A stretch of 64,000 nt of DNA from Hyphomonadaceae bacterium. Its GTDB lineage: Bacteria > Pseudomonadota > Alphaproteobacteria > Caulobacterales > Aquidulcibacteraceae. The translations under genes were made by a program, and so were the position numbers. Shown piece by piece: positions 1 to 64,000 of the stretch. Each line of letters begins with the position of its first letter. The stretch's first letter is position 1. The DNA lies in the NCBI GenBank assembly GCA_022841905.1, contig JALHQO010000001.1, positions 477,568-541,567 on the forward strand, read 5' to 3'. The notes below the pieces were generated by a model that did no database searches, was not told where the DNA came from, and worked only from the letters and a program-made list of their open reading frames with translations.

Positions 1-333
1 ATCGCGCGCACGTTGTCGGCGGGTTCAATCCAAAAGAACGCGCCGGGGATACGCTCCATCTGCGATGGGCTGCTGACAGACCAGATGGGCGAAATCCCGT
101 TCGCGATCGCGCGCGCGCGTTTCGAACGCGCGATCGCAATCTCAGACGACGCTGCGCTGCGCGCGATGAAGTTCGCGTTTCGGCATTTGAAGCTGGTGCT
201 GGAGCCATCAGGCGCAATTACCCTCGCGGCCGCGCTTGAAGGTGGGCTCGACCTCAAAGGTCAAACCGTGGCCCTCATCGCCAGCGGCGGCAATGTCGAT
301 GCCGAGACGTTTGCGCGCGCGCTGGCGGTTTAG
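1..333 (+). CDS. Threonine/serine dehydratase family enzyme, C-terminal part (5' end outside window)
   Basis: The reading frame is open from the first base, so only the last 110 residues are seen. They match the end of fold-type II PLP enzymes of the threonine dehydratase / serine racemase group: a 'SICDGL' segment, then 'LVLEPSGAI' and the glycine-rich 'IASGGNVD' close to the C terminus. No ACT regulatory domain follows, which suggests a catabolic or racemase-type enzyme rather than biosynthetic IlvA. The PLP lysine lies upstream of the window. Its TAG stop shares four bases (TTAG) with the stop of the convergent lytic transglycosylase. Confidence 0.75.
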   Translation: MARTLSAGSIQKNAPGIRSICDGLLTDQMGEIPFAIARARFERAIAISDDAALRAMKFAFRHLKLVLEPSGAITLAAALEGGLDLKGQTVALIASGGNVDAETFARALAV

Positions 334-2396
334 GGCCGCCCGCGATGAAGGTCGCGCTCAAGCTGGATTTCGACCGGCTGGCCGGCGAGGCGATAGCGAT
401 AGACCTGCAGGTTCTCTGTCACGCGCTGCACGTAATTGCGTGTTTCGGAGAACGGGATGAGTTCGATCCAATCCACCACATCGATCGCGGGCGAGCGCGG
501 ATCGCCCCAATCGGCGATCCATTCGCGCGCGCGGCCTGAGCCGGCATTGTACGAGGCGATCGCCAGAACGTACGATCCGTTGAAGCTGTCGACCAGATCG
601 GCCAAGTGCGCAGAACCCAGCGTCATGTTGTATTGCGGATCACTGGTCAGTGAGCCGCGCTGATAGGTCATGCCCTCGCGACGTGCTTGCGACTGCGCCG
701 TCGACGGGATCAGCTGCATAAGGCCGTGGGCGTTAGCGTGCGAGACGGCGCGCGGGTCGAATTCGCTTTCCTGACGGATGATGGCGAGCACGAGCGCCGG
801 TTCGATGCGGCTGCCACTGCGCACTGCAGGCGGCAGTTCGATCAGCGGGTAAGCCGCGTTGACGGCGACCACGTTACGGAAGAGGCCCGCTTTGGCGCTG
901 CGCAGCGCCGTTCGATCATAGGATTGCTCGCGCGCCATCGCCGCGAGCAGTTCGATTTCCATGGGATCGTCGAGCGTGTCGTCGAGATAGAAGGCGATCG
1001 ACTCGAAGTCGCGCTGAGCGCCGACCTCGGCCATGAGGCGCAGCGCCCGCACCAGTTCGCGGTTCTCGAAGCGACCGCGCGCCGCGTCGGTCACTTGCGC
1101 CGTTTGCGGCAGCGACAGCGTCGCCGAGCGATTGCCGCGCGTGGCCGCGAGTTGGCCGTAATAGGTGAAGGAGAAGCGGGCGGCCTCGTTGAACAGGCGC
1201 TCGGATTCGCCGGTGTTGCCTAGCGCGCGAGCCGCTTCACCGCGCCAGTAGAGCGCGCGGCTGAGGCTCACAGGTGAGGACACGTTTTCGCTCAGGTGCG
1301 AGAAGTGTTCGAGCGCGCGTTGCGGCTGATCGAGGAAGCGCAATGAAAGCCAGCCGGCCAGCCATTCGGCGTCGGCGAAGCTCTCGCCTGAGGTCAGGCC
1401 GTGATTGGTGACCAGCTGATAGGCGAGCTGATAATTGCCGGCGCGCAGGGCGCGGGGGAGGTAGAGACGGCGCTCGCGGAAGATTTCGTCGCGCGCCGCA
1501 AGCGGCGCTTCGCGTGCGTTGATCCGAGAAGCCATCGCCATTGCGTCGATCGGCTGATCCGTGCGGCGGCGATATTGCGTGCGGTCGAACAAGAGACCCG
1601 GATCGTCCTGACGCGAAGAGGGCACGGCATCGATCGCCTCCTGCAGACCGCGACGGGCGCGGCTCTGGACGGCGATGCGCGCTTGCGCCAGCGCGCGGTC
1701 GGCTGGAGAGAGGCGAGGCAGTAGGCGCTGCGCTGCGGTGCGCTGGTCGCGCCAAAGGAGGCCAGCGACGCGCGCTGCGTGATCTTCAGCGGTGAAGGCA
1801 GAGTTAAACTCTGCAAGCGCGCGATCTTCTGCCGCTGTGGTGAGCGCATCGTCGCGCCAGGCGGCGCGGGCAAGGTCGTTGGCTTCGGAACGCTGGCCGT
1901 TGTCGCGCAGCGCCAGGGCCAAAGCGATGCGGCCGTCGCCGGTGATCGGGCCGCCCTCTTGGCGCAGAAACTCGATGCGCTCGCGCGGCGAAAGCGCCGA
2001 ATCGAAGATGGCTTGCTCGGCGCGGGTGCGCATGGTGGTGCGGCCGGGCCAGCTTTGAAGTTCGGTCAGCGCCTGGGAGATGTCGGAGAAATAGAGCGGC
2101 GCGTCGGTGGCCGTGGCCCAGCGCCATTGCAGCATGCGGCGGATGAGCGGGTCGCTGGCGCGGTCGCGCAATTGGCTGAGGCCGATCCAGTCGCGATTCT
2201 CGGCCGCTGCGAGGCCGTCGCGCAGGCGCATGCGCTCTGCCGCGGGCGGCAAAGGCGGGGGCGGGGTGTAAACCGTGGCGCTCGCCGGGGTTGGGCCGGG
2301 GGCGATCTCTTGCTGTCCGCTGGCGCTGGACGCCACCAGAATGGCGCACGACGCGGCGGTCAGCACACCGATACGGATCAGTTTGGGAGCGATCAT
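330..2396 (-). CDS. slt: Soluble lytic murein transglycosylase (Slt70-like)
   Basis: A 688-residue exported enzyme that cleaves the MurNAc-GlcNAc bond of peptidoglycan to give anhydro-muropeptides. An N-terminal signal peptide (MIAPKLIRIGVLTAASCAIL, then small residues before Q28) is followed by a long alpha-helical superhelix region. The C-terminal SLT domain starts near residue 535 with 'RQESEFDPRAVS', where the Glu at about 543 is the expected catalytic acid, and continues with 'GLMQLIPSTA' and 'ASYNAG'. The ATG is preceded by AGGGG at a good distance. It is transcribed away from dapA, with a 122-base shared upstream region. Confidence 0.93.
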   Translation of the reverse strand: MIAPKLIRIGVLTAASCAILVASSASGQQEIAPGPTPASATVYTPPPPLPPAAERMRLRDGLAAAENRDWIGLSQLRDRASDPLIRRMLQWRWATATDAPLYFSDISQALTELQSWPGRTTMRTRAEQAIFDSALSPRERIEFLRQEGGPITGDGRIALALALRDNGQRSEANDLARAAWRDDALTTAAEDRALAEFNSAFTAEDHAARVAGLLWRDQRTAAQRLLPRLSPADRALAQARIAVQSRARRGLQEAIDAVPSSRQDDPGLLFDRTQYRRRTDQPIDAMAMASRINAREAPLAARDEIFRERRLYLPRALRAGNYQLAYQLVTNHGLTSGESFADAEWLAGWLSLRFLDQPQRALEHFSHLSENVSSPVSLSRALYWRGEAARALGNTGESERLFNEAARFSFTYYGQLAATRGNRSATLSLPQTAQVTDAARGRFENRELVRALRLMAEVGAQRDFESIAFYLDDTLDDPMEIELLAAMAREQSYDRTALRSAKAGLFRNVVAVNAAYPLIELPPAVRSGSRIEPALVLAIIRQESEFDPRAVSHANAHGLMQLIPSTAQSQARREGMTYQRGSLTSDPQYNMTLGSAHLADLVDSFNGSYVLAIASYNAGSGRAREWIADWGDPRSPAIDVVDWIELIPFSETRNYVQRVTENLQVYRYRLAGQPVEIQLERDLHRGRP

Positions 2397-2518
2397 GTTC
2401 CCCTAGCCTCGCTTCGAAACAGCGGCGGCCCGCAAGCTGGGGGCTGGCGAGCCGCTATTTAACCTCGCCCGACAGTGTGGCAGGAATCGCGCCAATGCCA
2501 CCGTGGAAAGCGCACCAG

Positions 2519-3391
2519 ATGATTAAGGGCTCGATTCCGGCTCTCATTACGCCATTCCGAGACGGAATCGTAGATGAACGCGCGTTCCAAAAGCTGGTGG
2601 AGCGCCAGATTGCCGAAGGTTCACATGGGCTCGTGCCCTGCGGCACCACCGGCGAAAGCGTCACGCTGAGCCTGCAAGAACATGTTCGGGTTGTGGAACT
2701 GTGCGTCGAGGCGGCGGCCGGGCGCGTGCCTGTCATCGCCGGCGCAGGCTCCAACAACACGGCGCACTCGATAGAGTTGGCGCGTCACGCCAAGGCGTCC
2801 GGCGCGGACGCGGTCCTGGTGGTGGCGCCTTATTACAACAAGCCGAGCCAGGATGGGATCGTCGCGCACTTCAGGGCGATCAGCGACGCGGTCGATATTC
2901 CGATCATTGCTTACAACGTGCCAAGCCGGACGGTGATCGACATCGCGCCCGAGACGGTCGGTAGGCTGTCGCAGCTGAAGAACGTCATTGGCATCAAGGA
3001 TGCCAGCAGTGATCTCGGACGTGTCGCGCGTCATCGTGCGCTGTGCGGCGAAGATTTCATCCTCCTTTCTGGCGACGATGCCAGCGCGCTGGGCTTCAAC
3101 GCGTTTGGCGGGCGTGGCTGCATCTCGGTGACGGCGAACGTCGCGCCGAAGCCGTTTGCGCAGATGCAGGAGGCGACGTTGCAAGGCGCGTTCGATGCAG
3201 CGCGCAAGTTGGATGGCGTGATGTCGGAGCTGCACAAGACGCTGTTCGTCGAGCCATCGCCGGGGCCGACGAAATATGCGTGCTCGCTGCTTGGTCTCTG
3301 CACCGATGAAGTGCGCTTGCCGCTGCTGACCTGTAGCGATGCGGCGAAGGCGAAGGTCAAAGCCGCCATGACCCAGGCTGGTCTGATCTGA
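2519..3391 (+). CDS. dapA: 4-hydroxy-tetrahydrodipicolinate synthase
   Basis: Condenses pyruvate with aspartate semialdehyde, the first committed step of lysine and diaminopimelate synthesis. The 290-residue product has the family motifs in order: 'CGTTGE' at 41-46 (the two Thr of the proton relay), 'YYNKPSQ' near 105, 'AYNVPSRT' with Tyr132, and the Schiff-base Lys160 in 'IGIKDASSD'. The frame is open further upstream, but ATG 2519 gives the usual family N terminus ([13 protein letters not shown]). The stop overlaps the smpB start by one base (TGATG), so the two genes are translationally coupled. Confidence 0.95.
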
Positions 3392-3864
3392 TGGCCAAGA
3401 AATCCGATCCCAACAACAAGCTGATCGCGGAAAACCGTCGGGCACGCTTCGATTACGCGATCGAGGATACACTCGAGGCGGGCATCCAGCTGCTTGGCAC
3501 CGAGGTGAAATCGCTGCGCTCGGGGCGGGCCAATATCGCCGAGAGCTACGCCCATACCGAGAAGGGCGAGCTTTGGCTGATCAACGCGACGATCCCTGAG
3601 TATCCGCCGGCTGGTCAGTTCAACCATGAGCCACGACGGAGGCGTAAGCTCTTGGTGCGGGGTCGTGAGTTGAAGCGACTGATGGGCGCCGTTGAGCGCG
3701 AAGGCCGCACGCTCGCGCCGCTCAAGCTCTATTTCAACGATCGCGGCATCGCGAAGGTTCAGATCGCGCTCGCCAAGGGCAAGAAGGCGCATGACAAGCG
3801 CGCCGCCACCAAAGACCGAGAGTGGAAGCGCCAGCAATCGCGCCTGATGAAGGATCGCGGCTGA
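3391..3864 (+). CDS. smpB: SsrA-binding protein SmpB
   Basis: Binds tmRNA and brings it to stalled ribosomes in trans-translation. The 157-residue sequence shows the standard elements: '[11 protein letters not shown]', '[12 protein letters not shown]', 'LKRLMGA', '[18 protein letters not shown]' and a basic C-terminal tail ending 'RLMKDRG'. It sits between dapA and a TPR lipoprotein, with one-base stop/start overlaps on both sides (3391 and 3864). I did not find the tmRNA gene itself in this window. Confidence 0.96.
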
Positions 3865-4685
3865 TGCGCGCCGTGGCGGCAGCGCTCGCGCTGGCGCTTG
3901 CGGCCTGTGCGCCGCCCGGCGAACGCGCCCATACCGAGGCGCAATGGCAGGCTTGCGAGGGACAGACGTTCACGACCGATCAAGTCGGCGCGTGCTCTGC
4001 CGTGATTGACGATCGCGCCGCGCCGCCGGAGCGGCGTGCGGCGGCGCTGGTGTTGCGCGGTGGGTTGCGGGCTGAGTATTTCCAACATGCACGGGCCGTC
4101 GCCGATTTCGGCCGCGCGCTGCGTATCGATCCGCAACTGGTGGATGCTTTGGTCGGGCGCGCTGCGGTTCACGTCAGCCGTGGCGCTCATGACGCGGCGC
4201 TGCGCGATCTCGATGCCGCTTTGGCAATCGCGCCGCGGCACCAGCGCGCGCTGGAGGAGCGCGATCTCGCGTTGGCGGGACGCGTTGACGCTTATTCCGT
4301 GCAGATCGCACAACTCAACGAAGCGCTGATCCGTAATCCGCTCGACCCGCAATTACTCAACAATCGCTGCTGGGTGCGCGCGCTTGCGGGGCGCGATCTG
4401 GAGCTTGCGCTGGCTGATTGCGATACGGCGCTGCTGCAGAATCCGAATTTTGCGGCGGCGCTCGATAGTCGTGGCCTAGTCAACGTGAAGCGCGGCGCGT
4501 TCGCGGCGGCGCTGGCGGACTACGAGGCTGGGTTGGCGCTGGAGCCTGGGCGCGGACACTATCTTTACGGTCGCGGTCTCGCGCGCCGTGGACTGGGGTT
4601 GATCGCGGAAGCGGAGGCGGATTTCCGCGCCGCCGAGATCGCCGAGCCTGGCGTGACTGCGCTCTACGCAAGCTACGGCGCCTAG
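3864..4685 (+). CDS. TPR-repeat lipoprotein
   Basis: The ATG at 3864 overlaps the smpB stop and gives a lipoprotein signal ([18 protein letters not shown]) with the lipobox cysteine at residue 15. The remaining 258 residues contain several tetratricopeptide-like helix pairs ('AVADFGRALRIDPQ', 'ALRDLDAALAIAPR', 'ALADYEAGLALEPGRGHYLYGRG'). It is probably a periplasmic, membrane-tethered scaffold. No specific partner can be read from the sequence. Its stop shares CTAG with the stop of the convergent uracil-DNA glycosylase. Confidence 0.85.
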   Translation: MRAVAAALALALAACAPPGERAHTEAQWQACEGQTFTTDQVGACSAVIDDRAAPPERRAAALVLRGGLRAEYFQHARAVADFGRALRIDPQLVDALVGRAAVHVSRGAHDAALRDLDAALAIAPRHQRALEERDLALAGRVDAYSVQIAQLNEALIRNPLDPQLLNNRCWVRALAGRDLELALADCDTALLQNPNFAAALDSRGLVNVKRGAFAAALADYEAGLALEPGRGHYLYGRGLARRGLGLIAEAEADFRAAEIAEPGVTALYASYGA

Positions 4686-5326
4686 CCGAACGCCAACGCT
4701 TTCGCGCGCGCCATCACCGTCTCGAACATCTCCGCCGTTAGCCGTCGCGTCTGCGTGTTGTAGCGCGAGCAATGGTAGGAGGAGATGAGCTTGCGGCCAC
4801 CCGGCAAATCAGCTTCGGCGCCGTGTCCGAATTTCGCCGCGCTCGGCCTTAGGCCAAACGCACGCAGCACGCTCTCATGCGCGATTGAGCCGAGAGCAAA
4901 GAACACGCGCACATTCGGCAACGCCTCGGCGCGTGCGGTGAGGAAGGGACGGCACGTCGCGATTTCCGCGGGCGTCGGCTTGTTCTCCGGCGGCGCGCAG
5001 CGGACGGCGTTGGTGATCATCGCGCCTTTGAGCTTGAAGCCGTCGTTCGGATCGGCGCGGTATTCGCCGTCTGCGAGGCCAAGTTTCTTCAACGTGCCGT
5101 AGAGCAAATCGCCGGCATAATCGCCAGTGAATGGGCGGCCAGTGCGGTTGGCGCCTGTGCGCCCCGGTGCAAGCCCAACAATCAGCAGACGCGCGTTCGC
5201 GTCGCCAAACGACGGCGCCGGCCCGTTGAACCAAGTCGGCTCCTTGCGCGCGTTTTCTGCGCGATAGGCGACGAGCCGCGGGCAGAGCGGGCAATCCTTT
5301 GGCGGTTCGGGCGGTACGGCGCTCAC
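4682..5326 (-). CDS. Uracil-DNA glycosylase family 5 (UDGb type)
   Basis: Removes uracil and related deaminated bases from DNA. The 214-residue protein has four cysteines expected to hold a 4Fe-4S cluster (CPLC near residue 14-17, and the pair in 'NAVRCAPP' and 'IATCRPFL'). Motif 1 is 'GLAPGRTGANRTGRPFTGD' and motif 2 is 'SSYHCSRYNTQTRRLT'. The 'NRTGR.FTGD' and 'YH.SR.NT' forms point to family 5 (UDGb) rather than family 4. Its start is close to the stop of the upstream NYN gene (4-base overlap), so the two are likely co-transcribed. Confidence 0.88.
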   Translation of the reverse strand: MSAVPPEPPKDCPLCPRLVAYRAENARKEPTWFNGPAPSFGDANARLLIVGLAPGRTGANRTGRPFTGDYAGDLLYGTLKKLGLADGEYRADPNDGFKLKGAMITNAVRCAPPENKPTPAEIATCRPFLTARAEALPNVRVFFALGSIAHESVLRAFGLRPSAAKFGHGAEADLPGGRKLISSYHCSRYNTQTRRLTAEMFETVMARAKALAFG

Positions 5327-5919
5327 GCTTCGTCGTCTTCTTCCGCTGGCGTGTAGTGCGTTGCGCTGCGCTCGCGCGGCGGCCGGCCGACGAGGCTCAT
5401 GAGCTCCGTCATGTCGAGAAAATTATCTGCGGCGCGGCGGATGTCGTCGGACGCCATCGGCGGATTGGACTTGATTGTCGACACCACAGTGACGCGCGCG
5501 CCTTTGCGCTTCACGGCCTCGACTGCAGCGGCGAAATCGCCGTCGCCGGAGAAGAGGAACACGTGGTCGAGATGCTCAGCGGCTTGCAGCATGTCGACCA
5601 CGATTTCGACATCCATGTCGCCCTTGAAGCGGCGGCGGCCGTTGGTGTCGGTGTATTCCTTCGCCGGCTTGGTCGAGACGCTGTAGCCATTGTAATCGAG
5701 CCAATCGACCAGCGGCCGGATCGGTGAGAAATCCTGCTCCTCCACCAGCGCGGTGTAGTAGGTGGCGCGGATGAAGCGGCCGTGTTTGCGGAACTCGTCC
5801 AAGAGTTTGCGATAGTCGATGTCGAAGGCGAGCGACTTGGCGGCGGAATAGAGATTGGCGCCGTCCATGAAGAGGGCGACGCGTTCGTCGGGGTGGATCA
5901 GGCGGTCGAGCACGGTCAT
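5323..5919 (-). CDS. NYN domain protein (LabA/DUF88 family)
   Basis: A PIN-like nuclease fold protein of 198 residues. The acidic metal-site motifs are in place: 'ALFMDGANLY' near the N terminus, 'KGDMDVEIVVDML' in the middle, and 'LFSGDGDFAAAVEAVKRKG'. Members of this family are presumed RNases; LabA was named in cyanobacteria for a clock phenotype, which says little about the role here. The ATG at 5919 is preferred over an in-frame TTG seven codons upstream, since that would run into the folK leader. The last bases overlap the uracil-DNA glycosylase start, suggesting an operon. Confidence 0.85.
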   Translation of the reverse strand: MTVLDRLIHPDERVALFMDGANLYSAAKSLAFDIDYRKLLDEFRKHGRFIRATYYTALVEEQDFSPIRPLVDWLDYNGYSVSTKPAKEYTDTNGRRRFKGDMDVEIVVDMLQAAEHLDHVFLFSGDGDFAAAVEAVKRKGARVTVVSTIKSNPPMASDDIRRAADNFLDMTELMSLVGRPPRERSATHYTPAEEDDEA

Positions 5920-5963
5920 AACAAAATCCGTTGTGCGCAAAACGCGCGAATAGAAACAAAACT

Positions 5964-6476
5964 ATGCCGGACACGACGTTCGTCGCCCTTGGCGCCAACT
6001 TGCCGTTCGAAGGCGCGCCGGCGCGTGCGGTGCTGTCGCTCGCCGTGTCGGCGTTGCGGTCCGCGGGGCTCAACCCGCGCGCGCTTTCCGGTATCTGGGA
6101 AACCGCCGCTTGGCCGCCCGAGAGTGGTCAGCCGGACTATTACAACGCCGTGGTCGAGCTAGACCGGGCAGGGCTCGCCCCGCAACAGCTTTACGAAGCG
6201 CTGGGCGCGATCGAGCGCTGCTTTGGCCGTGAACGCCGCGAGCGCAACGCCGCCCGCACGCTCGACCTCGATATCGTGGCGATGGACGGATTCGTCGGAA
6301 CCTTCGAAGGCCTGGAGCTGCCCCATCCCCGCATGCACGAGAGGGCGTTCGTCCTCGCCCCTATGGCCGAAATTGCCCCCGATTGGCGCCACCCGATACT
6401 CAGCCGAACGGCCGCCGAGCTCCTCGCCGACCTGCCGGTTTCCCGCTACCGCCGTGTGTCCGATCTGGTCGGGTAG
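5964..6476 (+). CDS. folK: 2-amino-4-hydroxy-6-hydroxymethyldihydropteridine pyrophosphokinase
   Basis: Transfers pyrophosphate from ATP to hydroxymethyl-dihydropterin in folate synthesis. The 170-residue protein begins with the HPPK opening 'FVALGANL' and has the diagnostic 'RNAARTLDLDIVAM' block with the metal-binding aspartates, then 'LELPHPRMHERAFVLAPMAEIAP'. The frame is open upstream, but ATG 5964 gives the standard N terminus. It is divergent from the NYN gene with 44 bases between starts, and no strong promoter was recognised there. Confidence 0.95.
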   Translation: MPDTTFVALGANLPFEGAPARAVLSLAVSALRSAGLNPRALSGIWETAAWPPESGQPDYYNAVVELDRAGLAPQQLYEALGAIERCFGRERRERNAARTLDLDIVAMDGFVGTFEGLELPHPRMHERAFVLAPMAEIAPDWRHPILSRTAAELLADLPVSRYRRVSDLVG

Positions 6477-6508
6477 GGCGGGGTTGCGCATTTGGCGGCC
6501 TCTTCGCA

Positions 6509-6537
6509 TTGCGAAAAGCCGCCGAAGCGACTAGGTT
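6509..6537 (+). promoter_or_regulatory. Candidate sigma-70 promoter of rpoZ-rsh
   Basis: TTGCGA (6509-6514), a 17-base spacer, then TAGGTT (6532-6537), lying about 43 bases upstream of the rpoZ start. A perfect 6-base stem GGCGGC/GCCGCC (6494-6499 with 6518-6523), enclosing TTCGC/GCGAA, overlaps the -35 box. No T-run follows it, so it is not a typical terminator for folK. Confidence 0.4.
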
Positions 6538-6579
6538 ATTCGACTAATCCGTCCTGTTTGAACCGAGAGGAAGCACGCC

Positions 6580-6930
6580 TTGGCCCGCGTAACCGTCGAA
6601 GATTGCGTAGAAAAAATCCCAAACCGGTTCTCGCTGGTTCTGCTTTCCGCCCATCGCGCTCGCAACATTTCCTCCGGCGCCGAGCCGTTGGTTGACCGCG
6701 ACCGCGATAAAGACCCGGTCGTGGCCCTGCGCGAAATCGGCGACGGCGCCATCACCGTGGAAGAGCTCCGCGATAGCTACGTCATGCTCTACCAGGACGT
6801 GCAGCCTGCCGCCCAGGCCGAAGAAGAGCAGGATCGCCTGGCTATCGCCGCGCCGGTTGAGACCAGCGAAGAAGACGTCCTGCGCGCGCTTCAGCAAGAA
6901 GCCGAAGCCCAGCGCGACGAACGGTACTAG
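6580..6930 (+). CDS. rpoZ: RNA polymerase omega subunit
   Basis: Small core subunit that helps assemble RNA polymerase around the beta-prime subunit. The 116-residue product starts '[31 protein letters not shown]', the conserved omega block, followed by '[10 protein letters not shown]' and an acidic C-terminal tail typical of alphaproteobacteria. The start codon is TTG, supported by GAGAGG nine bases upstream and by the invariant N terminus. The rsh gene starts three bases after its stop. Coupling of rpoZ with the (p)ppGpp enzyme is a common arrangement and fits the role of omega in ppGpp binding. Confidence 0.95.
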
Positions 6931-6933
6931 TTC

Positions 6934-9171
6934 ATGGCCGGCGGTGACGGAGTCGCCGCCAAACCCCCGGCTGGTCTCGCTAAGGCTGGCGCGGGCGCCG
7001 CACCTGTGCGCACGCGTTATCTCCGCCAGTTCGAACTGGTGGAGCGCGTTCGCGCCTACGATCCGTCCGTCGACGAGAGCCTGATCAACCGCGCCTACAT
7101 CTACGCGACCGCCGCGCACGGCAGCCAGACGCGCCATTCCGGCGATCCCTATTTCGCGCACCCGATCGAAGTCGCCGGCATTCTGACCGAGTACAAACTC
7201 GACGCCGCCACTATCGTGGCGGGGCTTTTGCACGATACGATCGAAGACACCGAAGTCACGCGCAAAGACATCGAGGCGAAGTTCGGCGTGCAAGTCGCCG
7301 ATCTGGTTGAGGGCGTGACCAAGCTCTCGAAGCTCGAAATTCAGTCGGAAGAAAACAAGCAGGCACAGAACCTGCAGAAGTTCATTCTGGCGATGTCGCG
7401 CGACGTGCGCGTGCTGCTCGTGAAGCTGGCTGACCGGCTGCACAACATGCGCACGCTGACGCATATTCCAAACGCCGCCAAGCGCCGGCGCATCGCGCTC
7501 GAGACGCTTGAAATCTACGCGCCGCTCGCCCGCCGTATCGGCATGGAGAAAATGGCGCGCGAGTTGGAAAAACTCGCCTTCGGCGAAGCGTTCCCGGAAG
7601 CGGAAGCCGCGATCAACGAGCGGCTTGAACAGCTGCGCGCCGACAAAGGCGAAAATGTCGCCAACATCGACGGCACGATCAAGGAGGTGCTCGAATTCGC
7701 CGGCGTCGAAGCGCGGGTTTATGGCCGCGAGAAGGCGCCGTACTCGATCTGGAAGAAGCTCCGCCGCAAGAGCGTCGAGTTCTCCGATCTGGCCGATGTG
7801 TATGCGTTCCGCGTCATCGTGCAGAATCCGGACGATTGTTACCGCGCGCTTGGCGTCATCCATCAAAGCTGGCGTTGCGTGCCTGATCAGGTGGAAGATT
7901 ATATCTCGAACCCTAAGCCGAATGGTTATCGTTCGATCCACACAACGGTGATCGGACGCGGGAATGTGCGCGTCGAAATCCAGATCCGCACCGAAGAGAT
8001 GGATCAGATCGCCGAAAACGGCGTCGCCGCGCACTGGCGCTACAAAAACGAAGCGTACGGCTATGACGAAGAGACCGCGCAATCGGCCGGCCTCGACGCG
8101 CGCGAAGCCATCCGTTCACTGATGGAAATCGCTGAACACGGCGGCGATCCCGGCGAGTTTCTCGAGCACGCCAAGCTCGAAATGTATTCCGATCACGTTT
8201 TCACCTTCACGCCGAAGGGGGCGCTGATTCCGCTGCCGCAAGGCGCGACGCCGCTCGATTTCGCCTACGCCGTTCACTCCGATGTCGGCGATCGCTCGAT
8301 CGGCGCACGCATCAATGGCGTTGAACGGCCGATGCGCACGGCGCTGCGCAATGGCGACGTGGTCGAAATTCTGACGAGCGACAGAGTTGCGCCCGTGCCG
8401 GGATACGAGGCGCTGGCGAAAACCGGCCGCGCTAAGTCCGCGCAACGCCGCTTGGAGCGTCACGCGCGGCGCGAGGAATTCGGCAAGCTCGGCCGTGAAC
8501 TCGTCTCGCACGCACTCCATCGCTACGGGCACGATCTCGCCGCAACGTCGCTGAAGCCCGCGGCTGAGCGCTTGGGTAAGCACGACGAAGAAGGACTGTT
8601 CATCGCCGTTGGCGAAGGCGGGCTGAAGGCGAGCGCCGTGGCGGTCGCTGCTTTCCCTGGGCTCGAAGAGCGCGTCCGCAAGGACGATAGCCGCCGGCCG
8701 ATGGAGACCGAGAAGGCCAAGCTCTACGTCAAAGGCAGCGATCTCACGGCCGGCGTGGCGCTGCACTTCGCTGAATGCTGCACGCCGATCCCGGGCGATC
8801 GTATTTTGGGTGTGCAAACGCCAGGCAAAGGTGTGGTCATCCACACCATCGATTGCGAACAACTGGCCGCGCTAGAGGGCGAGGCCGAGTGGGTAGACCT
8901 CGCTTGGACGCCGACTGCGCTTACCCGCACGCTGGCGGTCGGGCGCATTCTGGTCACGGTCGAAAACAAACGCGGCGTCTTGGCTGAGCTCTGCGGCATT
9001 ATCGCCGAGAACGAAGGCGACATCATCAATCTGCGCTTGGCCACGCGCACGGTCGACTTCTTCGACATGATCTTCGACATCGAAGTCGCCGACGCCCGTC
9101 ACCTGACCAATATCCTGGCCGCATTGCGCACCAGCAAAGCGGTGAAGGATGTGGAGCGCGTGAAGGGCTAG
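6934..9171 (+). CDS. rsh: Bifunctional (p)ppGpp synthetase/hydrolase (RelA/SpoT homologue)
   Basis: Makes and degrades the alarmone (p)ppGpp. The 745 residues show the complete long-RSH layout: an HD hydrolase domain ('HPIEVAGIL', '[11 protein letters not shown]', '[12 protein letters not shown]'), a nucleotidyltransferase synthetase domain ('[19 protein letters not shown]', '[13 protein letters not shown]'), a TGS domain ('[18 protein letters not shown]'), a conserved-cysteine region ('[14 protein letters not shown]') and a C-terminal ACT domain. Both catalytic halves look intact, as expected for a single alphaproteobacterial Rsh. The N-terminal 30 residues are Gly/Ala-rich and probably disordered. 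Confidence 0.95.
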
Positions 9172-9206
9172 TTTTCGCCGCCGCCGCCCGGTGCTACATC
9201 GCTCCC

Positions 9207-9791
9207 ATGAATCAGGATCAAGTGCTCGACGAATTCCGCGCTGCCGGCGCGTTGCTGGAGGGGCATTTCGTCCTTTCTTCGGGGCTGCATTCGCCAGTGT
9301 TCTTCCAAAAGAACGCGGTCTTCATGGACCCGGCTCGCACCGAGCGCCTGTGCAAGGCGCTGGCTGAAAAAGCGCAAGCGTCGTTCGGCAAGATCGACGT
9401 CGTCGTCTCGCCCGCGGTCGGCGCTATCATTCCGGGCTACGAAACGGCGCGGCATCTGGGCGCGCGCGCGATGTTCGTTGAGCGCGAGAAGAGCGAGTTT
9501 CAGCTGCGGCGCGGCTTTGAGATCAAGCCCGGCGAGCGCGTGCTGATGGTGGAAGACGTCGTCACCACCGGCCTGTCCTCGCGCGAGTGCCTCGATGCAA
9601 TCCGCGGGCATCCCGGCGAACTCGTCGGCGCCGCGTGCCTGATCGATCGCTCCGGCGGCAAGGCTGACATCGGCGTAAAATTGGTCTCGCTCGCGAGCGT
9701 CAGCGCGCCGGCGTACCCAGCCGATCAGCTGCCGCCAGAGCTTGCGGCAATACCTGCGATCAAGCCGGGTTCGCGCGGTCTCGCCGCATGA
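9207..9791 (+). CDS. pyrE: Orotate phosphoribosyltransferase
   Basis: Converts orotate and PRPP to orotidine monophosphate in pyrimidine synthesis. The 194-residue protein contains '[15 protein letters not shown]' (substrate loop), '[18 protein letters not shown]', '[18 protein letters not shown]' and the PRPP-binding signature '[16 protein letters not shown]'. The extended insert and 'SGLHS' opening are typical of the alphaproteobacterial subgroup. Its stop overlaps the pdxJ ATG by four bases (ATGA). Confidence 0.95.
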
Positions 9792-10546
9792 GCCAACGCG
9801 TTCGCCTCGGCGTCAATATCGATCACGTCGCGACGATCAGGAACGCGCGCGGCGTCGCTTATCCCGATCCCGCACGCGCCGCGATCGTGGCGCTCGATGC
9901 CGGCGCTGATGGCGTCACCGCGCACTTGCGCGAAGACCGCCGCCACATCTCGGACGCCGACATCGCCAATCTCGCTGCAATGCTGCGCGAGCGTGGACGA
10001 CCGCTAAACTTGGAAATGGCCGTCACGTCCGAGATGCTTGAGATCGCGCTGAAGCATCGCCCGCACGCTGTGTGTCTGGTGCCTGAGCGGCGCGAGGAGC
10101 GCACGACTGAGGGCGGGCTCGATGTCGCCGGCGGGCACAACTGGATTGCACCGTTCGTGCAGAAGCTCACTGACGCCGGCTCGCGCGTGTCGCTCTTCAT
10201 CGGCGCCGATCCTTTACAGATCGAAGCCGCGAGCCGCACCGGCGCCGCCGTGATCGAGTTGCACACCGGCGCCTATTGCGACGCCGCGCGTGATGGCGAG
10301 GCTGCGCAAGCTTCTGAAATTCTCACAGCGCTGAGAGCAGGGGCAACGCTGGGCGCGTCGCTCGGCCTCGAGATTCATGCCGGCCATGGCATCGATTACG
10401 ACACGGTCGCCCCGATCGCGGCCATTCCGGAGGTGGCGGAACTGAACATTGGCCACTTCCTCGTCGGCGAGGCGATTTTTGTGGGGCTAGCCGAAGCGGT
10501 GGCTGAAATGCGGCGCCGGATCGACGCCGCGCGGGTCGGCAGTTAA
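9788..10546 (+). CDS. pdxJ: Pyridoxine 5'-phosphate synthase
   Basis: Closes the ring of pyridoxine phosphate from deoxyxylulose phosphate and aminoacetone phosphate. The 252-residue TIM barrel has the family start '[17 protein letters not shown]', '[16 protein letters not shown]', '[18 protein letters not shown]' and the late phosphate site '[17 protein letters not shown]'. It lies in the usual pyrE-pdxJ-acpS-lepB order, and its start overlaps the pyrE stop. Confidence 0.96.
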
Positions 10547-10555
10547 GCACCGTCC

Positions 10556-10975
10556 ATGATTATTGGCGTGGGCACAGACATCACCGATATCCGCCGCATC
10601 GCGCACACGCTTGAGCGGTTCGGCGACCGGTTCACGTTCCGCATCTATACCGAGCAGGAACGAGCGCGGGCCGAACGCCGAGCCCACGACCGCGCCGCCA
10701 GCTACGCCAAACGCTTCGGGGCCAAGGAAGCGTGCGCCAAGGCTCTCGGTACGGGCTTGAAACAAGGGGTTTTTTGGCGAGACATGGGGGTGGCCAACCT
10801 GCCTAGCGGCCAGCCAACCATGCACCTCACAGGTGGGGCGGCGCGGCGTCTGGAGCAGTTGACCCCGCTAGGTCACACCCCGCACATCCACGTTAGCCTC
10901 AGCGACGATTACCCCTATGCTGTCGCATTCGTCATCATTTCGGCGGAGTTAGACGGGAAGGAACCCGACCAATGA
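10556..10975 (+). CDS. acpS: Holo-[acyl-carrier-protein] synthase
   Basis: Attaches the 4'-phosphopantetheine arm of CoA to acyl carrier protein. The 139-residue product has the two signature blocks: '[14 protein letters not shown]' with the metal-binding Asp, and '[15 protein letters not shown]' with the conserved Glu and Lys. '[16 protein letters not shown]' closes the fold. It sits nine bases downstream of pdxJ. The 109 bases between it and lepB hold only a weak 40-codon frame, which I did not call. Confidence 0.95.
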
Positions 10976-11084
10976 TCGGGGTCCGCTCGTTTGGGGAAAC
11001 CTTTGGCCGCCGTGGGGGCGTCCACGTCAATGACTGGTTCTCGGGAGGCGCACGCCGTCATTCCGGGCCACGAGCGAGAAACGC

Positions 11085-11849
11085 ATGTCCATGAGCAGCA
11101 CCTCATCTTCGCAGCCGGCGATGGATGTCTTCTGGGATAACGTGAAGACGATCCTCTACGCGCTGGCGCTGGCCATGGTGCTGCGCTTCACCATCGCGCA
11201 ACCGTTCCGCATTCCGTCGGGCTCCATGCAGCCTACGTTGGAGGTCGGCGATTATATCGTCGTGACTAAGTGGTCGTATGGCTACGGTCGCTATTCGTTC
11301 GCACCGCTCGAAGGTTTGCTGCCGCAGGGCCGCTTGTTCGGTTCGACGCCGGCGCAAGGCGACGTTGTCGTCTTCCGTCCAACACCAGAGCCGGATCGTG
11401 ATTTCATTAAGCGCGTCATCGGCATGCCGGGCGACCGTGTGCAGATGATCGACGGCGCCTTGCACATTAACGGCCAGGCGGTCGAGCGTGAGTCGCTCGG
11501 CACGATCGATTTTGAGAATGAAGCCGGCTTCGTCGAACGCATTCCGGCATATCGCGAAACGTTGCCGAATGGCGCGAGCTATGTCGTCTTCGATCGCAAC
11601 CCGCGCAGTGAACTCGACAACACGCGCGTCTTTGTCGTGCCGGACGGCCATTATTTCATGATGGGTGACGATCGCGACAATTCCGCTGATAGCCGCGTGC
11701 CGTCGGTTGTGGGCTACGTGCCGTACGACAATCTCGTCGGCCCCGCGCAATTTGTCGTCGCCTCGTTCGATAGCACCACATCGCTCTTCCGGCCGTGGAC
11801 GTTGTTCACCGGCTTCCGCGGCGAGCGCTTCCTGAAGTCCGTCGATTGA
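11085..11849 (+). CDS. lepB: Signal peptidase I
   Basis: Inner-membrane serine/lysine protease that removes signal peptides from exported proteins. The 254 residues have a single N-terminal membrane segment (about 20-38), the catalytic Ser47 in 'RIPSGSMQPTL', the catalytic Lys109 in 'DFIKRVIGMPGDRV', and box E 'FMMGDDRDNSADSR'. The start could be ATG 11085 or the second ATG at 11091; I use the first. It is followed by rnc, the usual neighbour. Confidence 0.95.
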   Translation: MSMSSTSSSQPAMDVFWDNVKTILYALALAMVLRFTIAQPFRIPSGSMQPTLEVGDYIVVTKWSYGYGRYSFAPLEGLLPQGRLFGSTPAQGDVVVFRPTPEPDRDFIKRVIGMPGDRVQMIDGALHINGQAVERESLGTIDFENEAGFVERIPAYRETLPNGASYVVFDRNPRSELDNTRVFVVPDGHYFMMGDDRDNSADSRVPSVVGYVPYDNLVGPAQFVVASFDSTTSLFRPWTLFTGFRGERFLKSVD

Positions 11850-11874
11850 CGCGCGACCGCTCAAGCGCTCAGGC

Positions 11875-12576
11875 ATGAGCGGGCCACGCAAGCATGACGC
11901 GGCGCTCGCAGCGCTGCAGGAGCGTATCGGTTACACGTTCGCCAATGTCGCCATGCTTCGCGAAGCGGTGACGCATGGCAGCGCTTCCGAGGGCTCTAAG
12001 AAACGGCGAGACTACGATCGGCTCGAATTTCTGGGCGACCGCGTGCTCGGCCTCGTCGTGGCGGAACGCCTGCTGGAGCTGCACAAGAGCGAACAGGAAG
12101 GCGAACTGGCGCCGCGCTATAACGCGTTGGTCAACCGCCACGCTTGCGCGCATGCGGCGCGCGCGGCTGGTTTGGGGGAAGCGATCATCCTTTCGCCCTC
12201 GGAAGAGGCCAATGGTGGTCGCAACAAGGAAGCCATTCTGGGTGATGTTTGCGAGTCGGTGATCGCTGCGCTCTATCTCGATGGCGGATACAGCGCGGCG
12301 CGCGATTTCATCATGAAGTTCTGGGGCGAGGCGTTCGATGATGCTAAGACCGCCCCGCGCGACGCAAAGACGGCGCTCCAAGAGTGGGCTGCGGCGCGCA
12401 AGAAGGGATTGCACTACCACGTGATTGAACAATCGGGCCCCGAACACGCCCCACACTTCGTGATCGAAGCGCAGATCGATGGCTTCCCGCCAACGCGCGG
12501 CGAGGGCAGTTCCAAGCGTGACGCCCAGCGCGCGGCTGCGGCGCAGTTTCTGCGCGAGCGTGGCGTCCATGGCTGA
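11875..12576 (+). CDS. rnc: Ribonuclease III
   Basis: Cuts double-stranded RNA in rRNA and mRNA maturation. The 233-residue protein has the RNase III signature 'RLEFLGDRVLGLVVAE' with the catalytic acidic residues, the second metal-site region 'LGDVCESVIAALYLDGGY', and a C-terminal double-stranded RNA-binding domain ending 'GEGSSKRDAQRAAAAQFL'. Its end overlaps the beginning of era by eight bases, so the two are translationally coupled. Confidence 0.96.
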   Translation: MSGPRKHDAALAALQERIGYTFANVAMLREAVTHGSASEGSKKRRDYDRLEFLGDRVLGLVVAERLLELHKSEQEGELAPRYNALVNRHACAHAARAAGLGEAIILSPSEEANGGRNKEAILGDVCESVIAALYLDGGYSAARDFIMKFWGEAFDDAKTAPRDAKTALQEWAAARKKGLHYHVIEQSGPEHAPHFVIEAQIDGFPPTRGEGSSKRDAQRAAAAQFLRERGVHG

Positions 12577-13498
12577 GCGGCGCTGCGCTGTCGTCGCCGT
12601 GCTCGGCGCGCCCAATGCGGGCAAATCCACGCTGGTGAATACGCTCGTCGGCGCGAAGGTCGCCGCCGTTACGCAGAAGGTGCAAACGACGCGCGCGCTC
12701 GTCCGCGGCATCGCCATGCACGACCAGACTCAGATCATCCTGATAGACACGCCCGGCGTGTTCGCACCGAAGCGCCGGTTCGATCGCGCCATGGTCGCCG
12801 CCGCTTGGAGCGCGCTCGAAGGCGCGGACGCGATTATCCACGTGGTCGATGCGGAAGCACACGCGGCGGACGCGCGAACCGGCGCCGACGCACACTCGGT
12901 CGCGGACACGCATTCCATCGCCGCTAAGCTGAAGCAGATGGAGATCGCATCTATTCTGGTGCTCAACAAAGTCGACACGGTTGCGCGGCCAGCCTTGCTG
13001 GCGATGACGACGAAGCTGGTGGAAGAGGGGCTCTACACAGACGTCTTCATGATCTCGGCGCGGAAGGGTGATGGCGTGCAGGATGTGATGCGCGTGTTGG
13101 CCGAGCGCGCGCCGGAAGGCCCATGGCTCTTTCCGGAAGATCAAACCATGGACGCGCCCGCGCGCGTTCTGGCGGCTGAAATCACGCGCGAAAAGGCGAT
13201 GCTGCGCCTCCACGATGAATTGCCATACGATTTGGTGGTCGAAACCGAGACTTGGGAAGAGCGCAAGGACGGCTCGGCCAAGATCGATCAGACAATCTTC
13301 GTGGCGCGTGAAAGCCAACGCAAAATCGCTATCGGGGCCAAAGGGCAGACGATCAAAACCATCGGCGAATTGGCGCGGAAGGAAATGGAAGCGGCGTTCG
13401 ACCGGCGCATCCACCTTTTCCTGCACGTAAAGCTCCGTGAAAACTGGAGCGAAGAACGCGCGCTCTATCAGCGTTTGGGGCTGGATTACGAAGCCTAA
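12569..13498 (+). CDS. era: GTPase Era
   Basis: Ribosome-associated GTPase needed for maturation of the 30S subunit. The 309 residues show the G motifs in order: 'GAPNAGKST' (P loop), the switch Thr in 'QTTRALVRGI', 'DTPGVF', 'LNKVD' and 'SARKG'. A C-terminal KH domain follows ('IAIGAKGQTIKTIGELARKEME'). The frame is open 30 codons further upstream inside rnc, but ATG 12569 matches the family start. The stop overlaps the recO start (TAATG). Confidence 0.95.
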   Translation: MAERRCAVVAVLGAPNAGKSTLVNTLVGAKVAAVTQKVQTTRALVRGIAMHDQTQIILIDTPGVFAPKRRFDRAMVAAAWSALEGADAIIHVVDAEAHAADARTGADAHSVADTHSIAAKLKQMEIASILVLNKVDTVARPALLAMTTKLVEEGLYTDVFMISARKGDGVQDVMRVLAERAPEGPWLFPEDQTMDAPARVLAAEITREKAMLRLHDELPYDLVVETETWEERKDGSAKIDQTIFVARESQRKIAIGAKGQTIKTIGELARKEMEAAFDRRIHLFLHVKLRENWSEERALYQRLGLDYEA

Positions 13499-14226
13499 TG
13501 GAATGGGTGGACAACGCCATCGTGCTTGGCTCGCGCCATTTCGGCGAGGGCAAGTTGGTGGCCGAGGTGTTTTCGCGTGAACATGGTCGATACGGCGGTG
13601 TTGTGCACGCCGGCCGCAAGTCGCAGCCGATCCTGCAGGCTGGCAATCTCGTTCATGCCGGATGGAAAGCGCGGCTTTCCGAGCAGCTTGGCTTTTACAA
13701 TCCGCTCGAACTGGTCGAACCGCACGCGACTCGGCTGCTTGACGATCCCAGTGCGCTCTCCGGTTTATCGTCGGCAGTGTCGCTGATCCGCGCGGTGACG
13801 CCGGAGCGGCAAGCTTACCCGCAGCTGTACGACGCGCTGATCGTGCTGATCGAAGCGATGCCGCACACCGAGGTATGGCCCGCGATTTACACGCGTTTCG
13901 AGTTGGGCTTGCTCTCCGCATTGGGCTACGGGCTCGATCTGTCGCGTTGCGCGGTGACGGGGGCGACCGAGAATCTCGCTTGGGTCAGCCCGCGCACAGG
14001 CCGCGCCGCGACACAAGAAGCGGGCGCGCCGCATGCGGACTTGTTGCTGAAGCTGCCGCCGTTCCTGGTTGATCCGGAAGCGGAACTAAAGTCAGGCGAT
14101 GTCGCTGATGCGTTCGCTTTGTCTGGATATTTCCTGGATCGGCGCTTGTTCGACCATAAAGGCGAAGGCATGCCGGACGACCGTCGCCGGCTGATCGAGC
14201 GTTTAGGATTTGCAGGCCGACTCTGA
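13498..14226 (+). CDS. recO: DNA repair protein RecO
   Basis: Mediates loading of RecA in the RecFOR recombination pathway. The 242-residue product begins 'MEWVDNAIVLGSRHFGEGKLVAEVFSREHG', the OB-fold start typical of RecO, and has the alpha-helical remainder with 'RFELGLLSALGYGLDLSRCAVTG'. The zinc-finger cysteines found in some RecO proteins are largely missing, as is common in alphaproteobacteria. It shares its first base with the last base of the era stop. Confidence 0.93.
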   Translation: MEWVDNAIVLGSRHFGEGKLVAEVFSREHGRYGGVVHAGRKSQPILQAGNLVHAGWKARLSEQLGFYNPLELVEPHATRLLDDPSALSGLSSAVSLIRAVTPERQAYPQLYDALIVLIEAMPHTEVWPAIYTRFELGLLSALGYGLDLSRCAVTGATENLAWVSPRTGRAATQEAGAPHADLLLKLPPFLVDPEAELKSGDVADAFALSGYFLDRRLFDHKGEGMPDDRRRLIERLGFAGRL

Positions 14227-14270
14227 TCTAACGGCGCAGAACCGCGCCCACTCGTTTCGGAGAGCCAAGA

Positions 14271-16514
14271 ATGGCTGACGACAGTACCCGCTCGCCAGAA
14301 GAGGGCGGGCGGATTGTAGATGAGCCGATCGGCGAAGCGCTGGCCAAGCGCTATCTCGCCTATGCGCTCTCGACGATTACGAGCCGTGCTCTGCCGGATG
14401 TGCGCGACGGCTTGAAGCCGGTGCACCGCCGTGTGCTGTTCGCGATGCGCCGCTTGAACCTCGGCCCCGATGCTGCGTTCCGGAAATCGGCGAAGGTCGT
14501 CGGCGACGTGATGGGTGACTTCCACCCGCACGGCGATCAATCGATCTACGACGCGTTGGTGCGCCTCGCGCAGGATTTCAACTCGCGCTATCCGCTGATC
14601 GACGGGCAGGGCAATTTCGGCAATATCGACGGCGATAACCCCGCCGCCATGCGCTACACTGAAAGCCGCATGACTGCGGCAGCCGAGCTGCTGCTCGACG
14701 GCATCGACGAAGACGCGGTTGATTTTCGCCCCAGCTATGACGGCTCGAAGGAAGAGCCAGTCGTGTTGCCGGCGGCGTTTCCGAATCTGTTGGCGAACGG
14801 ATCGTCCGGCATCGCCGTCGGCATGGCGACGAACATTCCGCCGCACAATGTCGCCGAACTGATCGATGGCGCGCTGTTGCTGATCGAGAATTCGAAGGCG
14901 ACGACGGACGATCTGCTGAAGCTGATCCCGGGGCCGGATTTTCCGACGGGCGGCATCGTTGTCGAGCCGCCGGAGAATATCCGCGAGGCCTACGAAACTG
15001 GCCGCGGCGGCTTTCGCGTGCGCGCGCGTTGGCAGACGGAAGATCTCGGGCGCGGCATGTGGCGTATCGTCGTCACGGAAATTCCGCATCTGGTGCAGAA
15101 GTCGAAGCTGGTCGAAGCGTTGGCGGCTGTCATCGAGGAGAAGAAGGCGCCGCTGCTGGGCGATGTCCGCGATGAGAGCGCTGAAGAAATGCGCCTCGTG
15201 CTGGAGCCCAAATCGCGCACCGTTGAGCCGGAAATCCTGATGGAGAGCTTGTTTAAGCTCACGGCCCTCGAAACTCGCATTTCGCTGAACATGAACGTGC
15301 TCGACGCCGATGGCGCGCCGCGCGTGATGAGCCTGAAGGACGTGCTGAACGCGTTCCTCGCTCACCGCCGCAATGTGCTGCAGCGGCGCACGGCGCATCG
15401 TCTGGCCAAGATCGCGCAGCGCCTGGACGTCTTGGCGGGACTGCTGATCGTCTATCTCAATCTGGATGAAGTCATCCGCATCATCCGCAATGAGGATGAT
15501 GCCAAGGGCAAGCTGATCCAGCGCTTCAAGCTTAACGACACGCAAGCCGAAGCGATCCTGAACACGCGTCTGCGCCAGTTGCGCAAGCTCGAGGAAATGG
15601 AAATCCGCCGCGAGGATGCAGCGCTCCGCGAAGAGCAGAGGGAGCTGCAAGGCCTGCTCGAAGACACGCGCAAGCAATGGCGTAAGATTTCGGCGGAGCT
15701 GAAGGAAACCCGTAAAGCGTTCGGCCCTGGCACCGCATGGGGCAAACGGCGCACCGAGCTTGGGCAAGCTGCCGCGGTCTCCGCCGACATCGATGTCGAA
15801 GCCTTCGTTGCGCGCGAGCCGATTACGGTGGTGCTTTCGGAGAAGGGCTGGGTACGCGCTCTGAAAGGCCACGTCGCCGATCTCACCGAGATCAAATACA
15901 AAGAAGGCGACGGGCCGCAGCACATTATACAGTGCGAGACGACCGATAAGCTCTTGCTGTTTGCCTCCGATGGCCGGGCGTTCACGCTCGATGCGCATAA
16001 GCTGCCGGGCGGTCGCGGACATGGAGAGCCGGTGCGCTTGCAAGTCGAGCTTGGCGACATCGACGAGGCTGTGGCGCTGTTCAAGTACGAAGAAGGCTCC
16101 AAGCGTTTGGTCGCCAGCCACGAGGGCTACGGCTTCATCGTGGCCGAAAGCGAGATGCTGGCCTCGAAGCGCTCGGGCAAACAAATCCTCAACGGCCGCG
16201 CCATGCAGGCGGCGAAGGTCGAGGGCGATCAGGTCGCGGTGATTGGCGAGCGCAAAAAGTTGCTGATCTTCCCGCTCTCCGAATTGCCGGAAATGACGCG
16301 AGGCAAGGGCGTGAAGCTGCAGAGCTATCTCGACCGGGGGCTGGCGGATGTGAAGGTGTTTTCGAAGGACGAGGGGCTGACCTGGGAGGATGGCGCGGGG
16401 CGGACGCGGGTGGTGGCGGAGTGGAAGGAGTTTCGCGGCAAGCGCGGCGGCGCCGGCAAAGTCGCGCCCAAGGGCTTCTCCCGCTCCGGGCGCTTTTCCG
16501 ACGTGATTGGCTAA
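14271..16514 (+). CDS. parC: DNA topoisomerase IV subunit A
   Basis: DNA-cleaving subunit of the enzyme that unlinks daughter chromosomes. The 747 residues contain the GyrA/ParC core with 'YALSTITSRALPDVRDGLKPVHRR', the quinolone-determining region 'GDFHPHGDQSIYDALVRLAQ' and the catalytic Tyr in 'NPAAMRYTESRMT'. A coiled-coil-rich middle (about 430-490) is followed by a C-terminal beta-propeller. The C-terminal region is shorter than a gyrase and lacks a clear GyrA box, which supports ParC. A weak GGAGAG precedes the ATG. Confidence 0.94.
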   Translation: MADDSTRSPEEGGRIVDEPIGEALAKRYLAYALSTITSRALPDVRDGLKPVHRRVLFAMRRLNLGPDAAFRKSAKVVGDVMGDFHPHGDQSIYDALVRLAQDFNSRYPLIDGQGNFGNIDGDNPAAMRYTESRMTAAAELLLDGIDEDAVDFRPSYDGSKEEPVVLPAAFPNLLANGSSGIAVGMATNIPPHNVAELIDGALLLIENSKATTDDLLKLIPGPDFPTGGIVVEPPENIREAYETGRGGFRVRARWQTEDLGRGMWRIVVTEIPHLVQKSKLVEALAAVIEEKKAPLLGDVRDESAEEMRLVLEPKSRTVEPEILMESLFKLTALETRISLNMNVLDADGAPRVMSLKDVLNAFLAHRRNVLQRRTAHRLAKIAQRLDVLAGLLIVYLNLDEVIRIIRNEDDAKGKLIQRFKLNDTQAEAILNTRLRQLRKLEEMEIRREDAALREEQRELQGLLEDTRKQWRKISAELKETRKAFGPGTAWGKRRTELGQAAAVSADIDVEAFVAREPITVVLSEKGWVRALKGHVADLTEIKYKEGDGPQHIIQCETTDKLLLFASDGRAFTLDAHKLPGGRGHGEPVRLQVELGDIDEAVALFKYEEGSKRLVASHEGYGFIVAESEMLASKRSGKQILNGRAMQAAKVEGDQVAVIGERKKLLIFPLSELPEMTRGKGVKLQSYLDRGLADVKVFSKDEGLTWEDGAGRTRVVAEWKEFRGKRGGAGKVAPKGFSRSGRFSDVIG

Positions 16515-16642
16515 TCGCCGGGCAAGCACGTTTGGCGCATAGGCGCTGCGACGGCGGTCACACGCGGAAATGCGTGATTCCCGGGCGCCTTTCCTATATG
16601 TAGCGCCATGACTCGCGAGCGTGCGGGTGAGAGGGAGCGTCA

Positions 16643-17221
16643 ATGACCGTCCTACTGATCCTGTTGATCGTCGTCGTCGTCCTGGCGGTGCTGCTGATCG
16701 GCATTTACAACCGGTTGGTCGCGCTTCGGCAGAACTGCAACCAAGCTTTCGCCGATGTCGATGTGCAGCTGAAGCAGCGCCACGATCTGATCCCGAACCT
16801 GGTCGAGACCGTGAAGGGCTACGCCGCGCACGAAGCCGGCACGCTCGAAGCGGTGATCAAAGCGCGCAACGCCGCGGTCAGCGCCGAACGCACCGGCGAT
16901 CCGAAAGCCATGGGTGCGGCCGAAGGCATTCTGGGCCAAGCGCTCGGACGCCTGATCGCGCTGTCGGAAGCCTACCCGGACCTCAAGGCCAACACGAACT
17001 TCCAGCAGCTGCAGGCCGAGCTCTCGGACATCGAGAACAAGCTCGCTGCCGCGCGCCGCTTCTTCAACAACGCTGTTGGCGAATATAACACCGCGCGCGA
17101 ACAATTCCCGGCTGTTATCTTCGCCGGCATGTTCGGCTTCGGCCCGCGCGACTTCTTCGACGTGGGCGAAGAGACCCGCGCGCAGATGGATGCCGCGCCT
17201 CCGCAGGTGAAGTTCAACTAA
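16643..17221 (+). CDS. LemA family protein
   Basis: A 192-residue membrane-anchored protein with an N-terminal hydrophobic helix (about 3-23) and the LemA core: 'IYNRLVALRQNCNQAFADVDVQLKQRHDLIPNLVETVKGYA', then 'DIENKLAAARRFFNNAVGEYNTA' and 'FGFGPRDFFD'. The exact role of LemA is not settled; members often sit beside HtpX-like proteases, as here, where the M48 gene begins 13 bases later. AGGGAG precedes the ATG. Confidence 0.92.
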   Translation: MTVLLILLIVVVVLAVLLIGIYNRLVALRQNCNQAFADVDVQLKQRHDLIPNLVETVKGYAAHEAGTLEAVIKARNAAVSAERTGDPKAMGAAEGILGQALGRLIALSEAYPDLKANTNFQQLQAELSDIENKLAAARRFFNNAVGEYNTAREQFPAVIFAGMFGFGPRDFFDVGEETRAQMDAAPPQVKFN

Positions 17222-17233
17222 AGGCCAAAGCCA

Positions 17234-18274
17234 GTGGGCGGCGCTTACGGGCTCCAGACACATATCTGGAACAACAACTGGAAGACCGTCCTGCTTATGG
17301 CCGGTTTTCCAGTCTTGTTGATGCTGCTGACCTACGCGCTCTTCCTGCTGTTCGCCGGCTTCTCCGGCATGACGGTCGGCAAGGACGAGGTCGCTGGCTA
17401 TTTCATCTGGGCGGGGCAGGCGCTGGCGCAGGCTTGGCCCTTTGCGATTGCGGGCGCGATCCTGTGGTTCGGCATCGCCTACGCCTTCTACCAAAACATC
17501 ATCGATGCGGCGACGGGCGCGAAGAAGGTCGAACGCATCGCTGAACCGAAACTCTACAATCTCCTCGAAAACCTCTGCATCTCGCGGGGGCTGACGATGC
17601 CGGCGCTGCGGATCATGGAGACTGATGCGCTGAACGCCTTCGCGACCGGCCTCCACAAAGGACAATACTCGATCACCGTGACCCGGGGATTGATGAACAC
17701 ATTAAATGATGAAGAGCTGGAGGCCGTGCTGGCGCACGAGCTCACGCACATCCGCAATGCGGACGTGCGGCTCCTCGTCATCGCCGTGGTGTTCGTTGGC
17801 ATCTTCTCCTTTGTTGGCGAACTGGCGTTTCGCAGTTTGCGCTTTGGCGGCATGTCTGGCGGTTCGCGGCGGTCAAGCGGCGGACGAAATAGCGGCGGCG
17901 GCGCGATCATCGCCATTCTTGCCGGGCTCGCGATCATTGCCATCGCTTATGGGCTCGCGATCGTTATCCGCTTCGCGCTGTCACGGCGGCGCGAATATCT
18001 GGCTGACGCAGGCGCGGTTGAGCTGACCAAAAACCCTGACGCCATGATCACCGCGCTGCAGAAGATCTCAGGCAATGCCGTCGTCAACGCCCCTTCGGAA
18101 GTGCGCGAGATGTTCATCGAGAATCCGCACTCCGATTTCGCCAGCATTTTCGCGACGCATCCGCCGATCGAAAAGCGGATCGAGGCGCTGGCGAAGTTTG
18201 CAGGCGGGCGCGTGCCCATTGCGGAAGCGCCCGTTGAAGCGCCCGCGGGTGGGAAATCCGGGCCTTGGGGCTAA
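17234..18274 (+). CDS. M48 family metalloprotease (HtpX-like)
   Basis: Inner-membrane zinc protease, presumably for damaged membrane proteins. The 346-residue product has two N-terminal membrane segments (about 18-42 and 58-80), the active site 'AVLAHELTHIRNADVRL' (HExxH), two further hydrophobic segments, and the third zinc ligand in 'REYLADAGAVELT'. A glycine- and serine-rich loop at about 205-225 separates the middle segments. The start is GTG at 17234. It forms a two-gene unit with lemA. Confidence 0.92.
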   Translation: MGGAYGLQTHIWNNNWKTVLLMAGFPVLLMLLTYALFLLFAGFSGMTVGKDEVAGYFIWAGQALAQAWPFAIAGAILWFGIAYAFYQNIIDAATGAKKVERIAEPKLYNLLENLCISRGLTMPALRIMETDALNAFATGLHKGQYSITVTRGLMNTLNDEELEAVLAHELTHIRNADVRLLVIAVVFVGIFSFVGELAFRSLRFGGMSGGSRRSSGGRNSGGGAIIAILAGLAIIAIAYGLAIVIRFALSRRREYLADAGAVELTKNPDAMITALQKISGNAVVNAPSEVREMFIENPHSDFASIFATHPPIEKRIEALAKFAGGRVPIAEAPVEAPAGGKSGPWG

Positions 18275-18275
18275 G

Positions 18276-18307
18276 AAAAAAACGGGCGCGACGTTGCCGC
18301 CGCGCCC
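18276..18307 (-). terminator. Rho-independent terminator of the PadR-PspC operon
   Basis: Read on the minus strand: GGGCGCG, a 10-base loop, CGCGCCC (7-base perfect stem), then a G followed by seven Ts. It lies 24 bases after the PspC stop. On the plus strand no T-run follows the stem, so it works in one direction only, and the M48 gene has no terminator of its own here. Confidence 0.8.
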
Positions 18308-18331
18308 TAGGCTATGGAGCTTGATAGCGCT

Positions 18332-19459
18332 TCAGTTGGTGAGCCAGGTCTCCCGGACGTAGTTACCGAAGTCACGCAACACGACGTAGGCCTGTTCCAT
18401 CATCTCGCGCGCTTCCGGGACGTAGAACCAAGCAAACCAACCGAGCACGCCAACGATGACGAGCGTGACGAAGCCGTCGCCGCCTTGCACTTGGCGATGG
18501 CCGCTCACCGTCGCGAATGAGGTGCGGCGCAGCGCACTGAACGGCGACGAGATGGCCGCGTAGGCGATGCAGAGGATCACCAGCACCAGCCAGAAGGGCA
18601 CGTCATCCGGCGGCGTCCAGCCGCCGATCGAGCCATCACCCAGCAGCGAAAAAAGCGCGATCAAAAAGGCGATCAGCAGCACCGCCGTGATGATGCTGAA
18701 GATGAAAGCGAAGAGGCCGGCGATAACGCGCGTGACGTAACCGACCGGCTGCGCAGGCGCAGCAGCCGGACCTGCGCCGTGGTCCCAGCGATCCCAGCCT
18801 TGGCGCCAGCCGCGCATCTGCTCACGCCAGGCGCGGCGTTGCGCGCGCATCTGAGCGCGCCAAGTGCCGCTATTCTCTTCAGTAAAGCGCGAATATTCGC
18901 GCTTGGCGCGATCGATCACTTCTTGCGCGTTGAATGGCACGCCGTGCGCGGCGGACCATTCCTCGCTGGTGTGCGCTGACGGCACCAGAAACATCATGGC
19001 GATGTAGAGGATGATGGTCGCGCCGCCGGTGAAGATCGCGGTCAGGATGAAGAGGAAGCGGATCAGGTTGGCGTCGAGATCGAAATAGGCGCCGATGCCT
19101 GAGCACACGCCCGAGATCACCGCGCCGTCCTTGACGCGATACAAGCGCTTGTGCGGCGGGACCGACGATGACGCCGATGCGCGTTGCTCGCCGCCGTCGG
19201 CGCTGTCGCCTTCAACCGGACCCATCTCTAGAAGGATGCGCGTCATCTCGGCGGCGGAGACGACTGTCTTGCTTGGGTTCAGATACGCCGCGCACTTGTC
19301 GGCGATGGCTTGTTCGAGATCGCGCACGATCTCGGCCTTGTCGGGGTTGGCCGCGAGTGCTGCCTCGGCGCGGCCGAGATAAGCGCGCAGCGCGTCATAA
19401 GCGGGCTCTTCCAACTGATAGGAATTGCCGTTGAGATTGATGGTGACGACGCGTTCCAT
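18332..19459 (-). CDS. PspC domain membrane protein
   Basis: A 375-residue envelope protein. Residues 1-75 form a soluble alpha-helical domain ('MERVVTINLNGNSYQLEEPAYDALRAYL' onward). The PspC domain follows near 100-165 ('KRLYRVKDGAVISGVCSGIGAYFDLD', then a membrane helix). A linker of charged and aromatic residues leads to three further hydrophobic segments (about 255-285, 295-315, 345-365). PspC proteins respond to envelope stress. The ATG at 19459 overlaps the padR stop (TAATG); the longer frame upstream was rejected for that reason. Confidence 0.88.
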   Translation of the reverse strand: MERVVTINLNGNSYQLEEPAYDALRAYLGRAEAALAANPDKAEIVRDLEQAIADKCAAYLNPSKTVVSAAEMTRILLEMGPVEGDSADGGEQRASASSSVPPHKRLYRVKDGAVISGVCSGIGAYFDLDANLIRFLFILTAIFTGGATIILYIAMMFLVPSAHTSEEWSAAHGVPFNAQEVIDRAKREYSRFTEENSGTWRAQMRAQRRAWREQMRGWRQGWDRWDHGAGPAAAPAQPVGYVTRVIAGLFAFIFSIITAVLLIAFLIALFSLLGDGSIGGWTPPDDVPFWLVLVILCIAYAAISSPFSALRRTSFATVSGHRQVQGGDGFVTLVIVGVLGWFAWFYVPEAREMMEQAYVVLRDFGNYVRETWLTN

Positions 19460-19785
19460 TAGCGACCCAGTCCCTCCAGAGTGGCGGTCAAATGGCGCCA
19501 ATAGGCGCCGAGCTCATCGAGGCGCGCAGCACCTTTGTCGGTGAGCTGGTAGTATTTGCGCGGCGGGCCTTGGCCGCTCTCGACCCAATTGTAGTCGACG
19601 TATTCCTCACGCCGGAGTTTGGAGAGGAGCGGGTAGAGCGTGCCTTCCTGCGTCGCGAACGGGGTCGGCGCGAGAGCGGCCAGAATGTCGCCGACATAGA
19701 CCGTCCGGCCGGACACGATCGTGAGGATCGCGAACTCCAGAAGACCTTTGCGTAGGCCGGCGAATTGTTCGTCTGCGGATGACAT
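19459..19785 (-). CDS. PadR family transcriptional regulator
   Basis: A 108-residue winged-helix regulator: 'LRKGLLEFAILTIVSGRTVYVGDILAAL', then the PadR core 'ATQEGTLYPLLSKLRREEYVDYNWVESGQGPPRKYYQLTDKGAARL'. It is of the short type without a long C-terminal dimer helix. The ATG at 19785 has AAGGT upstream. The frame continues 47 codons further, but that part crosses the promoter. It is the first gene of an operon with pspC and probably represses both through the inverted repeat at its promoter. Confidence 0.93.
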   Translation of the reverse strand: MSSADEQFAGLRKGLLEFAILTIVSGRTVYVGDILAALAPTPFATQEGTLYPLLSKLRREEYVDYNWVESGQGPPRKYYQLTDKGAARLDELGAYWRHLTATLEGLGR

Positions 19786-19790
19786 AAAGC

Positions 19791-19810
19791 TACCTTGTGT
19801 GAAAAAGGTA
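19791..19810. promoter_or_regulatory. Candidate PadR operator
   Basis: Perfect inverted repeat TACCTT-N8-AAGGTA. One arm is the -10 box of the padR promoter, and the repeat ends five bases before the padR ATG, so a bound dimer would block initiation. The spacing of eight bases is like known PadR sites, though the arm sequence differs from the ATGT/ACAT consensus. Confidence 0.5.
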
Positions 19811-19833
19811 TAGGGGCCTGGGAAGGATGTCAA
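19805..19833 (-). promoter_or_regulatory. Sigma-70 promoter of padR-pspC
   Basis: On the minus strand TTGACA (consensus -35, 19828-19833), a 17-base spacer and TACCTT (-10, 19805-19810). Transcription would begin close to 19798, giving a leader of only about 13 bases. Confidence 0.65.
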
Positions 19834-19874
19834 GAGTAGCAAGGGCGGGGTTAGGTCCGCCTTCGCCAAGGCTG

Positions 19875-20200
19875 CGGCAGACGATCTCGCTTTGCGAGAT
19901 CGGAGGGCGGAGACGCGAGGGATCACGTCTAAGGTTAGCTACAGTGTGCGCGCTGCTTGCGCATTGCCGGACGCTTTCGCTCGCGTCTCCGTGATCGGCT
20001 TCATCGGCGCCGTCGCTGGAGGTGTTTCACTCCAGGAGGCGGCGCGGCCGACGGCGTGCAGGTGCGCGGTGTTCGATCCGCGCGGCCCCGGTACGTACTC
20101 CAACGGTTGCGACCCCGTTGGCTTCTACTTTCGATGCGGTACGCGACGGGAGGGCGTCCAAGGGGTCTGTCCGTCTCTTCGCGGCGCCTTCTCATGAAAG
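19875..20200. ncRNA. Candidate structured RNA or hairpin-rich remnant in a gene-free stretch
   Basis: The stretch 19834-20384 has no convincing gene. It holds a chain of strong hairpins: GATCTCGC/GCGAGATC with a 3-base loop (19883-19901); GGAGACGCGAG with CTCGCGTCTCC (19909-19919 and 19980-19990); GATCACG with CGTGATC (19921-19927 and 19990-19996), which crosses the previous pair; a two-part stem GCGCCG..CTGGAG/CTCCAG..CGGCGC (20007-20045); GCGCGG/CCGCGC (20064-20083); and CCAACGG/CCGTTGG (20100-20121). The last three stems all have 8-base loops. No match to tmRNA, RNase P, SRP or 6S RNA was recognised. Strand and ends are unknown. Confidence 0.3.
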
Positions 20201-20329
20201 AGAAACAGCAATTGCATCACGCTCGATCACATCATCTCCGCGTTGCCTGAACAGTGCCCAACTGCCCTCCTGCGAAGATGATGGGGCGATGATACGCCGG
20301 GTTTGGATGCGGTCGGATAGATGTGATTC

Positions 20330-20400
20330 TATCCTCATATTATTGGTCCGCTTTTCGCCGGAAGCAGACATTAGCACGTGACATTCAACGAGCTGGCCTC
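20330..20400. repeat. Possible fragment of a common alphaproteobacterial intergenic repeat
   Basis: The minus-strand translation of this stretch reads 'CHVLMSASGEKRT', a phrase I remember from spurious proteins predicted over a dispersed intergenic repeat in alphaproteobacterial genomes. Only one copy is seen in this window, so the call rests on memory. Confidence 0.25.
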
Positions 20401-20708
20401 CAGCTCCCATTCTTCAAGCGAATGACCTTTTCGACGCGCAATCCCAAAAATTTCCGAGGCACCCTTAGCTTGGCGTCCGTTGCCACTCTAACGACTATCC
20501 CGTTGAACGGACCAACCCGTCCAATCTCACCGACCTCAACCTCATTCGGTGGACCAAATTGTGGATGTGCACTCAAAAACGCCGATTGCACGGCTTCGAA
20601 GATCGGAGAGCGCGGATCGTCATGAGGGTTTAGCTGATTGAACGCGCAAGCGCGCTCATGCTCCGACATGGTTAAGAACTCTTCCCAGGTCATAAGGTCC
20701 CAAGTCAT
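20385..20708 (-). CDS. Hypothetical protein, compositionally atypical
   Basis: A 107-residue frame of unknown function beginning MTWDLMTWEEFLTMSEHERA. It is rich in acidic residues in the first half and ends with basic beta-like segments ('GIVVRVATDAKLRVPRKFLGLRVEKVIRL'). Codon use is clearly less GC-biased at third positions than in its neighbours (TTT, TTG, CTA, AGA and GGA all appear), which suggests recent arrival. An in-frame TTG 12 codons upstream (20744) is an alternative start. No known domain was recognised. It sits alone between the hairpin-rich stretch and motB. Confidence 0.5.
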   Translation of the reverse strand: MTWDLMTWEEFLTMSEHERACAFNQLNPHDDPRSPIFEAVQSAFLSAHPQFGPPNEVEVGEIGRVGPFNGIVVRVATDAKLRVPRKFLGLRVEKVIRLKNGSWRPAR

Positions 20709-20785
20709 TTCGAGATGATGCGGATTGAAACGAGAAAAGGTCAACGTCCCGAATGGGCCAGAAGCAAAAATCCGCCCAGCGTCTC

Positions 20786-21703
20786 TTACAGCCCGTGATC
20801 AGCCGGCAGCGGCGGCGCTTCTCTCAGCAGCGTGATCGCAATGCGCCGATTTCCCGGCAGCGTGGGGTCGTCTTGGAAGAGCGGTTCGCTGTCGGCGCGG
20901 CCGGCGACTTCGTAGATGCGGCCAGAGGGGATGCCTTGGGCCGAGAGGATGCGGCGGGCTTCGTTGGCGCGCGCGGCGCTGAGTTCGAAGTTCGAGCCGT
21001 AGCGGCCGCCGGGCGGTGACGCATCGGTGTGGCCGGAAATGGTGAGCCGGTTCGGCAATTGCGCGATGACGCCTGAGATGGCGACAAGCAGACGCCGCGC
21101 GCGATCGTTCGGCGCTGCGTCATTGGCGTTGAACATCGAGCGGCCTTCCTGATCGACGATCTGGATGCGCAGGCCCTCGGGCGTTTGCTCCATGATGACG
21201 TTGCGCGAGAGCTCGGCGACGTCGGGCATGTCGGCCATGGCTTGGCGGATGGCGATTTCCGCGCGCGAGAACTCGGCCGTCTCGCGCAAGGTGCGGGCGC
21301 GGGTGAGGCTCTCGGCGTTGGGATCTTGCTGACCGCCGGGCGTCGCGCCCTCTTGCGCTTCGTTCTGCGCATCGGCGTTTGAGGTGTATTGCGGCTCGCT
21401 TGCGGGCGCGACCGGTGCGGAGTGGCCGTGGCGCACGCCCTCTTCGGCGAAACTTGTGCCTTCGAGGAGGCCGCCGGCGCCGGAGGAGACGCGGCTGACG
21501 CTGGCGGGTGCGAAGAATTCAGCGATGCCGCGGCGTTGCTCTGGACTTGTCGTGTTGATCAGCCACATGAGCAGGAAGAAGGCCATCATGGCGGTCACGA
21601 AGTCGGCATAGGCGACCTTCCAGGCGCCGCCGTGGTGACCACCGCCGACAACCTTTTTGACCTTCTTGATAATGATGGGGCGTTGATTGGTCGCAGTGCT
21701 CAT
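20786..21703 (-). CDS. motB: Flagellar motor stator protein MotB
   Basis: Anchors the proton-driven stator to peptidoglycan. The 305 residues start 'MSTATNQRPIIIKKVKKVVGGGHHGGAWKVAYADFVTAMMAFFLLMWL', which contains the single membrane helix with the proton-carrying Asp of 'YADFVTAM'. A variable linker follows, and a C-terminal OmpA-like peptidoglycan-binding domain ('LTISGHTDASPPGG', 'NFELSAARANEARRIL', 'NRRIAITLL'). Start chosen at 21703; an ATG four codons upstream is possible. motA is not adjacent, which is usual for alphaproteobacteria with dispersed stator genes. Confidence 0.93.
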   Translation of the reverse strand: MSTATNQRPIIIKKVKKVVGGGHHGGAWKVAYADFVTAMMAFFLLMWLINTTSPEQRRGIAEFFAPASVSRVSSGAGGLLEGTSFAEEGVRHGHSAPVAPASEPQYTSNADAQNEAQEGATPGGQQDPNAESLTRARTLRETAEFSRAEIAIRQAMADMPDVAELSRNVIMEQTPEGLRIQIVDQEGRSMFNANDAAPNDRARRLLVAISGVIAQLPNRLTISGHTDASPPGGRYGSNFELSAARANEARRILSAQGIPSGRIYEVAGRADSEPLFQDDPTLPGNRRIAITLLREAPPLPADHGL

Positions 21704-21784
21704 TGGGCCAACCATTCTGGTGGAAACGCGCGACCGTCGCCGAACGGGGTTAAGATCGCGTTGAACAAAGGAAACGAAGCGCGG

Positions 21785-22282
21785 ATGGACGAGACGCCCG
21801 AACAACTCTTTCGCCGCACCATGGGCGCGTTCGCGACGGGCGTGACCGTGGTGTCGGCGGCGGGCGCAGGCGGGCGCATGGCGGGCATCACCGTCAACTC
21901 GCTGACCTCGGTCTCGCTAAAGCCCCGACTTTTGTTGTGGTGTTTAGGCTACGAGTCCGCGCGCTACGATTTCTTCGCGGCGGCCGAGACGTGGGGCGTT
22001 ACCGTGCTCGGCGCGGATGATGAGGCGGCAGCGCGGCGGTTCGCGCGCGCTGAAACCGAGGCGATCGAGCTGGGCGAAGCGGCGACGTTCGCTGGCGCGC
22101 CGGTGCTGCAAATGGGGGTGGCGCATGTCGCGTGCCGCACGCACGATAGGCACGCAGCTGGCGACCATCTCATTATCATTGGTGAAGTGCTTGATCTCAG
22201 GGTCAAGCCGGGCGCGGTGCTGACATTTCTGCGCGGGCTCTATGGTGAGGCCGCCGATCCGAGAGAGAAATCTGGGAGCTAA
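21785..22282 (+). CDS. Flavin reductase domain protein
   Basis: A 165-residue FMN-binding split-barrel protein of the flavin reductase family. Visible motifs are 'RRTMGAFATGVTVVSA', 'AGITVNSLTSVSLKPRLLLWCL', 'FFAAAETWGVTVLGADDEAAARRFA' and the late histidine in 'DHLIIIGEVLDL'. Such proteins supply reduced flavin to a partner monooxygenase or act alone on small substrates; no partner is next to it. The start is ATG 21785, although the frame is open far upstream over motB. The following dehydrogenase begins six bases after its stop. Confidence 0.88.
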   Translation: MDETPEQLFRRTMGAFATGVTVVSAAGAGGRMAGITVNSLTSVSLKPRLLLWCLGYESARYDFFAAAETWGVTVLGADDEAAARRFARAETEAIELGEAATFAGAPVLQMGVAHVACRTHDRHAAGDHLIIIGEVLDLRVKPGAVLTFLRGLYGEAADPREKSGS

Positions 22283-22288
22283 GCAGTC

Positions 22289-23155
22289 ATGGCGAAGACG
22301 GCTTTCATTGGTCTGGGCGTGATGGGCGCGCCGATGGCGGGGCATCTGGCCGCCGCCGGGCACGACGTCGCGGTCTATAACCGCACCGAAGAGAAGGCGC
22401 GCGATTGGGCGCAGAAACATAAGGGCCGCACCTATAGCTCGGTCGCCAGCGCGGCCGATGGCGCCGACATCATCTTCTCCTGCGTCGGCAATGACCGCGA
22501 CCTGCGCGAAGTGTTCGAAGCGGCGGCGACGCGCATGCGCAAAGGCGCGATCTTCGTCGACCACACCACCGCATCCGCCGCGATCGCGCGCGAACTGGCG
22601 GAGAAGGCCGAGGCGCTGGGCTTCGGTTTTCTCGACGCGCCGGTCTCGGGCGGACAAGCGGGCGCCGAAGCGGGGACGCTGACGGTGATGGCGGGTGGCG
22701 AGCCGAGCGTGTTCGCCGAAGCGCAGCCGATCATGGCGGCGTACGCAAAAAATATGACTTTGATCGGCCCTGCTGGTTCAGGCCAGCTGGCGAAGATGGT
22801 GAATCAAATCTGTATCGCCGGCGTGGTGCAGGGGCTGGCGGAAGGGCTCCATTTCGCCAAGCGCGCGGACTTAGATGTTGAGAAGGTCATCGCGGCAATC
22901 TCCAAGGGTGCGGCGCAAAGCTGGCAAATGGAGAACCGCTGGAAGACCATGAACGAAGGCCGCTTTGATTTCGGGTTTGCTGTCGATTGGATGCGCAAAG
23001 ACCTGGGGCTGGTGCTCGCGGAAGCGGAAGTTAACGGCGCCAAGTTGGAATTAACCGAACTCGTCGATCAGTTTTACGCAGACGTGCAGGCGATGGGCGG
23101 CAAACGCTGGGATACGTCGAGCCTGATCGCGCGCCTGGAGCGGCCTAAGGGCTGA
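22289..23155 (+). CDS. NAD(P)-dependent beta-hydroxyacid dehydrogenase (3-hydroxyisobutyrate dehydrogenase family)
   Basis: A 288-residue oxidoreductase with the Rossmann opening 'FIGLGVMGAPMAGHLAAAGHDVAVYNRTEEKA' (Arg after Asn favours NADP), substrate motif 'FLDAPVSGGQAGAEAGTLTVMAGG', and the catalytic Lys of 'GSGQLAKMVNQI'. The family covers 3-hydroxyisobutyrate, tartronate semialdehyde and glyoxylate/succinic semialdehyde reductases; which one cannot be settled from sequence reading. It follows the flavin reductase closely and is probably co-transcribed. Confidence 0.88.
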   Translation: MAKTAFIGLGVMGAPMAGHLAAAGHDVAVYNRTEEKARDWAQKHKGRTYSSVASAADGADIIFSCVGNDRDLREVFEAAATRMRKGAIFVDHTTASAAIARELAEKAEALGFGFLDAPVSGGQAGAEAGTLTVMAGGEPSVFAEAQPIMAAYAKNMTLIGPAGSGQLAKMVNQICIAGVVQGLAEGLHFAKRADLDVEKVIAAISKGAAQSWQMENRWKTMNEGRFDFGFAVDWMRKDLGLVLAEAEVNGAKLELTELVDQFYADVQAMGGKRWDTSSLIARLERPKG

Positions 23156-23225
23156 TCTACGGCGCACTTCAAGGTCTTTTAAGCTAAATGCGTTAGTTTC
23201 CGCGGCTCTGGCGGAGATAACAAGA

Positions 23226-24074
23226 ATGAGCGCGAAGGGCTTGACCGTCCTCATCGTCGAGCCGAACAAGTTCGAGGGACAAATCATCCTCGACCTGCTT
23301 CGCAACGCTGGCGTTGATAAGATAAAGGTCGTGCAGTGCCAAGATGTGGCGCTCGATCTGCTTGAAGTTTACAACGCCAATGTCGTGATCGCGTCGTACG
23401 AGATGGCGCCGCTCGATGGCGCCGCGTGGACGCGCGCTTACCGCCGCAACAAGAAATTGCCCGGCCGCAAGGCTTCGATTTTCATCACCTCCGGTTCGTT
23501 TTCGCGCGCCATGGCGGAAGAATGCCGCCACGCCGGTTGCAACGCGCTGATCGGCAAGCCGCTCTCGGCGAAAGTGCTAATGGCCACGATCACCAAAGTG
23601 CTGAGCCAGCCGCGCGAATTCATCGATACGGAAGCCGGCTATGTCGGCCCATGCCGCCGCGCCGGCATCGTCACCGCGGGCGCGCCGACAAAGCGCCGCA
23701 AGGGCGATGACGAAGCGGATGCGGGCGATGTGTTCACGCTGCAGGATGCGGTGGAAGCGCTGCGCGCCGCCGCTTCGACCTTTGCCGGCGACACTTCGAT
23801 GCTGGAGCCGTGCGAAGTCGCGCTGCGCAATGTGCAAGCCTATGCCGTAAACGCCGGCGACGGGCCGCTGATGCGGGCGTGTGCGGCGTTTGCGTTGCAG
23901 CTCTCCTCGGCCAAGGGTTTGCGTCCGGAAGCGGTGAAGGCCTCGCTCGATGTCTGCGTCAACGGCGTGGCGAAGCTGGTGGCGCTGGGCGCCGACCAAG
24001 CGCAGCGGCGTGAAGAGATCGCCGAAGGCGTACGCATGGCGGTCGGCAAAGCGGCGATGCAACGCGCGGCTTAA
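23226..24074 (+). CDS. Receiver-like protein lacking the phosphoacceptor Asp
   Basis: The first 125 residues have the CheY-like fold pattern: 'LTVLIVEPNKFEGQIILDLLRNAGV', 'NVVIASYEMAPLDGAAWTRAYRR', 'ASIFITSGSF' and 'ALIGKPLS'. The usual acidic pair after strand 1 is Glu-Pro, and the phosphoacceptor Asp is replaced by Ser in 'IASYEM', while the late Lys is kept. It is therefore a degenerate receiver that likely signals without phosphorylation. Residues 150-282 form an alanine-rich helical domain with no known match, perhaps for protein contacts. It stands alone, and its stop shares TTAA with the convergent oxidoreductase stop. Confidence 0.8.
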   Translation: MSAKGLTVLIVEPNKFEGQIILDLLRNAGVDKIKVVQCQDVALDLLEVYNANVVIASYEMAPLDGAAWTRAYRRNKKLPGRKASIFITSGSFSRAMAEECRHAGCNALIGKPLSAKVLMATITKVLSQPREFIDTEAGYVGPCRRAGIVTAGAPTKRRKGDDEADAGDVFTLQDAVEALRAAASTFAGDTSMLEPCEVALRNVQAYAVNAGDGPLMRACAAFALQLSSAKGLRPEAVKASLDVCVNGVAKLVALGADQAQRREEIAEGVRMAVGKAAMQRAA

Positions 24075-25456
24075 GCCGCCTCGAGCAGCCGCGTTAAGTT
24101 TGCGAGCCCAGGCTTCATCGCCGCGCTGTAGCGCGCGAGAATGCTCGTGTGCGCCGGATCGTTTTCGCTGATCGCCCGGGCGGCCATCGCGCTGAAGCGA
24201 TCGAGGCGCGAGCGCGCGACCCATTCCAGAACGCCTGGCGATTTTTGCCAAAGGTAGCGATTGCGCGCTTCGGCCAGGCGCGAACTGATCCAATCGATCG
24301 GCGCATCCGGGATCGGTACGGGCGCCGACAGCGCGTTCTTGGCGTCATTGTCCGACATCGTCGCTTCGAGAAAGGCGATGAAAGCGGCGCTGAAGGTTGG
24401 CGAGCAGCGGCGGACGTATTGCAGCGTGATCCGGTCGTTGGCGAAGACTGGGCGTGGCGGCTGACGCGGGATGCCATCGGCGCTGCAATTGATGTAGAGC
24501 GCGTCAGGCGGCGTCTCGATCTCGCCCGCATCAAGCGCGATGCGCGCACGGTCGATGGCTTTGACGCGGCCCTTGCGCACGACATTAGTGACCTGGCGCA
24601 ATAGCGCGACTTCACCCGCGCTGGCGATGGCGCAGCGATACATGTCTGGCATCACCGCGGGATCCAGCCGGCGCCATAAGCCGGCTTGTTCGAGCCGCAG
24701 ATAAAGATCGGCGGCGTTTTCGGCGTCACGCGCGGCTTCGATCTCGGCGACCAGTGCGTTGTAGGTCGCGGCGAAGAAAGCGTAGCTCGGTTGCACGGTC
24801 TCGCGCGACAGGATCCAAGCATCGCGCGGGCGGATCCAAGTGATGTGCTCGGGTGCTGCGCCATTGGTGATGAGCCAGACGACAGTGTCCATCGCGGTTT
24901 TGCCGGCGCCGATGATCACATAGCGCGCAGTGGCGTCAGCGCGCTCCAGCGCGTGTGGCGGGATGCAGCGGACGCCGGGTGCGATGGTGAACGGTGGCGG
25001 CTGTTCGTTCGGCAATTGCGTGCCGGTATAGGTGGCGTCCACCAGCTTCCTGCGCGCGCTCAATCGTATCGCGCCGTTGGGGCCAGTGGCGACGCCGTCG
25101 GCGTACTCGTGCGACGGCAAATAACGGACGCGGCCGCTGGGCAGCAGGCGTTCGGCCATCACGGCGTGGAAATAGGCACGAATATCAGGGCCTGCGGCGA
25201 GTTGGTGGAGGCCGGCGTTGAAGCCTTCCTCATCCGTTTCCTCCGTGCCGAGTTCGCGCGAGTTGACGCCGTAATTGAGCGACGGGCCGTGCAGGCGCAC
25301 GAACGGGTAACAAGCGTTCCAGTGGCCGCCCGGCGCATCGCGGCGATCGACGATGATCATGCTGGCGTCGCTTTCGCTTAGCATGGTGTCGGCGAAGGCG
25401 AGCGCCGTGGCGCCGGCGCCGACGATGACGTAATCGGCTTCAAACTCTTGGGTCAT
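24071..25456 (-). CDS. FAD/NAD(P)-binding oxidoreductase, unknown substrate
   Basis: A 461-residue flavoprotein with two dinucleotide-binding motifs: 'YVIVGAGATALAFADTML' near residue 9 (FAD), then 'VDRRDAPGGHWN', and 'YVIIGAGKTAMDTVVWLI' near residue 185 (NADP). The layout resembles class B flavin monooxygenases and related proteins. I cannot assign a substrate. It is divergent from the TauD-like dioxygenase, with about 94 bases between starts. Confidence 0.8.
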   Translation of the reverse strand: MTQEFEADYVIVGAGATALAFADTMLSESDASMIIVDRRDAPGGHWNACYPFVRLHGPSLNYGVNSRELGTEETDEEGFNAGLHQLAAGPDIRAYFHAVMAERLLPSGRVRYLPSHEYADGVATGPNGAIRLSARRKLVDATYTGTQLPNEQPPPFTIAPGVRCIPPHALERADATARYVIIGAGKTAMDTVVWLITNGAAPEHITWIRPRDAWILSRETVQPSYAFFAATYNALVAEIEAARDAENAADLYLRLEQAGLWRRLDPAVMPDMYRCAIASAGEVALLRQVTNVVRKGRVKAIDRARIALDAGEIETPPDALYINCSADGIPRQPPRPVFANDRITLQYVRRCSPTFSAAFIAFLEATMSDNDAKNALSAPVPIPDAPIDWISSRLAEARNRYLWQKSPGVLEWVARSRLDRFSAMAARAISENDPAHTSILARYSAAMKPGLANLTRLLEAA

Positions 25457-25550
25457 GGGGCCGTTTTGGCCGGTTTACGCGGCGGCGGCCAGTTCAGGAA
25501 TTGAATCGGCTCGCTGGCGCAGCGGCGCCGGAGTGCTAGACTGCGCGCCC

Positions 25551-26390
25551 ATGAGCCTCACCATCACACCCCTTCCAGGCTGCGGCGCTGAGATTGGCGG
25601 CGTCGACCTGGGCGCACCGATGTCGGACGACGATTTCGCCGCCATCCGCAAAGCCTATGCCGATCACGGCGTCATCTTTTTCCGCGATCAGGAGATCAAC
25701 GAAGAAGAGCACATCGCATTCGCGCGGCGTTGGGCGCCGATCAACATCAATCGCTTTCTCGGCGCGCACGAGCGCTATCCGGAGATCGCGGTGCTGCGCA
25801 AAGAGGCGGACCAAACCGAGAATATCGGCGGCGCCTGGCACACGGATCAGTCCTACGATCACGCGCCGGCGATGGGCTCGATCCTAGTGGCGCGCGAACT
25901 GCCGCCGGAAGGCGGCAACACGTTGTTTGCTTCGATGTATAAAGCGTACGACGCGCTCTCGCCCGCGATGAAGGAAAAGCTCGCGCCGCTGAAGGCGATC
26001 CATTCGGCTAAGCGCATTTTCGGCAAAGCGGCGCTTTATAACAAGGAACGCGGCGATCGCATCGGCAACGAAGATGTCGCTGAGCAGCTCGAGGATAGCG
26101 TGCATCCGGTGGTGATCACGCATCCGCTCAGCGGCAAGAAGGCGCTGTTTGTCAACATTGCTTACACGACGCAGATCATCGGCTGGAGCGAAGCGGAGAC
26201 GAGCGCGTTCGTGGCGGAGATGTTCGTGCACGCGACGCAGCCAGAGTTTGTCTATGAGTTCGAGTGGCGCCCGGGCTCGATCGCGTTCTGGGACAATCGC
26301 TCCACCTGGCACTACGCCAAGAACGATTACCAAGGCCATCGCCGCGAAATGCATCGCATCACGCTCGAAGGTGTGCCGCTGTCGGCTTGA
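25551..26390 (+). CDS. TauD/TfdA family alpha-ketoglutarate-dependent dioxygenase
   Basis: A 279-residue non-heme iron enzyme that couples decarboxylation of 2-oxoglutarate to substrate hydroxylation. The iron triad is visible: His and Asp in 'AWHTDQSY' and the distal His in 'RSTWHYAKNDYQGHRREMHRITL', which also has the Arg that binds 2-oxoglutarate. 'HGVIFFRDQEINEEEHIAFA' is the usual N-terminal block. It belongs to the taurine / 2,4-D dioxygenase family, but the substrate is not evident. Start ATG 25551 is chosen over an open frame upstream. Confidence 0.9.
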   Translation: MSLTITPLPGCGAEIGGVDLGAPMSDDDFAAIRKAYADHGVIFFRDQEINEEEHIAFARRWAPININRFLGAHERYPEIAVLRKEADQTENIGGAWHTDQSYDHAPAMGSILVARELPPEGGNTLFASMYKAYDALSPAMKEKLAPLKAIHSAKRIFGKAALYNKERGDRIGNEDVAEQLEDSVHPVVITHPLSGKKALFVNIAYTTQIIGWSEAETSAFVAEMFVHATQPEFVYEFEWRPGSIAFWDNRSTWHYAKNDYQGHRREMHRITLEGVPLSA

Positions 26391-26401
26391 GGGATTTGCG
26401 C

Positions 26402-26821
26402 ATGGGTTTGAACGCAAACGCGGCTGCAACGCTGGCGAAGTGGCACGCGATGGTGGCGGCGCGGGATATGTCGGGCTTGGGCGAGATCGTGCATGCTGAC
26501 GCGACGTTCCGCTCGCCGATGGCGTTCAAGCCGTATCACTCCGCGCAGGCGGTGGTGCTGATCATCTCGACGGTGATGACTGTGTTCGAGGACTTCGCGT
26601 ATCACCGGACTTTGGTGAGCGAAGATGGGCTGAGCGTTGTCTTGGAGTTCAGCGCGCGCGTCGGTGAGCGAGGGTTGAAGGGCATCGATCTGATTGCGTT
26701 CGATGCGGACGGCCTGATCACGGATTTCGAAGTGATGGTGCGGCCGTTGAATGGTCTGCAAGCGGTGGGCGCGGAAATGGGCGCTAGGTTGGCGGCGTTT
26801 TTGCCGGCGTATAAGGGCTAG
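26402..26821 (+). CDS. SnoaL/NTF2-like fold protein
   Basis: A 139-residue small protein: 'AATLAKWHAMVAARDMSGLGEIVHADATFRSPMAF' is a typical NTF2-like opening helix-strand pattern, and 'IDLIAFDADGLITDFEVMVRPLNGLQAVGAEMG' is the usual C-terminal part. Proteins of this shape act as small isomerases, hydrolases or ligand carriers. It starts 11 bases after the dioxygenase stop and is probably co-transcribed with it, which hints at a shared pathway. Confidence 0.82.
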   Translation: MGLNANAAATLAKWHAMVAARDMSGLGEIVHADATFRSPMAFKPYHSAQAVVLIISTVMTVFEDFAYHRTLVSEDGLSVVLEFSARVGERGLKGIDLIAFDADGLITDFEVMVRPLNGLQAVGAEMGARLAAFLPAYKG

Positions 26822-26837
26822 GTTTTAGGTCTGCGCG

Positions 26838-26930
26838 CTAGGCGAAGAGAAACCGGTACAGCAGCATTCCGACGCCAATGCCGAGCGCCATGCCCAATGT
26901 GCCCCATTTGAAACGCTTGTTGTCCTGCAT
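26838..26930 (-). CDS. Small single-pass membrane peptide (30 residues)
   Basis: ATG at 26930 preceded by a strong GAGGGAG site about five bases upstream. The product is MQDNKRFKWGTLGMALGIGV followed by GMLLYRFLFA: a short basic, polar N terminus, then a glycine-rich membrane helix with a small-residue face (GxxxAxGxGxG), typical of helix-helix packing. It starts 18 bases after the hemB stop on the same strand and so is likely the last gene of the hemB unit. Too short for normal gene finders. Function unknown. Confidence 0.6.
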   Translation of the reverse strand: MQDNKRFKWGTLGMALGIGVGMLLYRFLFA

Positions 26931-26948
26931 TGTCTCCCTCTCTAACGC

Positions 26949-27941
26949 TTAGCCCAGCATCTCCGCCGCCTTCGGCGCGAAATACGTCACCACCCCATCC
27001 GCCCCCGCGCGCTTAAACGCGGTCAGCGTTTCGATCACGATGCGATCTTCATCCACCCAACCGTTCGCGCTTGCTGCCTTGATCATGGCGTATTCGCCGC
27101 TGACTTGGAACGCGTAGGTGGGCAGGCCGAACGTTGCTTTCACGCGGGTGACGATGTCGAGATAGGCGATGCCTGGTTTCACCAGCAGCATGTCGGCGCC
27201 TTCGGCGACATCCATGGCGACTTCGCGCAGCGCTTCGTCGGTGTTGCCGAAATCCATTTGGTAGGTGCGCTTGTCCCCTTTCAGCGCTTTGGCTGAGCCG
27301 ATGGCTTCGCGGTAGGGGCCGTAGAAGGCCGACGCGTATTTGGCGGCATAGGACATGATCAGCGTGTCTTGGTGGCCCGCGCCATCGAGCGCGGCGCGGA
27401 TGGCGCCGACGCGGCCATCCATCATGTCTGAGGGGGCGACGATATCGGCGCCGGCTTTGACTTGGATCAGCGCCTGCTCGGCCAACACCGCTACGGTTTC
27501 GTCATTGAGGATGCGGCCATCCTCCAGGAGGCCGTCATGTCCGTGGTCTGTGAACGGATCGAGCGCGACGTCGACCATGATGCCGACATCGGGCGCTGCG
27601 TCCTTCATGGCGCGCACGGCGCTGCAGACGAGGCCGTTGGGGTTGAGCGCTTCCTTGCCGGCGGCGTCTTTCTTGGCGCCGTCAATGTGCGGGAAGATCG
27701 CGATTGCGGGAATGCCGAGCTTGGCGGCGCGTTTGGCGGCGTCGGCGGCGGCGCGCACGTTGAGGCGTGCGACGCCCGGCATGGCCGCGACTGGAACTTC
27801 CGCGTCGGCGCCGTCATGGACGATCAGCGCCCAGATCAAATCGTCGGGCGAGAGCGTGTGTTCGCGCGTGAGGCGACGCACCCAATCGGTCTGGCGCAGG
27901 CGGCGCGGGCGGGCGTTCGGGTAGCGTCCTGTGTAGCTCAT
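26949..27941 (-). CDS. hemB: Delta-aminolevulinic acid dehydratase (porphobilinogen synthase)
   Basis: Joins two 5-aminolevulinate molecules into porphobilinogen in heme synthesis. The 330-residue product has '[16 protein letters not shown]', the metal-site loop with Asp in place of the cysteines of zinc enzymes, indicating a magnesium-type enzyme, and the Schiff-base Lys regions '[18 protein letters not shown]' and '[16 protein letters not shown]'. ATG 27941 gives the typical N terminus [17 protein letters not shown]. It is divergent from hemA, placing both early heme genes on one control region. Confidence 0.95.
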
Positions 27942-28033
27942 GCGAGTCGTTCGCAACTTTCGTTCGAAATGGCCGCAGACGCAGCAGTTTCGCCGCGCCT
28001 GTCGAACCCTTATACAGAATCCAAGAGGCCGAT

Positions 28034-29263
28034 GTGAGAGACCAAGACCTTAAGGTGTTCGAAGGCGCCGTTTCGTCGATCCGCGACGAGGGGCGCTACC
28101 GCGTGTTCGCCGACATCATGCGCGAACGCGGGCGGTTTCCGCACGCACGCCTGCGCATGGCGGACGGCTCGATGCGCGACATCGTGGTCTGGTGCTCGAA
28201 CGATTATCTGGGCCAGGGCCAAAGCCCCGAAGTGCTCGACGCGGCGCATGCGGCTTTGGACAAGGTTGGCGCCGGCGCCGGCGGCACGCGCAATATCGCC
28301 GGCACGACCAGCTATCACGTCGATCTGGAAAGTGCGCTGGCGGACTTGCACGGCAAGGAAAGCGCGCTGCTGTTTACCTCGGGCTATGTGTCGAACGACG
28401 CGACGCTCTCGACCTTGGCGCAGCTTTTCCCCGACCTCTGGATTTTCTCGGACGCGCAGAACCACGCCTCGATGATCGAAGGCATCCGCCGCGCCAAATG
28501 CGAAAAGCGCATCTTCCGTCATAACGACGTTCAGCATCTGGAAGCGCTGATCAACGAAGCGCCGGCGCATGTTCCGAAGCTGATCGCGTTCGAGAGCGTT
28601 TATTCGATGGACGGCGACACCGCGCCGATCGAACAAATTTGCGATCTCGCCGAAGCTTATGGCGCGATGACGTATCTAGATGAAGTGCACGGCGTCGGTC
28701 TCTATGGCCCGACCGGGGGCGGCGTCGCCGAGCGCGACGGCGTGATGCACCGCGTCGATTTCATTGAAGGCACGCTGGCCAAAGCGTTCGGCACTATGGG
28801 CGGCTATGTCACCGGCCCGGCCGTGGCGATGGACGCGATCCGCTCGACGGCGTCTGGTTTCATCTTCACCACCTCGCTCGCGCCTTCGATCGCGGCGGCT
28901 GCGTTGGAGAGCGTGCGCATCGTGCGCGAGTGCCCGCACTTGCGCGATCGCTTGCAGGAGCGCTCGGAGCGCTTGAAGGCGCTGCTGCGCGAAGCGGACA
29001 TTCCGGTGATGTCGGAATCGACCACACACATCGTGCCGGTGCTGGTGGGCGACGCGGCGCGTTGCAAGAAGATCTCGGATATTTTGCTGCTGGAGCACGG
29101 CATTTACGTGCAGCCGATCAATTATCCGACAGTGCCGAAAGGCACCGAGCGTCTGCGCATCACGCCGTCGCCATTCCATGACGACGAGCTGATGGACAAG
29201 CTGCTCGAAGCGTTCAAAACCGTGTGGGCCATGTGCCCCGTGCACGTGGCGCCGGCGGCGTGA
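28034..29263 (+). CDS. hemA: 5-aminolevulinate synthase
   Basis: Condenses glycine and succinyl-CoA to 5-aminolevulinate (C4 or Shemin pathway, characteristic of alphaproteobacteria). The 409-residue PLP enzyme has '[17 protein letters not shown]', '[20 protein letters not shown]', '[20 protein letters not shown]', '[17 protein letters not shown]' and the PLP Lys in '[15 protein letters not shown]'. The start is GTG 28034, supported by AGAGG just upstream. The stop overlaps the next small gene (GTGA). Confidence 0.95.
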
Positions 29264-29484
29264 GCGGCGACGCTCTCGGCGAAGTCATTATCGAAATCAC
29301 GCGCGTGGGCGATGTGCAGCGGGTTGCGGCTGTGCACGTGGCGACCGGTATTGAGGTCGTCGTGCAGGCGCCGGCGAATGCGGCGCTGGCGGATGTGCGA
29401 ATGCTGGTGCTGAAAAAGCTGGAGCGGGCGCTCAGCGCTGACGATACGCCGCCGCCAGCGGATCGGCCTGGCAAAATCGTCTAG
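29260..29484 (+). CDS. Small conserved alphaproteobacterial protein (resembles DUF6898)
   Basis: A 74-residue protein starting with GTG that overlaps the hemA stop by four bases (GTGA). The sequence '[52 protein letters not shown]' predicts a beta-sheet followed by one helix and resembles the small DUF6898 family found next to various genes in alphaproteobacteria. No enzymatic motif is visible. It shares CTAG with the convergent mucR stop. Confidence 0.65.
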
Positions 29485-29915
29485 TCTTTCCGCCGCACGC
29501 CTTTGCCCAGCCCGATTTTCTTGGCGAACTCGGAGCGGCGGGCGGCGTAGGCCGGCGCGACCATCGGATAATCGGCGGGCAGGCCCCAGCGCTTGCGATA
29601 CTCGTCCGGCGTCATGCCGTAAGTGGAGCGCAGATACCGCTTCAACATTTTGAGCTTCTTGCCGTCTTCCAGGCAGATGATGAAATCGTGCTGAACCGAC
29701 TTGTTGATCGGAGCGGCCGGCTTGGGGCGCTCGGCGGGCGCCTCGACACCGCCGGAGAGGCCGACGACAGTTTTGTGAATGGTGCGGATCAACTCGCCCA
29801 ATTCTTCGGGCGCGACTTTGTTGTTGCTGACAAATGAGGCGACGATGTCAGCGGTCATGCGCAAGGCATCGCCGTCTCCGACGCCTGTTGCCTCGTCTTC
29901 GTCCCGTATAGCCAA
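29481..29915 (-). CDS. mucR: MucR family transcriptional regulator
   Basis: A 144-residue Ros/MucR zinc-finger regulator: 'LRMTADIVASFVSNNKVAPEELGELIRTIHKTV' is the oligomerisation region, and 'SVQHDFIICLEDGKKLKMLKRYLRSTYGMTPDEYRKRWGLPADYPMVAPAYAARRSEFAKKIGLG' the DNA-binding domain with the CxxDGK-type finger. The start is TTG 29915, with AGGA upstream; ATG 29858 would remove residues usually present. MucR proteins are H-NS-like regulators of envelope, virulence and cell-cycle genes that bind AT-rich DNA. Confidence 0.92.
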   Translation of the reverse strand: MAIRDEDEATGVGDGDALRMTADIVASFVSNNKVAPEELGELIRTIHKTVVGLSGGVEAPAERPKPAAPINKSVQHDFIICLEDGKKLKMLKRYLRSTYGMTPDEYRKRWGLPADYPMVAPAYAARRSEFAKKIGLGKGVRRKD

Positions 29916-29917
29916 GC

Positions 29918-29935
29918 TATTTTCCTAGCTAATAC
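29918..29935. promoter_or_regulatory. Duplicated TAGCTA motif flanking the mucR ribosome site
   Basis: Two TAGCTA-type hexamers (the first is the incomplete AGCTA at 29915-29919) separated by an A/T-rich stretch lie within 20 bases of the mucR start. The 200-base region up to glyA is more AT-rich than average, the sort of DNA that MucR binds, so autoregulation is possible. No consensus promoter was identified with confidence. Confidence 0.25.
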
Positions 29936-30117
29936 AACGCCCTCACGATGGCGTATAAGCCTCGATGCTGATTTGAAGCAAGTATTACTATTGGCCTACC
30001 GGTCAGAGCTTGCTGATGATTGGTATTCGCAAAGTGCTCATCGGTCGCTTTGCGTAAAAGCGGTCGGACACCTATGTTTTCGGGTGAATCGATACCCCAA
30101 GTTGTAGTGAGGCCGAG

Positions 30118-31416
30118 ATGACCCAAGCCGCGGGACGTTCCGCAGGTGAACGCGACCGTTTTTTCGAGGCGGCGCTGGATCGCGCTGACCCTGACGTGAA
30201 GGCGTCGATCGACGCGGAGCTCAATCGTCAGCAACGGCAACTCGAACTGATCGCCTCGGAGAATATTGTCTCCAAGGCAGTGCTCGAAGCGCAGGGCTCG
30301 GTGCTGACCAACAAGTACGCCGAGGGCTATCCGGGGCGGCGCTATTATGGCGGCTGCGAGTTCGTCGATGAAGTGGAGCGTCTCGCCATCGAGCGCGCCA
30401 AACGTCTGTTCGATTGCAAGTTCGCCAACGTGCAGCCGCACTCAGGCGCCAACGCCAACCAAGCCGTGTTCTTCGCGCTGCTGCAGCCGGGCGACAAGTT
30501 TCTCGGCATGGATCTCGCCTGCGGCGGTCACCTGACGCACGGCTCGCCGGTGAACATTTCCGGCAAGTGGTTCAATCCGGTCGCGTACGGCGTGCGCGAG
30601 GATAATCATCTCATCGATATGGACGAAGTCGCCGATATTGCGCGGCGCGAAAAGCCGAAGCTGATTTTGGCCGGCGCCAGCGCCTATTCGCGTCACATCG
30701 ATTTCAAGCGCTTTCGCGAGATCGCCGATGAAGTCGGCGCTTATCTCATGGTGGATATGGCGCACTATGCGGGGCTGATCGCGGGCGGCGCTTATCCGTC
30801 TCCCCTCCCGCACGCGCATATCGTCACCACGACGACGCACAAAACGCTGCGCGGCCCGCGTGGCGGCATGATCCTCTCGAACGAGGAAGACATCGGCAAG
30901 AAGATCAATTCGGCGGTGTTTCCGGGCCTCCAGGGCGGGCCGCTCATGCACGTGATCGCGGCGAAGGCCGTGAGCTTCGGCGAAGCGTTGCAGCCTGAAT
31001 TCAAGCTCTACGCGCAACGCACGGTCGAAAATGCGCGTGCGCTGGCGGCGCGCTTGATCGAGAACGGTCTGGCGGTCGTTTCGGGCGGCACCGATAGCCA
31101 CGTCATGCTGGTCGATCTTCGCCCCAAGCGCGCGACCGGCAAGGTGGCCGAGCACAGCCTCGAACGCGCAATGATCACCACCAACAAGAACGGCATCCCG
31201 TTCGATCCGGAAAAGCCGTTCGTGACGAGCGGTATCCGCTTGGGCTCGCCCGCCTGCACGACGCGCGGGTTCGGGCCTGCGGAATTCAGGCAGGTGGCTG
31301 ATCTGATCTGTGAAGTGCTGGATGGCCTGCAGGGAAGCAATGGCGACAATTCCTCCGTCGAAGCAGCGGTCGCGGCAAAGGTTGAGCAGCTGACGGCGCG
31401 CTTCCCGATCTACTAA
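30118..31416 (+). CDS. glyA: Serine hydroxymethyltransferase
   Basis: Interconverts serine and glycine, loading one-carbon units on tetrahydrofolate. The 432-residue PLP enzyme has '[38 protein letters not shown]', '[17 protein letters not shown]' and the PLP Lys of '[18 protein letters not shown]'. GAG sits just ahead of the ATG (GAGGCCGAG). The gene lies upstream of nrdR and the riboflavin cluster, as in other Caulobacterales. Confidence 0.96.
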
Positions 31417-31430
31417 ACGGGGTTAGGTGT

Positions 31431-31474
31431 TGGGGATTAGGGCTTGGGGCGCGACTCCGCTTACCTAATCCCCA
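31431..31474. repeat. Inverted repeat of the GGGGATT type between glyA and nrdR
   Basis: TGGGGATTAGG (31431-31441) and CCTAATCCCCA (31464-31474) form a perfect 11-base stem with a 22-base loop; further GGGATT/AATCCCC copies run to about 31490. Spurious minus-strand translation gives '[10 protein letters not shown]', a phrase known from dispersed REP-like intergenic repeats. It may also stabilise or terminate the glyA transcript, but there is no T-run. Confidence 0.6.
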
Positions 31475-31504
31475 GTCCCGAATCCCCAATCCCGAGTACC
31501 GCCG

Positions 31505-31981
31505 ATGCGCTGCCCGTTTTGTCAGAACGAAGACACCCAGGTGAAGGATAGCCGCCCGACCGAGGATGGGGCGGCGATCCGGCGGCGGCGCCAGTGCGAC
31601 AAGTGCGGCTCGCGGTTCACGACGTTTGAGCGCGTGCAATTGCGCGATCTGGTGGTGCTGAAGCGCTCGGGGCGGCGCGTGCCGTTCGATCGCGACAAGC
31701 TGGCGCGTTCGCTTTCGATTGCGCTGCGCAAGCGGCCGATTGAGCAAGATCAGATCGAGCAGATGATTTCGGGCATCGTGCGCAAGCTTGAGAGCACGGG
31801 CGAAAGCGAGATCACGTCTGAAACGATCGGCGGCATGGTGATGGAGGCGCTGCGGCACCTCGATTCCGTGGCGTACGTTCGCTACGCCTCGGTCTATCGC
31901 GATTTCAGTGAGGCGTCTGATTTCGCCGACTTCATCGAGGAAGCCGAGAAATCGCCCCAGCGGGGCAAGGGCGGCGACTAG
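31505..31981 (+). CDS. nrdR: Transcriptional repressor NrdR
   Basis: Zinc-finger/ATP-cone repressor of ribonucleotide reductase genes. The 158-residue protein begins with the zinc ribbon '[42 protein letters not shown]' (two CxxC pairs), followed by the ATP-cone '[28 protein letters not shown]' and '[13 protein letters not shown]'. It starts right after the glyA repeat element and leads into the riboflavin genes. Confidence 0.96.
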
Positions 31982-32010
31982 GCGTTTGGGGCCTGATAGA
32001 CAAGCGCATC

Positions 32011-32673
32011 ATGCCTCGCCCACGCATCACGCTAAAACTCGCCACTTCGCTCGACGGGCGGATCGCGACGGCGACTGGCGAAAGCCAGTGGATCACCGGC
32101 GAGGCCGCGCGCGCTGAGGTGCAAAAGCTGCGTGCGGCGCATGACGCGGTGATGGTGGGCGCGGAGACGGTGCGGCAGGACAATCCGTCCTTGCTTGCAC
32201 GCACTGAACCGCCGCCCGCGAAACAGCCGGCGCGGGTGATCGTGACGACGCGGCTCGATATTCCCCCGGATGCGAAGATGTTTGGCGATATCGCCGCAGC
32301 GCCGGTGATCGTGTTCGGCATGCCGCGCGTGAGCCCGGCGCGGCACGCGATCCTGGAAGCGGTGGGCGCGCGGATCGAGGCGGTTGAGACGGGCGCGGGC
32401 GGCGTCGACGTGGCCGCGGTGCTGGAACGACTGAGCGCGCTCGGGTTCGGCAGCGTGCTGGCTGAGGGCGGCGGGCGGCTCGCGGCGTCGTTGATCGAGG
32501 CGGGCGCGGTGGACCGGATCGAGTGGTTTCGCGCGCCTCTCGTACTCGGCGGCGATGGCCGCCCCGCTTTGGCGGATTTGAGCTATGATGCGCTGGCCAA
32601 TGCCCCGCGCTTCAAGCGGGTTGCGTTGCGTGAGCTTGGCCCCGATCTCTGGGAAAGCTACGAGCGGGCCTGA
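32011..32673 (+). CDS. RibD C-terminal reductase domain protein (no deaminase domain)
   Basis: A 220-residue dihydrofolate-reductase-like protein equal to the reductase half of RibD: 'RITLKLATSLDGRIATATGESQWITGE', 'RAAHDAVMVGAETVRQDNPSL' and 'SVLAEGGGRLAASLIEAGAVDRIEWFRAPLVLGG'. The N-terminal cytidine-deaminase-like domain (HAE..CxxC) of full RibD is absent, and the upstream 29 bases leave no room for it. Its place between nrdR and ribE still argues for the pyrimidine reductase step of riboflavin synthesis, with the deaminase supplied by another gene. Confidence 0.88.
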   Translation: MPRPRITLKLATSLDGRIATATGESQWITGEAARAEVQKLRAAHDAVMVGAETVRQDNPSLLARTEPPPAKQPARVIVTTRLDIPPDAKMFGDIAAAPVIVFGMPRVSPARHAILEAVGARIEAVETGAGGVDVAAVLERLSALGFGSVLAEGGGRLAASLIEAGAVDRIEWFRAPLVLGGDGRPALADLSYDALANAPRFKRVALRELGPDLWESYERA

Positions 32674-32685
32674 AAGGCGAAACGC

Positions 32686-33297
32686 GTGTTCACTGGAATT
32701 GTCTCCGCATTGGGCGAAGTGCGCGCGGCCGAGCGCCGCGATGGCTTGCTGCGGCTGACGATTGGCGCGCCGTATGATGCGGCTGGCATCGATATCGGCG
32801 CCAGCATTGCGCACGATGGCTGCTGCTTGACGGTGGTCGAGAAAGCGCCGCGCGCCGGCGGCGCCGACTATGTCGTCGAAGTCGCGCCCGAGAGCTTGGC
32901 GCTGACGACGGCCGGTGCGCTTGGCGTGGGCGACAAGGTGAATCTCGAGCGCTCGCTTCGCGTGGGCGACGAGCTCGGCGGGCATATGGTGCAGGGCCAC
33001 GTCGATGGGCTGGGCGAGGTGCTCTCGGTGAACCGGGACGGCGAGGGCTGGCGCTTGCGGATCAAGCCGCCCGCTTCGATCACTCATTTGCTCGCATCCA
33101 AGGGCTCGATTGCCATCGCGGGCGTGTCGCTGACGGTTAACGAAGTCGATGCCGAGGGCTTCGGCGTGCTGATCATTCCGCACACTTGGGCAGTTACGAC
33201 TTTGTCGAAGCTGAAGGCAGGCGATAAGGTCAATCTGGAAGCCGACATGATGGCGCGCTATGCGGCGCGGCTCATCGAAGCGCGGAGCAAAACATAA
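32686..33297 (+). CDS. ribE: Riboflavin synthase alpha chain
   Basis: Dismutates two lumazine molecules to riboflavin. The 203-residue protein has the duplicated lumazine-binding barrels, starting 'MFTGIVSALGEV' and 'SIAHDGCCLTVVEK', and in the second half 'GHMVQGHVDGLGEVLSV', 'GSIAIAGVSLTVNEVD' and 'IIPHTWAVTTLSKLKAGDKVNLEADM'. The start is GTG 32686. The stop overlaps the ribBA ATG (TAATG). Confidence 0.95.
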   Translation: MFTGIVSALGEVRAAERRDGLLRLTIGAPYDAAGIDIGASIAHDGCCLTVVEKAPRAGGADYVVEVAPESLALTTAGALGVGDKVNLERSLRVGDELGGHMVQGHVDGLGEVLSVNRDGEGWRLRIKPPASITHLLASKGSIAIAGVSLTVNEVDAEGFGVLIIPHTWAVTTLSKLKAGDKVNLEADMMARYAARLIEARSKT

Positions 33298-34424
33298 TGG
33301 CGGCTGCGCCGTCTCCCCTCTCTGAGATGAAGCGCGCGATCTCGCCGATCGCGGAAATCATCGAAGAAGCGCGCGAAGGCCGCATGTTCATCCTCATCGA
33401 TGAGGAGGATCGCGAGAACGAGGGCGACCTCGTGATCCCGGCGCAGTTCGCAACGCCCGCGCAAGTCAACTTCATGGCGAAGTTCGGCCGCGGCCTCATC
33501 TGCCTGGCGCTGACGCCGGAGCGGGCCGAGACGCTCGGCCTCGATCCAATGACCCCGCGCAACCAGACGCGCATGGGCACGGCGTTCACGGTGTCCATCG
33601 AAGCGCGAGAAGGCGTCTCCACCGGCATCTCTGCGCACGATCGCGCGCACACCATCGCAACTGCCATCGATCCGACGAAAGATCGCCGCGACATCGTCTC
33701 CCCGGGTCACGTGTTTCCGCTGACAGCGCGCGACGGCGGCACGTTGGTTCGCGCGGGACATACAGAAGCGAGCGTCGATATTGCGCGCGCGGCGGGACTC
33801 AATCCATCCGCGGTGATCTGCGAGATCATGAACGATGACGGGACCATGGCGCGGCTGCCGGAGCTGGTGGCGTTCGCGCAGTTTCACAATTTAAAGATCG
33901 GCGCGATCGATGAATTGATCGCCTACCGGCGCATTCATGAACGGCTGGTCGAACAAATCGGTGACGAGCCGTTTGAGGTGCGCGCCGGTAAGAATTTCCG
34001 GCTGGTCGTGTTCCGCAACAAGCTCGATGGCGTTGAACACGTCGCTTTGGTGAAGGGCGAGATCAAAGCCGATCAGCCGACATTGGTGCGCGTGCATCGC
34101 ACTGACTTCGCCGCCGACGTGATGGGCGGCTATGGCGCGCGCGCGGGGATGATCGATTGCGCGCTGCGCGAGATTGAGAAAGAAGGCGCGGGCGTGCTGG
34201 TGATCCTGCGCGATCTGGTTCCGAACGCCGTGTCGCGCCGTCTGAGCGGTGAACCGGCGGAGCGCGAGGCGGACGACGAACTGCGAGTGATTGGCTTGGG
34301 TTCGCAGATCCTGCGCGAACTGGGTGTCGGGCGTATGGTTGTGCTCGGAAACACGCCGCAGAAGCTGGTTGGCCTTGAAGGCTATGGCCTGTCGATCGAC
34401 GGCTGGCGCGGGTTCACGACGTGA
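33297..34424 (+). CDS. ribB: 3,4-dihydroxy-2-butanone 4-phosphate synthase with degenerate GTP cyclohydrolase II domain
   Basis: Residues 15-205 form an intact DHBP synthase: 'FILIDEEDRENEGDLVIPAQFA', 'GRGLICLALTPERAE', 'FTVSIEA', 'STGISAHDRAHTI', 'GHVFPLTARDGGTLVRAGHTEASVD'. The C-terminal part (about 215-375) aligns with GTP cyclohydrolase II in its outer elements ('FRNKLDGVEHVALVKGEI', 'VRVHRTDFAADVMGG', 'GLGSQILRELGVGRMVVLGNTP') but the zinc cysteine motif that should follow 'VRVH' (CxxGDxxxSxRCDCG) is missing. The GTP cyclohydrolase activity is probably lost and must come from elsewhere. Confidence 0.92.
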   Translation: MAAAPSPLSEMKRAISPIAEIIEEAREGRMFILIDEEDRENEGDLVIPAQFATPAQVNFMAKFGRGLICLALTPERAETLGLDPMTPRNQTRMGTAFTVSIEAREGVSTGISAHDRAHTIATAIDPTKDRRDIVSPGHVFPLTARDGGTLVRAGHTEASVDIARAAGLNPSAVICEIMNDDGTMARLPELVAFAQFHNLKIGAIDELIAYRRIHERLVEQIGDEPFEVRAGKNFRLVVFRNKLDGVEHVALVKGEIKADQPTLVRVHRTDFAADVMGGYGARAGMIDCALREIEKEGAGVLVILRDLVPNAVSRRLSGEPAEREADDELRVIGLGSQILRELGVGRMVVLGNTPQKLVGLEGYGLSIDGWRGFTT

Positions 34425-34897
34425 AGAAAGACCAGGAAAAATTTCCGGTGGCGTCGGTCCCCGGCGCGCGTCTGCTGATGGTGATTTCGCCCTATTACAC
34501 CGGCGTCGCCGACATGATGCAGCGTGGCGCAGAAGCCGCGTCCGAAGAAGCGCAAGCGACGCTGGATCGCGTGTTCGTGCCCGGCGCGTTTGAAATACCG
34601 GCGGCGATCGCGCATGCAGCGCGCACGAATTTGTATGACGGCTTTCTGGCGCTGGGCTGCGTCGTGCGTGGCGAGACCAGCCATTACGATTATGTCTGCG
34701 GCGAGAGCGCGCGTGGGCTGATGGATCTGTCGATCCGCGACGGTTTGGCGATTGGATATGGCATCTTGACCGTGAATACGTTGGCGCAAGCCGAAGAGCG
34801 CGCCGATCCGAAACGCGGCGATAAAGGCGGTGAATCCGCGCGCGCGGCCTTGGCGATGATTGCGCTGAAGCGGCGCTTCGCGGAGACGTCGCGATGA
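34421..34897 (+). CDS. ribH: 6,7-dimethyl-8-ribityllumazine synthase
   Basis: Makes lumazine for riboflavin synthase. The 158-residue protein shows 'VPGAFEIPAAIAHAARTNLYDGFLALGCVVRGETSHYDYVCGESARGLMDLSIRDGLAIGYGILTVNT', containing the substrate loop 'VPGAFE' and 'GCVVRGET.H'. It begins with GTG 34421 overlapping the ribBA stop, and its end overlaps the nusB start (ATGA). Confidence 0.95.
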   Translation: MKKDQEKFPVASVPGARLLMVISPYYTGVADMMQRGAEAASEEAQATLDRVFVPGAFEIPAAIAHAARTNLYDGFLALGCVVRGETSHYDYVCGESARGLMDLSIRDGLAIGYGILTVNTLAQAEERADPKRGDKGGESARAALAMIALKRRFAETSR

Positions 34898-35361
34898 AAG
34901 ACGCGGACATCGCGTCGCGCCGCGCCGCGCGCCTCGGCGCCGTGCAGGCGCTCTATCAGATGGAAGTCTCCGGCGCCTCGACCGCGGATGTGGTCGCCGA
35001 CTTTGTGGCCGGCAAGCTGCCGCGCGAAACCGAGGCGACTTATACAGAGAGCGAAGGCGATCTGGAATTATTCCAGGTGCTCGTGGAAAAAGCGGTTGAA
35101 CGCCAAGCGACGCTCGACCGCGCCATTGCGCGGCATTTGAGCAAAGGCTGGCGGCTTGAGCGCATCGACGCGGTGGCGCGCGCCATTCTGCGCGCAGGCG
35201 CGGCCGAGTTGGAGCAGCGGCGCGACATTCCGAAAGCGGTTGTGCTCGACGAATATGTCGAGATCGCCAAGTCGTTCTTTGAAGGGCCCGAGCCCGGCTT
35301 CATAAATGCCGCGCTCGAAGCGGTCGCGCGTGACTTGCGTTCCGACGAACAAGGCGCATAA
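34894..35361 (+). CDS. nusB: Transcription antitermination protein NusB
   Basis: Binds boxA RNA with NusE in rRNA antitermination. The 155-residue all-helical protein has 'SRRAARLGAVQALYQMEVSG', 'AIARHLSKGWRLERIDAVARAILRAGAAELEQRRDIPKAVVLDEYVEIAKSFFEGPEPGFINAALEAVA'. The overlap with ribH (ATGA) makes it part of the riboflavin operon, as in many bacteria. Confidence 0.95.
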   Translation: MKDADIASRRAARLGAVQALYQMEVSGASTADVVADFVAGKLPRETEATYTESEGDLELFQVLVEKAVERQATLDRAIARHLSKGWRLERIDAVARAILRAGAAELEQRRDIPKAVVLDEYVEIAKSFFEGPEPGFINAALEAVARDLRSDEQGA

Positions 35362-35373
35362 GCCGGTACGATC

Positions 35374-36447
35374 ATGTCCGCCGACGAATTCGAAATTATT
35401 CGCTCTCTCTTTGCGCCGCTCGCGACGAGCGCGGGAGCGCGCGGATTGACCGATGACGCAGCTATCCTCGATGGCGCGGGCGCTACGGTTGTGACCACAG
35501 ACGCGCTTGTCGAGGGCGTACATTTTCTTGCGGACGATCCGCTCGACACGGTCGCGATGAAGGCGCTGCGGGTGAACGTTTCCGATTTGATCGGAAAAGG
35601 CGCGCGGCCGGAGTCGGCGTTGCTGACTTTGGTCTGGCCGCAGTCACGGCCCGCGTCCGAGATCGCGCTATTTGCCGATGGGTTGAAGCGCGATCTTCAG
35701 TTGTTCGGCATGACGCTATTGGGTGGCGACACGACATCGACGCCTGGCCCGCTGACTGTTTCCATCACCGCATTCGGAACGCCGCTGGGTCCACGCACGC
35801 CATCGCGCGCCGATGCGCAGATTGGCGATGACGTGTGGCTCGTCGGCGGCGAGATCGGGTCGGCTTGGATGGGCTTGCAATTGCGTACCGGGCGCATGGC
35901 GTTGAGCGAGCTGCGCCGCGAACGCGATGAAGAGGCCGCGCTCCGTGATTCACGCGCGATGCGCGACGCCATGCCGGATTATCTCACGCTGAAAGGCGAG
36001 GACTTCGACGCTGAAGCGGCGTGGCTGATGACGACCTATCTGGCGCCGTTCGTGCGCACCGAAGCGGCCGCGATCGTTTCGCGTTATGCCAATGCATCGA
36101 TGGATGTGTCGGACGGATTGGTCGGCGATGCGGCCAAGTTGGCCGCGGCCTCGGGCGTGGCGATCAAGATTGAAGCGAACGCAATTCCGTTTTCGATTCC
36201 GGCCGAGCGCTGGGCGTTCAGCGGCGGTGATTTTCGCAAGCTGATCACCGGCGGCGATGATTACGTCGTGCTGTTTACCGCTCCGGATGCGAAACGCGAA
36301 GCGCTCCTCGGCATGGACCTGGACCATTCGTTGCGCTTGACGCGGATTGGACGCGTGGAAACGGGTGAGGGCGTGGCGGTGCTGGATCGGTCAGGAAAAC
36401 CCTTACCGATCGAGGCCGAAAGCTATTGCCACAAACTCGGCCGTTAG
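35374..36447 (+). CDS. thiL: Thiamine-monophosphate kinase
   Basis: Phosphorylates thiamine monophosphate to thiamine diphosphate. The 357 residues hold the PurM/ThiL fold motifs: 'GLTDDAAILDG', 'VTTDALVEGVHF', 'ALRVNVSDLIGKGARPESALLTLVWP', 'LLGGDTTSTPGPL', 'SMDVSDGLVGDAAKLAAASGVAI' and 'ITGGDDYVVLFT'. It follows nusB by 12 bases. No TPP riboswitch was seen ahead of it. Confidence 0.94.
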   Translation: MSADEFEIIRSLFAPLATSAGARGLTDDAAILDGAGATVVTTDALVEGVHFLADDPLDTVAMKALRVNVSDLIGKGARPESALLTLVWPQSRPASEIALFADGLKRDLQLFGMTLLGGDTTSTPGPLTVSITAFGTPLGPRTPSRADAQIGDDVWLVGGEIGSAWMGLQLRTGRMALSELRRERDEEAALRDSRAMRDAMPDYLTLKGEDFDAEAAWLMTTYLAPFVRTEAAAIVSRYANASMDVSDGLVGDAAKLAAASGVAIKIEANAIPFSIPAERWAFSGGDFRKLITGGDDYVVLFTAPDAKREALLGMDLDHSLRLTRIGRVETGEGVAVLDRSGKPLPIEAESYCHKLGR

Positions 36448-36482
36448 CACCTCATTAACCGACGCCGCGGAACTTGAGCTGC

Positions 36483-36959
36483 ATGAACAGGAAGCACGCC
36501 CTTGCGCGCGCCATGGCGGCTGCGCTGATTGCGTCAACGCTGCTGGCGGGGCTGGCAAACGCGTCTGGCGGCGGCGGTGGCAGTGCGGAGAAGGAAAAAG
36601 GCGGCGCGGCGGGCGAAGAGGGCGAGGCCACCACCGCGCGCTCGATGGATGCGCCTTATCTGGCCGTGCCTGTGGTGCGCGACGGGCAGCTTGCCAATTA
36701 TCTCTTCGTTTCGATCCGCATCGAAGTCGCGCCCGGCGTGGACCTCTGGCAGACGCGCGAAAAGGCGCATTTCCTGCGTGATGCGCTGGTCCGCGCTAGC
36801 CATGCCAACGATCTGGCCGATCCGAGCGACAACAATGCCTTGAACGAAGCGCGCGCGATCGAGGTCTATCGCGCTGCTGCGATCCAGGCGCTCGGCGCCC
36901 AGGCAGTCGGCGCGATTTCCATCGTGGCGACATACTCCAGCCAGGGCGGCGGCGTCTGA
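36483..36959 (+). CDS. Exported protein of unknown function, FliL-like in outline
   Basis: A 158-residue protein with an N-terminal signal or anchor helix (about 8-27) and a glycine/glutamate-rich low-complexity linker (30-50). The folded part is 'YLAVPVVRDGQLANYLFVSIRIEVAPGVDLWQTREKAHFLRDALVRAS' then a helix and 'IQALGAQAVGAISIVATYSSQ'. The strand-helix pattern recalls the periplasmic domain of FliL or a stomatin-like fold, but no firm family match was made. Start ATG 36483 is used rather than TTG 36474. It precedes hppA by 167 bases. Confidence 0.65.
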   Translation: MNRKHALARAMAAALIASTLLAGLANASGGGGGSAEKEKGGAAGEEGEATTARSMDAPYLAVPVVRDGQLANYLFVSIRIEVAPGVDLWQTREKAHFLRDALVRASHANDLADPSDNNALNEARAIEVYRAAAIQALGAQAVGAISIVATYSSQGGGV

Positions 36960-37126
36960 GCAGCTCGCCTGCGATAAAGCTCCCATTGCACTAAAGCCCG
37001 GCTTTTGGCAGACACGCGCCCGACCTCTGGGGGAAGCGTGCGCGCTGGCAAGAATTTGCCGGGCGGCGGCCAACCCATTTCCCCAACCGGCGCCGGGGGT
37101 CTCCCCCACGCCCAGGATCGGAACAT

Positions 37127-39280
37127 ATGAGCCTCGAAATCATGCTTTGGCTCGTGGTTGTCTGCAGCCTCGTTGCAGGCCTCTACGGCTTCCTCGAAAC
37201 CCAAGTCATCATGAAGGCGCCGGCCGGCAATGACCGGATGAAGGAAATCGCCGCCGCCATCCAAGAAGGTGCGCGCGCTTACCTGAACCGCCAGTACCGC
37301 GCCATCGCCTATGTCGGCGTTGGCGTTGTGATCGTGCTCGGCATCGCCTTTTGGCCGACGTGGCAGATCCCCGTTGGTTTCATCATCGGCGCGCTGCTTT
37401 CGGGTGCGGCGGGTTTCATCGGCATGAACGTGTCGGTGCAAGCCAACGTGCGCACGGCGGAAGCCTCGCGTCACTCGCTCGCGGGCGGCCTCAACATGGC
37501 GTTTAAAGCCGGCGCGGTGACGGGCATGCTGGTTGCCGGCGGCGCGCTGTTTGGCGTGGCGTTCTACTATCTCGTGCTGACGCAGTTTCTCGGCCTTGAG
37601 TCGACCAGCCGTACGGTTGTGGATTCGCTCGTTGCGTTGGGCTTCGGCGCATCATTGATCTCGATCTTCGCACGTCTAGGCGGCGGCATCTTCACCAAGG
37701 GTGCGGACGTCGGCGGCGACATGGTGGGTAAAGTCGAAGCCGGCATCCCGGAAGACGATCCGCGCAACCCAGCCACCATCGCCGATAACGTCGGCGACAA
37801 CGTCGGCGATTGCGCCGGTATGGCGGCGGACCTGTTTGAAACCTATGCGGTGACGGCAGTAGCGACCATGGTGTTGGGCTCGATCCTCTTCCGCGAAGCA
37901 GCGGAAGTGGCGTCGATCATGATGCTCCCGCTGGCCATTGGCGGCATCGCCATCCTGGCTTCGATTGCCGGCACGTTCTTCGTGAGGCTTGGTCCGTCCA
38001 ACAACATTATGGGCGCGCTTTATAAGGGCCTCGTCGCGGCTGGCGTTCTCTCCGCCATCGGTCTGGCGATCGCCATTCAAGGCACGGTGGGCTGGGGCGC
38101 CATTGCACCGAGCGTCGGTGCTGGGAGCGATCTGGCCGCGATTAGCGGCCAAGACCTCTTCATCTGCGGCATCATCGGCTTGCTGGTGACCGGCGCGATC
38201 GTGTGGATCACGGAATACTACACCGGCACCGGCTTCCGTCCGGTGAAGAGCGTCGCCGAGGCTTCGAAGTCGGGCCACGGCACGAACGTGATCCAAGGTC
38301 TCGCGGTTTCGATGGAATCGACGGCGCTGCCGGCGCTGACCATCGTCGCTGGCATCATCGCAACCTTTACGCTCGCTGGCTTGTTCGGCATCGCCATTGC
38401 CGTCACGACCATGCTTTCGGTCGCGGGCATTATCGTTGCGCTCGACGCGTTTGGCCCGGTGACGGACAATGCAGGCGGCATCGCTGAAATGGCTGAATTG
38501 CCGAAGGAAGTGCGGGTCACCACCGATGCGCTCGACGCCGTCGGCAACACCACGAAGGCCGTCACCAAGGGCTATGCAATCGGCTCCGCTGGTCTCGGCG
38601 CGTTGGTGCTGTTTGCGGCTTATGTCGAAGACCTGAAATACTACGCCGCGAACGCGAGTGAGTTTCCGTTCTTCGCCAACATCGTCCCGGACTTCTCGCT
38701 CAACAATCCGTACGTAATCGTCGGCCTCTTCATCGGCGGCTTGCTGCCGTACTTGTTTGGCGGTTGGTCAATGACGGCGGTGGGCCGCGCTGCGCAAGCG
38801 GTGGTCGAAGAAGTCCGCCGGCAGTTCCGCGAAATCCCTGGCATCATGGAACGCACCGCCAAGCCGGACTACGGCAAGGCCGTCGACATCCTGACGCAAG
38901 CGGCGATCAAGGAAATGATCGTGCCGTCCTTGCTGCCGGTGCTGGCGCCGATCGCGTTGTTCTTCATCATTTGGGCCATCGCTGGTCCGGCGCAGGGCCT
39001 CTCCGCGCTGGGCGCGCTGCTGGTCGGCGTGATCGTGACGGGCTTGTTCGTCGCCATCTCGATGACCTCGGGCGGCGGCGCTTGGGACAACGCCAAGAAG
39101 CTCATCGAAGAAGGCCATCACGGCGGCAAGGGCTCTGAAGCCCATAAGGCCGCCGTCACTGGCGACACTGTAGGCGATCCCTACAAGGATACGGCGGGCC
39201 CCGCGGTGAACCCAATGATCAAGATCACCAACATCGTCGCACTTTTGTTGCTGGCGGTGCTGGCGCACTGGAACGGCTGA
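37127..39280 (+). CDS. hppA: Membrane-bound proton-translocating pyrophosphatase
   Basis: Pumps protons across the membrane using pyrophosphate hydrolysis. The 717-residue, roughly 16-helix protein has the substrate motifs '[45 protein letters not shown]' and '[13 protein letters not shown]', and a third acidic motif near the C terminus ('[24 protein letters not shown]'). The 'GNTTKA' sequence carries Lys at the position that separates potassium-independent from potassium-dependent enzymes, so this is predicted to be the potassium-independent type. A strong terminator follows. Confidence 0.95.
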
Positions 39281-39300
39281 TCGGCTTACCCCGAAAAGCA

Positions 39301-39336
39301 AAACGCCCCGGCCAAAAGCCGGGGCGTTTCTTTTTG
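39301..39336. terminator. Strong Rho-independent terminator between hppA and bamE
   Basis: Perfect 12-base stem AAACGCCCCGGC / GCCGGGGCGTTT (39301-39312 and 39318-39329) with a CAAAA loop, followed by CTTTTT. On the minus strand the stem is followed by TGCTTTTC, so it probably also stops transcripts from the convergent bamE gene. Confidence 0.9.
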
Positions 39337-39353
39337 TGATCTAGCGTTCGCGC

Positions 39354-39830
39354 TTAGCGCTCGCGGCGCGGGCCTTGTTCGTCTTCGGTGTTGCGCGTTG
39401 GCGTTGCGCCGACGTTGCCGAGCAGCTGCTCGATAATGCCGAGTTCGCGGCCGCGCGTGGGCGTTTCCTCGCTGTTGTAATTGATGACGCGACCGCGCTC
39501 CATGCCGAACTTTTCCACGGCGGCGACGGTGTCGCCATCGAAGCGGACAATCATCACGCTGCGCTCGGTAGTCTGCGGCGTGTAAAACGCGATGCGTTGT
39601 TGCACCGAGCTGATGTAGTACCACGCGGTCTGGTCGAAGACGGCGGTGGTGGAGGGCGAGCCAAAGCGTGCTTGCACCGTAGTGCGCGTATCGACGCCCA
39701 CTTGCGGGTCCGCCAGCACCACATCGTTGCGCTCTGGCCGGAAGCCGCTGTAAGTCGTCACCGGCGCGCAGGCCGCCGCCACGCTGAGAGCCAAAGCCGC
39801 CGCAGAAAGACGCAAGAAACCGCGATCCAT
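39354..39830 (-). CDS. bamE: Outer membrane protein assembly factor BamE (SmpA/OmlA family)
   Basis: Lipoprotein of the beta-barrel assembly machine. The 158 residues begin with a lipoprotein signal (lipobox 'VAAACAPV', Cys21) followed by the BamE domain: 'GVDTRTTVQARFGSPSTTAVFDQTAWYYISSVQQRIAFYTPQTTERSVMIVRFDGDTVAAVEKF'. The tail carries an arginine-rich stretch. GAGGTG precedes the ATG. It stands divergent from the bc1 chaperone gene, an order also seen in relatives. Confidence 0.92.
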   Translation of the reverse strand: MDRGFLRLSAAALALSVAAACAPVTTYSGFRPERNDVVLADPQVGVDTRTTVQARFGSPSTTAVFDQTAWYYISSVQQRIAFYTPQTTERSVMIVRFDGDTVAAVEKFGMERGRVINYNSEETPTRGRELGIIEQLLGNVGATPTRNTEDEQGPRRER

Positions 39831-39921
39831 GTTTCACCTCGTGGGCGTTTCGGCCCCATGAATTGAGGCAACGGGTAAGGCGGACCGCGCGGGCGGGCAA
39901 GAGGGGAGCACAGGATAGGGC

Positions 39922-40434
39922 ATGGGGATTTGGCCATTCGCCCGCTCGCACGCGAGCCAGGACGCTGAAACGCTGCTCGAGCAAGTGCAGGCGGCGAGCC
40001 GCCAGCCGGCGCTCTATGGGCCTGGGCGGGTCCCGGACACGCTGGAAGGGCGATTCGAGGCGATAACGCTGTTCTCGGCCCTCGCCCTCATCCGGCTCCG
40101 CGCCGAGCCTTCGGCGGCCTCGTTGGCGCAACATTTCACCGATAAGCTTTTCCGCCGCTTCGATGCGGGGCTCCGAGAGTCCGGGGTGGGCGACCTGACC
40201 GTTCCGAAGAAGATGCGCGCCCTGGCCGGTAGCTTTTACGGACGGTTGGAAGCCTATGCTGCCGCGGTAGCCGTCGCAGACGCTCCAGCCCTTGCGGACG
40301 CGATCGCGCGCAATCTGGGGGCCGATGGCGCCTTTGCCGGCGAACTGGCGTCACAGGTGCTAGCGAGGGCACAAGCACAGGCCAGTCAGCCCGTAACGGC
40401 GCTCCTGGGCGCCTGGACTGCACGCACGCCGTGA
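39922..40434 (+). CDS. Ubiquinol-cytochrome c chaperone family protein (CBP3-like)
   Basis: A 170-residue protein with the CBP3 / UPF0174 domain: 'RVPDTLEGRFEAITLFSALALIRLR', 'LAQHFTDKLFRRFDAGLRESGVGDLTVPKKMRALAGSFYGRLEAYAAAV'. In mitochondria the homologue assists cytochrome bc1 assembly, and the bacterial role is assumed to be similar. It lies between bamE and plsX, where alphaproteobacteria usually carry it. Confidence 0.9.
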   Translation: MGIWPFARSHASQDAETLLEQVQAASRQPALYGPGRVPDTLEGRFEAITLFSALALIRLRAEPSAASLAQHFTDKLFRRFDAGLRESGVGDLTVPKKMRALAGSFYGRLEAYAAAVAVADAPALADAIARNLGADGAFAGELASQVLARAQAQASQPVTALLGAWTARTP

Positions 40435-40510
40435 CGCCCTCGTTTGGCTTTCCGTTACGTGGCGATTATGGTCCGACCCGCTGCCGAGCCGCAGCCTTTC
40501 AGGACGCTGC

Positions 40511-41566
40511 ATGACCGACGGGCTCGTACTCTCGATCGACGGGATGGGCGGCGATAACGCCCCTGACATCGTTGTGGAAGGCGTGAACATCGTCGCACAG
40601 CGCAGCCCCGGCGTGCGCTTCCTGCTCCACGGCGACGCCGTCAGGCTGAATGCGCTGCTGGAGCGCTATCCAGCGGCCAAGGCCGCCAGCGTCGTCGAGC
40701 ATGCGGATAAAGCCATAGGCATGGAGATCAAGGCGGCGCAGGCGATGCGTCAGGGCAAAGGCTCAAGCCTCTGGAATGCGGTTGAGGCCGTGAAGGAGGG
40801 CCGCGCCAACGCCATCGTCTCTGCCGGCAACACGGGCGCGTTCATGGCGATCTCGATGTTTCGCCTGCGCACAATGGAGGGTGTGCACCGCCCGGCGCTG
40901 ACCACACGCTGGCCGAACGCCAAGGGCGGCTACACGGTGTTGTTGGACGTCGGCGCCAATGTCGAAGCCAATGCCGAGCAGCTCGTTGAATTCGCCATCA
41001 TGGGCGAAGCGTTTGCGCGCGCTGTGAACGGCACCGCGCGGCCGAGCGTGGCGCTCTTGAATGTCGGCGCCGAAGAGCAAAAGGGGCACGAAGAAATCCG
41101 CGCGGCGGCGCAGCTCATCCGCGACACCGATGTGGATCTGAATTTCAGCGGCTTCGTTGAGGGCGACGACATCGCCAAAGGGACGGTTGACGTGGTCGTC
41201 ACTGACGGCTTCACCGGCAACATTGCTCTGAAGACCGGCGAAGGAACCGCGCGTCTTGTCGGGCAGTTTCTTCGGGAAGCGCTGACCGGCGGCCTGATGG
41301 CCAAGCTCGGCGCTTTGATCGCCTATCCGGCGCTCAAGAAGCTGAGCAAACGCATGGATCCCGGCACCTTCAACGGCGCGCTGTTCCTCGGTCTCAACGG
41401 GCTGGTGGTGAAGAGCCATGGCAGCGCCAATGGCGCCGGGTTCGCCGCTGCAATCGGTGTCGCCGAGAAGATGGCGCGCAGCTCTTATCGTGAAGAGATC
41501 GCGCACAATCTGGTCCGCCTCGCCAGCGCTCATGCCGAGACCGCGAAGGTCGGAGACGCCGGCTGA
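40511..41566 (+). CDS. plsX: Phosphate acyltransferase PlsX
   Basis: Converts acyl-ACP to acyl phosphate for phospholipid synthesis. The 351 residues show '[18 protein letters not shown]', '[46 protein letters not shown]', '[20 protein letters not shown]' and '[21 protein letters not shown]'. The stop overlaps the fabH ATG (TGATG). The 77 bases upstream leave no room for the DUF177 protein often found here. Confidence 0.96.
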
Positions 41567-42531
41567 TGGCGTTACGCTCCGTGCTGCTGGGGGTGGGCTC
41601 GTTCCTGCCCGAACGCATTCTCACCAATGAAGAATTGGCGCAAAGCGTCGATACCAATAACGAATGGATCATTGAGCGTACCGGCATCCGCCAGCGCCAC
41701 ATTGCGGGCAAGAACGAAAAGACCTCGGACCTCGCCTGCGCTGCTTCGCTCAAGGCGCTTGAGGCGTCAGGGCGGACGGCGGACGACATCGACTTGGTGA
41801 TCGTCGCCACGACAACGCCAGACCTGACATTCCCCGCGACCGCCGCGCGCGTGCAGGCGGCGCTGGGGATCAACAAGGGTGCGGCCTTCGATCTGCAAGC
41901 AGTGTGTTCGGGCTTCATCTTTGCGTTGGCTACGGCGGACAACGCTCTGGTGCGCGGGCAAGCCAAGTGCGCGCTCGTTATCGGCGCCGAGACGTTTTCG
42001 CGGATCGTCGATTGGACCGATCGTGGGACGTGCGTTCTGTTCGGTGACGGCGCGGGCGCGGTGGTTTTGGAAGCGCAGGAGCGCGATGATGATCGCGGTG
42101 TGATCTCTACGTTCTTGCGCACAGACGGACGGATGCACGATCTGCTCTATGTCGATGGCGGCCCATCCGAGACGGGAACGATCGGCAAAGTGCGGATGGT
42201 CGGCAACGCCGTGTTCCGCAACGCGGTGGAGCACATCTCCGGGGCGATGCTGGAGGCGTGCGCGCGCGCCGGCGTGTCGCTCGACCAGGTCGATTGGTTC
42301 GTGCCGCATCAGGCCAATCAGCGCATCCTCGACGGGGTGGCGCGTAAGCTCGACATTGCTGTGGATAAGGTCGTCTCGACGGTGGCGCTGCACGGCAACA
42401 CGTCTGCTGCCTCGGTGCCTCTGGCGCTCGATGTGGCGGTGCGCGATGGGCGCATAAAACCTGGGCAATTGGTGCTCATGGAAGCTTTGGGCGGCGGCCT
42501 GACCTGGGGCGCGGCGCTCGTTAGACTGTAA
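41566..42531 (+). CDS. fabH: 3-oxoacyl-[acyl-carrier-protein] synthase III
   Basis: Starts fatty-acid synthesis by condensing acetyl-CoA with malonyl-ACP. The 321-residue thiolase-fold enzyme has the catalytic Cys in '[16 protein letters not shown]', His in '[14 protein letters not shown]' and Asn in '[16 protein letters not shown]'. Its start overlaps the plsX stop, so the pair is translationally coupled. Confidence 0.96.
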
Positions 42532-42546
42532 CGTCCGCGCAATTAA

Positions 42547-42575
42547 TTGACCTAACCCACAGAGCCGACTAGCTT
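42547..42575 (+). promoter_or_regulatory. Candidate sigma-70 promoter of ihfA
   Basis: TTGACC (42547-42552), 17-base spacer, TAGCTT (42570-42575), about 38 bases before the ihfA start. It is a separate promoter between fabH and ihfA. Confidence 0.55.
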
Positions 42576-42612
42576 TTCCCCTGCGCGAGGACGCGTTGCG
42601 GAGGGGGCTCCG

Positions 42613-42927
42613 GTGACTGCGAAGACTGTGACAAGAGCTGATCTGGTCGAAGCGCTGGCGCGACGCGCCAACATGCAGCGCGCTGACGCCAATCGTTTGC
42701 TCACGCGTATGCTCGAATTGATGCAGGATGCGCTGGTCGAAGGCGATACGGTGAAGCTATCGCGGTTCGGCAATTTCAACGTCCGCATCAAGCGCCAGCG
42801 TATTGGTCGCAATCCGAAGACGGGCGAAGAAGTGCCGATCACGCCGCGTCGCGTAGTGACGTTTAGACCCTCGCAAATGCTGCGCGAGTTCGTGGAAAAA
42901 GGCGGGCGCGGGCGCGCCAAGAATTAA
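42613..42927 (+). CDS. ihfA: Integration host factor alpha subunit
   Basis: DNA-bending nucleoid protein. The 104-residue product has 'TVTRADLVEALARRANMQRADANRLLTRMLELMQDALVEGDTVKLSRFGNFNVRIKRQRIGRNPKTGEEVPITPRRVVTFRPSQML', the full HU/IHF fold with the Pro-containing beta arm. The start is GTG 42613, behind GGAGGG. The family separates alpha from beta by details of the arm; synteny with fabH favours alpha. Confidence 0.95.
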   Translation: MTAKTVTRADLVEALARRANMQRADANRLLTRMLELMQDALVEGDTVKLSRFGNFNVRIKRQRIGRNPKTGEEVPITPRRVVTFRPSQMLREFVEKGGRGRAKN

Positions 42928-42956
42928 GCCCGCATCGCAGAACAGGAACTAAGCAG

Positions 42957-43385
42957 ATGAAGCGATTGATTGCTGCGATGAGCGTGCTTGGGCTGGCGGC
43001 GTGCGCGACGGGGCCAGAAGCGCCGGCCGACTTTGATCCGACCGCCTGCTATGAGCGCTCGTTCAACCTCTATTTTGAGCCGCAAGAGGCCGATCTCAAC
43101 CCCGCCGCACGCGAAGCAATCAGCACGGTTCAAAACGAACTGCGCGGCTGCCGCATCGATGGCGTGCGCGTTCTCGGACTCGCGGAAGCGGCTGGCGCCA
43201 CGGCTGAGAATTTCGAACTCTCTCGTCAGCGGGCGCTTCGGATCGAGGATTTCATGGAACTCGATCCAGCTTGGCGCGACAAGATCGAGACGCTGGCCGC
43301 CGGTGAAGCAGGCGCGGTCACCGAGGAAGGCCCGAGGCCCATGCGTCGGGTGGCGCGGATCACGGTGCGCGCGAGCGCTCCGTAA
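42957..43385 (+). CDS. OmpA-like lipoprotein
   Basis: A 142-residue lipoprotein: signal 'MKRLIAAMSVLGLAACATG' with lipobox Cys16, then a compact OmpA-type domain ('SFNLYFEPQEADLNPAAREAISTVQNELRGCRIDGVRVLGLAEAAG', 'NFELSRQRALRIEDFM'). The Asp and Arg that bind diaminopimelate are only partly recognisable, so peptidoglycan binding is uncertain. It follows ihfA by 29 bases. Confidence 0.75.
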   Translation: MKRLIAAMSVLGLAACATGPEAPADFDPTACYERSFNLYFEPQEADLNPAAREAISTVQNELRGCRIDGVRVLGLAEAAGATAENFELSRQRALRIEDFMELDPAWRDKIETLAAGEAGAVTEEGPRPMRRVARITVRASAP

Positions 43386-43390
43386 GCAGG

Positions 43391-44449
43391 CTAAGCCGCA
43401 CTCGCAAACGCGCGTTGGCGGAAGCTTCGTAACTCCCACAAATCGTTGCGGGTGAGGCCGAGAGCGGCTGTGAGCGCAGCCACGGCGGCGGCGCCGAGCT
43501 CGTGTTCGCTGGCGGCGAGGCGTTGCAGCTTTTCTCGATCTGCGTCGGTGATGGCGACTGAGCCGCCCTCTTGAGCGGCGAGGATCAGCTCTTCGGCGCG
43601 TAACACCATTTCGATGTTGAGCTCGGCGTGCTGCATCAGCGCGCTGGCGCGTTGGGCCGGGAGCTTGGCGGCGAGGGCCGTCAGCGCATGGCCGGCGTCC
43701 GTGTCGGCGAAATGGCCAGCGCGGATGTCGGCCAGCAACTGGATGTGCCGCGCTTGATCGGTCTTCAGCCACTGGCGCGCGGCGCGATCGTTGCGCGCGA
43801 AAGTGAGAAACAACGTCGCCGGGATAAGCAGCAGTGTTGCCGCCATCGCCAAGAGCGGCTGGCCGCCAAGGTGATTGAAAGCGGAATGGACGACGATCGC
43901 GACGCCAAGACCTGGCAGGAAGAGCAGCGGGTTGAAGCGGTAGGTCGCGGCTGAGGCCTCTGATTGGCGCTCGGTCATTTCGTGCGAGATGATGGCGAAG
44001 AGCGCCGTGGCGCCGCCATGCATGACGGCTGTGCCGAAGCCGCGCACCAGCCAAGCGCTGACGTTCGTGTCGGGCAGCGTGAAAAGGTACCAGAGGTTCT
44101 CGATCACGGAGAAGCCGGCGCCAATGGCAAAGCCAGCGATGGCGGCGTCGAGTTTGAAGCCGATGCGGTTGTGAAAGAAGAGCCAGAGCAGTGGGGCGGC
44201 TTTCAGCGTTTCTTCCACCACTGGCGCGACGTAGCGGCTGTAATTGCCCAGGCCGATGGGAAAGCCGTCCATGACGCGCCAGTTGGCGATGAAGCTGAAG
44301 GCGGCGATGGCGCCGCCAGCCCCCAGCAGCGCCAGAATCGTGCGCATGCGGATGACGTTGAAGACGTCGAGGCGATCGAACAACATCAGTAGCAGAACGA
44401 CGGGCGACAGCGCCATCAGCGCCTTCACCAGCAGCGTGCCGTCCATCAC
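43391..44449 (-). CDS. PrsW family intramembrane metalloprotease
   Basis: A 352-residue membrane protein with about eight hydrophobic segments in residues 1-215. The PrsW/CAAX-protease-like motifs are present: the paired glutamates in 'YSRYVAPVVEETLKAAPLLWL', 'GAGFSVIEN', the His in 'VMHGGATALFAIISHEM' and 'VVHSAFNHLGG'. A soluble C-terminal part of some 130 residues ('WLKTDQARHIQLLADIRAGHFAD' onward) is helical and not part of the protease core. PrsW of Bacillus subtilis cuts an anti-sigma factor. The start overlaps the stop of the upstream exported protease-like gene (ATGA), so the two are tightly coupled. Confidence 0.88.
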   Translation of the reverse strand: MMDGTLLVKALMALSPVVLLLMLFDRLDVFNVIRMRTILALLGAGGAIAAFSFIANWRVMDGFPIGLGNYSRYVAPVVEETLKAAPLLWLFFHNRIGFKLDAAIAGFAIGAGFSVIENLWYLFTLPDTNVSAWLVRGFGTAVMHGGATALFAIISHEMTERQSEASAATYRFNPLLFLPGLGVAIVVHSAFNHLGGQPLLAMAATLLLIPATLFLTFARNDRAARQWLKTDQARHIQLLADIRAGHFADTDAGHALTALAAKLPAQRASALMQHAELNIEMVLRAEELILAAQEGGSVAITDADREKLQRLAASEHELGAAAVAALTAALGLTRNDLWELRSFRQRAFASAA

Positions 44450-47400
44450 ATGATCTTCAGGGAGATCAGCACTTCGCTGCCCTGCCTCTCGCCATCCTCG
44501 AAGCCCTCCGCGTAACCGATGGAGAACGTCATTGGCAAGCGGTGGGCGAAGGTGAAATTCCAGTCCGCCTGCACGCCGATCGATTGCAGTGAGCGGCGTT
44601 CGCCGTAAGCGGGCTCGACTTCCAGCGCGCCGACGAAAACGGCGGTGCGAAGCGAGTTGAGATAGAGGCTTGGGATGCCGACATCCTCGAAGCGAACGGG
44701 TGGCAAGTTCACCTCGGCGATGGCGCGACCAAAGCTGCGTGCGTCGATCTCGTTGATCTCGAAGCCGGGCAAGCTGTCATAGTCGCGATAGCGTTTCACT
44801 TCGCGGTCATCGACGTAATTATTGCCGAAGGCGCCGAGGTAGAAGCTGGAGAGTGGGCTGTTGCGGTCGCCGCCCGCGGCGCCGACGGCGGTGTAGAGCC
44901 AGACCGATGAATTGGGCAGCGGCAGCGGCACGCCGACATCGATGCCGGCGCGGGCGCTCGGGAAGGTTTCGCCGTTGGTGTGATCGAGCGCGCCGGCCAG
45001 CGTCCAGCGCCAGCCGCGCTCGTGATCGACGGCGCCGAGTGAACGGGTTGTGTTCGTATAGTGCAGTTCAGCGTTGAGCGAATAAAGCGTGTCGAACTGC
45101 GTCGACACTTCTTGGGCGCCGGGCAGGGTATCGAGGCCGGTATAGTAGGCCGCGTCGATGTTGAAATCGAGTTGGCGCGGCGGGTCGTAGATGAACGAGC
45201 GGCGATAGCCCACGATCAGCGCATCGCCCGCGCGCGAGCGTTCGGTGGGGCCGAAGAGATCGTAGAAGTCGGCGCCGTTGTGGCGATATTGGAAGCGCCA
45301 ACGCAGCGTCTGGTACATGAGGTCGAGGTGCCAGTCCTGGTCCTCGTAGTCGGACTCCGGCGTGTAGGAGAGCGTTGCGTGCAGTTGGTTGAACTGCAGT
45401 GGATCCTCGATCACGACGTGATAGCCGACCGCCGCTTGGCCGCGATAGCCTTCGACAATCGGATAGGCGGCGGCGAGGCGCATTTCATCGCGCGGCACAT
45501 AGCGGCCGCGTTCGGTGATCAACGCATCGAGATCGACGCGGCTGGGCGAACCCGCGGTCCAGCCGCGCACCACGGGATGGCGCTCTGCGATTTGGGCGCC
45601 GAGAAACTGCACCGTGCCGAGTGAGTCCAGCACTTGCGGCTGGATCACGGCGGGGCGGAAGCCGTCGCCAGTGAATTCGTAGACGATGAGCGAGCCGTCA
45701 GCTTGCGGGATCGGGCGGAAGAAGCCGGTGGCCGAATTGCTCATTGCTTCAACGGCTTCGGTTTCGAGATCGAAGCGGAAGATGTTGGAAACGCCGGTGT
45801 AGTACGCGCTGCCATAGAGGTAGCGGCCGTCGGGCGAGAAGACGAAGCCTTCGGGCGTCGATGTGCCGAGGCTGAATGTGTGTGTCGGCGTTGCGTTGCC
45901 GCCCATGAGATCGGCGATGTTGAAGACTTGCACGCTTTGTTCACCGCTCGCTTCGCCGACAGAGGCCGACAGCAGCGCGCCATCGGGTGAGATATCGAGA
46001 TCAAACGGCACGCGTCCGAACGGGAAGGTGACGATCTGATTCCAGCGCGTGTAAGGGTGCGGGATACGCACGAGCGTCACGAAGCCGTTCAGGTGCCTGA
46101 GCCCCCAGAGCGCGCGATCGGCGGGATTGAAGACCAGATCGCCGATGCGGGCGTCGCGCAGCAGCATTCGCTCTTCGCCGGTGGCGACATCGACCTGCAT
46201 GATGTCGCGATAGGCGTAATTGTCGGTCGTGTACCAAGCGGTGTTGGCGGCGGGGTCGTAAGCGAGCGAGGTGACGCGGTAGAGCATCGCGCCTTTGATG
46301 TCGGTGAGATGGCGGATGTCGCCGCTGCCGCGCGAGAGCACGCCGAGGTGGCCGATCACGCCTGGATAGCGGAATGCGCCGATCAGATCGCCGCTGCGTG
46401 GATCGACGAAGGTGCGCGAGACGGAGCCAAGGCCGCGGTTGGCGAGAGGCGTTACCGGCGTCAGCGGGTATTGCGAAAGCGCGGCGAGGTTTTCGCGTTG
46501 AAAATCAAACTCCCACTCGATCCAATTCCGCCAAGCCTGGTTGAGCCCTAGGCCGAACACGCGGCGGAAGTCGGAGAGATAATAGGCCTCGCTCTCCGGA
46601 TCGCGGCGCAGCCATTGGACGACGCGCTCAGGCGTGTAGGTGTTGGCCAGGTAAGAGAAGAACCGCGTGCCGTAGAGATAGTCGTTCACGCCGACTTGGA
46701 AGTCGACGAAGATGCCCTCGGATTCCAAACCGACCGGCGAATAGAAGTGCGCGTCGTCACGCACCATGGCGCGGAAGACCATTTCGTCATAGGCGCCCTG
46801 CGCACGGCCGAAGCCGCCGGCCATCCATGTTTCCATGAACACGGCGCTGCCTTCAAGATGCCAGCGCGGCACGTTCACGCGCGGCGTGGCGAGATAATTG
46901 TAGAGGATCGATAGTGGCTGCTCTTGTACCGGCATCGGCTTGCCGAAGAAGGCGCGGCGCCAAAACGCGTCGCGCTCGTTCCACACATCCATCAGCGCGA
47001 CGTGGACGACTTCGTGGTTTGATAAGGTGAAGAAGCGCTCGCCCGGGCTGAAGGTCTCGTAAGTGAGGCTCAAGGGGGCGATGTCGATCAGCATCGCGTT
47101 GTTGGGTGAAGCGCGCGCGGCGGCGTTGCCGTAGTCCGAGAAGTCCTTCAGCAGCAGCGTGACCGGATCCCACGGCTCCCAGTTGAACATGCGCTGCTGG
47201 AAATCGAGCGCGTTCTGAAAGCTGCGGCCGACGTACGGCACGAGATAGGTTTCCGACGGATCGAAATAGAGCAGCCGCATATCCTCGGTGCGGATCATGC
47301 TGAGATCGATGAGCGGCACATCTTCCGGCGCGCGGCTCGGCGGCGCGTCAGGCGCGGGCGCCTCGGGCTCGGATTGTTCGACCGGCGGATCGGTGACGAT

Positions 47401-47502
47401 CGTGCTTTCGGTCGCGGGAGCGGGCTCGTCTTGCGCGTGCGCGACGCCCGCCGAAGCGAGCGTCGCTACCGCTAACGAGAACATCAGCGCGCGCATCCCC
47501 AT
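44446..47502 (-). CDS. Exported gluzincin-like protease / beta-propeller / outer-membrane barrel protein
   Basis: 1018 residues with a signal peptide (cleavage likely after 'AHA', about residue 23) and an acidic, proline-rich linker to about 60. A metalloprotease-like domain follows, with 'NHEVVHVAL' (HExxH at 163-167) and 'RWHLEGSAVFMET', where Glu217 is in the position of the third zinc ligand of gluzincins. Residues about 360-660 look like a TolB/WD-type beta-propeller ('PFDLDISPDGALL', 'GFVFSPDGRYLYGSAYY'). The last 350 residues alternate polar and aromatic positions in long strands, as in an outer-membrane barrel. The combination is unusual. It lies 69 bases after the repeat protein gene. 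Confidence 0.75.
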   Translation of the reverse strand: MGMRALMFSLAVATLASAGVAHAQDEPAPATESTIVTDPPVEQSEPEAPAPDAPPSRAPEDVPLIDLSMIRTEDMRLLYFDPSETYLVPYVGRSFQNALDFQQRMFNWEPWDPVTLLLKDFSDYGNAAARASPNNAMLIDIAPLSLTYETFSPGERFFTLSNHEVVHVALMDVWNERDAFWRRAFFGKPMPVQEQPLSILYNYLATPRVNVPRWHLEGSAVFMETWMAGGFGRAQGAYDEMVFRAMVRDDAHFYSPVGLESEGIFVDFQVGVNDYLYGTRFFSYLANTYTPERVVQWLRRDPESEAYYLSDFRRVFGLGLNQAWRNWIEWEFDFQRENLAALSQYPLTPVTPLANRGLGSVSRTFVDPRSGDLIGAFRYPGVIGHLGVLSRGSGDIRHLTDIKGAMLYRVTSLAYDPAANTAWYTTDNYAYRDIMQVDVATGEERMLLRDARIGDLVFNPADRALWGLRHLNGFVTLVRIPHPYTRWNQIVTFPFGRVPFDLDISPDGALLSASVGEASGEQSVQVFNIADLMGGNATPTHTFSLGTSTPEGFVFSPDGRYLYGSAYYTGVSNIFRFDLETEAVEAMSNSATGFFRPIPQADGSLIVYEFTGDGFRPAVIQPQVLDSLGTVQFLGAQIAERHPVVRGWTAGSPSRVDLDALITERGRYVPRDEMRLAAAYPIVEGYRGQAAVGYHVVIEDPLQFNQLHATLSYTPESDYEDQDWHLDLMYQTLRWRFQYRHNGADFYDLFGPTERSRAGDALIVGYRRSFIYDPPRQLDFNIDAAYYTGLDTLPGAQEVSTQFDTLYSLNAELHYTNTTRSLGAVDHERGWRWTLAGALDHTNGETFPSARAGIDVGVPLPLPNSSVWLYTAVGAAGGDRNSPLSSFYLGAFGNNYVDDREVKRYRDYDSLPGFEINEIDARSFGRAIAEVNLPPVRFEDVGIPSLYLNSLRTAVFVGALEVEPAYGERRSLQSIGVQADWNFTFAHRLPMTFSIGYAEGFEDGERQGSEVLISLKIM

Positions 47503-47570
47503 GCCCCATCGCTACCACGCGCTGACTGCCCCCGAGCCTAGTCTCCCCAGGAGGGGGCGAGGCGCGTGAG

Positions 47571-49295
47571 CTAGTTCGCCTGGATCGCGCGGGCGAAGCT
47601 GGCGTCGCGCGCCATCGCAGCAAAGGCCGGCTCGCGAGCGAGGGCGGCGAAGTGCGGCGAGTTGGCGAGCGCCACGAACGCTTGCGCGTTACGCGCCAGC
47701 GCCTGCAGCGCCTGAGCGTTGCTAGCGAGTGCGGCGAACGCTTGTGGGTTTTGCGACATGGCCGCGAACGCTTGCGGATAGCGCGACATCGCTGCGAATG
47801 CCTGTGCGTTCAGACCATTGGCCGAAGCCGCGATCGCCGCCTGTGCTTGGAAGGCTTGGGCGTTGAATGCGAGCGCTTGGAAAGCGTCGGCATCGCGCGC
47901 CAGAGCCTGGAAGGCTTGGGCATTCTGATTCATCGCCGCAAACATCTGAGCGTTGTTGGCCGCCATGGCTTCGAACGCCTGCACGTCGCGGGAAAGCGCC
48001 TGGAACGCCTGAGCGTTGGACGCCAGCGCCGAAAACGCCTGGGCGTCGGCCCGCAACGCAGCGATGGCTTGAGCGTCACGGCCGAGCGCTTGGAACGCTT
48101 GGGCGTTTGCCTGCATTGCCGCTTGGTTCTGTGCATCGCGGCTGGCGGCGGCGAAAGCTTGAGCGTCGCGAGCGTAGGAGGCGAAGGCTTGAGGGTTGTT
48201 GGCCATCGCCGCAAACGCTTGCGGGTGGCGAGCCAAGGCGGCGAAGGCCTGCGGATGCTGGGCCAACGCCGCGAACGCTTGCGGATGCTGCGAGAGCGCG
48301 GCGAAGGCTTGAGCATTCTGCGCCAGCGCCAAGCCTGCGGCGGCGTTGAAGCCCTGCGCGTCGCGCGACTGAGCCGCGAACGACTGAGCGCTTTGAACGG
48401 CGGCCGCGAAGCTGCGGGCGTCTTGCGCCAGCGCCTGGAAGGCTTGTGCGTTAGCCGAGAGCGCCTGGAACGCGGCAGCGCTCTGCAACGCTGCGAACGC
48501 CTGCGCGTCGCGACCGAGCGCTTGGAACGCCTGAGCGTTTTGGTTGAGCGCCGCGAAGGCCTGCGCGTCAGCCGAGAGCGCGCTCATTGCTTGCGCGTCC
48601 CGCCCAAGCGCTTGGAACGCCTGCGCATTGGCCGACATCGCCGCCTGGTTTTGCGCATCACGCGACGCGGCGGCAAAGGCTTGCGCGTCGCGGCCGTAAG
48701 CGGCGAAGGCTTGCGGATTGTTGAGCATTGCCGCGAACGCTTGCGGATGACGAGCGAGTGCAGCGAACGCTTGTGGATGCTGCGCAAGAGCAGAGAAGGC
48801 TTGCGGATGCTGGGCGAGGGCGTTGAACGCTTGCGCGTTCTGCACCATCGCAGCAAAGGCCTGTGCATTGACGCCTTGAGCGGCGAAGGATTGCGCATCG
48901 GCCGCTTGCGCGCTCTGTACAAGTGCGGCGAACGCCTGTGGCTCGCGAGCTAGCGCTGCGAACGCCTGCGGATCCTGCGCCATGGCGGCAAGCGCTTGCG
49001 GATGTTGTGCAAGTGCTGCGAAGCCGGGCGAACTTGCGAAGGCACGGAACGACGGATCGTTGACCATCAGATCGAAGATGTCGGTCTGCATCAATTGCGG
49101 GACGGTCTGATCGCCGAGCGTGATGTCCTCTGAGCCGACCTGCGAGTCACGATAGCGATCGACTGGCGCAATCGTGCCTGACGACAAGCCGTTCGGCGGC
49201 AGGAACGTGCCCACAGCAACCGCGCTAATCGCGAGCAGAGCCAATAGTCCCGTTGCCGCGACACCCATTTTGGTCGCGTTCGATATGTCGGCCAT
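47571..49295 (-). CDS. Membrane-anchored decapeptide-repeat protein
   Basis: 574 residues. Residues 9-32 form one hydrophobic anchor; residues 35-80 are a short polar neck. From about 81 to 570 the protein is about 45 units of a 10-residue repeat with consensus [A/P]-Q-A-F-x-A-[L/M]-x-x-[D/N/H], for example PQAFAALARH and AQAFQALGRD. A nine-unit block (residues 154-243) recurs at 328-417, an internal duplication of 174 residues. Composition is dominated by Ala, Gln, Phe and Leu, with almost no Cys, Trp or Lys in the repeat. The ATG is preceded by GGAGGAGG. No known repeat family was recognised. It is the first gene of a likely operon with the exported protease-like gene and prsW. Confidence 0.85.
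   Translation of the reverse strand: MADISNATKMGVAATGLLALLAISAVAVGTFLPPNGLSSGTIAPVDRYRDSQVGSEDITLGDQTVPQLMQTDIFDLMVNDPSFRAFASSPGFAALAQHPQALAAMAQDPQAFAALAREPQAFAALVQSAQAADAQSFAAQGVNAQAFAAMVQNAQAFNALAQHPQAFSALAQHPQAFAALARHPQAFAAMLNNPQAFAAYGRDAQAFAAASRDAQNQAAMSANAQAFQALGRDAQAMSALSADAQAFAALNQNAQAFQALGRDAQAFAALQSAAAFQALSANAQAFQALAQDARSFAAAVQSAQSFAAQSRDAQGFNAAAGLALAQNAQAFAALSQHPQAFAALAQHPQAFAALARHPQAFAAMANNPQAFASYARDAQAFAAASRDAQNQAAMQANAQAFQALGRDAQAIAALRADAQAFSALASNAQAFQALSRDVQAFEAMAANNAQMFAAMNQNAQAFQALARDADAFQALAFNAQAFQAQAAIAASANGLNAQAFAAMSRYPQAFAAMSQNPQAFAALASNAQALQALARNAQAFVALANSPHFAALAREPAFAAMARDASFARAIQAN
47586..49055 (-). repeat. Coding 30-base tandem repeat array
   Basis: The DNA under the decapeptide repeat: about 45 imperfect 30-base units, all in frame. 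Two longer blocks, 48567-48836 and 48045-48314, encode near-identical runs of nine units 522 bases apart, showing that growth occurred by segmental duplication as well as by single units. The repeats keep the frame throughout, so this is a protein repeat and not a CRISPR array. Confidence 0.9.
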
Positions 49296-49335
49296 CAGCC
49301 CGACCTCCTCCGAGTTGTGGTACCGCGCGCTTGTG

Positions 49336-49364
49336 AGTAGCGGCCAAGATTACAGGCTCGTCAA
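49336..49364 (-). promoter_or_regulatory. Candidate promoter of the decapeptide-repeat operon
   Basis: On the minus strand TTGACG (49359-49364), a 17-base spacer and GCTACT (49336-49341). An AT-rich TTTTTATT lies just upstream of the -35. Transcription would start about 35 bases before the ATG at 49295, with the GGAGGAGG ribosome site between. Confidence 0.45.
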
Positions 49365-49634
49365 TAAAAACCTCGGCTGAGCGTGGCGTCAAAACGGGTG
49401 AAAATTCGCATTTTTGCGCGTCTCTTCGAGCGAAAATCACGTGTTTTCAAGGGCGGCCGTGTCCTCGCGCGCGCAACGGAGCGATGCCGACCCTGGGATG
49501 ATTTGGCGTGAGACAAGTGCCCGAGGTCACCGTCCGCAGTGCGCTTCTGGAAGCGCTTTCCTGCGCGATCACGATTTCAAACCCACAAGGCGCAAGAGTG
49601 GGCGCTGAGGACGACGTTGCCGTGTGCGTGAATA
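49365..49634. other. Gene-free stretch upstream of the repeat operon
   Basis: No gene is convincing here on either strand. The frames that exist are short, start within or run through the adjacent tRNA, and have no ribosome site. AAATTCGCATTTTTGCGCG near 49405 forms a small CGCA/TGCG hairpin. It probably holds upstream control sites of the repeat operon and the 3' flank of the tRNA. Confidence 0.4.
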
Positions 49635-49712
49635 TGGTCGGAGCGGCGGGATTCGAACCCACGACCCCCTGTCCCCCAGACAGGTGCGCTAACCGGGCTG
49701 CGCCACGCTCCG
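49635..49712 (-). tRNA. tRNA-Pro (anticodon GGG)
   Basis: Read on the minus strand: acceptor CGGAGCG pairs with CGCTCCG, the D arm contains the GGTTAG loop, the anticodon stem CCTGT/ACAGG encloses the loop CTGGGGG (anticodon GGG), and the T arm is GTGGG-TTCGAAT-CCCGC (one G-G-type mismatch region at the base). The discriminator is A and the CCA end is encoded. Length is 78 bases with CCA. It decodes CCC and CCU. Confidence 0.95.
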
Positions 49713-49749
49713 ACACTCCGCGCACCTTGGGCGCGCGGAGGGCGCCTCC

Positions 49750-51195
49750 TTAGCCGTCCTTGCGCGCTGCCGCAATGCGGGGGCGCGGCGGTTTGCGGCC
49801 TTGGTCGCGAGCTTCGTGCATGGCGGCGACGAAATTGTCGCGCCAGGCGTTGATGTCGTCGCGTTCGACCCCGTCCATCAGCGCCCGCCAGCGGCTTTGG
49901 CGCTCCTTCAGCGGCATGGCGAGGGCGCGCTTCACCGCGTCGGAGACGTCTTCTTGGCTGAACGGGTTGACGATGAGCGCGTCGCGCATCTGCCAGGCCG
50001 CGCCGGCAAAGCGCGAGAGTACGAGCACGCCGGGATTGGCCTCATCCTGTGCGGCGACAAACTCCTTGGCGACCAGGTTCATGCCGTCGCGCAATGGCGT
50101 GACGAGAGCGACGTCGGCGGCGCGATAGATGCCGGCGAGTTCTTCGCGCGAGTGCATGCGGTGGACGTTGCGGATCGGGATCCAGTCCATCTCCGCGTGA
50201 GCGCCATTGATGCGTCCCGAGATGGAATCGAGGCGCTCGATCATGTCCTGATACGCGGTGACTTCGCTGCGTGTGTAGGTCGAGATCTGCAGCAGAAAGA
50301 TTTGCCGGCGCAGCTCTGGGCTATCGGTGAGCAAGCGTTCGTAGGCGAGCAGGCGCTCATCTATGCCTTTGGAATAGTCGAGCCGATCGACGCCGAGCAG
50401 CATTTTGCGGCCGGCTTTGCTCTCAATGATGCGGTCATAGCTCTCTTGCGCGACCGGCGACTGTATGAGGTCCTTAAAGCCTTGCGCGTCGATGCCTATT
50501 GGGAAGGCACCGGGGCGGACGGTGCGGCCGAAAGCGGTGAGGCGCCCGTCTGACAGCGCCATGCCGTCGGCGTCGTTGATGACATAGGATTGGAACGCGG
50601 CTTTCCATTCTTCGGTGTGAAAGCCGACGACGTCATAGTGGAAGAGGCTCTCCACCAACTGGCGGTGGCGCGGCAGGGTGAGGATGAGTTCTCTCGCGGG
50701 CCAGGGAATGTGCAGGAAAAAGCCGATGGCGTTCTTGACGCCGCGCTCACGCAATTCGCGGCCGAGCGGGATTAGGTGATAGTCCTGGATCCAGACGATA
50801 TCGTCGGGACCGATGAGCGGCAGCAGCGTGTCGGCGAAGCGTTTATTGACGCGCGCATAGGCCTCGCCGAAGGAGCGCTCGTATTGCGTCAGGTCGATGC
50901 GATAGTGGAAGAGCGGCCAGAGCGTGCGGTTGGCGTAGCCATTATAATATTCGTCGATATCCTGCGCTTCGAGATCGATGGTGGCGATGGTGACGCCGGC
51001 TTCGCGTTGCATCGAGATCTGGCCGGTGAATTCGTCGATCGCGTTGCCGCTCCAGCCGAACCATATGCCGCTCGACTGGCGCAGCGCCGCCGAGATCGCC
51101 ATGGCGAGGCCGCCTTGGCTTGCAGCGCCTTCCGGTGCTGGTGCGGAAATGCGGTTGGAAACGACGATCAATCTGCTCAACGCACTGTGCTCCAT
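49750..51195 (-). CDS. otsA: Trehalose-6-phosphate synthase
   Basis: Makes trehalose 6-phosphate from UDP-glucose and glucose 6-phosphate. The 481-residue GT20 enzyme has '[12 protein letters not shown]', '[11 protein letters not shown]', 'IWFGWSG', '[11 protein letters not shown]', '[12 protein letters not shown]', '[24 protein letters not shown]' and '[20 protein letters not shown]'. The ATG 51195 lies 19 bases inside the end of the GH15 gene; a TTG at 51219 is possible but lacks a ribosome site. It is the last gene of the otsB-GH15-otsA operon. Confidence 0.95.
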
Positions 51196-52970
51196 GGTTT
51201 GCTCAACAGGACGGCGCAATTGATGAGGCCGGCGAGCGAATAGGTTTGCGGATAGTTGCCCCAGGGTGCGCCGGTGGTGAGGTCGCTATCTTCCGAGAGC
51301 AGGCCCGCGTGCGTGCGTCGCGCCAGCATCGCTTCGAACAGGCGCCGCGCTTCGGCGTGTTCGCCGACAAGATAGAGCGCCTCGATCAGCCAGAAGGTGC
51401 AGAAGTTGAACGCCGTTTCTGGCTTGCCGAAATCGTCTTCATCGGCATAGCGCAGCACGTGGTCGCCGCGTTGCAAGTCCTGTTGCAACGCTTTGAGCGT
51501 CGAGGCGAAGCGCGGATCGTCTGACTTGAGGAAGCGCGTGTCGAGCATTTGCAGCAGGCTCGCGTCCATCTCGCCGCCACCGAGCGTGGCGGCGTAGCGA
51601 CCGAGATCGGCGTTCCAGGCTTGCGTCTCGATGGCGGAGCGGATTTCGTCGGCGCGGCCGCGCCAATGTTGCTCGCGGTCGCCTAAGTTCATTTGCGCGG
51701 CCGCGTTGGCGAGGCGGTCGCACGCGGCCCAACACATCAGCGTCGAGTAGGTGTGTGTGGCGGCCTTGGTGCGGAACTCCCAAAGGCCTGCGTCCGGCTT
51801 CAGGTGCACTTCATAGGCGCGATCGCCGACGCTTTCGAGTGCGCGGAAATCTTCCAGCGTCGGCGGACGCAGCAAGCGCGTGTCGTAGAAGGCCTGCACA
51901 GTGGAGAGTACGATCTGGCCATAAACGTCGTGTTGATGGTGTTCGTGAGCCTGGTTGCCGACGCGGATCGGGCCCATGCCGGCATAGCCGGGCAGTGATG
52001 TGATCTCCGCTTCTTGCAGTATCGGCTCGCGGCCGACGCCGTACACCGGCTGGATGCGGCCGCTCGGGGTCGCGTCGATGATGTTGCGGAGGTAAGAGAG
52101 ATAGCCTTCGAGGATATCGGCGGCGCCGAGGCGATTGAGCGCTTGGACGGTGTAGTAAGCGTCGCGGAGCCAGCAGAAGCGATAATCCCAGTTGCGGCCG
52201 CTGCCGGGGAATTCCGGCACGGACGTGGTGAGCGCCGCGACGATGGCGCCGGTTTCTTCATGGACGCAAAGCTTCAACGTGATCGCCGCGCGGATGACGT
52301 CGGCTTGCCATTCCAGTGGTGTCGCAAGGCCGCGAGCCCAGCGCTGCCAATAGAAGCGCGTGTGCTCGTACATTTCGTGCACACCGGTACGCAGATCATC
52401 GGCGAACGATTCATCCGGGCCGAGGAAGAAAACGTGTTCTTGCTCAAGCCGGAAATCGCGCGATTCGTGGATGGTCGAGATCGGCAGCGATGAGCTCAGG
52501 CGCATCCTGCCGGGGACATGGTAGCGAATGTGGTTGGAGCCGGTGGTCGCCTCGGCTGCCCGCGCGCCCCAATCGGCGGCGGGCTTCAAGCGCATGCGCA
52601 CGCGCGGCACGCCGTTGACCGGGCGGAGGATGCGCACGTACGCGTTCGGGCGATAGGTGCGGTGATGGCGGCGATAACGCGGGCAGAAGTCGATGATCTC
52701 GACCGACGCGCCGCGCGAATCCGTCAGCGTCGTAATGAGGATCGGCGTGTTGCGCTCATAGCGCTGCTCGGCGTTGACCTGATCGATCAGGTCGACGGCC
52801 CAAACGCCGTCTTGCTCCTCAGCCGGATCGCGGCCGGACATGAGAGCGCAGAACATCGGATCGCCATCGACGCGTGGGACGCAGGCCCAGACGTAGCGGC
52901 CCTGGCGGTCAATGAGCGCGCTGACGGCGCAGTTGCCGATGGGGGCGAGATCGAGATTGCCGTAGCTCAT
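51177..52970 (-). CDS. Glycoside hydrolase family 15 protein (trehalase or glucoamylase type)
   Basis: A 597-residue enzyme: N-terminal beta-sandwich ('GNLDLAPIGNCAVSALIDRQGRYVWACVPR', with 'DGDPMFCAL'), then the (alpha/alpha)6 barrel with the signature 'SGRNWDYRFCWLRDAYYTVQAL' and the catalytic-region motif 'LLSEDSDLTTGAPWGNYPQTYSLAGLINCA'. GH15 contains glucoamylases and trehalases. Its place between otsB and otsA favours trehalase, but the substrate cannot be proven by reading. One base separates its ATG from the otsB stop, and its end overlaps otsA. Confidence 0.9.
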   Translation of the reverse strand: MSYGNLDLAPIGNCAVSALIDRQGRYVWACVPRVDGDPMFCALMSGRDPAEEQDGVWAVDLIDQVNAEQRYERNTPILITTLTDSRGASVEIIDFCPRYRRHHRTYRPNAYVRILRPVNGVPRVRMRLKPAADWGARAAEATTGSNHIRYHVPGRMRLSSSLPISTIHESRDFRLEQEHVFFLGPDESFADDLRTGVHEMYEHTRFYWQRWARGLATPLEWQADVIRAAITLKLCVHEETGAIVAALTTSVPEFPGSGRNWDYRFCWLRDAYYTVQALNRLGAADILEGYLSYLRNIIDATPSGRIQPVYGVGREPILQEAEITSLPGYAGMGPIRVGNQAHEHHQHDVYGQIVLSTVQAFYDTRLLRPPTLEDFRALESVGDRAYEVHLKPDAGLWEFRTKAATHTYSTLMCWAACDRLANAAAQMNLGDREQHWRGRADEIRSAIETQAWNADLGRYAATLGGGEMDASLLQMLDTRFLKSDDPRFASTLKALQQDLQRGDHVLRYADEDDFGKPETAFNFCTFWLIEALYLVGEHAEARRLFEAMLARRTHAGLLSEDSDLTTGAPWGNYPQTYSLAGLINCAVLLSKPWSTVR

Positions 52971-52971
52971 G

Positions 52972-53739
52972 TCAGGCGGGCCCGCTGACACTGGCCTCCA
53001 GCCAAGCGGCGACGCTTGCGGGGCCATCGAGTCCGAAGGTGGCGGCGGTCGTGCGCGGTTGACCGACGAGGACGCCGAAACCGCAGCAAGCGTGCGCGCT
53101 CTGGAACGCATCTTCGTCAGTGACATCGTCACCGACTGCGACGGGGCGGCGGCCGGCGAAAGGCGCAATGTTCATGAATGCAGAGAGAGCGTCACCTTTG
53201 GTGCGCATGCCGGCGATGAGCTCAACGACCATCTGTCCCTGCATCACGCGCAGGCCGTAACGCGCCGCGATCTGTTCGGCGCCGGCGAGTGTCTCCGACG
53301 CCACTTCGGGCGCATGGCGATAGTGGAGCGCGAGACTGCCGCGCTTGTCTTCGACGAGGAGCTTCAGCCGGCCGGCGAGGGCGTACGCATCCGCACGTGC
53401 GGCCCAGACTGGCGCGTTATCCGAGTTCCACTGCACCGTGCTGGCGACGGTGTAGCGCATTTCGGCGCCGTGGACGCCCGCAACGGCGCCAACCGCGCCT
53501 TTGAGAATTGCATCTGCGTCGCCGACGGAGCGGCCAGTGATGAGCGCAACGGCGCCGCCCATTGGGGAAGTTAAACGTGAGAGGAGGGCCAGCAACTCCG
53601 CGCTTGCGCGCACGTCATCAGGATGCTCGGCAATATCGAGCAACGTGCCGTCGAGATCGAGGAAGAGTGCGTCGGCGTTCGGACGCAGAAGCGGCGGGTG
53701 TTGCAGTGGCTCAGGTTTGGTCATGTAAAGTGAACGCAT
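52972..53739 (-). CDS. otsB: Trehalose-6-phosphate phosphatase
   Basis: Removes phosphate from trehalose 6-phosphate. The 255-residue HAD enzyme has 'ALFLDLDGTLLDIAEHPDDV' (nucleophile Asp), 'GGAVALITGRSVGDADAIL', 'VAGVHGAEMRY' and 'RRPVAVGDDVTDEDAFQSA'. ATG 53739 has GAGGAG five bases upstream; the ATG five codons later does not. It is the first gene of the trehalose operon and sits behind an EcfG promoter. Confidence 0.94.
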   Translation of the reverse strand: MRSLYMTKPEPLQHPPLLRPNADALFLDLDGTLLDIAEHPDDVRASAELLALLSRLTSPMGGAVALITGRSVGDADAILKGAVGAVAGVHGAEMRYTVASTVQWNSDNAPVWAARADAYALAGRLKLLVEDKRGSLALHYRHAPEVASETLAGAEQIAARYGLRVMQGQMVVELIAGMRTKGDALSAFMNIAPFAGRRPVAVGDDVTDEDAFQSAHACCGFGVLVGQPRTTAATFGLDGPASVAAWLEASVSGPA

Positions 53740-53812
53740 ATCGCTCCTCGCGAGCGTCAACGTCCGAACGTAGAAATCCACCGGCCCGGCGCGCCATACG
53801 CAGCGAGGAATG

Positions 53813-53837
53813 AACGCGGAACAGGGCTATTTGTTCC
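53813..53837 (-). promoter_or_regulatory. EcfG (general stress sigma factor) promoter of otsB-GH15-otsA
   Basis: On the minus strand GGAAC (53833-53837), a 16-base spacer, CGTT (53813-53816), matching the alphaproteobacterial EcfG consensus GGAAC-N16/17-CGTT. It lies about 75 bases upstream of the otsB start. Trehalose genes are classic members of the general stress regulon. Confidence 0.7.
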
Positions 53838-53912
53838 CAATCGAGCGCACCGAAAGTTGTTGCGCCGAAATGCGCCAATCGCCGCGCGTGACACAAATTG
53901 GCGCCGCTTTTC

Positions 53913-53933
53913 AGGAGGTTGGACACACCTCCT
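53913..53933. promoter_or_regulatory. Perfect inverted repeat ahead of the RcnB-like gene
   Basis: AGGAGGT-N7-ACCTCCT. A second stem ACGAGA/TCTCGT (53972-53977 with 53990-53995) lies in the probable 5' leader, ending 16 bases before the start codon. The first is operator-like, the second might affect translation. Neither matches a site I know. Confidence 0.35.
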
Positions 53934-54011
53934 CAGAACGCATTCAGAGCCGAGACGTTAGCTTCTGGTCAACGAGATGAAGAACGAGGTCTCGTCTAGA
54001 GGAGCAAGATT

Positions 54012-54509
54012 ATGAAACGCATTGCAATCGTTGCAGCGGCCGCGCTCACACTGGTCGGACCGCTTGCTGGCGCCGCTTCGGCGCAACAACTCAATGGCCC
54101 GCTGGGCGGACGCGTCATCAATCAGGACGCGCGTGACCGCGGCGACGATCGACGCGACGACCGTCGCGAGGTCCGTGAGGATCGCCGTGAAGATCGTCAA
54201 GACCGCAGACAAGCGCAGCGCTGGAATCAGCGTCAGCACAACGGCTATTACGTCGCGAACCGCTTCTACTACGGCCAACCGACTCAACAGCACATGCAAC
54301 GTCGCGACTATCGCCCGGCTTATCAGCAATGGCGCCGTGGCGACCGTCTCCCGACGTATGCGCGTCAGCAGTATCGTCAGGTCGATTGGCGCCGGGATCG
54401 TCTGCGTGAACCGCCGCGTGGCTACCACTACGTCCGCGACGACCGCGGCGAAGTGCTTCTGGTCGGCATCGCCACTGGCGTCATCCTGAGCATCTTGCTC
54501 AGCCAATAA
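54012..54509 (+). CDS. RcnB family periplasmic protein
   Basis: A 165-residue exported protein: a signal peptide ('MKRIAIVAAAALTLVGPLAGAASA') is followed by a very basic and acidic Arg/Asp-rich stretch (about 45-75), then the RcnB-like domain 'GDRLPTYARQQYRQVDWRRDRLREPPRGYHYVRDDRGEVLLVGIATGVILSILLS'. The last segment is hydrophobic. RcnB of Escherichia coli is a periplasmic nickel/cobalt homeostasis protein, but many alphaproteobacterial members have no known metal link. AGGAG precedes the ATG. Confidence 0.88.
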   Translation: MKRIAIVAAAALTLVGPLAGAASAQQLNGPLGGRVINQDARDRGDDRRDDRREVREDRREDRQDRRQAQRWNQRQHNGYYVANRFYYGQPTQQHMQRRDYRPAYQQWRRGDRLPTYARQQYRQVDWRRDRLREPPRGYHYVRDDRGEVLLVGIATGVILSILLSQ

Positions 54510-54531
54510 CGCCGACGTCGTGATGACAAAG

Positions 54532-54565
54532 AACCGCCTCGGGCCTCGCCCGGGGCGGTTTTTCT
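54532..54565 (+). terminator. Rho-independent terminator of the RcnB-like gene
   Basis: AACCGCCTCGGG and CCCGGGGCGGTT form a stem with one mismatch around a CCTCG-type loop, followed by TTTTTCT. The T-run abuts the DUF2842 stop codon on the other strand; in that direction the T-tail is weak. Confidence 0.85.
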
Positions 54566-54767
54566 ATGCGCCCCGGTTCATCCAGGCAAAGAGCGGCTTC
54601 AGCGGGAAAATCCAGAGCACGCCGGCTACCGCGTAATAAACAAGCTCCGCCCAGGCCGGCAGCACCGGCGCGAGGGCGACGCCCAGGCCGGCTGCAAGCA
54701 CGGCGTAGGCCGCGAGATAGGCCAAAAGCGCGAAACAACCGATCGCCTTGCGTGTCCGCGCATTCAT
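54564..54767 (-). CDS. DUF2842 domain membrane protein
   Basis: A 67-residue protein with two membrane helices: 'RTRKAIGCFALLAYLAAYAVLAAGLGVAL' and 'ELVYYAVAGVLWIFPLKPLFAWMNR'. It fits DUF2842, small membrane proteins of unknown function limited to alphaproteobacteria. It is divergent from ctaA, with 81 bases between the starts. Confidence 0.88.
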   Translation of the reverse strand: MNARTRKAIGCFALLAYLAAYAVLAAGLGVALAPVLPAWAELVYYAVAGVLWIFPLKPLFAWMNRGA

Positions 54768-54848
54768 GAAGCAACCCCGCGCGGCGGCGCGCCGCGTTTG
54801 CGCCTGTATCTGATGGTTCTATGGGTGTGCGCAGAGGGACCGGCAAGC

Positions 54849-55874
54849 ATGAGCGCAGACGACATTTGGCCGCCACGCGACAAATGGGTGGGTGTGTGGC
54901 TGCTCGTCGTCGCCGCATTCGTGGTGGCGATGATCCTGGTTGGCGGCGCGACGCGGCTGACTGATAGCGGGCTCTCAATCACGGAATGGGATCTGGGCAA
55001 AGGCTTGACGCCGCCGCTCGGCGATGCGCGCTGGGCCGAAGAGTTCGCGCTTTATCAGCGTACGATGGAATACCAGACGCAGAACAACGGCATGAGCCTG
55101 GCCGAGTTTCAACACATCTACTGGTGGGAGTGGGGGCATCGCTTTCTCGGCAAAGTGCTTGGCCTCGTGTTCGCGCTGCCGGCTTTGTTCTTTCTGATCA
55201 CCGGCCGCCTGCGCGGGCGTTTCCGCGTGACAGGCCTGCTCTTTTTGCTCGGCGCAACGCAGGGCGCGATCGGCTGGTGGATGGTGACGAGCGGGCTGTT
55301 CGATCGGCTCGATGTTTCGCCTGTGCGCTTAGCCATTCACTTGGGCATGGCGCTGATCATTCTGGCGCTCTCGCTTTGGGTTGCGATTGGTGCGTTCGGC
55401 ACACCACGCGAAGGTTTGCGCTTAGGCGCGCCAGCTTGGGCGCCGGTGCTGCTGATGGCGTTGGTGTTCGTGCAAGCGATGCTCGGGGCGTTTATGGCGG
55501 GCGCTGACGGGGGGCCGGCTTATGCTGACTGGCCGCGCATTGGGGGCGAGTGGGTACCATCGAGCGCGTTCATGCTCGAACCCTGGTGGCACAATCTGAC
55601 CGAAGATCACGCGACGCAGCATTTGCTGCATCGGACGCTTGGCTACGTCGTTGCGCTGATTGCGCTGATGATTGCAGGCGCGGCTTTGGTGCGCGGGCAG
55701 GGGCCGGCGCGGATCGCGGGCGCGGCGGTGGGCGCGATCGCGCTGGTTCAGGTCGGGCTGGGCGTGCTGACGGTTCTGGCGGCGTCGCCGCTGTCGCTCA
55801 GCCTTATGCACCAGGCCGGGGCGGTGGCGCTTTGGGCGGCGGCGCTGGTCAGCGCTCGGCTGGCATGGCGGTAA
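54849..55874 (+). CDS. ctaA: Heme A synthase (CtaA/COX15 type 2)
   Basis: Oxidises heme O to heme A for cytochrome oxidase. The 341-residue protein has eight hydrophobic segments and the four heme-binding histidines: 'WWEWGHRFLGKVLG', 'RLAIHLGMALI', 'LHRTLGYVVALI' and 'LMHQAGAVALWAAAL'. Also 'GGATRLTDSGLSITEW' near the N terminus, a hallmark of the family. The ATG at 54849 has GAGGGA upstream; the open frame before it was rejected. Confidence 0.94.
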   Translation: MSADDIWPPRDKWVGVWLLVVAAFVVAMILVGGATRLTDSGLSITEWDLGKGLTPPLGDARWAEEFALYQRTMEYQTQNNGMSLAEFQHIYWWEWGHRFLGKVLGLVFALPALFFLITGRLRGRFRVTGLLFLLGATQGAIGWWMVTSGLFDRLDVSPVRLAIHLGMALIILALSLWVAIGAFGTPREGLRLGAPAWAPVLLMALVFVQAMLGAFMAGADGGPAYADWPRIGGEWVPSSAFMLEPWWHNLTEDHATQHLLHRTLGYVVALIALMIAGAALVRGQGPARIAGAAVGAIALVQVGLGVLTVLAASPLSLSLMHQAGAVALWAAALVSARLAWR

Positions 55875-55902
55875 TTGTGCGTGGTACGATAATACCGCTA
55901 AT

Positions 55903-55920
55903 GTAACTTACGGAAGTTAC
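55903..55920. promoter_or_regulatory. Inverted repeat upstream of the rplM promoter
   Basis: GTAACTT-ACGG-AAGTTAC, a perfect 7-base-arm repeat between ctaA and the rplM promoter. No T-run follows, so it is a candidate operator rather than a terminator. Confidence 0.35.
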
Positions 55921-55938
55921 TCAGGAAAACGTCGCCTA

Positions 55939-55967
55939 TTGACGCCAATTCTGCGCTGCAATACACG
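55939..55967 (+). promoter_or_regulatory. Candidate promoter of rplM-rpsI
   Basis: TTGACG (55939-55944), 17-base spacer, TACACG (55962-55967), about 32 bases before the rplM ATG. The -35 is good and the -10 moderate. Confidence 0.45.
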
Positions 55968-55998
55968 CGCGCCTTCGTTTCGTTAGGACACTTACCCC

Positions 55999-56475
55999 AT
56001 GCGCACCACCTCGACGCGCTCGGCCAAGGTCTCGGAGATCACCCACGGCTGGATCGTGGTGGATGCTGAAGGCGTGGTCGTTGGCCGTCTCGCTTCGTTC
56101 ATCGCGCTGCGCCTTCGCGGCAAGCATCGCGCTGATTTCACACCGCACATCGATACTGGCGATCATGTCGTCGTCATCAATGCCGAGAAGGTTTCGCTGA
56201 CCGGCAAGAAGATGACCGATAAGATCTACTATCGCCACACCGGCTATCCGGGCGGCATCAAGGAGCGCGTTGCGGGCAAAGTGCTCGGTGGTAAGCACCC
56301 TGAGCGCGTGCTGGAAAAAGCCGTTGAGCGCATGATGCCGAAGGAAAGCCCGCTTGCGCGCAAGCAGCTCGGCAAGCTTCGTGTCTACGCCGGGACCGAT
56401 CATCCGCACGCGGCGCAAAACCCCGTGTCGATCGATTTCAAATCCAAGAACCGCAAGAACTCGAGGACCGCCTGA
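55999..56475 (+). CDS. rplM: Ribosomal protein L13 (uL13)
   Basis: A 158-residue large-subunit protein: '[73 protein letters not shown]' and '[40 protein letters not shown]'. It is followed by rpsI after a two-base gap, the near-universal pair. Confidence 0.97.
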
Positions 56476-56477
56476 TC

Positions 56478-56972
56478 ATGAGCGATACTGGACAAGGTCT
56501 TGAGTCACTGGGTGAGATGACTGGCCGCCCGCCGGGCGCCGGCACCGAACACATCGCCATCACGCGCGAGCGCAAGGTCGACAAGCTCGGCCGCGCCTAC
56601 GCCACCGGCAAGCGCAAGAACGCCATCGCGCGCGTTTGGGTGAAGCCTGGCAAGGGCAACATCATCATCAACGGCAAGCCGAGCGATGCATACTTCGCGC
56701 GCCCGGTGCTGCGCATGATGATCAATCAGCCGTTCAAGGTGACCGAGCGCGAAGGCGAGTTCGACGTGTTCTGCACGGTCGTCGGTTCGGGTCTCTCGGG
56801 CCAGGCCGGCGCGGTGCGTCACGGAATCACCAAGGCGCTCTGCGATTATGAGCCGGCGCTTCGCCCGGCGCTGAAGCACGCTGGCTTCATCACCCGCGAC
56901 AGCCGCGTGGTTGAGCGTAAAAAGTACGGCCGTGCGAAAGCGCGCCGGAGCTTCCAGTTCTCGAAGCGCTAA
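56478..56972 (+). CDS. rpsI: Ribosomal protein S9 (uS9)
   Basis: A 164-residue small-subunit protein with an N-terminal extension of about 35 residues (typical of alphaproteobacteria), then '[49 protein letters not shown]', '[62 protein letters not shown]'. The C-terminal Lys-Arg reaches the ribosomal P site. A terminator follows. Confidence 0.97.
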
Positions 56973-56995
56973 GCCGCTTCTCCTTCTGGTTCTCG

Positions 56996-57031
56996 ACGGG
57001 CGCTTCGGAAACGGAGCGCCCGTTTTGTTTT
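56996..57031 (+). terminator. Rho-independent terminator of rplM-rpsI
   Basis: ACGGGCGCT (56996-57004) pairs with AGCGCCCGT (57015-57023) around a TCGGAAACGG loop, followed by TTTTGTTTT. Confidence 0.88.
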
Positions 57032-57043
57032 GGGTGATCTCAC

Positions 57044-57988
57044 ATGGCGCAGCGCGTTTTCATCGATGGCGAAGCCGGCACGACTGGGTTGCAAATCCGC
57101 GAACGCCTCGAAGGCCGTCGCGACATTGAACTCGTCTCGATCGATCCTGCCAAGCGCAAGGACGCGGATGAACGCAAGCGGCTGCTCAATAGCGTCGACG
57201 CGGTGATCCTGTGCTTGCCGGATGATGCGGCGCGTGAAGCTGTGGCGCTGATCGAGAATGACGCCGTGAAGGTGATCGATGCGTCGACGGCGTATCGCGT
57301 CGCACCGGATTGGACTTATGGCTTCGCTGAGATGGCGAAGGGCCAGCGTGAAAAGATCGCGGCGTCGAAACGCATCTCCAATCCTGGCTGCTATCCGACA
57401 GGCTTTATCGCGCTAACGCGGCCGTTGGTAGAGGCCAGCATCTTGCCGCGTGATTGGGCGCTGAGCGTCAATGCGGTCAGCGGCTATTCCGGCGGCGGCA
57501 AGGCGATGATTGCAGAGTTCGAAAACGAGACGGATCCGACTTACACGCGAGCGCCGTTCCGCATCTATGCAATGGGGCAAAAGCACAAGCATGTGCCGGA
57601 GATGCAGAAGTATGCGGGCCTGATGCGCGCGCCGATCTTCGCGCCGAGCGTCGGGCGTTACTACAAGGGCATGATCGTAGAAGTACCGCTGCCGCTTGCG
57701 GCAATCGCCAACGGCTCGAAGCTGGCTGATGTGCATCGGGTCATCGATGCTGCTTACAAAGGCGAGCGCTTCATCAGCGTGGCGACTCTGGAAGAGTCAC
57801 GTGCGCTAAAGACGCTCGATCCTGAAGGCTTGAACGGCACGAATGCGCTGAAGCTCTTCGTGTTCGGTCATGACGAAGAAGCGCGCCTCGTGGCGCTGCT
57901 CGACAATCTCGGCAAAGGCGCGAGCGGCGCGGCCGTTCAAAATTTGAACTTGGCGCTGGGATTGGACGAGGGCGCCGGGCTGAGCTGA
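57044..57988 (+). CDS. argC: N-acetyl-gamma-glutamyl-phosphate reductase (type 2)
   Basis: Reduces N-acetylglutamyl phosphate to the semialdehyde in arginine synthesis. The 314 residues begin 'QRVFIDGEAGTTGLQIRERLEGR', have the catalytic Cys in 'RISNPGCYPTGFIALTRPL', and 'FRIYAMGQKHKHVPEMQKYAGL'. The shorter length and 'DGEAGTTGLQI' opening are those of the type 2 ArgC. Three bases separate its stop from the convergent phaC stop. Confidence 0.94.
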   Translation: MAQRVFIDGEAGTTGLQIRERLEGRRDIELVSIDPAKRKDADERKRLLNSVDAVILCLPDDAAREAVALIENDAVKVIDASTAYRVAPDWTYGFAEMAKGQREKIAASKRISNPGCYPTGFIALTRPLVEASILPRDWALSVNAVSGYSGGGKAMIAEFENETDPTYTRAPFRIYAMGQKHKHVPEMQKYAGLMRAPIFAPSVGRYYKGMIVEVPLPLAAIANGSKLADVHRVIDAAYKGERFISVATLEESRALKTLDPEGLNGTNALKLFVFGHDEEARLVALLDNLGKGASGAAVQNLNLALGLDEGAGLS

Positions 57989-57991
57989 CGC

Positions 57992-59956
57992 TCAATCACC
58001 CGACCGCACTTTCACGTATTCGCCGGGCGCATCGCACAATGGTTCGAGTTCACCGTCGCCCGGCGTGCGCGCGGGTACGTCTGGGCCGGAGATTTGGCGG
58101 AGCCACTGATCCCAGTACGGCCACCACGAGCCTGGATGTTCGATGGCGAAGGCCTGCCAATCTTCGAGAGCGCCGGCGAGGTTCTTGTTGGTCCAGTATT
58201 GGTATTTGTTGGCGGCCGGGTGGTTGATGACGCCGGCGATATGGCCCGAACCGGCCATCAAGTATTCAACCGGCCCGCCGAACGCACGCGCGCTGTTATA
58301 GACGCTGGGTGCGGGCGCGATGTGATCTTCCTTCGAGCTCTGCATGAAGATCGGGATGGTGACGTCCTTCAGCGACAGCTTCTCGCCGAGCAGCGTTAGT
58401 TTGCCTGCCGAGAGCGCGTTGTCGCGATAGAACTTGCGCAGATAGAAGAGATGCAGTTGCTTCGGCATCCGCGTCTGATCCGCATTCCAATAGAGCAGAT
58501 CGAACGGCGGCGGGTGCTTGCCGATATAGTAGTTATCGACGACGTAGTTCCAGATCAGGTCGTTTGAGCGCAACGAATTGAAGGTGTCGGCCATGGTTTG
58601 CGCGTCGAGCACGCCGCCGTGCGCGTCCATTTTGTCTTCAAGGAATTGGATGCCTTGCTCATCGGAGAAGACGAGCAGATCGCCGGCGGCTTTGAAATCG
58701 CATTGGCTTGCGAAGAAGGTGGCGCTCTGGATGCGCGTGTCGCCCGTCTTGGCCATGTGCGCGAGTGCCGCCGCCAACAAAGTGCCGCCGACGCAATAGC
58801 CGACCGTGTTCATGCGATCGATCTTTGCGGCCTGAGTGACGGCCTCGACGGCAGCGAAGATGCCTTCGCGCATGTAGTCCTCGAACGACACCTCGGCCAT
58901 GTCCTCGCCCGGATTGACCCAGGAGACGAGGAAGACGGTATGGCCCTGATCGAGCAGCCATTTGATCATCGAGTTCTTGGGCTGCAGATCGAGGATGTAA
59001 AATTTGTTGATCCATGGCGGGAAGATGAGCAGCGGCACTTCGTGCACCGTCTCGGTCGTCGGCGTGTACTGGATGAGTTCGAACACGCGATTGCGGAAGA
59101 CGACCTTGCCCGGCGTGGTGGCGACGTTTTCGCCGACCTTGAAGGCGTCGAGATCGGTCTGCGATACAGCCAGCATGCCGTGACCGCGCTTAAGATCGGC
59201 GGCCAGGTTCTCGACGCCTTTGACCAAGCTGTCGCCGCCGGTTTGAAACATGGCGCGCAGCGCGGCGGGGTTCGTCATCAAGAAATTTGAAGGCGAGGCG
59301 GCGTCGACGGCTTGTTTGATGAAGAAGGTCGCTTTGCGCTTCGTGGCTTCATCGACGCCTTCGGTTTTCTCGACCAGGTCGGTAATGAACTCCGAGGTCG
59401 CCAGATAGGATTCACGCAACATCGAGAAAGCCGGGTTCGAGCGCCACTCGGGATCGCGGAAGCGCTTGTCGCGAACGGGACCTTCTTCGGCCTGCTGGCC
59501 TGTGAGCATGTAGCCGGTGTGGCGCTGCCAAATGTCGGCATAGCGCTCCCACAGGCGCGCGTGCGCGTCGCGCAGTGTCTCGGGTTGATGCGCGAGATGC
59601 GACCACACATCGTTGAGCGCAACCTGCATGCCCAGCGGATCGGGCTGCCAGTTAGCCGCGTCCTTGGTTTGATCGATGAAGGCTGTGGAGAAGACTTGAT
59701 TGGCGCGCGTCATCGCCTGGGTGAGATTGGCGGAGAGGGCGGCCAGGCTCTCGGCGGTTTGCTCCATGACGATGTCGTTGAGCGGGCGCGGCGCCTCGAC
59801 CGGCGGCTTGGCTTGCGGTTTGACGGCAGGGGCGGGGGGTGGTTCCGGCGGCGGAGCGATCGGCGCTGCAGCCTTCGGCGTCGCGCGCCGACGGGCCCGC
59901 TTGGCGGCGGGCTTGGGGCTGGCTGGCGTCGCGCCAGCGCCGTCGGCTTCGGTCAT
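57992..59956 (-). CDS. phaC: Class I poly(3-hydroxyalkanoate) synthase
   Basis: Polymerises hydroxyacyl-CoA into PHA granules. The 654-residue protein begins with a disordered Ala/Pro/Lys-rich region (about 70 residues), then the PhaC N domain ('DAANWQPDPLGMQVALNDVWSHL'), and the alpha/beta-hydrolase core with the lipase-box-like 'NTVGYCVGGTLLAAALAHMA' carrying the catalytic Cys, and 'GSGHIAGVINHP' with the late His. ATG 59956 is preceded by AGGGAGAAG. No PhaE or PhaR partner is next to it, in line with class I. Confidence 0.95.
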   Translation of the reverse strand: MTEADGAGATPASPKPAAKRARRRATPKAAAPIAPPPEPPPAPAVKPQAKPPVEAPRPLNDIVMEQTAESLAALSANLTQAMTRANQVFSTAFIDQTKDAANWQPDPLGMQVALNDVWSHLAHQPETLRDAHARLWERYADIWQRHTGYMLTGQQAEEGPVRDKRFRDPEWRSNPAFSMLRESYLATSEFITDLVEKTEGVDEATKRKATFFIKQAVDAASPSNFLMTNPAALRAMFQTGGDSLVKGVENLAADLKRGHGMLAVSQTDLDAFKVGENVATTPGKVVFRNRVFELIQYTPTTETVHEVPLLIFPPWINKFYILDLQPKNSMIKWLLDQGHTVFLVSWVNPGEDMAEVSFEDYMREGIFAAVEAVTQAAKIDRMNTVGYCVGGTLLAAALAHMAKTGDTRIQSATFFASQCDFKAAGDLLVFSDEQGIQFLEDKMDAHGGVLDAQTMADTFNSLRSNDLIWNYVVDNYYIGKHPPPFDLLYWNADQTRMPKQLHLFYLRKFYRDNALSAGKLTLLGEKLSLKDVTIPIFMQSSKEDHIAPAPSVYNSARAFGGPVEYLMAGSGHIAGVINHPAANKYQYWTNKNLAGALEDWQAFAIEHPGSWWPYWDQWLRQISGPDVPARTPGDGELEPLCDAPGEYVKVRSGD

Positions 59957-60066
59957 GGTCTTCTCCCTATTGGGGATAGTGTATCGCCGCTTCGCGTAGT
60001 GGCGCAAAGGCAGGCTCTGGTATAGGAGGCTTGAGGGGCGATTTTTCAGGTCCCGGGGACGTGAGC

Positions 60067-60399
60067 ATGCGCGGATCATTGGCTCTTGCGGCGGTATTTG
60101 CCGCCAGCGGACTAGGCGGCTGCATCAGCACGCCCAGCGAAGTGCCGGAATGGTTTGAGCAGCGTAGCGTCGAGCAGGACGCGTCGTATCCGAGCCTGCG
60201 CGACGTGCCGACTGGCACCACCGCCGAGGTGGACGCTGATCACTGGGACGCGGTTGAAACCGAACTCGTCGCAGCCGGCCAAGAGATGCTCGCCAATCCG
60301 CGCGCGCAGCCGGCGACGAATACGGAAGATCCAGCCGTGTTCCTCGAAGAGGCGCGGCAGGATTTGGAAGAGACGCGCGCGTCGCACGAACCCTATTGA
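60067..60399 (+). CDS. Small lipoprotein of unknown function
   Basis: A 110-residue lipoprotein: 'MRGSLALAAVFAASGLGGC' has the lipobox cysteine at residue 19. The mature part is polar and acidic, with a predicted C-terminal helix ('PAVFLEEARQDLEETRASHE'). GTG 60061 just upstream is an alternative start. It is divergent from phaC and closely upstream of the aminotransferase. No domain was recognised. Confidence 0.7.
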   Translation: MRGSLALAAVFAASGLGGCISTPSEVPEWFEQRSVEQDASYPSLRDVPTGTTAEVDADHWDAVETELVAAGQEMLANPRAQPATNTEDPAVFLEEARQDLEETRASHEPY

Positions 60400-60415
60400 G
60401 CTGCGCGTTGGCGTC

Positions 60416-61618
60416 ATGAGTTCCGCCGACTTTCACAAAATACGCCGTCTGCCTCCCTACGTGTTCGAGGAGGTGAACAAGCTGAAGGCGCGCCTTCGCG
60501 CCAAGGGCGTCGACATCATTGATTTTGGCATGGGCAATCCGGATTTGCCGGTGCCGCAGCATATCGTCGACAAGCTCTGCGAAACGGCGGCGAAGCCGCG
60601 CACCAATCGCTATTCTGCGTCGCGCGGCATCCCGGGCTTACGCAAAGCGATGGCCGGCTATTACGACCGCCGCTTCGGCGTGAAGCTCAATCCCGATACG
60701 CAGATTGTTTCGACGCTTGGCTCGAAAGAAGGCTTCGCCAATCTGGCGCAGGCGATCACGGCGCCGGGCGATGTGATCATATCGCCCAATCCGTCTTACC
60801 CGATCCATGCCTTCGGATTCATCATGGCGGGCGGCGTCATCCGCTCAATCGAAGCGCATTCGCCGGAGCAGTATCTGCGCGGCATCGACCGCGCCGTGCG
60901 CCACTCGGTGCCGCCGCCGCTGGCGATGGTGGTCTGCTATCCGGCGAACCCGACGGCGCAAACCGCCGATCTCGACTTTTACAAAGACGCCGTCGCCATG
61001 GCGAAGAAACACGAGATGTTTTTGCTCTCCGACATGGCGTATTCGGAAATCTACTTCGAAGGCGATCCGCCGCCGTCGGTGCTGCAGGTCGATGGCGCGA
61101 CGGATGTTGCGGTGGAAGTGAACACGCTATCGAAAACGTACTCGATGGCGGGTTTCAGGGTTGGTTTTGCGCTCGGCAATGAGAGGCTGATCGCGGCGCT
61201 GGCGCGGGTGAAATCGTATCTCGATTACGGCGCCTATACGCCGGTGCAGGTGGCGGCGGCCGCGGCGTTGAACGGGCCGCAAGATTGCGTCGAGGACATG
61301 CGCAACATCTACAAATCACGCCGCGATGTGCTTGTGGATTCATTCGCCAAGGCCGGCTGGGCAATCCCGAAGCCCACTGCTTCGATGTTCGCCTGGGCGC
61401 CGTTGCCGGAGCAGTTCAAGCATTTGGGCTCGGTGGAGTTCTCCAAGCGGCTGATGGAGGGCGCGGAGATCGCCGTCGCGCCCGGCGCCGGGTTCGGCGA
61501 GTATGGCGACGGCTTCGTGCGCATCGCCCTGGTGGAAAACGAGCAGCGCATTCGCCAAGCGGCGCGTAACCTCAAGCGTTTCCTCTCCTCTAACGCTGGC
61601 CCTGCTGCCCCAGAGTAA
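60416..61618 (+). CDS. PLP-dependent aminotransferase (class I/II; LL-DAP/alanine aminotransferase-like)
   Basis: A 400-residue fold-type I enzyme: 'VDIIDFGMGNPDLPVPQHIVDKL', 'RYSASRGIPGLRKAMAGYYDRRFGV', 'VCYPANPTAQTADLDFY', 'LLSDMAYSEIYFEG', the PLP Lys in 'NTLSKTYSMAGFRVGFALG' and the C-terminal Arg in 'DGFVRIALVENEQRI'. It resembles AlaC/DapL-type enzymes, but substrate cannot be fixed. Start ATG 60416 gives the usual N terminus. It precedes glpX; the homoserine dehydrogenase gene often found between the two is not here. Confidence 0.88.
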   Translation: MSSADFHKIRRLPPYVFEEVNKLKARLRAKGVDIIDFGMGNPDLPVPQHIVDKLCETAAKPRTNRYSASRGIPGLRKAMAGYYDRRFGVKLNPDTQIVSTLGSKEGFANLAQAITAPGDVIISPNPSYPIHAFGFIMAGGVIRSIEAHSPEQYLRGIDRAVRHSVPPPLAMVVCYPANPTAQTADLDFYKDAVAMAKKHEMFLLSDMAYSEIYFEGDPPPSVLQVDGATDVAVEVNTLSKTYSMAGFRVGFALGNERLIAALARVKSYLDYGAYTPVQVAAAAALNGPQDCVEDMRNIYKSRRDVLVDSFAKAGWAIPKPTASMFAWAPLPEQFKHLGSVEFSKRLMEGAEIAVAPGAGFGEYGDGFVRIALVENEQRIRQAARNLKRFLSSNAGPAAPE

Positions 61619-61689
61619 GCTTCACCTTAGTTCTCACTTGACGCGGGGGCGCGGGGCCTCGAAAGCGGTCGCGAATTCCGGAGCATCCC

Positions 61690-62637
61690 ATGCACAACAT
61701 GACCGACGATCTCGCCTTCTCGGCGGCGCGCGTGCCGATTGCGGCGGCGATTGCGGCTGCGAAGCTCGCCGGCCGCGGCGATGAGAAAGCGGCCGATCAG
61801 GCTGCCGTCGACGCAATGCGCACGATGCTGAACCAGATGCCGATGAAGGGCCGCATCGTCATCGGCGAGGGCGAACGCGACGAAGCGCCGATGCTCTATA
61901 TCGGCGAGGAAGTAGGCACGGGCAAAGGCGCCGAACTCGATATCGCGCTCGATCCGCTCGAAGGCACGACGCTGACGGCAAAAGCGATGGCGAATGCGCT
62001 GGCTGTGATCGCCTTCGCACCGCGCGGCGGACTGTTGCACGCGCCGGACACGTATATGGACAAGCTCGCCTGCGGGCCGGGCTTCGATGACGGGATTATC
62101 GATCTTGATAAGTCGGTCGACGACAACGCGCGCGCGCTCGCGAAAGCCAAGGGTTGCCGCATCGAAGAGATTGGCGTGTGCGTGCTGGATCGCCCGCGCC
62201 ATGCCGAGATTATCTCGGCGCTGCGGAAAGCCGGTTGCCGCGTGCACTTGATCACGGACGGCGATGTCGCTGGCGTCATCAACTGCACCAAGCCGGAAAC
62301 TGGCATCGATATGTATGTCGGCCAGGGCGGCGCGCCTGAGGGTGTGCTGGCGGCGGCCGCGTTGAAATGCGTTGGCGGGCAATTCCAAGGCCGCCTCGTG
62401 TTCCGCAACGACGATGAGAAAGCTCGCGCCGAACGCACCGGCGTCACCGACTTTAAGCGCCGCTACACGCTGAACGAACTCGTCTCCGATGATGCGCTCT
62501 TTTTGGCGACGGGGGTTACGCAGGGCTCGCTGCTCGATGGCGTGCGTGTCGTCGATGGCATCGCGCACACGCACACGTTGGTGCTGAACTCGTTTACACG
62601 CACGGTCAGCGAACTGCGCGTAAAGCAGCCGGTCTAA
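61690..62637 (+). CDS. glpX: Class II fructose-1,6-bisphosphatase
   Basis: Hydrolyses fructose 1,6-bisphosphate in gluconeogenesis. The 315 residues contain 'KAADQAAVDAMRTMLNQMPMKGRIVIGEGERDEAPMLYIGEEVG', 'LDIALDPLEGTTLTAK' and 'YVGQGGAPEGVLAAAALKC', the metal and phosphate motifs of GlpX. In alphaproteobacteria the class II enzyme may also act on sedoheptulose bisphosphate. Confidence 0.95.
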   Translation: MHNMTDDLAFSAARVPIAAAIAAAKLAGRGDEKAADQAAVDAMRTMLNQMPMKGRIVIGEGERDEAPMLYIGEEVGTGKGAELDIALDPLEGTTLTAKAMANALAVIAFAPRGGLLHAPDTYMDKLACGPGFDDGIIDLDKSVDDNARALAKAKGCRIEEIGVCVLDRPRHAEIISALRKAGCRVHLITDGDVAGVINCTKPETGIDMYVGQGGAPEGVLAAAALKCVGGQFQGRLVFRNDDEKARAERTGVTDFKRRYTLNELVSDDALFLATGVTQGSLLDGVRVVDGIAHTHTLVLNSFTRTVSELRVKQPV

Positions 62638-62704
62638 CGGCGCCGCCTACCGCCTCCCGAAATACGAATCGCGCTGAACTGCGCGCGTATTTGTTGGGGG
62701 GCTC

Positions 62705-63064
62705 ATGACTAGAACACTTCGTATTGGCGTCGCCGTTGTGGCGGCGCTGCTTCTCTCTGCATGCGCGAGCATGATTACGGGCGGCCCGTTGATCCGGCCG
62801 GGTGAACCGACAGGCACGATCCGCGTCTCGAATGCGAGCGGTGTTCTTGTTGACGTCGTGCTGATCTCCGCCTGTAGCGCATCGACCTATGGTCTGAATC
62901 GTTTGCCGGACGGCCAGGCCATCCCGCCGGGGCGCTCCTACGATTTCACGGTTTCGGCTGGGTGTTGGGATGTCGGCGCGGGCTCGGTCAGCGGCGGCGG
63001 CCAGCAGGCCTATCAGCGCATGGAAATCCGGCCCGGCGGCGGCGTGAACTACACCGTTCAATAG
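62705..63064 (+). CDS. Small lipoprotein of unknown function
   Basis: A 119-residue protein with lipoprotein signal 'MTRTLRIGVAVVAALLLSAC' (Cys20). The mature domain is beta-rich: 'GTIRVSNASGVLVDVVLISACSASTYGLNRLPDGQAIPPGRSYDFTVSAGCWDVGAGS', with two further cysteines that may form a disulphide. The pattern resembles a small immunoglobulin-like sandwich. No named family was recognised. It sits between glpX and recJ. Confidence 0.75.
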   Translation: MTRTLRIGVAVVAALLLSACASMITGGPLIRPGEPTGTIRVSNASGVLVDVVLISACSASTYGLNRLPDGQAIPPGRSYDFTVSAGCWDVGAGSVSGGGQQAYQRMEIRPGGGVNYTVQ

Positions 63065-63127
63065 CGACGCGCCGTTAAGGCTCGTGCAATGCTGGGCGAT
63101 GGTTCGGACTGATTCGTCGCCCAGCGC

Positions 63128-64000
63128 ATGAGCAACACCGCCCGCAAAATTGATCGCGATGCGGCGTTTCTAGGCGTCGAGCGCTCGCTCACCGGCCGAC
63201 GCTGGCGCACGCGCGAGGCTGACCTAGCGCTGACCGAGGCGTTCCGACGGCGCTTTAGTTTGCCGGAGATCGCCGCGCGTTTGATGGCGGCGCGCGGCAT
63301 TGCGCTCGATGATGGCGAAGCGTTTCTCAATCCGACGCTGAAGACGCATTTTCCTGATCCTTCCTCGTTCCAAGACATGGATGAGGCGGCGCGCGTGATC
63401 GAGGACGCGATCGTCAGCGGGCGCTCCTGCGCGGTGTTGGCGGATTACGACGTCGATGGCGGCTCATCCGGCGCGCAATTGGTGCGCTACTTCCGGGCGC
63501 GCGGGCGCGAGCTGAAAATCTACGTGCCGGATCGGATGAAAGAGGGCTACGGACCCAGCATCGTCGCGTTCGAGCGGCTGAAAGAACAAGGCGTCGAGCT
63601 TGTCATCACCGTCGATTGCGGCGCGGCGGCGGAAGGGCCGCTTAATGCAGCGGCCGATCTCGGCATCGATGTCGTCGTGCTCGATCACCATCTGATGGCC
63701 GGCCCGCCGCCGAAGGCGCGCGCGGTGGTGAACCCCAACCGGATGGACGATCGCTCGGGGCAAGGCGCGCTGACCGCAGCAGGCGTTGTGCTGGTGACGC
63801 TGGCGGCGGTAAACCGTGAAGCGCGCAAGAGGGGTTCGATTGGCTCGAACAACTTGCCCGACCTGATGCAGATGCTCGATCTCGCGGCGATCGGCACGGT
63901 CTGCGATGTCGCGCCGTTGACCGGCTTCAATCGCGCCATCGTTTCGCAAGGGCTCAAGGTTCTGCGCAACGGCAAGAATATCGGCATGGTCGCGCTGGCG
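63128..64000 (+). CDS. recJ: Single-stranded-DNA exonuclease RecJ, N-terminal part (3' end outside window)
   Basis: 5'-to-3' exonuclease of recombination and mismatch repair. The 291 residues seen begin 'MSNTARKIDRDAAFLGVERSLTGRRWRTREAD' and show DHH-family motifs: 'CAVLADYDVDGGSSGAQLVRYF', 'LVITVDCGAA', 'VVVLDHHLMAGPPPKARAVVNPNR' and 'LDLAAIGTVCDVAPL'. The frame is open to the last base. The window cuts the gene at about half its usual length. Confidence 0.94.
   Translation, partial: MSNTARKIDRDAAFLGVERSLTGRRWRTREADLALTEAFRRRFSLPEIAARLMAARGIALDDGEAFLNPTLKTHFPDPSSFQDMDEAARVIEDAIVSGRSCAVLADYDVDGGSSGAQLVRYFRARGRELKIYVPDRMKEGYGPSIVAFERLKEQGVELVITVDCGAAAEGPLNAAADLGIDVVVLDHHLMAGPPPKARAVVNPNRMDDRSGQGALTAAGVVLVTLAAVNREARKRGSIGSNNLPDLMQMLDLAAIGTVCDVAPLTGFNRAIVSQGLKVLRNGKNIGMVALA

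Follow-up and report, generated by a model that had tools for sequence, protein, structure and literature searches.

A conserved three-gene unit that encodes an anchored repeat protein, a predicted gluzincin-propeller-barrel protein and a PrsW-family protease in Proteobacteria

The TamA-TamB and TolA-TolB-Pal systems each combine an elongated, inner-membrane-anchored protein with a partner, which is either an Omp85 barrel or a TolB propeller, and TamB-TamA and TolA-TolB/Pal are precedents for bridges that span the periplasm. In the WD40-Omp85 subfamily of the Omp85/TpsB superfamily, a TolB-like propeller precedes an Omp85-type barrel with no POTRA domain detected, as described in the available portions of PMC4104836; these portions also treat a separate 'Metallo' subfamily (PF00149), and present no protein that joins a protease domain to a propeller. 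PrsW proteases are so far known mainly from anti-sigma cleavage in Bacillus, where, in the accessible part of PMC3498285, PrsW cuts RsiW. Their motifs are listed, in an excerpt of PMC12943098, as EExxK, FxxxE, H and HxxxD/N. Among openly licensed PMC papers, PrsW and Omp85 were found together in a single paper, PMC3482391, whose available sections deal with PrsW mainly in toxin export and describe toxins with PrsW and RHS repeats. No description of the unit reported here was found among openly licensed PMC papers.

We analysed a stretch of 64,000 nucleotides from a Hyphomonadaceae bacterium (the window), in which three neighbouring minus-strand genes, here called G1, G2 and G3, have the ORF coordinates that a first-pass annotation had given. 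The genes, and the features to which we refer below, are as follows.

49336-49364, minus strand: promoter-like box TTGACG-N17-GCTACT upstream of G1 (regular expression across relatives)
49304-49311, minus strand: ribosome-binding site GGAGGAGG, with 8 bases between it and the G1 start (sequence)
47571-49295, minus strand: G1, membrane-anchored decapeptide-repeat protein (ORF of 574 aa)
49203-49271, minus strand: G1 N-terminal hydrophobic anchor, residues 9-31 (by eye; A5 alignment; low-confidence model)
49056-49178, minus strand: G1 conserved neck, residues 40-80, GTIAPVDRYRDSQ...DITLGD...MQTD (A5 alignment)
47574-49055, minus strand: G1 repeats of period 10, duplicated internally at lag 174 (lag identity, model)
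44446-47502, minus strand: G2, exported gluzincin-propeller-barrel protein (ORF of 1018 aa)
47434-47502, minus strand: G2 signal peptide, residues 1-23, ending AHA (by eye; A1 alignment)
46477-47304, minus strand: G2 gluzincin-like domain, residues 67-342 (alignments A1 and A4; AlphaFold2 model)
47002-47016, minus strand: G2 HExxH, with the E217 codon at 46852-46854 (alignments)
45631-46467, minus strand: G2 TolB-like beta-propeller, residues 346-624 (AlphaFold2 model and structure comparison)
44452-45513, minus strand: G2 BamA-like barrel, residues 664-1017, 16 strands (model; strands counted by eye)
43391-44446, minus strand: G3, PrsW-family intramembrane protease with a further C-terminal region (351 aa from ATG)

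The ORF positions confirmed the three-gene arrangement proposed earlier, as well as the 68-base gap between G1 and G2 (47503-47570), and the strong ribosome site claimed for G1 is clearly present. The reported 4-base ATGA overlap of G2 and G3 proved to be wrong: G2 ends in ATG TGA and G3 starts at the ATG within TGATG, an overlap of 1 base. A start at an in-frame GTG would make the overlap 4 bases long (GTGA) instead, and the ATG is favoured because a relative (L083) has TAATG at that junction. The promoter-like box was matched by regular expression in 11 of 15 upstream regions (the window counted among the 15, and L077, with a longer spacer, among the 11) and is kept in relatives whose unit sits at other genomic sites, whereas a sigma-70 consensus scan upstream of G1 in the window gave no site. 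By eye, L070 has ATTGACG; the box is absent upstream of G1 in L079, L080 and L081. A GGAAC-type ECF promoter before G1 is unsupported, since the regions upstream of G1 in 40 loci (of 45 taken from genome contigs, those with a placeable start) yielded a single match, in L107, 155 bases before the start.

An OmpA-family gene (42957-43385) adjoins the unit in convergent orientation, and we count it as part of the locus and not of the unit because it lies beside an IHF-like gene in relatives that carry the unit elsewhere. By reading, neighbouring genes were named plsX, fabH and ihfA. Integration at the tRNA finds no support: the tRNA-Pro 3' end is not duplicated within the window, and base composition does not stand out. 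Carriage by plasmids or phages was rejected, as G2 matched none of 72,556 plasmid records and none of 50,697 phage records.

By sequence, G1 has one membrane anchor, a juxtamembrane neck that stays constant and, behind it, a tail of repeats. The ten-residue repeats described earlier for this anchored protein are real: lag-10 identity in the 496-residue tail was 0.50, as against 0.188 in 1000 shuffles (sd 0.015, maximum 0.235). That G1 is coding follows from its substitutions relative to L068, which are concentrated 34/14/232 at codon positions 1/2/3 over 574 codons. Within the neck, G40, T41 and D57 are invariant in the 41 rows of A5 and seven further columns reach at least 90%, and the pattern GTIxPAxRY... 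is constant between loci; behind the constant anchor and neck, the repeat unit varies from locus to locus among lengths of 4, 5, 8, 9 or 10 residues, with AAGN in L140, NQGTA in L158 and DASTGRSV also among the units. The tail, which is long and Ala-rich behind its one N-terminal anchor, continues for 97 to 522 residues after the neck in the rows compared, and a C-terminal block kept in the genus is absent from two g18 rows. In L145, a short, lipoprotein-like neck protein without repeats is divergently coded; since this protein has neither the membrane helix nor the repeats, these are apparently not strictly needed.

The predicted model of G1 is poor (pLDDT 54.6); it predicts short helices, and a helix at residues 6-31 in the anchor region. 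Pfam searches of G1 gave no TolA, TamB or TPS-domain match. Two profiles scored below their gathering scores, XPC-binding on the G1 repeats (16.8 bits against 26.4) and STI1-HOP on the G1 of L118 (26.0 bits against 29.1). The best PDB sequence match, and the sole one at E up to 0.1, was 7qlr (E 0.018), to which the low-confidence model also aligned (Foldseek E 4.5e-4). A Foldseek match to beta-catenin was set aside because of the low confidence of the model.

For G2, the first-pass reading of a signal peptide, an HExxH...E motif, a propeller and a barrel was borne out: by sequence and model together, the signal peptide is followed by a domain of gluzincin-like type, then by a TolB-like propeller and finally by a BamA-like barrel. 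At the end of the signal peptide, A21 is invariant and A23 nearly so (A1 alignment). No row departs from H163, E164, H167 and E217, either among the 15 of alignment A1 or among the 47 of A4, which gives G2 the HExxH and downstream Glu ligand expected by sequence of a gluzincin; a BSP peptidase profile matched in 1 of 47 rows (E 0.0019). The AlphaFold2 model of whole G2 is good (pLDDT 88.1) and predicts, before the barrel, a helical/beta domain and a propeller of TolB type, the latter directly preceding the barrel as in WD40-Omp85 proteins. The barrel itself is modelled with 16 strands, of the BamA type that characterizes Omp85/TpsB, and its strands 11 and 12 are joined by a long, conserved loop (877-922). 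The absence of a peptidase fold from the structure-neighbour (VIA) list means nothing, because that list is mostly propeller. At E up to 0.1, Pfam gave neither an Omp85 match for the window's G2 nor a POTRA match in G2; Omp85_2 was matched at E up to 0.01 in 3 of 47 G2 rows (best 0.0025), and the G2 of L118 scored 15.7 bits, below the curated 23.1.

G3 matches Pfam PrsW (PF13367) at 57 bits, E 2.4e-15, against a gathering score of 23.5, in agreement with its earlier designation as a PrsW-type intramembrane protease, an activity that is predicted from sequence. All four PrsW motifs are present, as E78E79TLK82, F112SVIE116, H143 and H187SAFN191; E78, E79, F112, E116, H143, H187 and N191 are invariant in 15 rows and K82 is kept in 14 of the 15. 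With the NCBIfam equivalog for PrsW as RsiW site-1 protease, G3 scored 20.3 bits, far below the cut-off of 225.

The three genes were found to be inherited together. Among 101 related genomes, 17 had strong matches, and these were the same 17 for each gene; among 385 genomes from the class, this was so for 5. From the best 80 of 126 relatives, we fetched 79 distinct loci with G2 alone, in Alpha-, Beta- and Gammaproteobacteria as judged from record titles. Records of two cultured environmental species, Croceicoccus ponticola and Sphingomonas edaphi, are examples that contain the complete set of three genes. PrsW follows G2, as a same-strand frame starting within 1300 bases of the G2 end, in 71 of the 73 assessable loci, with the best G3 matches starting at most 161 bases after G2; two loci, L125 and L139, gave no G3 match despite more than 1500 bases downstream. 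The G1 neck precedes G2, on the same strand and within 3300 bases, in 45 of 46 loci (in L155, about 0.8 kb separates G1 from the G2 frame), a figure that is partly circular because 40 of the 41 sequences in the A5 profile come from these same 79 loci. Profile A2 was built from related genomes (those with G handles), some of which recur among the 79 loci. An initial detection of the neck by a regular expression, written after examples had been read, gave 45 of all 79 loci, a partly different set that missed L122, L124 and L161. The conserved linkage across genera that the first-pass annotation had proposed to look for extends over three classes. Co-occurrence, linkage, correlated divergence of the three genes across the three classes and the presence of the unit at different genomic sites within one genus strongly support the notion of one cell-envelope system, and we regard it as nearly certain that G1, G2 and G3 form one dedicated functional envelope unit.

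In 14 of the 44 loci with long upstream sequence (a G2 frame starting beyond base 3500; again from the best 80 of 126 relatives), a SpoIIE-STAS-ECF-sigma module precedes G1, and 11 of these 14 have a clustered, separate membrane anti-sigma gene, both counts having been made by reading rows. The module comprises SpoIIE-kinase-STAS-ECF-anti-sigma genes in some beta/gamma loci; no alphaproteobacterial-titled locus among the 44 has it, and no sigma gene was seen among the genes adjacent to the window's unit. The membrane anti-sigma factor may be an alternative client of PrsW, which would complicate the idea that the proteases act on G1. At E up to 1e-5, the neck profile had one match in each of five positive genomes, and a role of the neck as a general sorting signal with many clients is unsupported. 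At E up to 1 in 12 genomes, the best other match was the anti-sigma gene of L118 (E 0.016); neck-like matches in other anti-sigma proteins had E 0.43 or worse, and the genomes of L122 and L109 gave none within E 1. A match on G000 contig 7 is attributed to chance because the gene reads as a transhydrogenase subunit. Of 11 aligned anti-sigma proteins, 10 have GT[IMV] after the membrane helix and the eleventh has GA.

The earlier suggestion that the two proteases may act on, or sense, the repeat protein gains support because the G1 neck is constant and the topology is RsiW-like. The reading we favour, to which we give somewhat less than an even chance, has PrsW cleaving G1 close to its neck and G2 processing, exporting or displaying the repeat chain, with an ECF switch added in some beta/gamma members. 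G1 would be an inner-membrane protein whose repeats lie in the periplasm, and G3 would cut it in or near the conserved neck, on the extracytoplasmic side, as Bacillus PrsW does RsiW. Once freed, the chain would bind, by its neck or its repeats, to G2 in the outer membrane; the gluzincin domain would trim it, and the barrel would either export it or display it, so that a repeat polymer forms on the surface or outside the cell. Where ECF sigma and membrane anti-sigma genes precede G1, in some beta/gamma members, the anti-sigma factor may be a further substrate of this PrsW, tying production of the unit to the state of the envelope. Points that we count against this mechanism are L125 and L139 without G3, L145 without membrane helix or repeats, the weak or absent neck matches of the other anti-sigma proteins, the lack of a sigma gene beside the window's genes, the poor G1 model and the few Omp85_2 matches. 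A bolder form of it, which we consider doubtful, is a new class of outer-membrane export, in which an intramembrane protease would free a constant-neck repeat protein, a protease-propeller-Omp85 fusion would export it and assemble it into a surface polymer, and a partner-switch/ECF circuit would share the protease in some beta/gamma members; the chemistry of the polymer (AAGN, NQGTA, DASTGRSV, nine- and ten-residue units) would then change between lineages while the machine stayed constant.

A rival reading is a trans-envelope bridge, in which inner-membrane G1 spans the periplasm and docks on G2, PrsW cuts it under envelope stress, and the length and flexibility of the repeats matter while their sequence does not. 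The single anchor and long Ala-rich tail of G1, the TolB-like propeller and BamA-like barrel of G2, and the interchange of units of 4, 5, 8, 9 and 10 residues with the neck kept are all consistent with such a bridge. Yet the C-terminus shows no conserved domain for docking, as the block that the genus keeps there is missing from the two g18 rows; tails range in length from 97 to 522 residues, and L145 has no long tail. We consider a bridge rather unlikely. Signal transduction, with G2 as a sensor of the outer membrane or surface, PrsW as an anti-sigma site-1 protease and G1 as a decoy or competitor sharing the juxtamembrane motif, would explain the upstream module of some beta/gamma loci and the GT[IMV] or GA after the anti-sigma membrane helix, and has the cleavage of RsiW (PMC3498285, in the part available) as its precedent. 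It is nonetheless improbable, as the alphaproteobacterial-titled loci keep the three genes without the module, a sensor has no obvious need for a repeat array of hundreds of residues, and the motif shared by anti-sigma proteins and G1 is weak.

The BamA-like barrel, the short helices predicted in G1 and the weak XPC-binding and STI1 matches on its repeats would suit an outer-membrane assembly or quality-control machine, in which G2 is a BamA/TamA-like protein with a fused protease, G1 a periplasmic holding chaperone with STI1-like helices, and PrsW recycles G1. However, those matches fall below gathering scores, the AAGN and NQGTA units are unlike such helices, and a general assembly function fits poorly with so patchy a distribution (5 of 385 genomes), so that we judge this highly improbable. 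Contact toxin delivery dependent on PrsW, as proposed for polymorphic toxins, would likewise bring together PrsW, a repeat protein and an outer-membrane barrel, but here PrsW is a separate gene, the G1 tails seen are made of repeats with no variable C-terminal domain noticed, and no immunity-like gene was noted by eye among the neighbour clusters listed; its probability is very small. That the three genes are neighbours without a common function found no support, and is refuted, as far as sequence tells, by co-occurrence, linkage and correlated divergence across three classes; we assign it a negligible chance.

If the favoured reading is true, PrsW proteases gain, in Proteobacteria, a client and an outer-membrane partner that are both dedicated to them, the uncharacterised WD40-Omp85 proteins gain a biological context for a protease-bearing relative, and the loci provide a natural comparison of chemically very different repeat proteins served by a single machine.

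With regard to the known systems, G2 resembles the WD40-Omp85 proteins in its TolB-like propeller before an Omp85-type barrel and in the lack of a POTRA match, and differs from them by an N-terminal gluzincin-like domain with conserved HExxH...E and by its ties to a repeat protein and a PrsW protease, partners that do not appear in the available portions of PMC4104836. The unit shares with PrsW-RsiW-SigW of Bacillus subtilis the PrsW motifs, a single-anchor client topology and, at part of the loci, adjacent genes for an ECF sigma factor and a membrane anti-sigma factor; in contrast, G3 reaches 20.3 of the 225 bits of the equivalog cut-off, the partner is an outer-membrane protein, and no sigma gene was seen beside the window's genes. 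As in two-partner secretion (FhaC/FhaB), an Omp85-type barrel gene lies beside a candidate for a long repetitive exoprotein, but G1 and G2 have no TPS domain or POTRA match (Pfam, E up to 0.1), the putative passenger would be inner-membrane-anchored, and an intramembrane protease belongs to the unit. The pairing of an anchored, elongated G1 with a G2 of barrel and TolB-like propeller recalls TamA-TamB and TolA-TolB-Pal, from which the unit is set apart by the lack of a Pfam match of G1, a dedicated protease and patchy distribution; TolA and Pal partners are absent from the unit, the adjoining OmpA-family gene belonging to the locus. In the polymorphic toxin export of PMC3482391, as far as its available sections go, PrsW is likewise proposed to free an exported, sometimes filamentous, protein; in the unit, however, PrsW is unfused to the passenger, no toxin domain was seen and an outer-membrane partner is present. 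Finally, the receptor-binding protein of Clostridioides difficile phage CDHS-1 (PDB 7qlr) has ten-residue repeats similar to those of G1, although it is a phage tail protein and the similarity is weak and rests partly on a low-confidence model; the likeness is probably convergent.

All three open reading frames (ORFs) that the first-pass annotation had assigned to a minus-strand operon were present where it had placed them. They are called here G1 (repeat protein), G2 (gluzincin-propeller-barrel protein) and G3 (PrsW-family protein), and together the unit.

Features of the unit and its neighbor, in window positions
47571-49295, minus strand: G1 ORF
44446-47502, minus strand: G2 ORF
43391-44446, minus strand: G3 ORF
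49635-49712: tRNA-Pro(GGG), adjoining the unit

The annotation had also been right about the strong ribosome site and the gap of 68 bases, but the supposed ATGA overlap was an error: the G2 stop and G3 start have one base in common, in TGATG, a form that occurs in relatives too. A G2 search of one genome per species gave 126 relatives, of which the best 79 loci were kept (22 titled gammaproteobacterial, 9 betaproteobacterial, the other 48 alphaproteobacterial or unspecified); the junction in these 79 was TGATG in 18, GTGA in 17, ATGA in 2 and of other form in 42. The TAATG of locus L083 favours ATG over an in-frame GTG as the G3 start. The promoter-like box did not fit the sigma-70 consensus, although it was kept upstream of G1 in 11 of 15 upstream regions, including relatives whose flanking DNA is otherwise different.

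We observed strong matches to G1, G2 and G3 all in the same 17 of 101 genomes (the source genome and 100 relatives), namely 15 of the 30 in the genus and 2 from another family of the order; the G2 search listed 20 of the 101, with weak, propeller-only matches in G033, G071 and G089. In a class sample of 385 genomes, own included, profiles of G2, G3 and the G1 neck (the conserved stretch between the N-terminal membrane anchor and the repeats) each matched 5, an identical set. The unit is rare and patchy, and is all or none in both samples; contig ends break it in G017, G024 and G087, where adjacency is only partly visible. Linkage of at least two of the three genes across genera, proposed earlier as a check, was borne out at alpha-, beta- and gammaproteobacterial loci. 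Among the best 79 of 126, PrsW followed G2 at 74, and at 71 of 73 once loci with fewer than 500 bases downstream are set aside (exceptions L125 and L139). The neck preceded G2 at 45 of 46 loci that have 2300 or more bases upstream (exception L145). Distances of G2, G3 and neck were correlated over 41 loci.

Within the genus, the flanks of the unit sort into several contexts. The order at the window site is IHF-like gene, OmpA-family gene, unit, tRNA-Pro and otsA. In five related genomes (G003, G004, G020, G027 and G029), all with the unit at other sites, an OmpA-family match next to the IHF-like gene is separated from tRNA-Pro by 16 to 101 bases and not by the unit; an otsA match follows in G003, G020 and G027. 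Unlike in the window, tRNA-Pro in G003 is on the strand opposite to otsA, which points to a history beyond simple insertion. No repeated tRNA-Pro end was found within the window. ARAGORN also reported a tRNA-like gene, anticodon undetermined, at 21967-22059.

The ten-residue repeats claimed for G1 were evident in its tail, where lag-10 identity was 0.50 vs 0.188 +/- 0.015 in shuffles; a larger internal duplication has a lag of 174 residues. Substitutions between the window and L068 copies at codon positions 1/2/3 numbered 34/14/232, so it is the minus-strand frame that is coded, rather than the long antisense ORF. G1 is, by these comparisons, a real repeat protein under selection. Pfam gave weak matches only, all below cut-off, and the AlphaFold2 model was poor (mean pLDDT 54.6), with mostly one helix of ~8 residues per repeat. 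In a sequence match over 47574-49295, the receptor-binding protein of C. difficile phage CDHS-1 (PDB 7qlr) has similar ten-residue repeats, probably by convergence.

The neck spans ~40 residues, with consensus GTIAPAERYRxxQ....DVxLGD...LMQTDAFE in A5, our neck alignment of 41 rows, and the tail beyond it varies among loci: ten-residue units in alpha and some gamma loci, nine-residue units in many gamma loci (e.g. DANFRSALN, DQNFQAALG, SDAFRDAMR), AAGN 38 times in L140, NQGTA in L158 and DASTGRSV in L160. A constant neck with a variable tail would be expected if G2 or G3 recognises the neck, the tail being passenger or spacer. At L145 (7441-7881, minus strand) a small lipoprotein-like protein, with a lipobox-like LGIAGC seen by eye, has the neck, lacks repeats and is coded divergently from G2; this suggests that the neck is the essential part of G1.

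Genes for a SpoIIE-type phosphatase, STAS protein and ECF sigma factor precede G1 on the same strand at 14 of the 44 loci with >3500 bases before the G2 frame (among the best 79 of 126). This sigma module belongs to some beta- and gammaproteobacterial members; none of the 14 was titled alphaproteobacterial, and 11 had a clustered, separate membrane anti-sigma gene. At L118:3087-12042, one strand carries a GAF-SpoIIE phosphatase, HATPase_c_2 kinase, STAS, ECF sigma, an anti-sigma-like gene, G1, G2 and PrsW; Pfam detected GAF-SpoIIE, HATPase_c_2, STAS and sigma-70 regions 2 and 4, and no family match in the anti-sigma-like gene. In NCBIfam, the ECF came nearest to SigW and the gene after it to an anti-sigma family, with neither reaching the curated cut-offs. 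At L158:5552-7843 and L160:6779-7822 an anti-sigma-like N-terminal domain continues into G1 in one uninterrupted frame, either as a fusion or as a chance open frame. GT[IMV] followed the membrane helix in 10 of 11 aligned anti-sigma rows. Against the neck profile, the L118 protein gave E 0.011 (E 0.016 and second-best in its own genome), and the others gave E 0.43 or worse, or were absent. The resemblance of this post-helix motif to the neck is treated as a lead.

G3 scored above the Pfam PrsW gathering score, and its alignment contained all four PrsW motifs described in an excerpt of PMC12943098; tested against the NCBIfam PrsW profile, it lacked equivalog status. As the first-pass annotation had it, G3 is on this basis a protease of the PrsW family. 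In Bacillus, RsiW is cut at site 1 by PrsW, and proteases of this class trim the extracytoplasmic portion of their substrates (excerpt of PMC3498285). Judged by sequence, G1 has the same topology as RsiW. We propose that G3 would release G1, and that G2 would take up the freed G1, trim it and then export or display it. The main rival, by analogy with TamB-TamA, is a trans-envelope bridge, which we consider unlikely; a sensor role for the unit comes next and seems more doubtful still.

Tests for two-partner secretion were negative, and so were those for Tol-Pal partners in the unit. Its component parts belong to known families, and none of the systems compared here joins an intramembrane protease to a partner of the Omp85 type. 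Should the export reading prove right, specialists might rather name it a variant of Omp85-dependent secretion.
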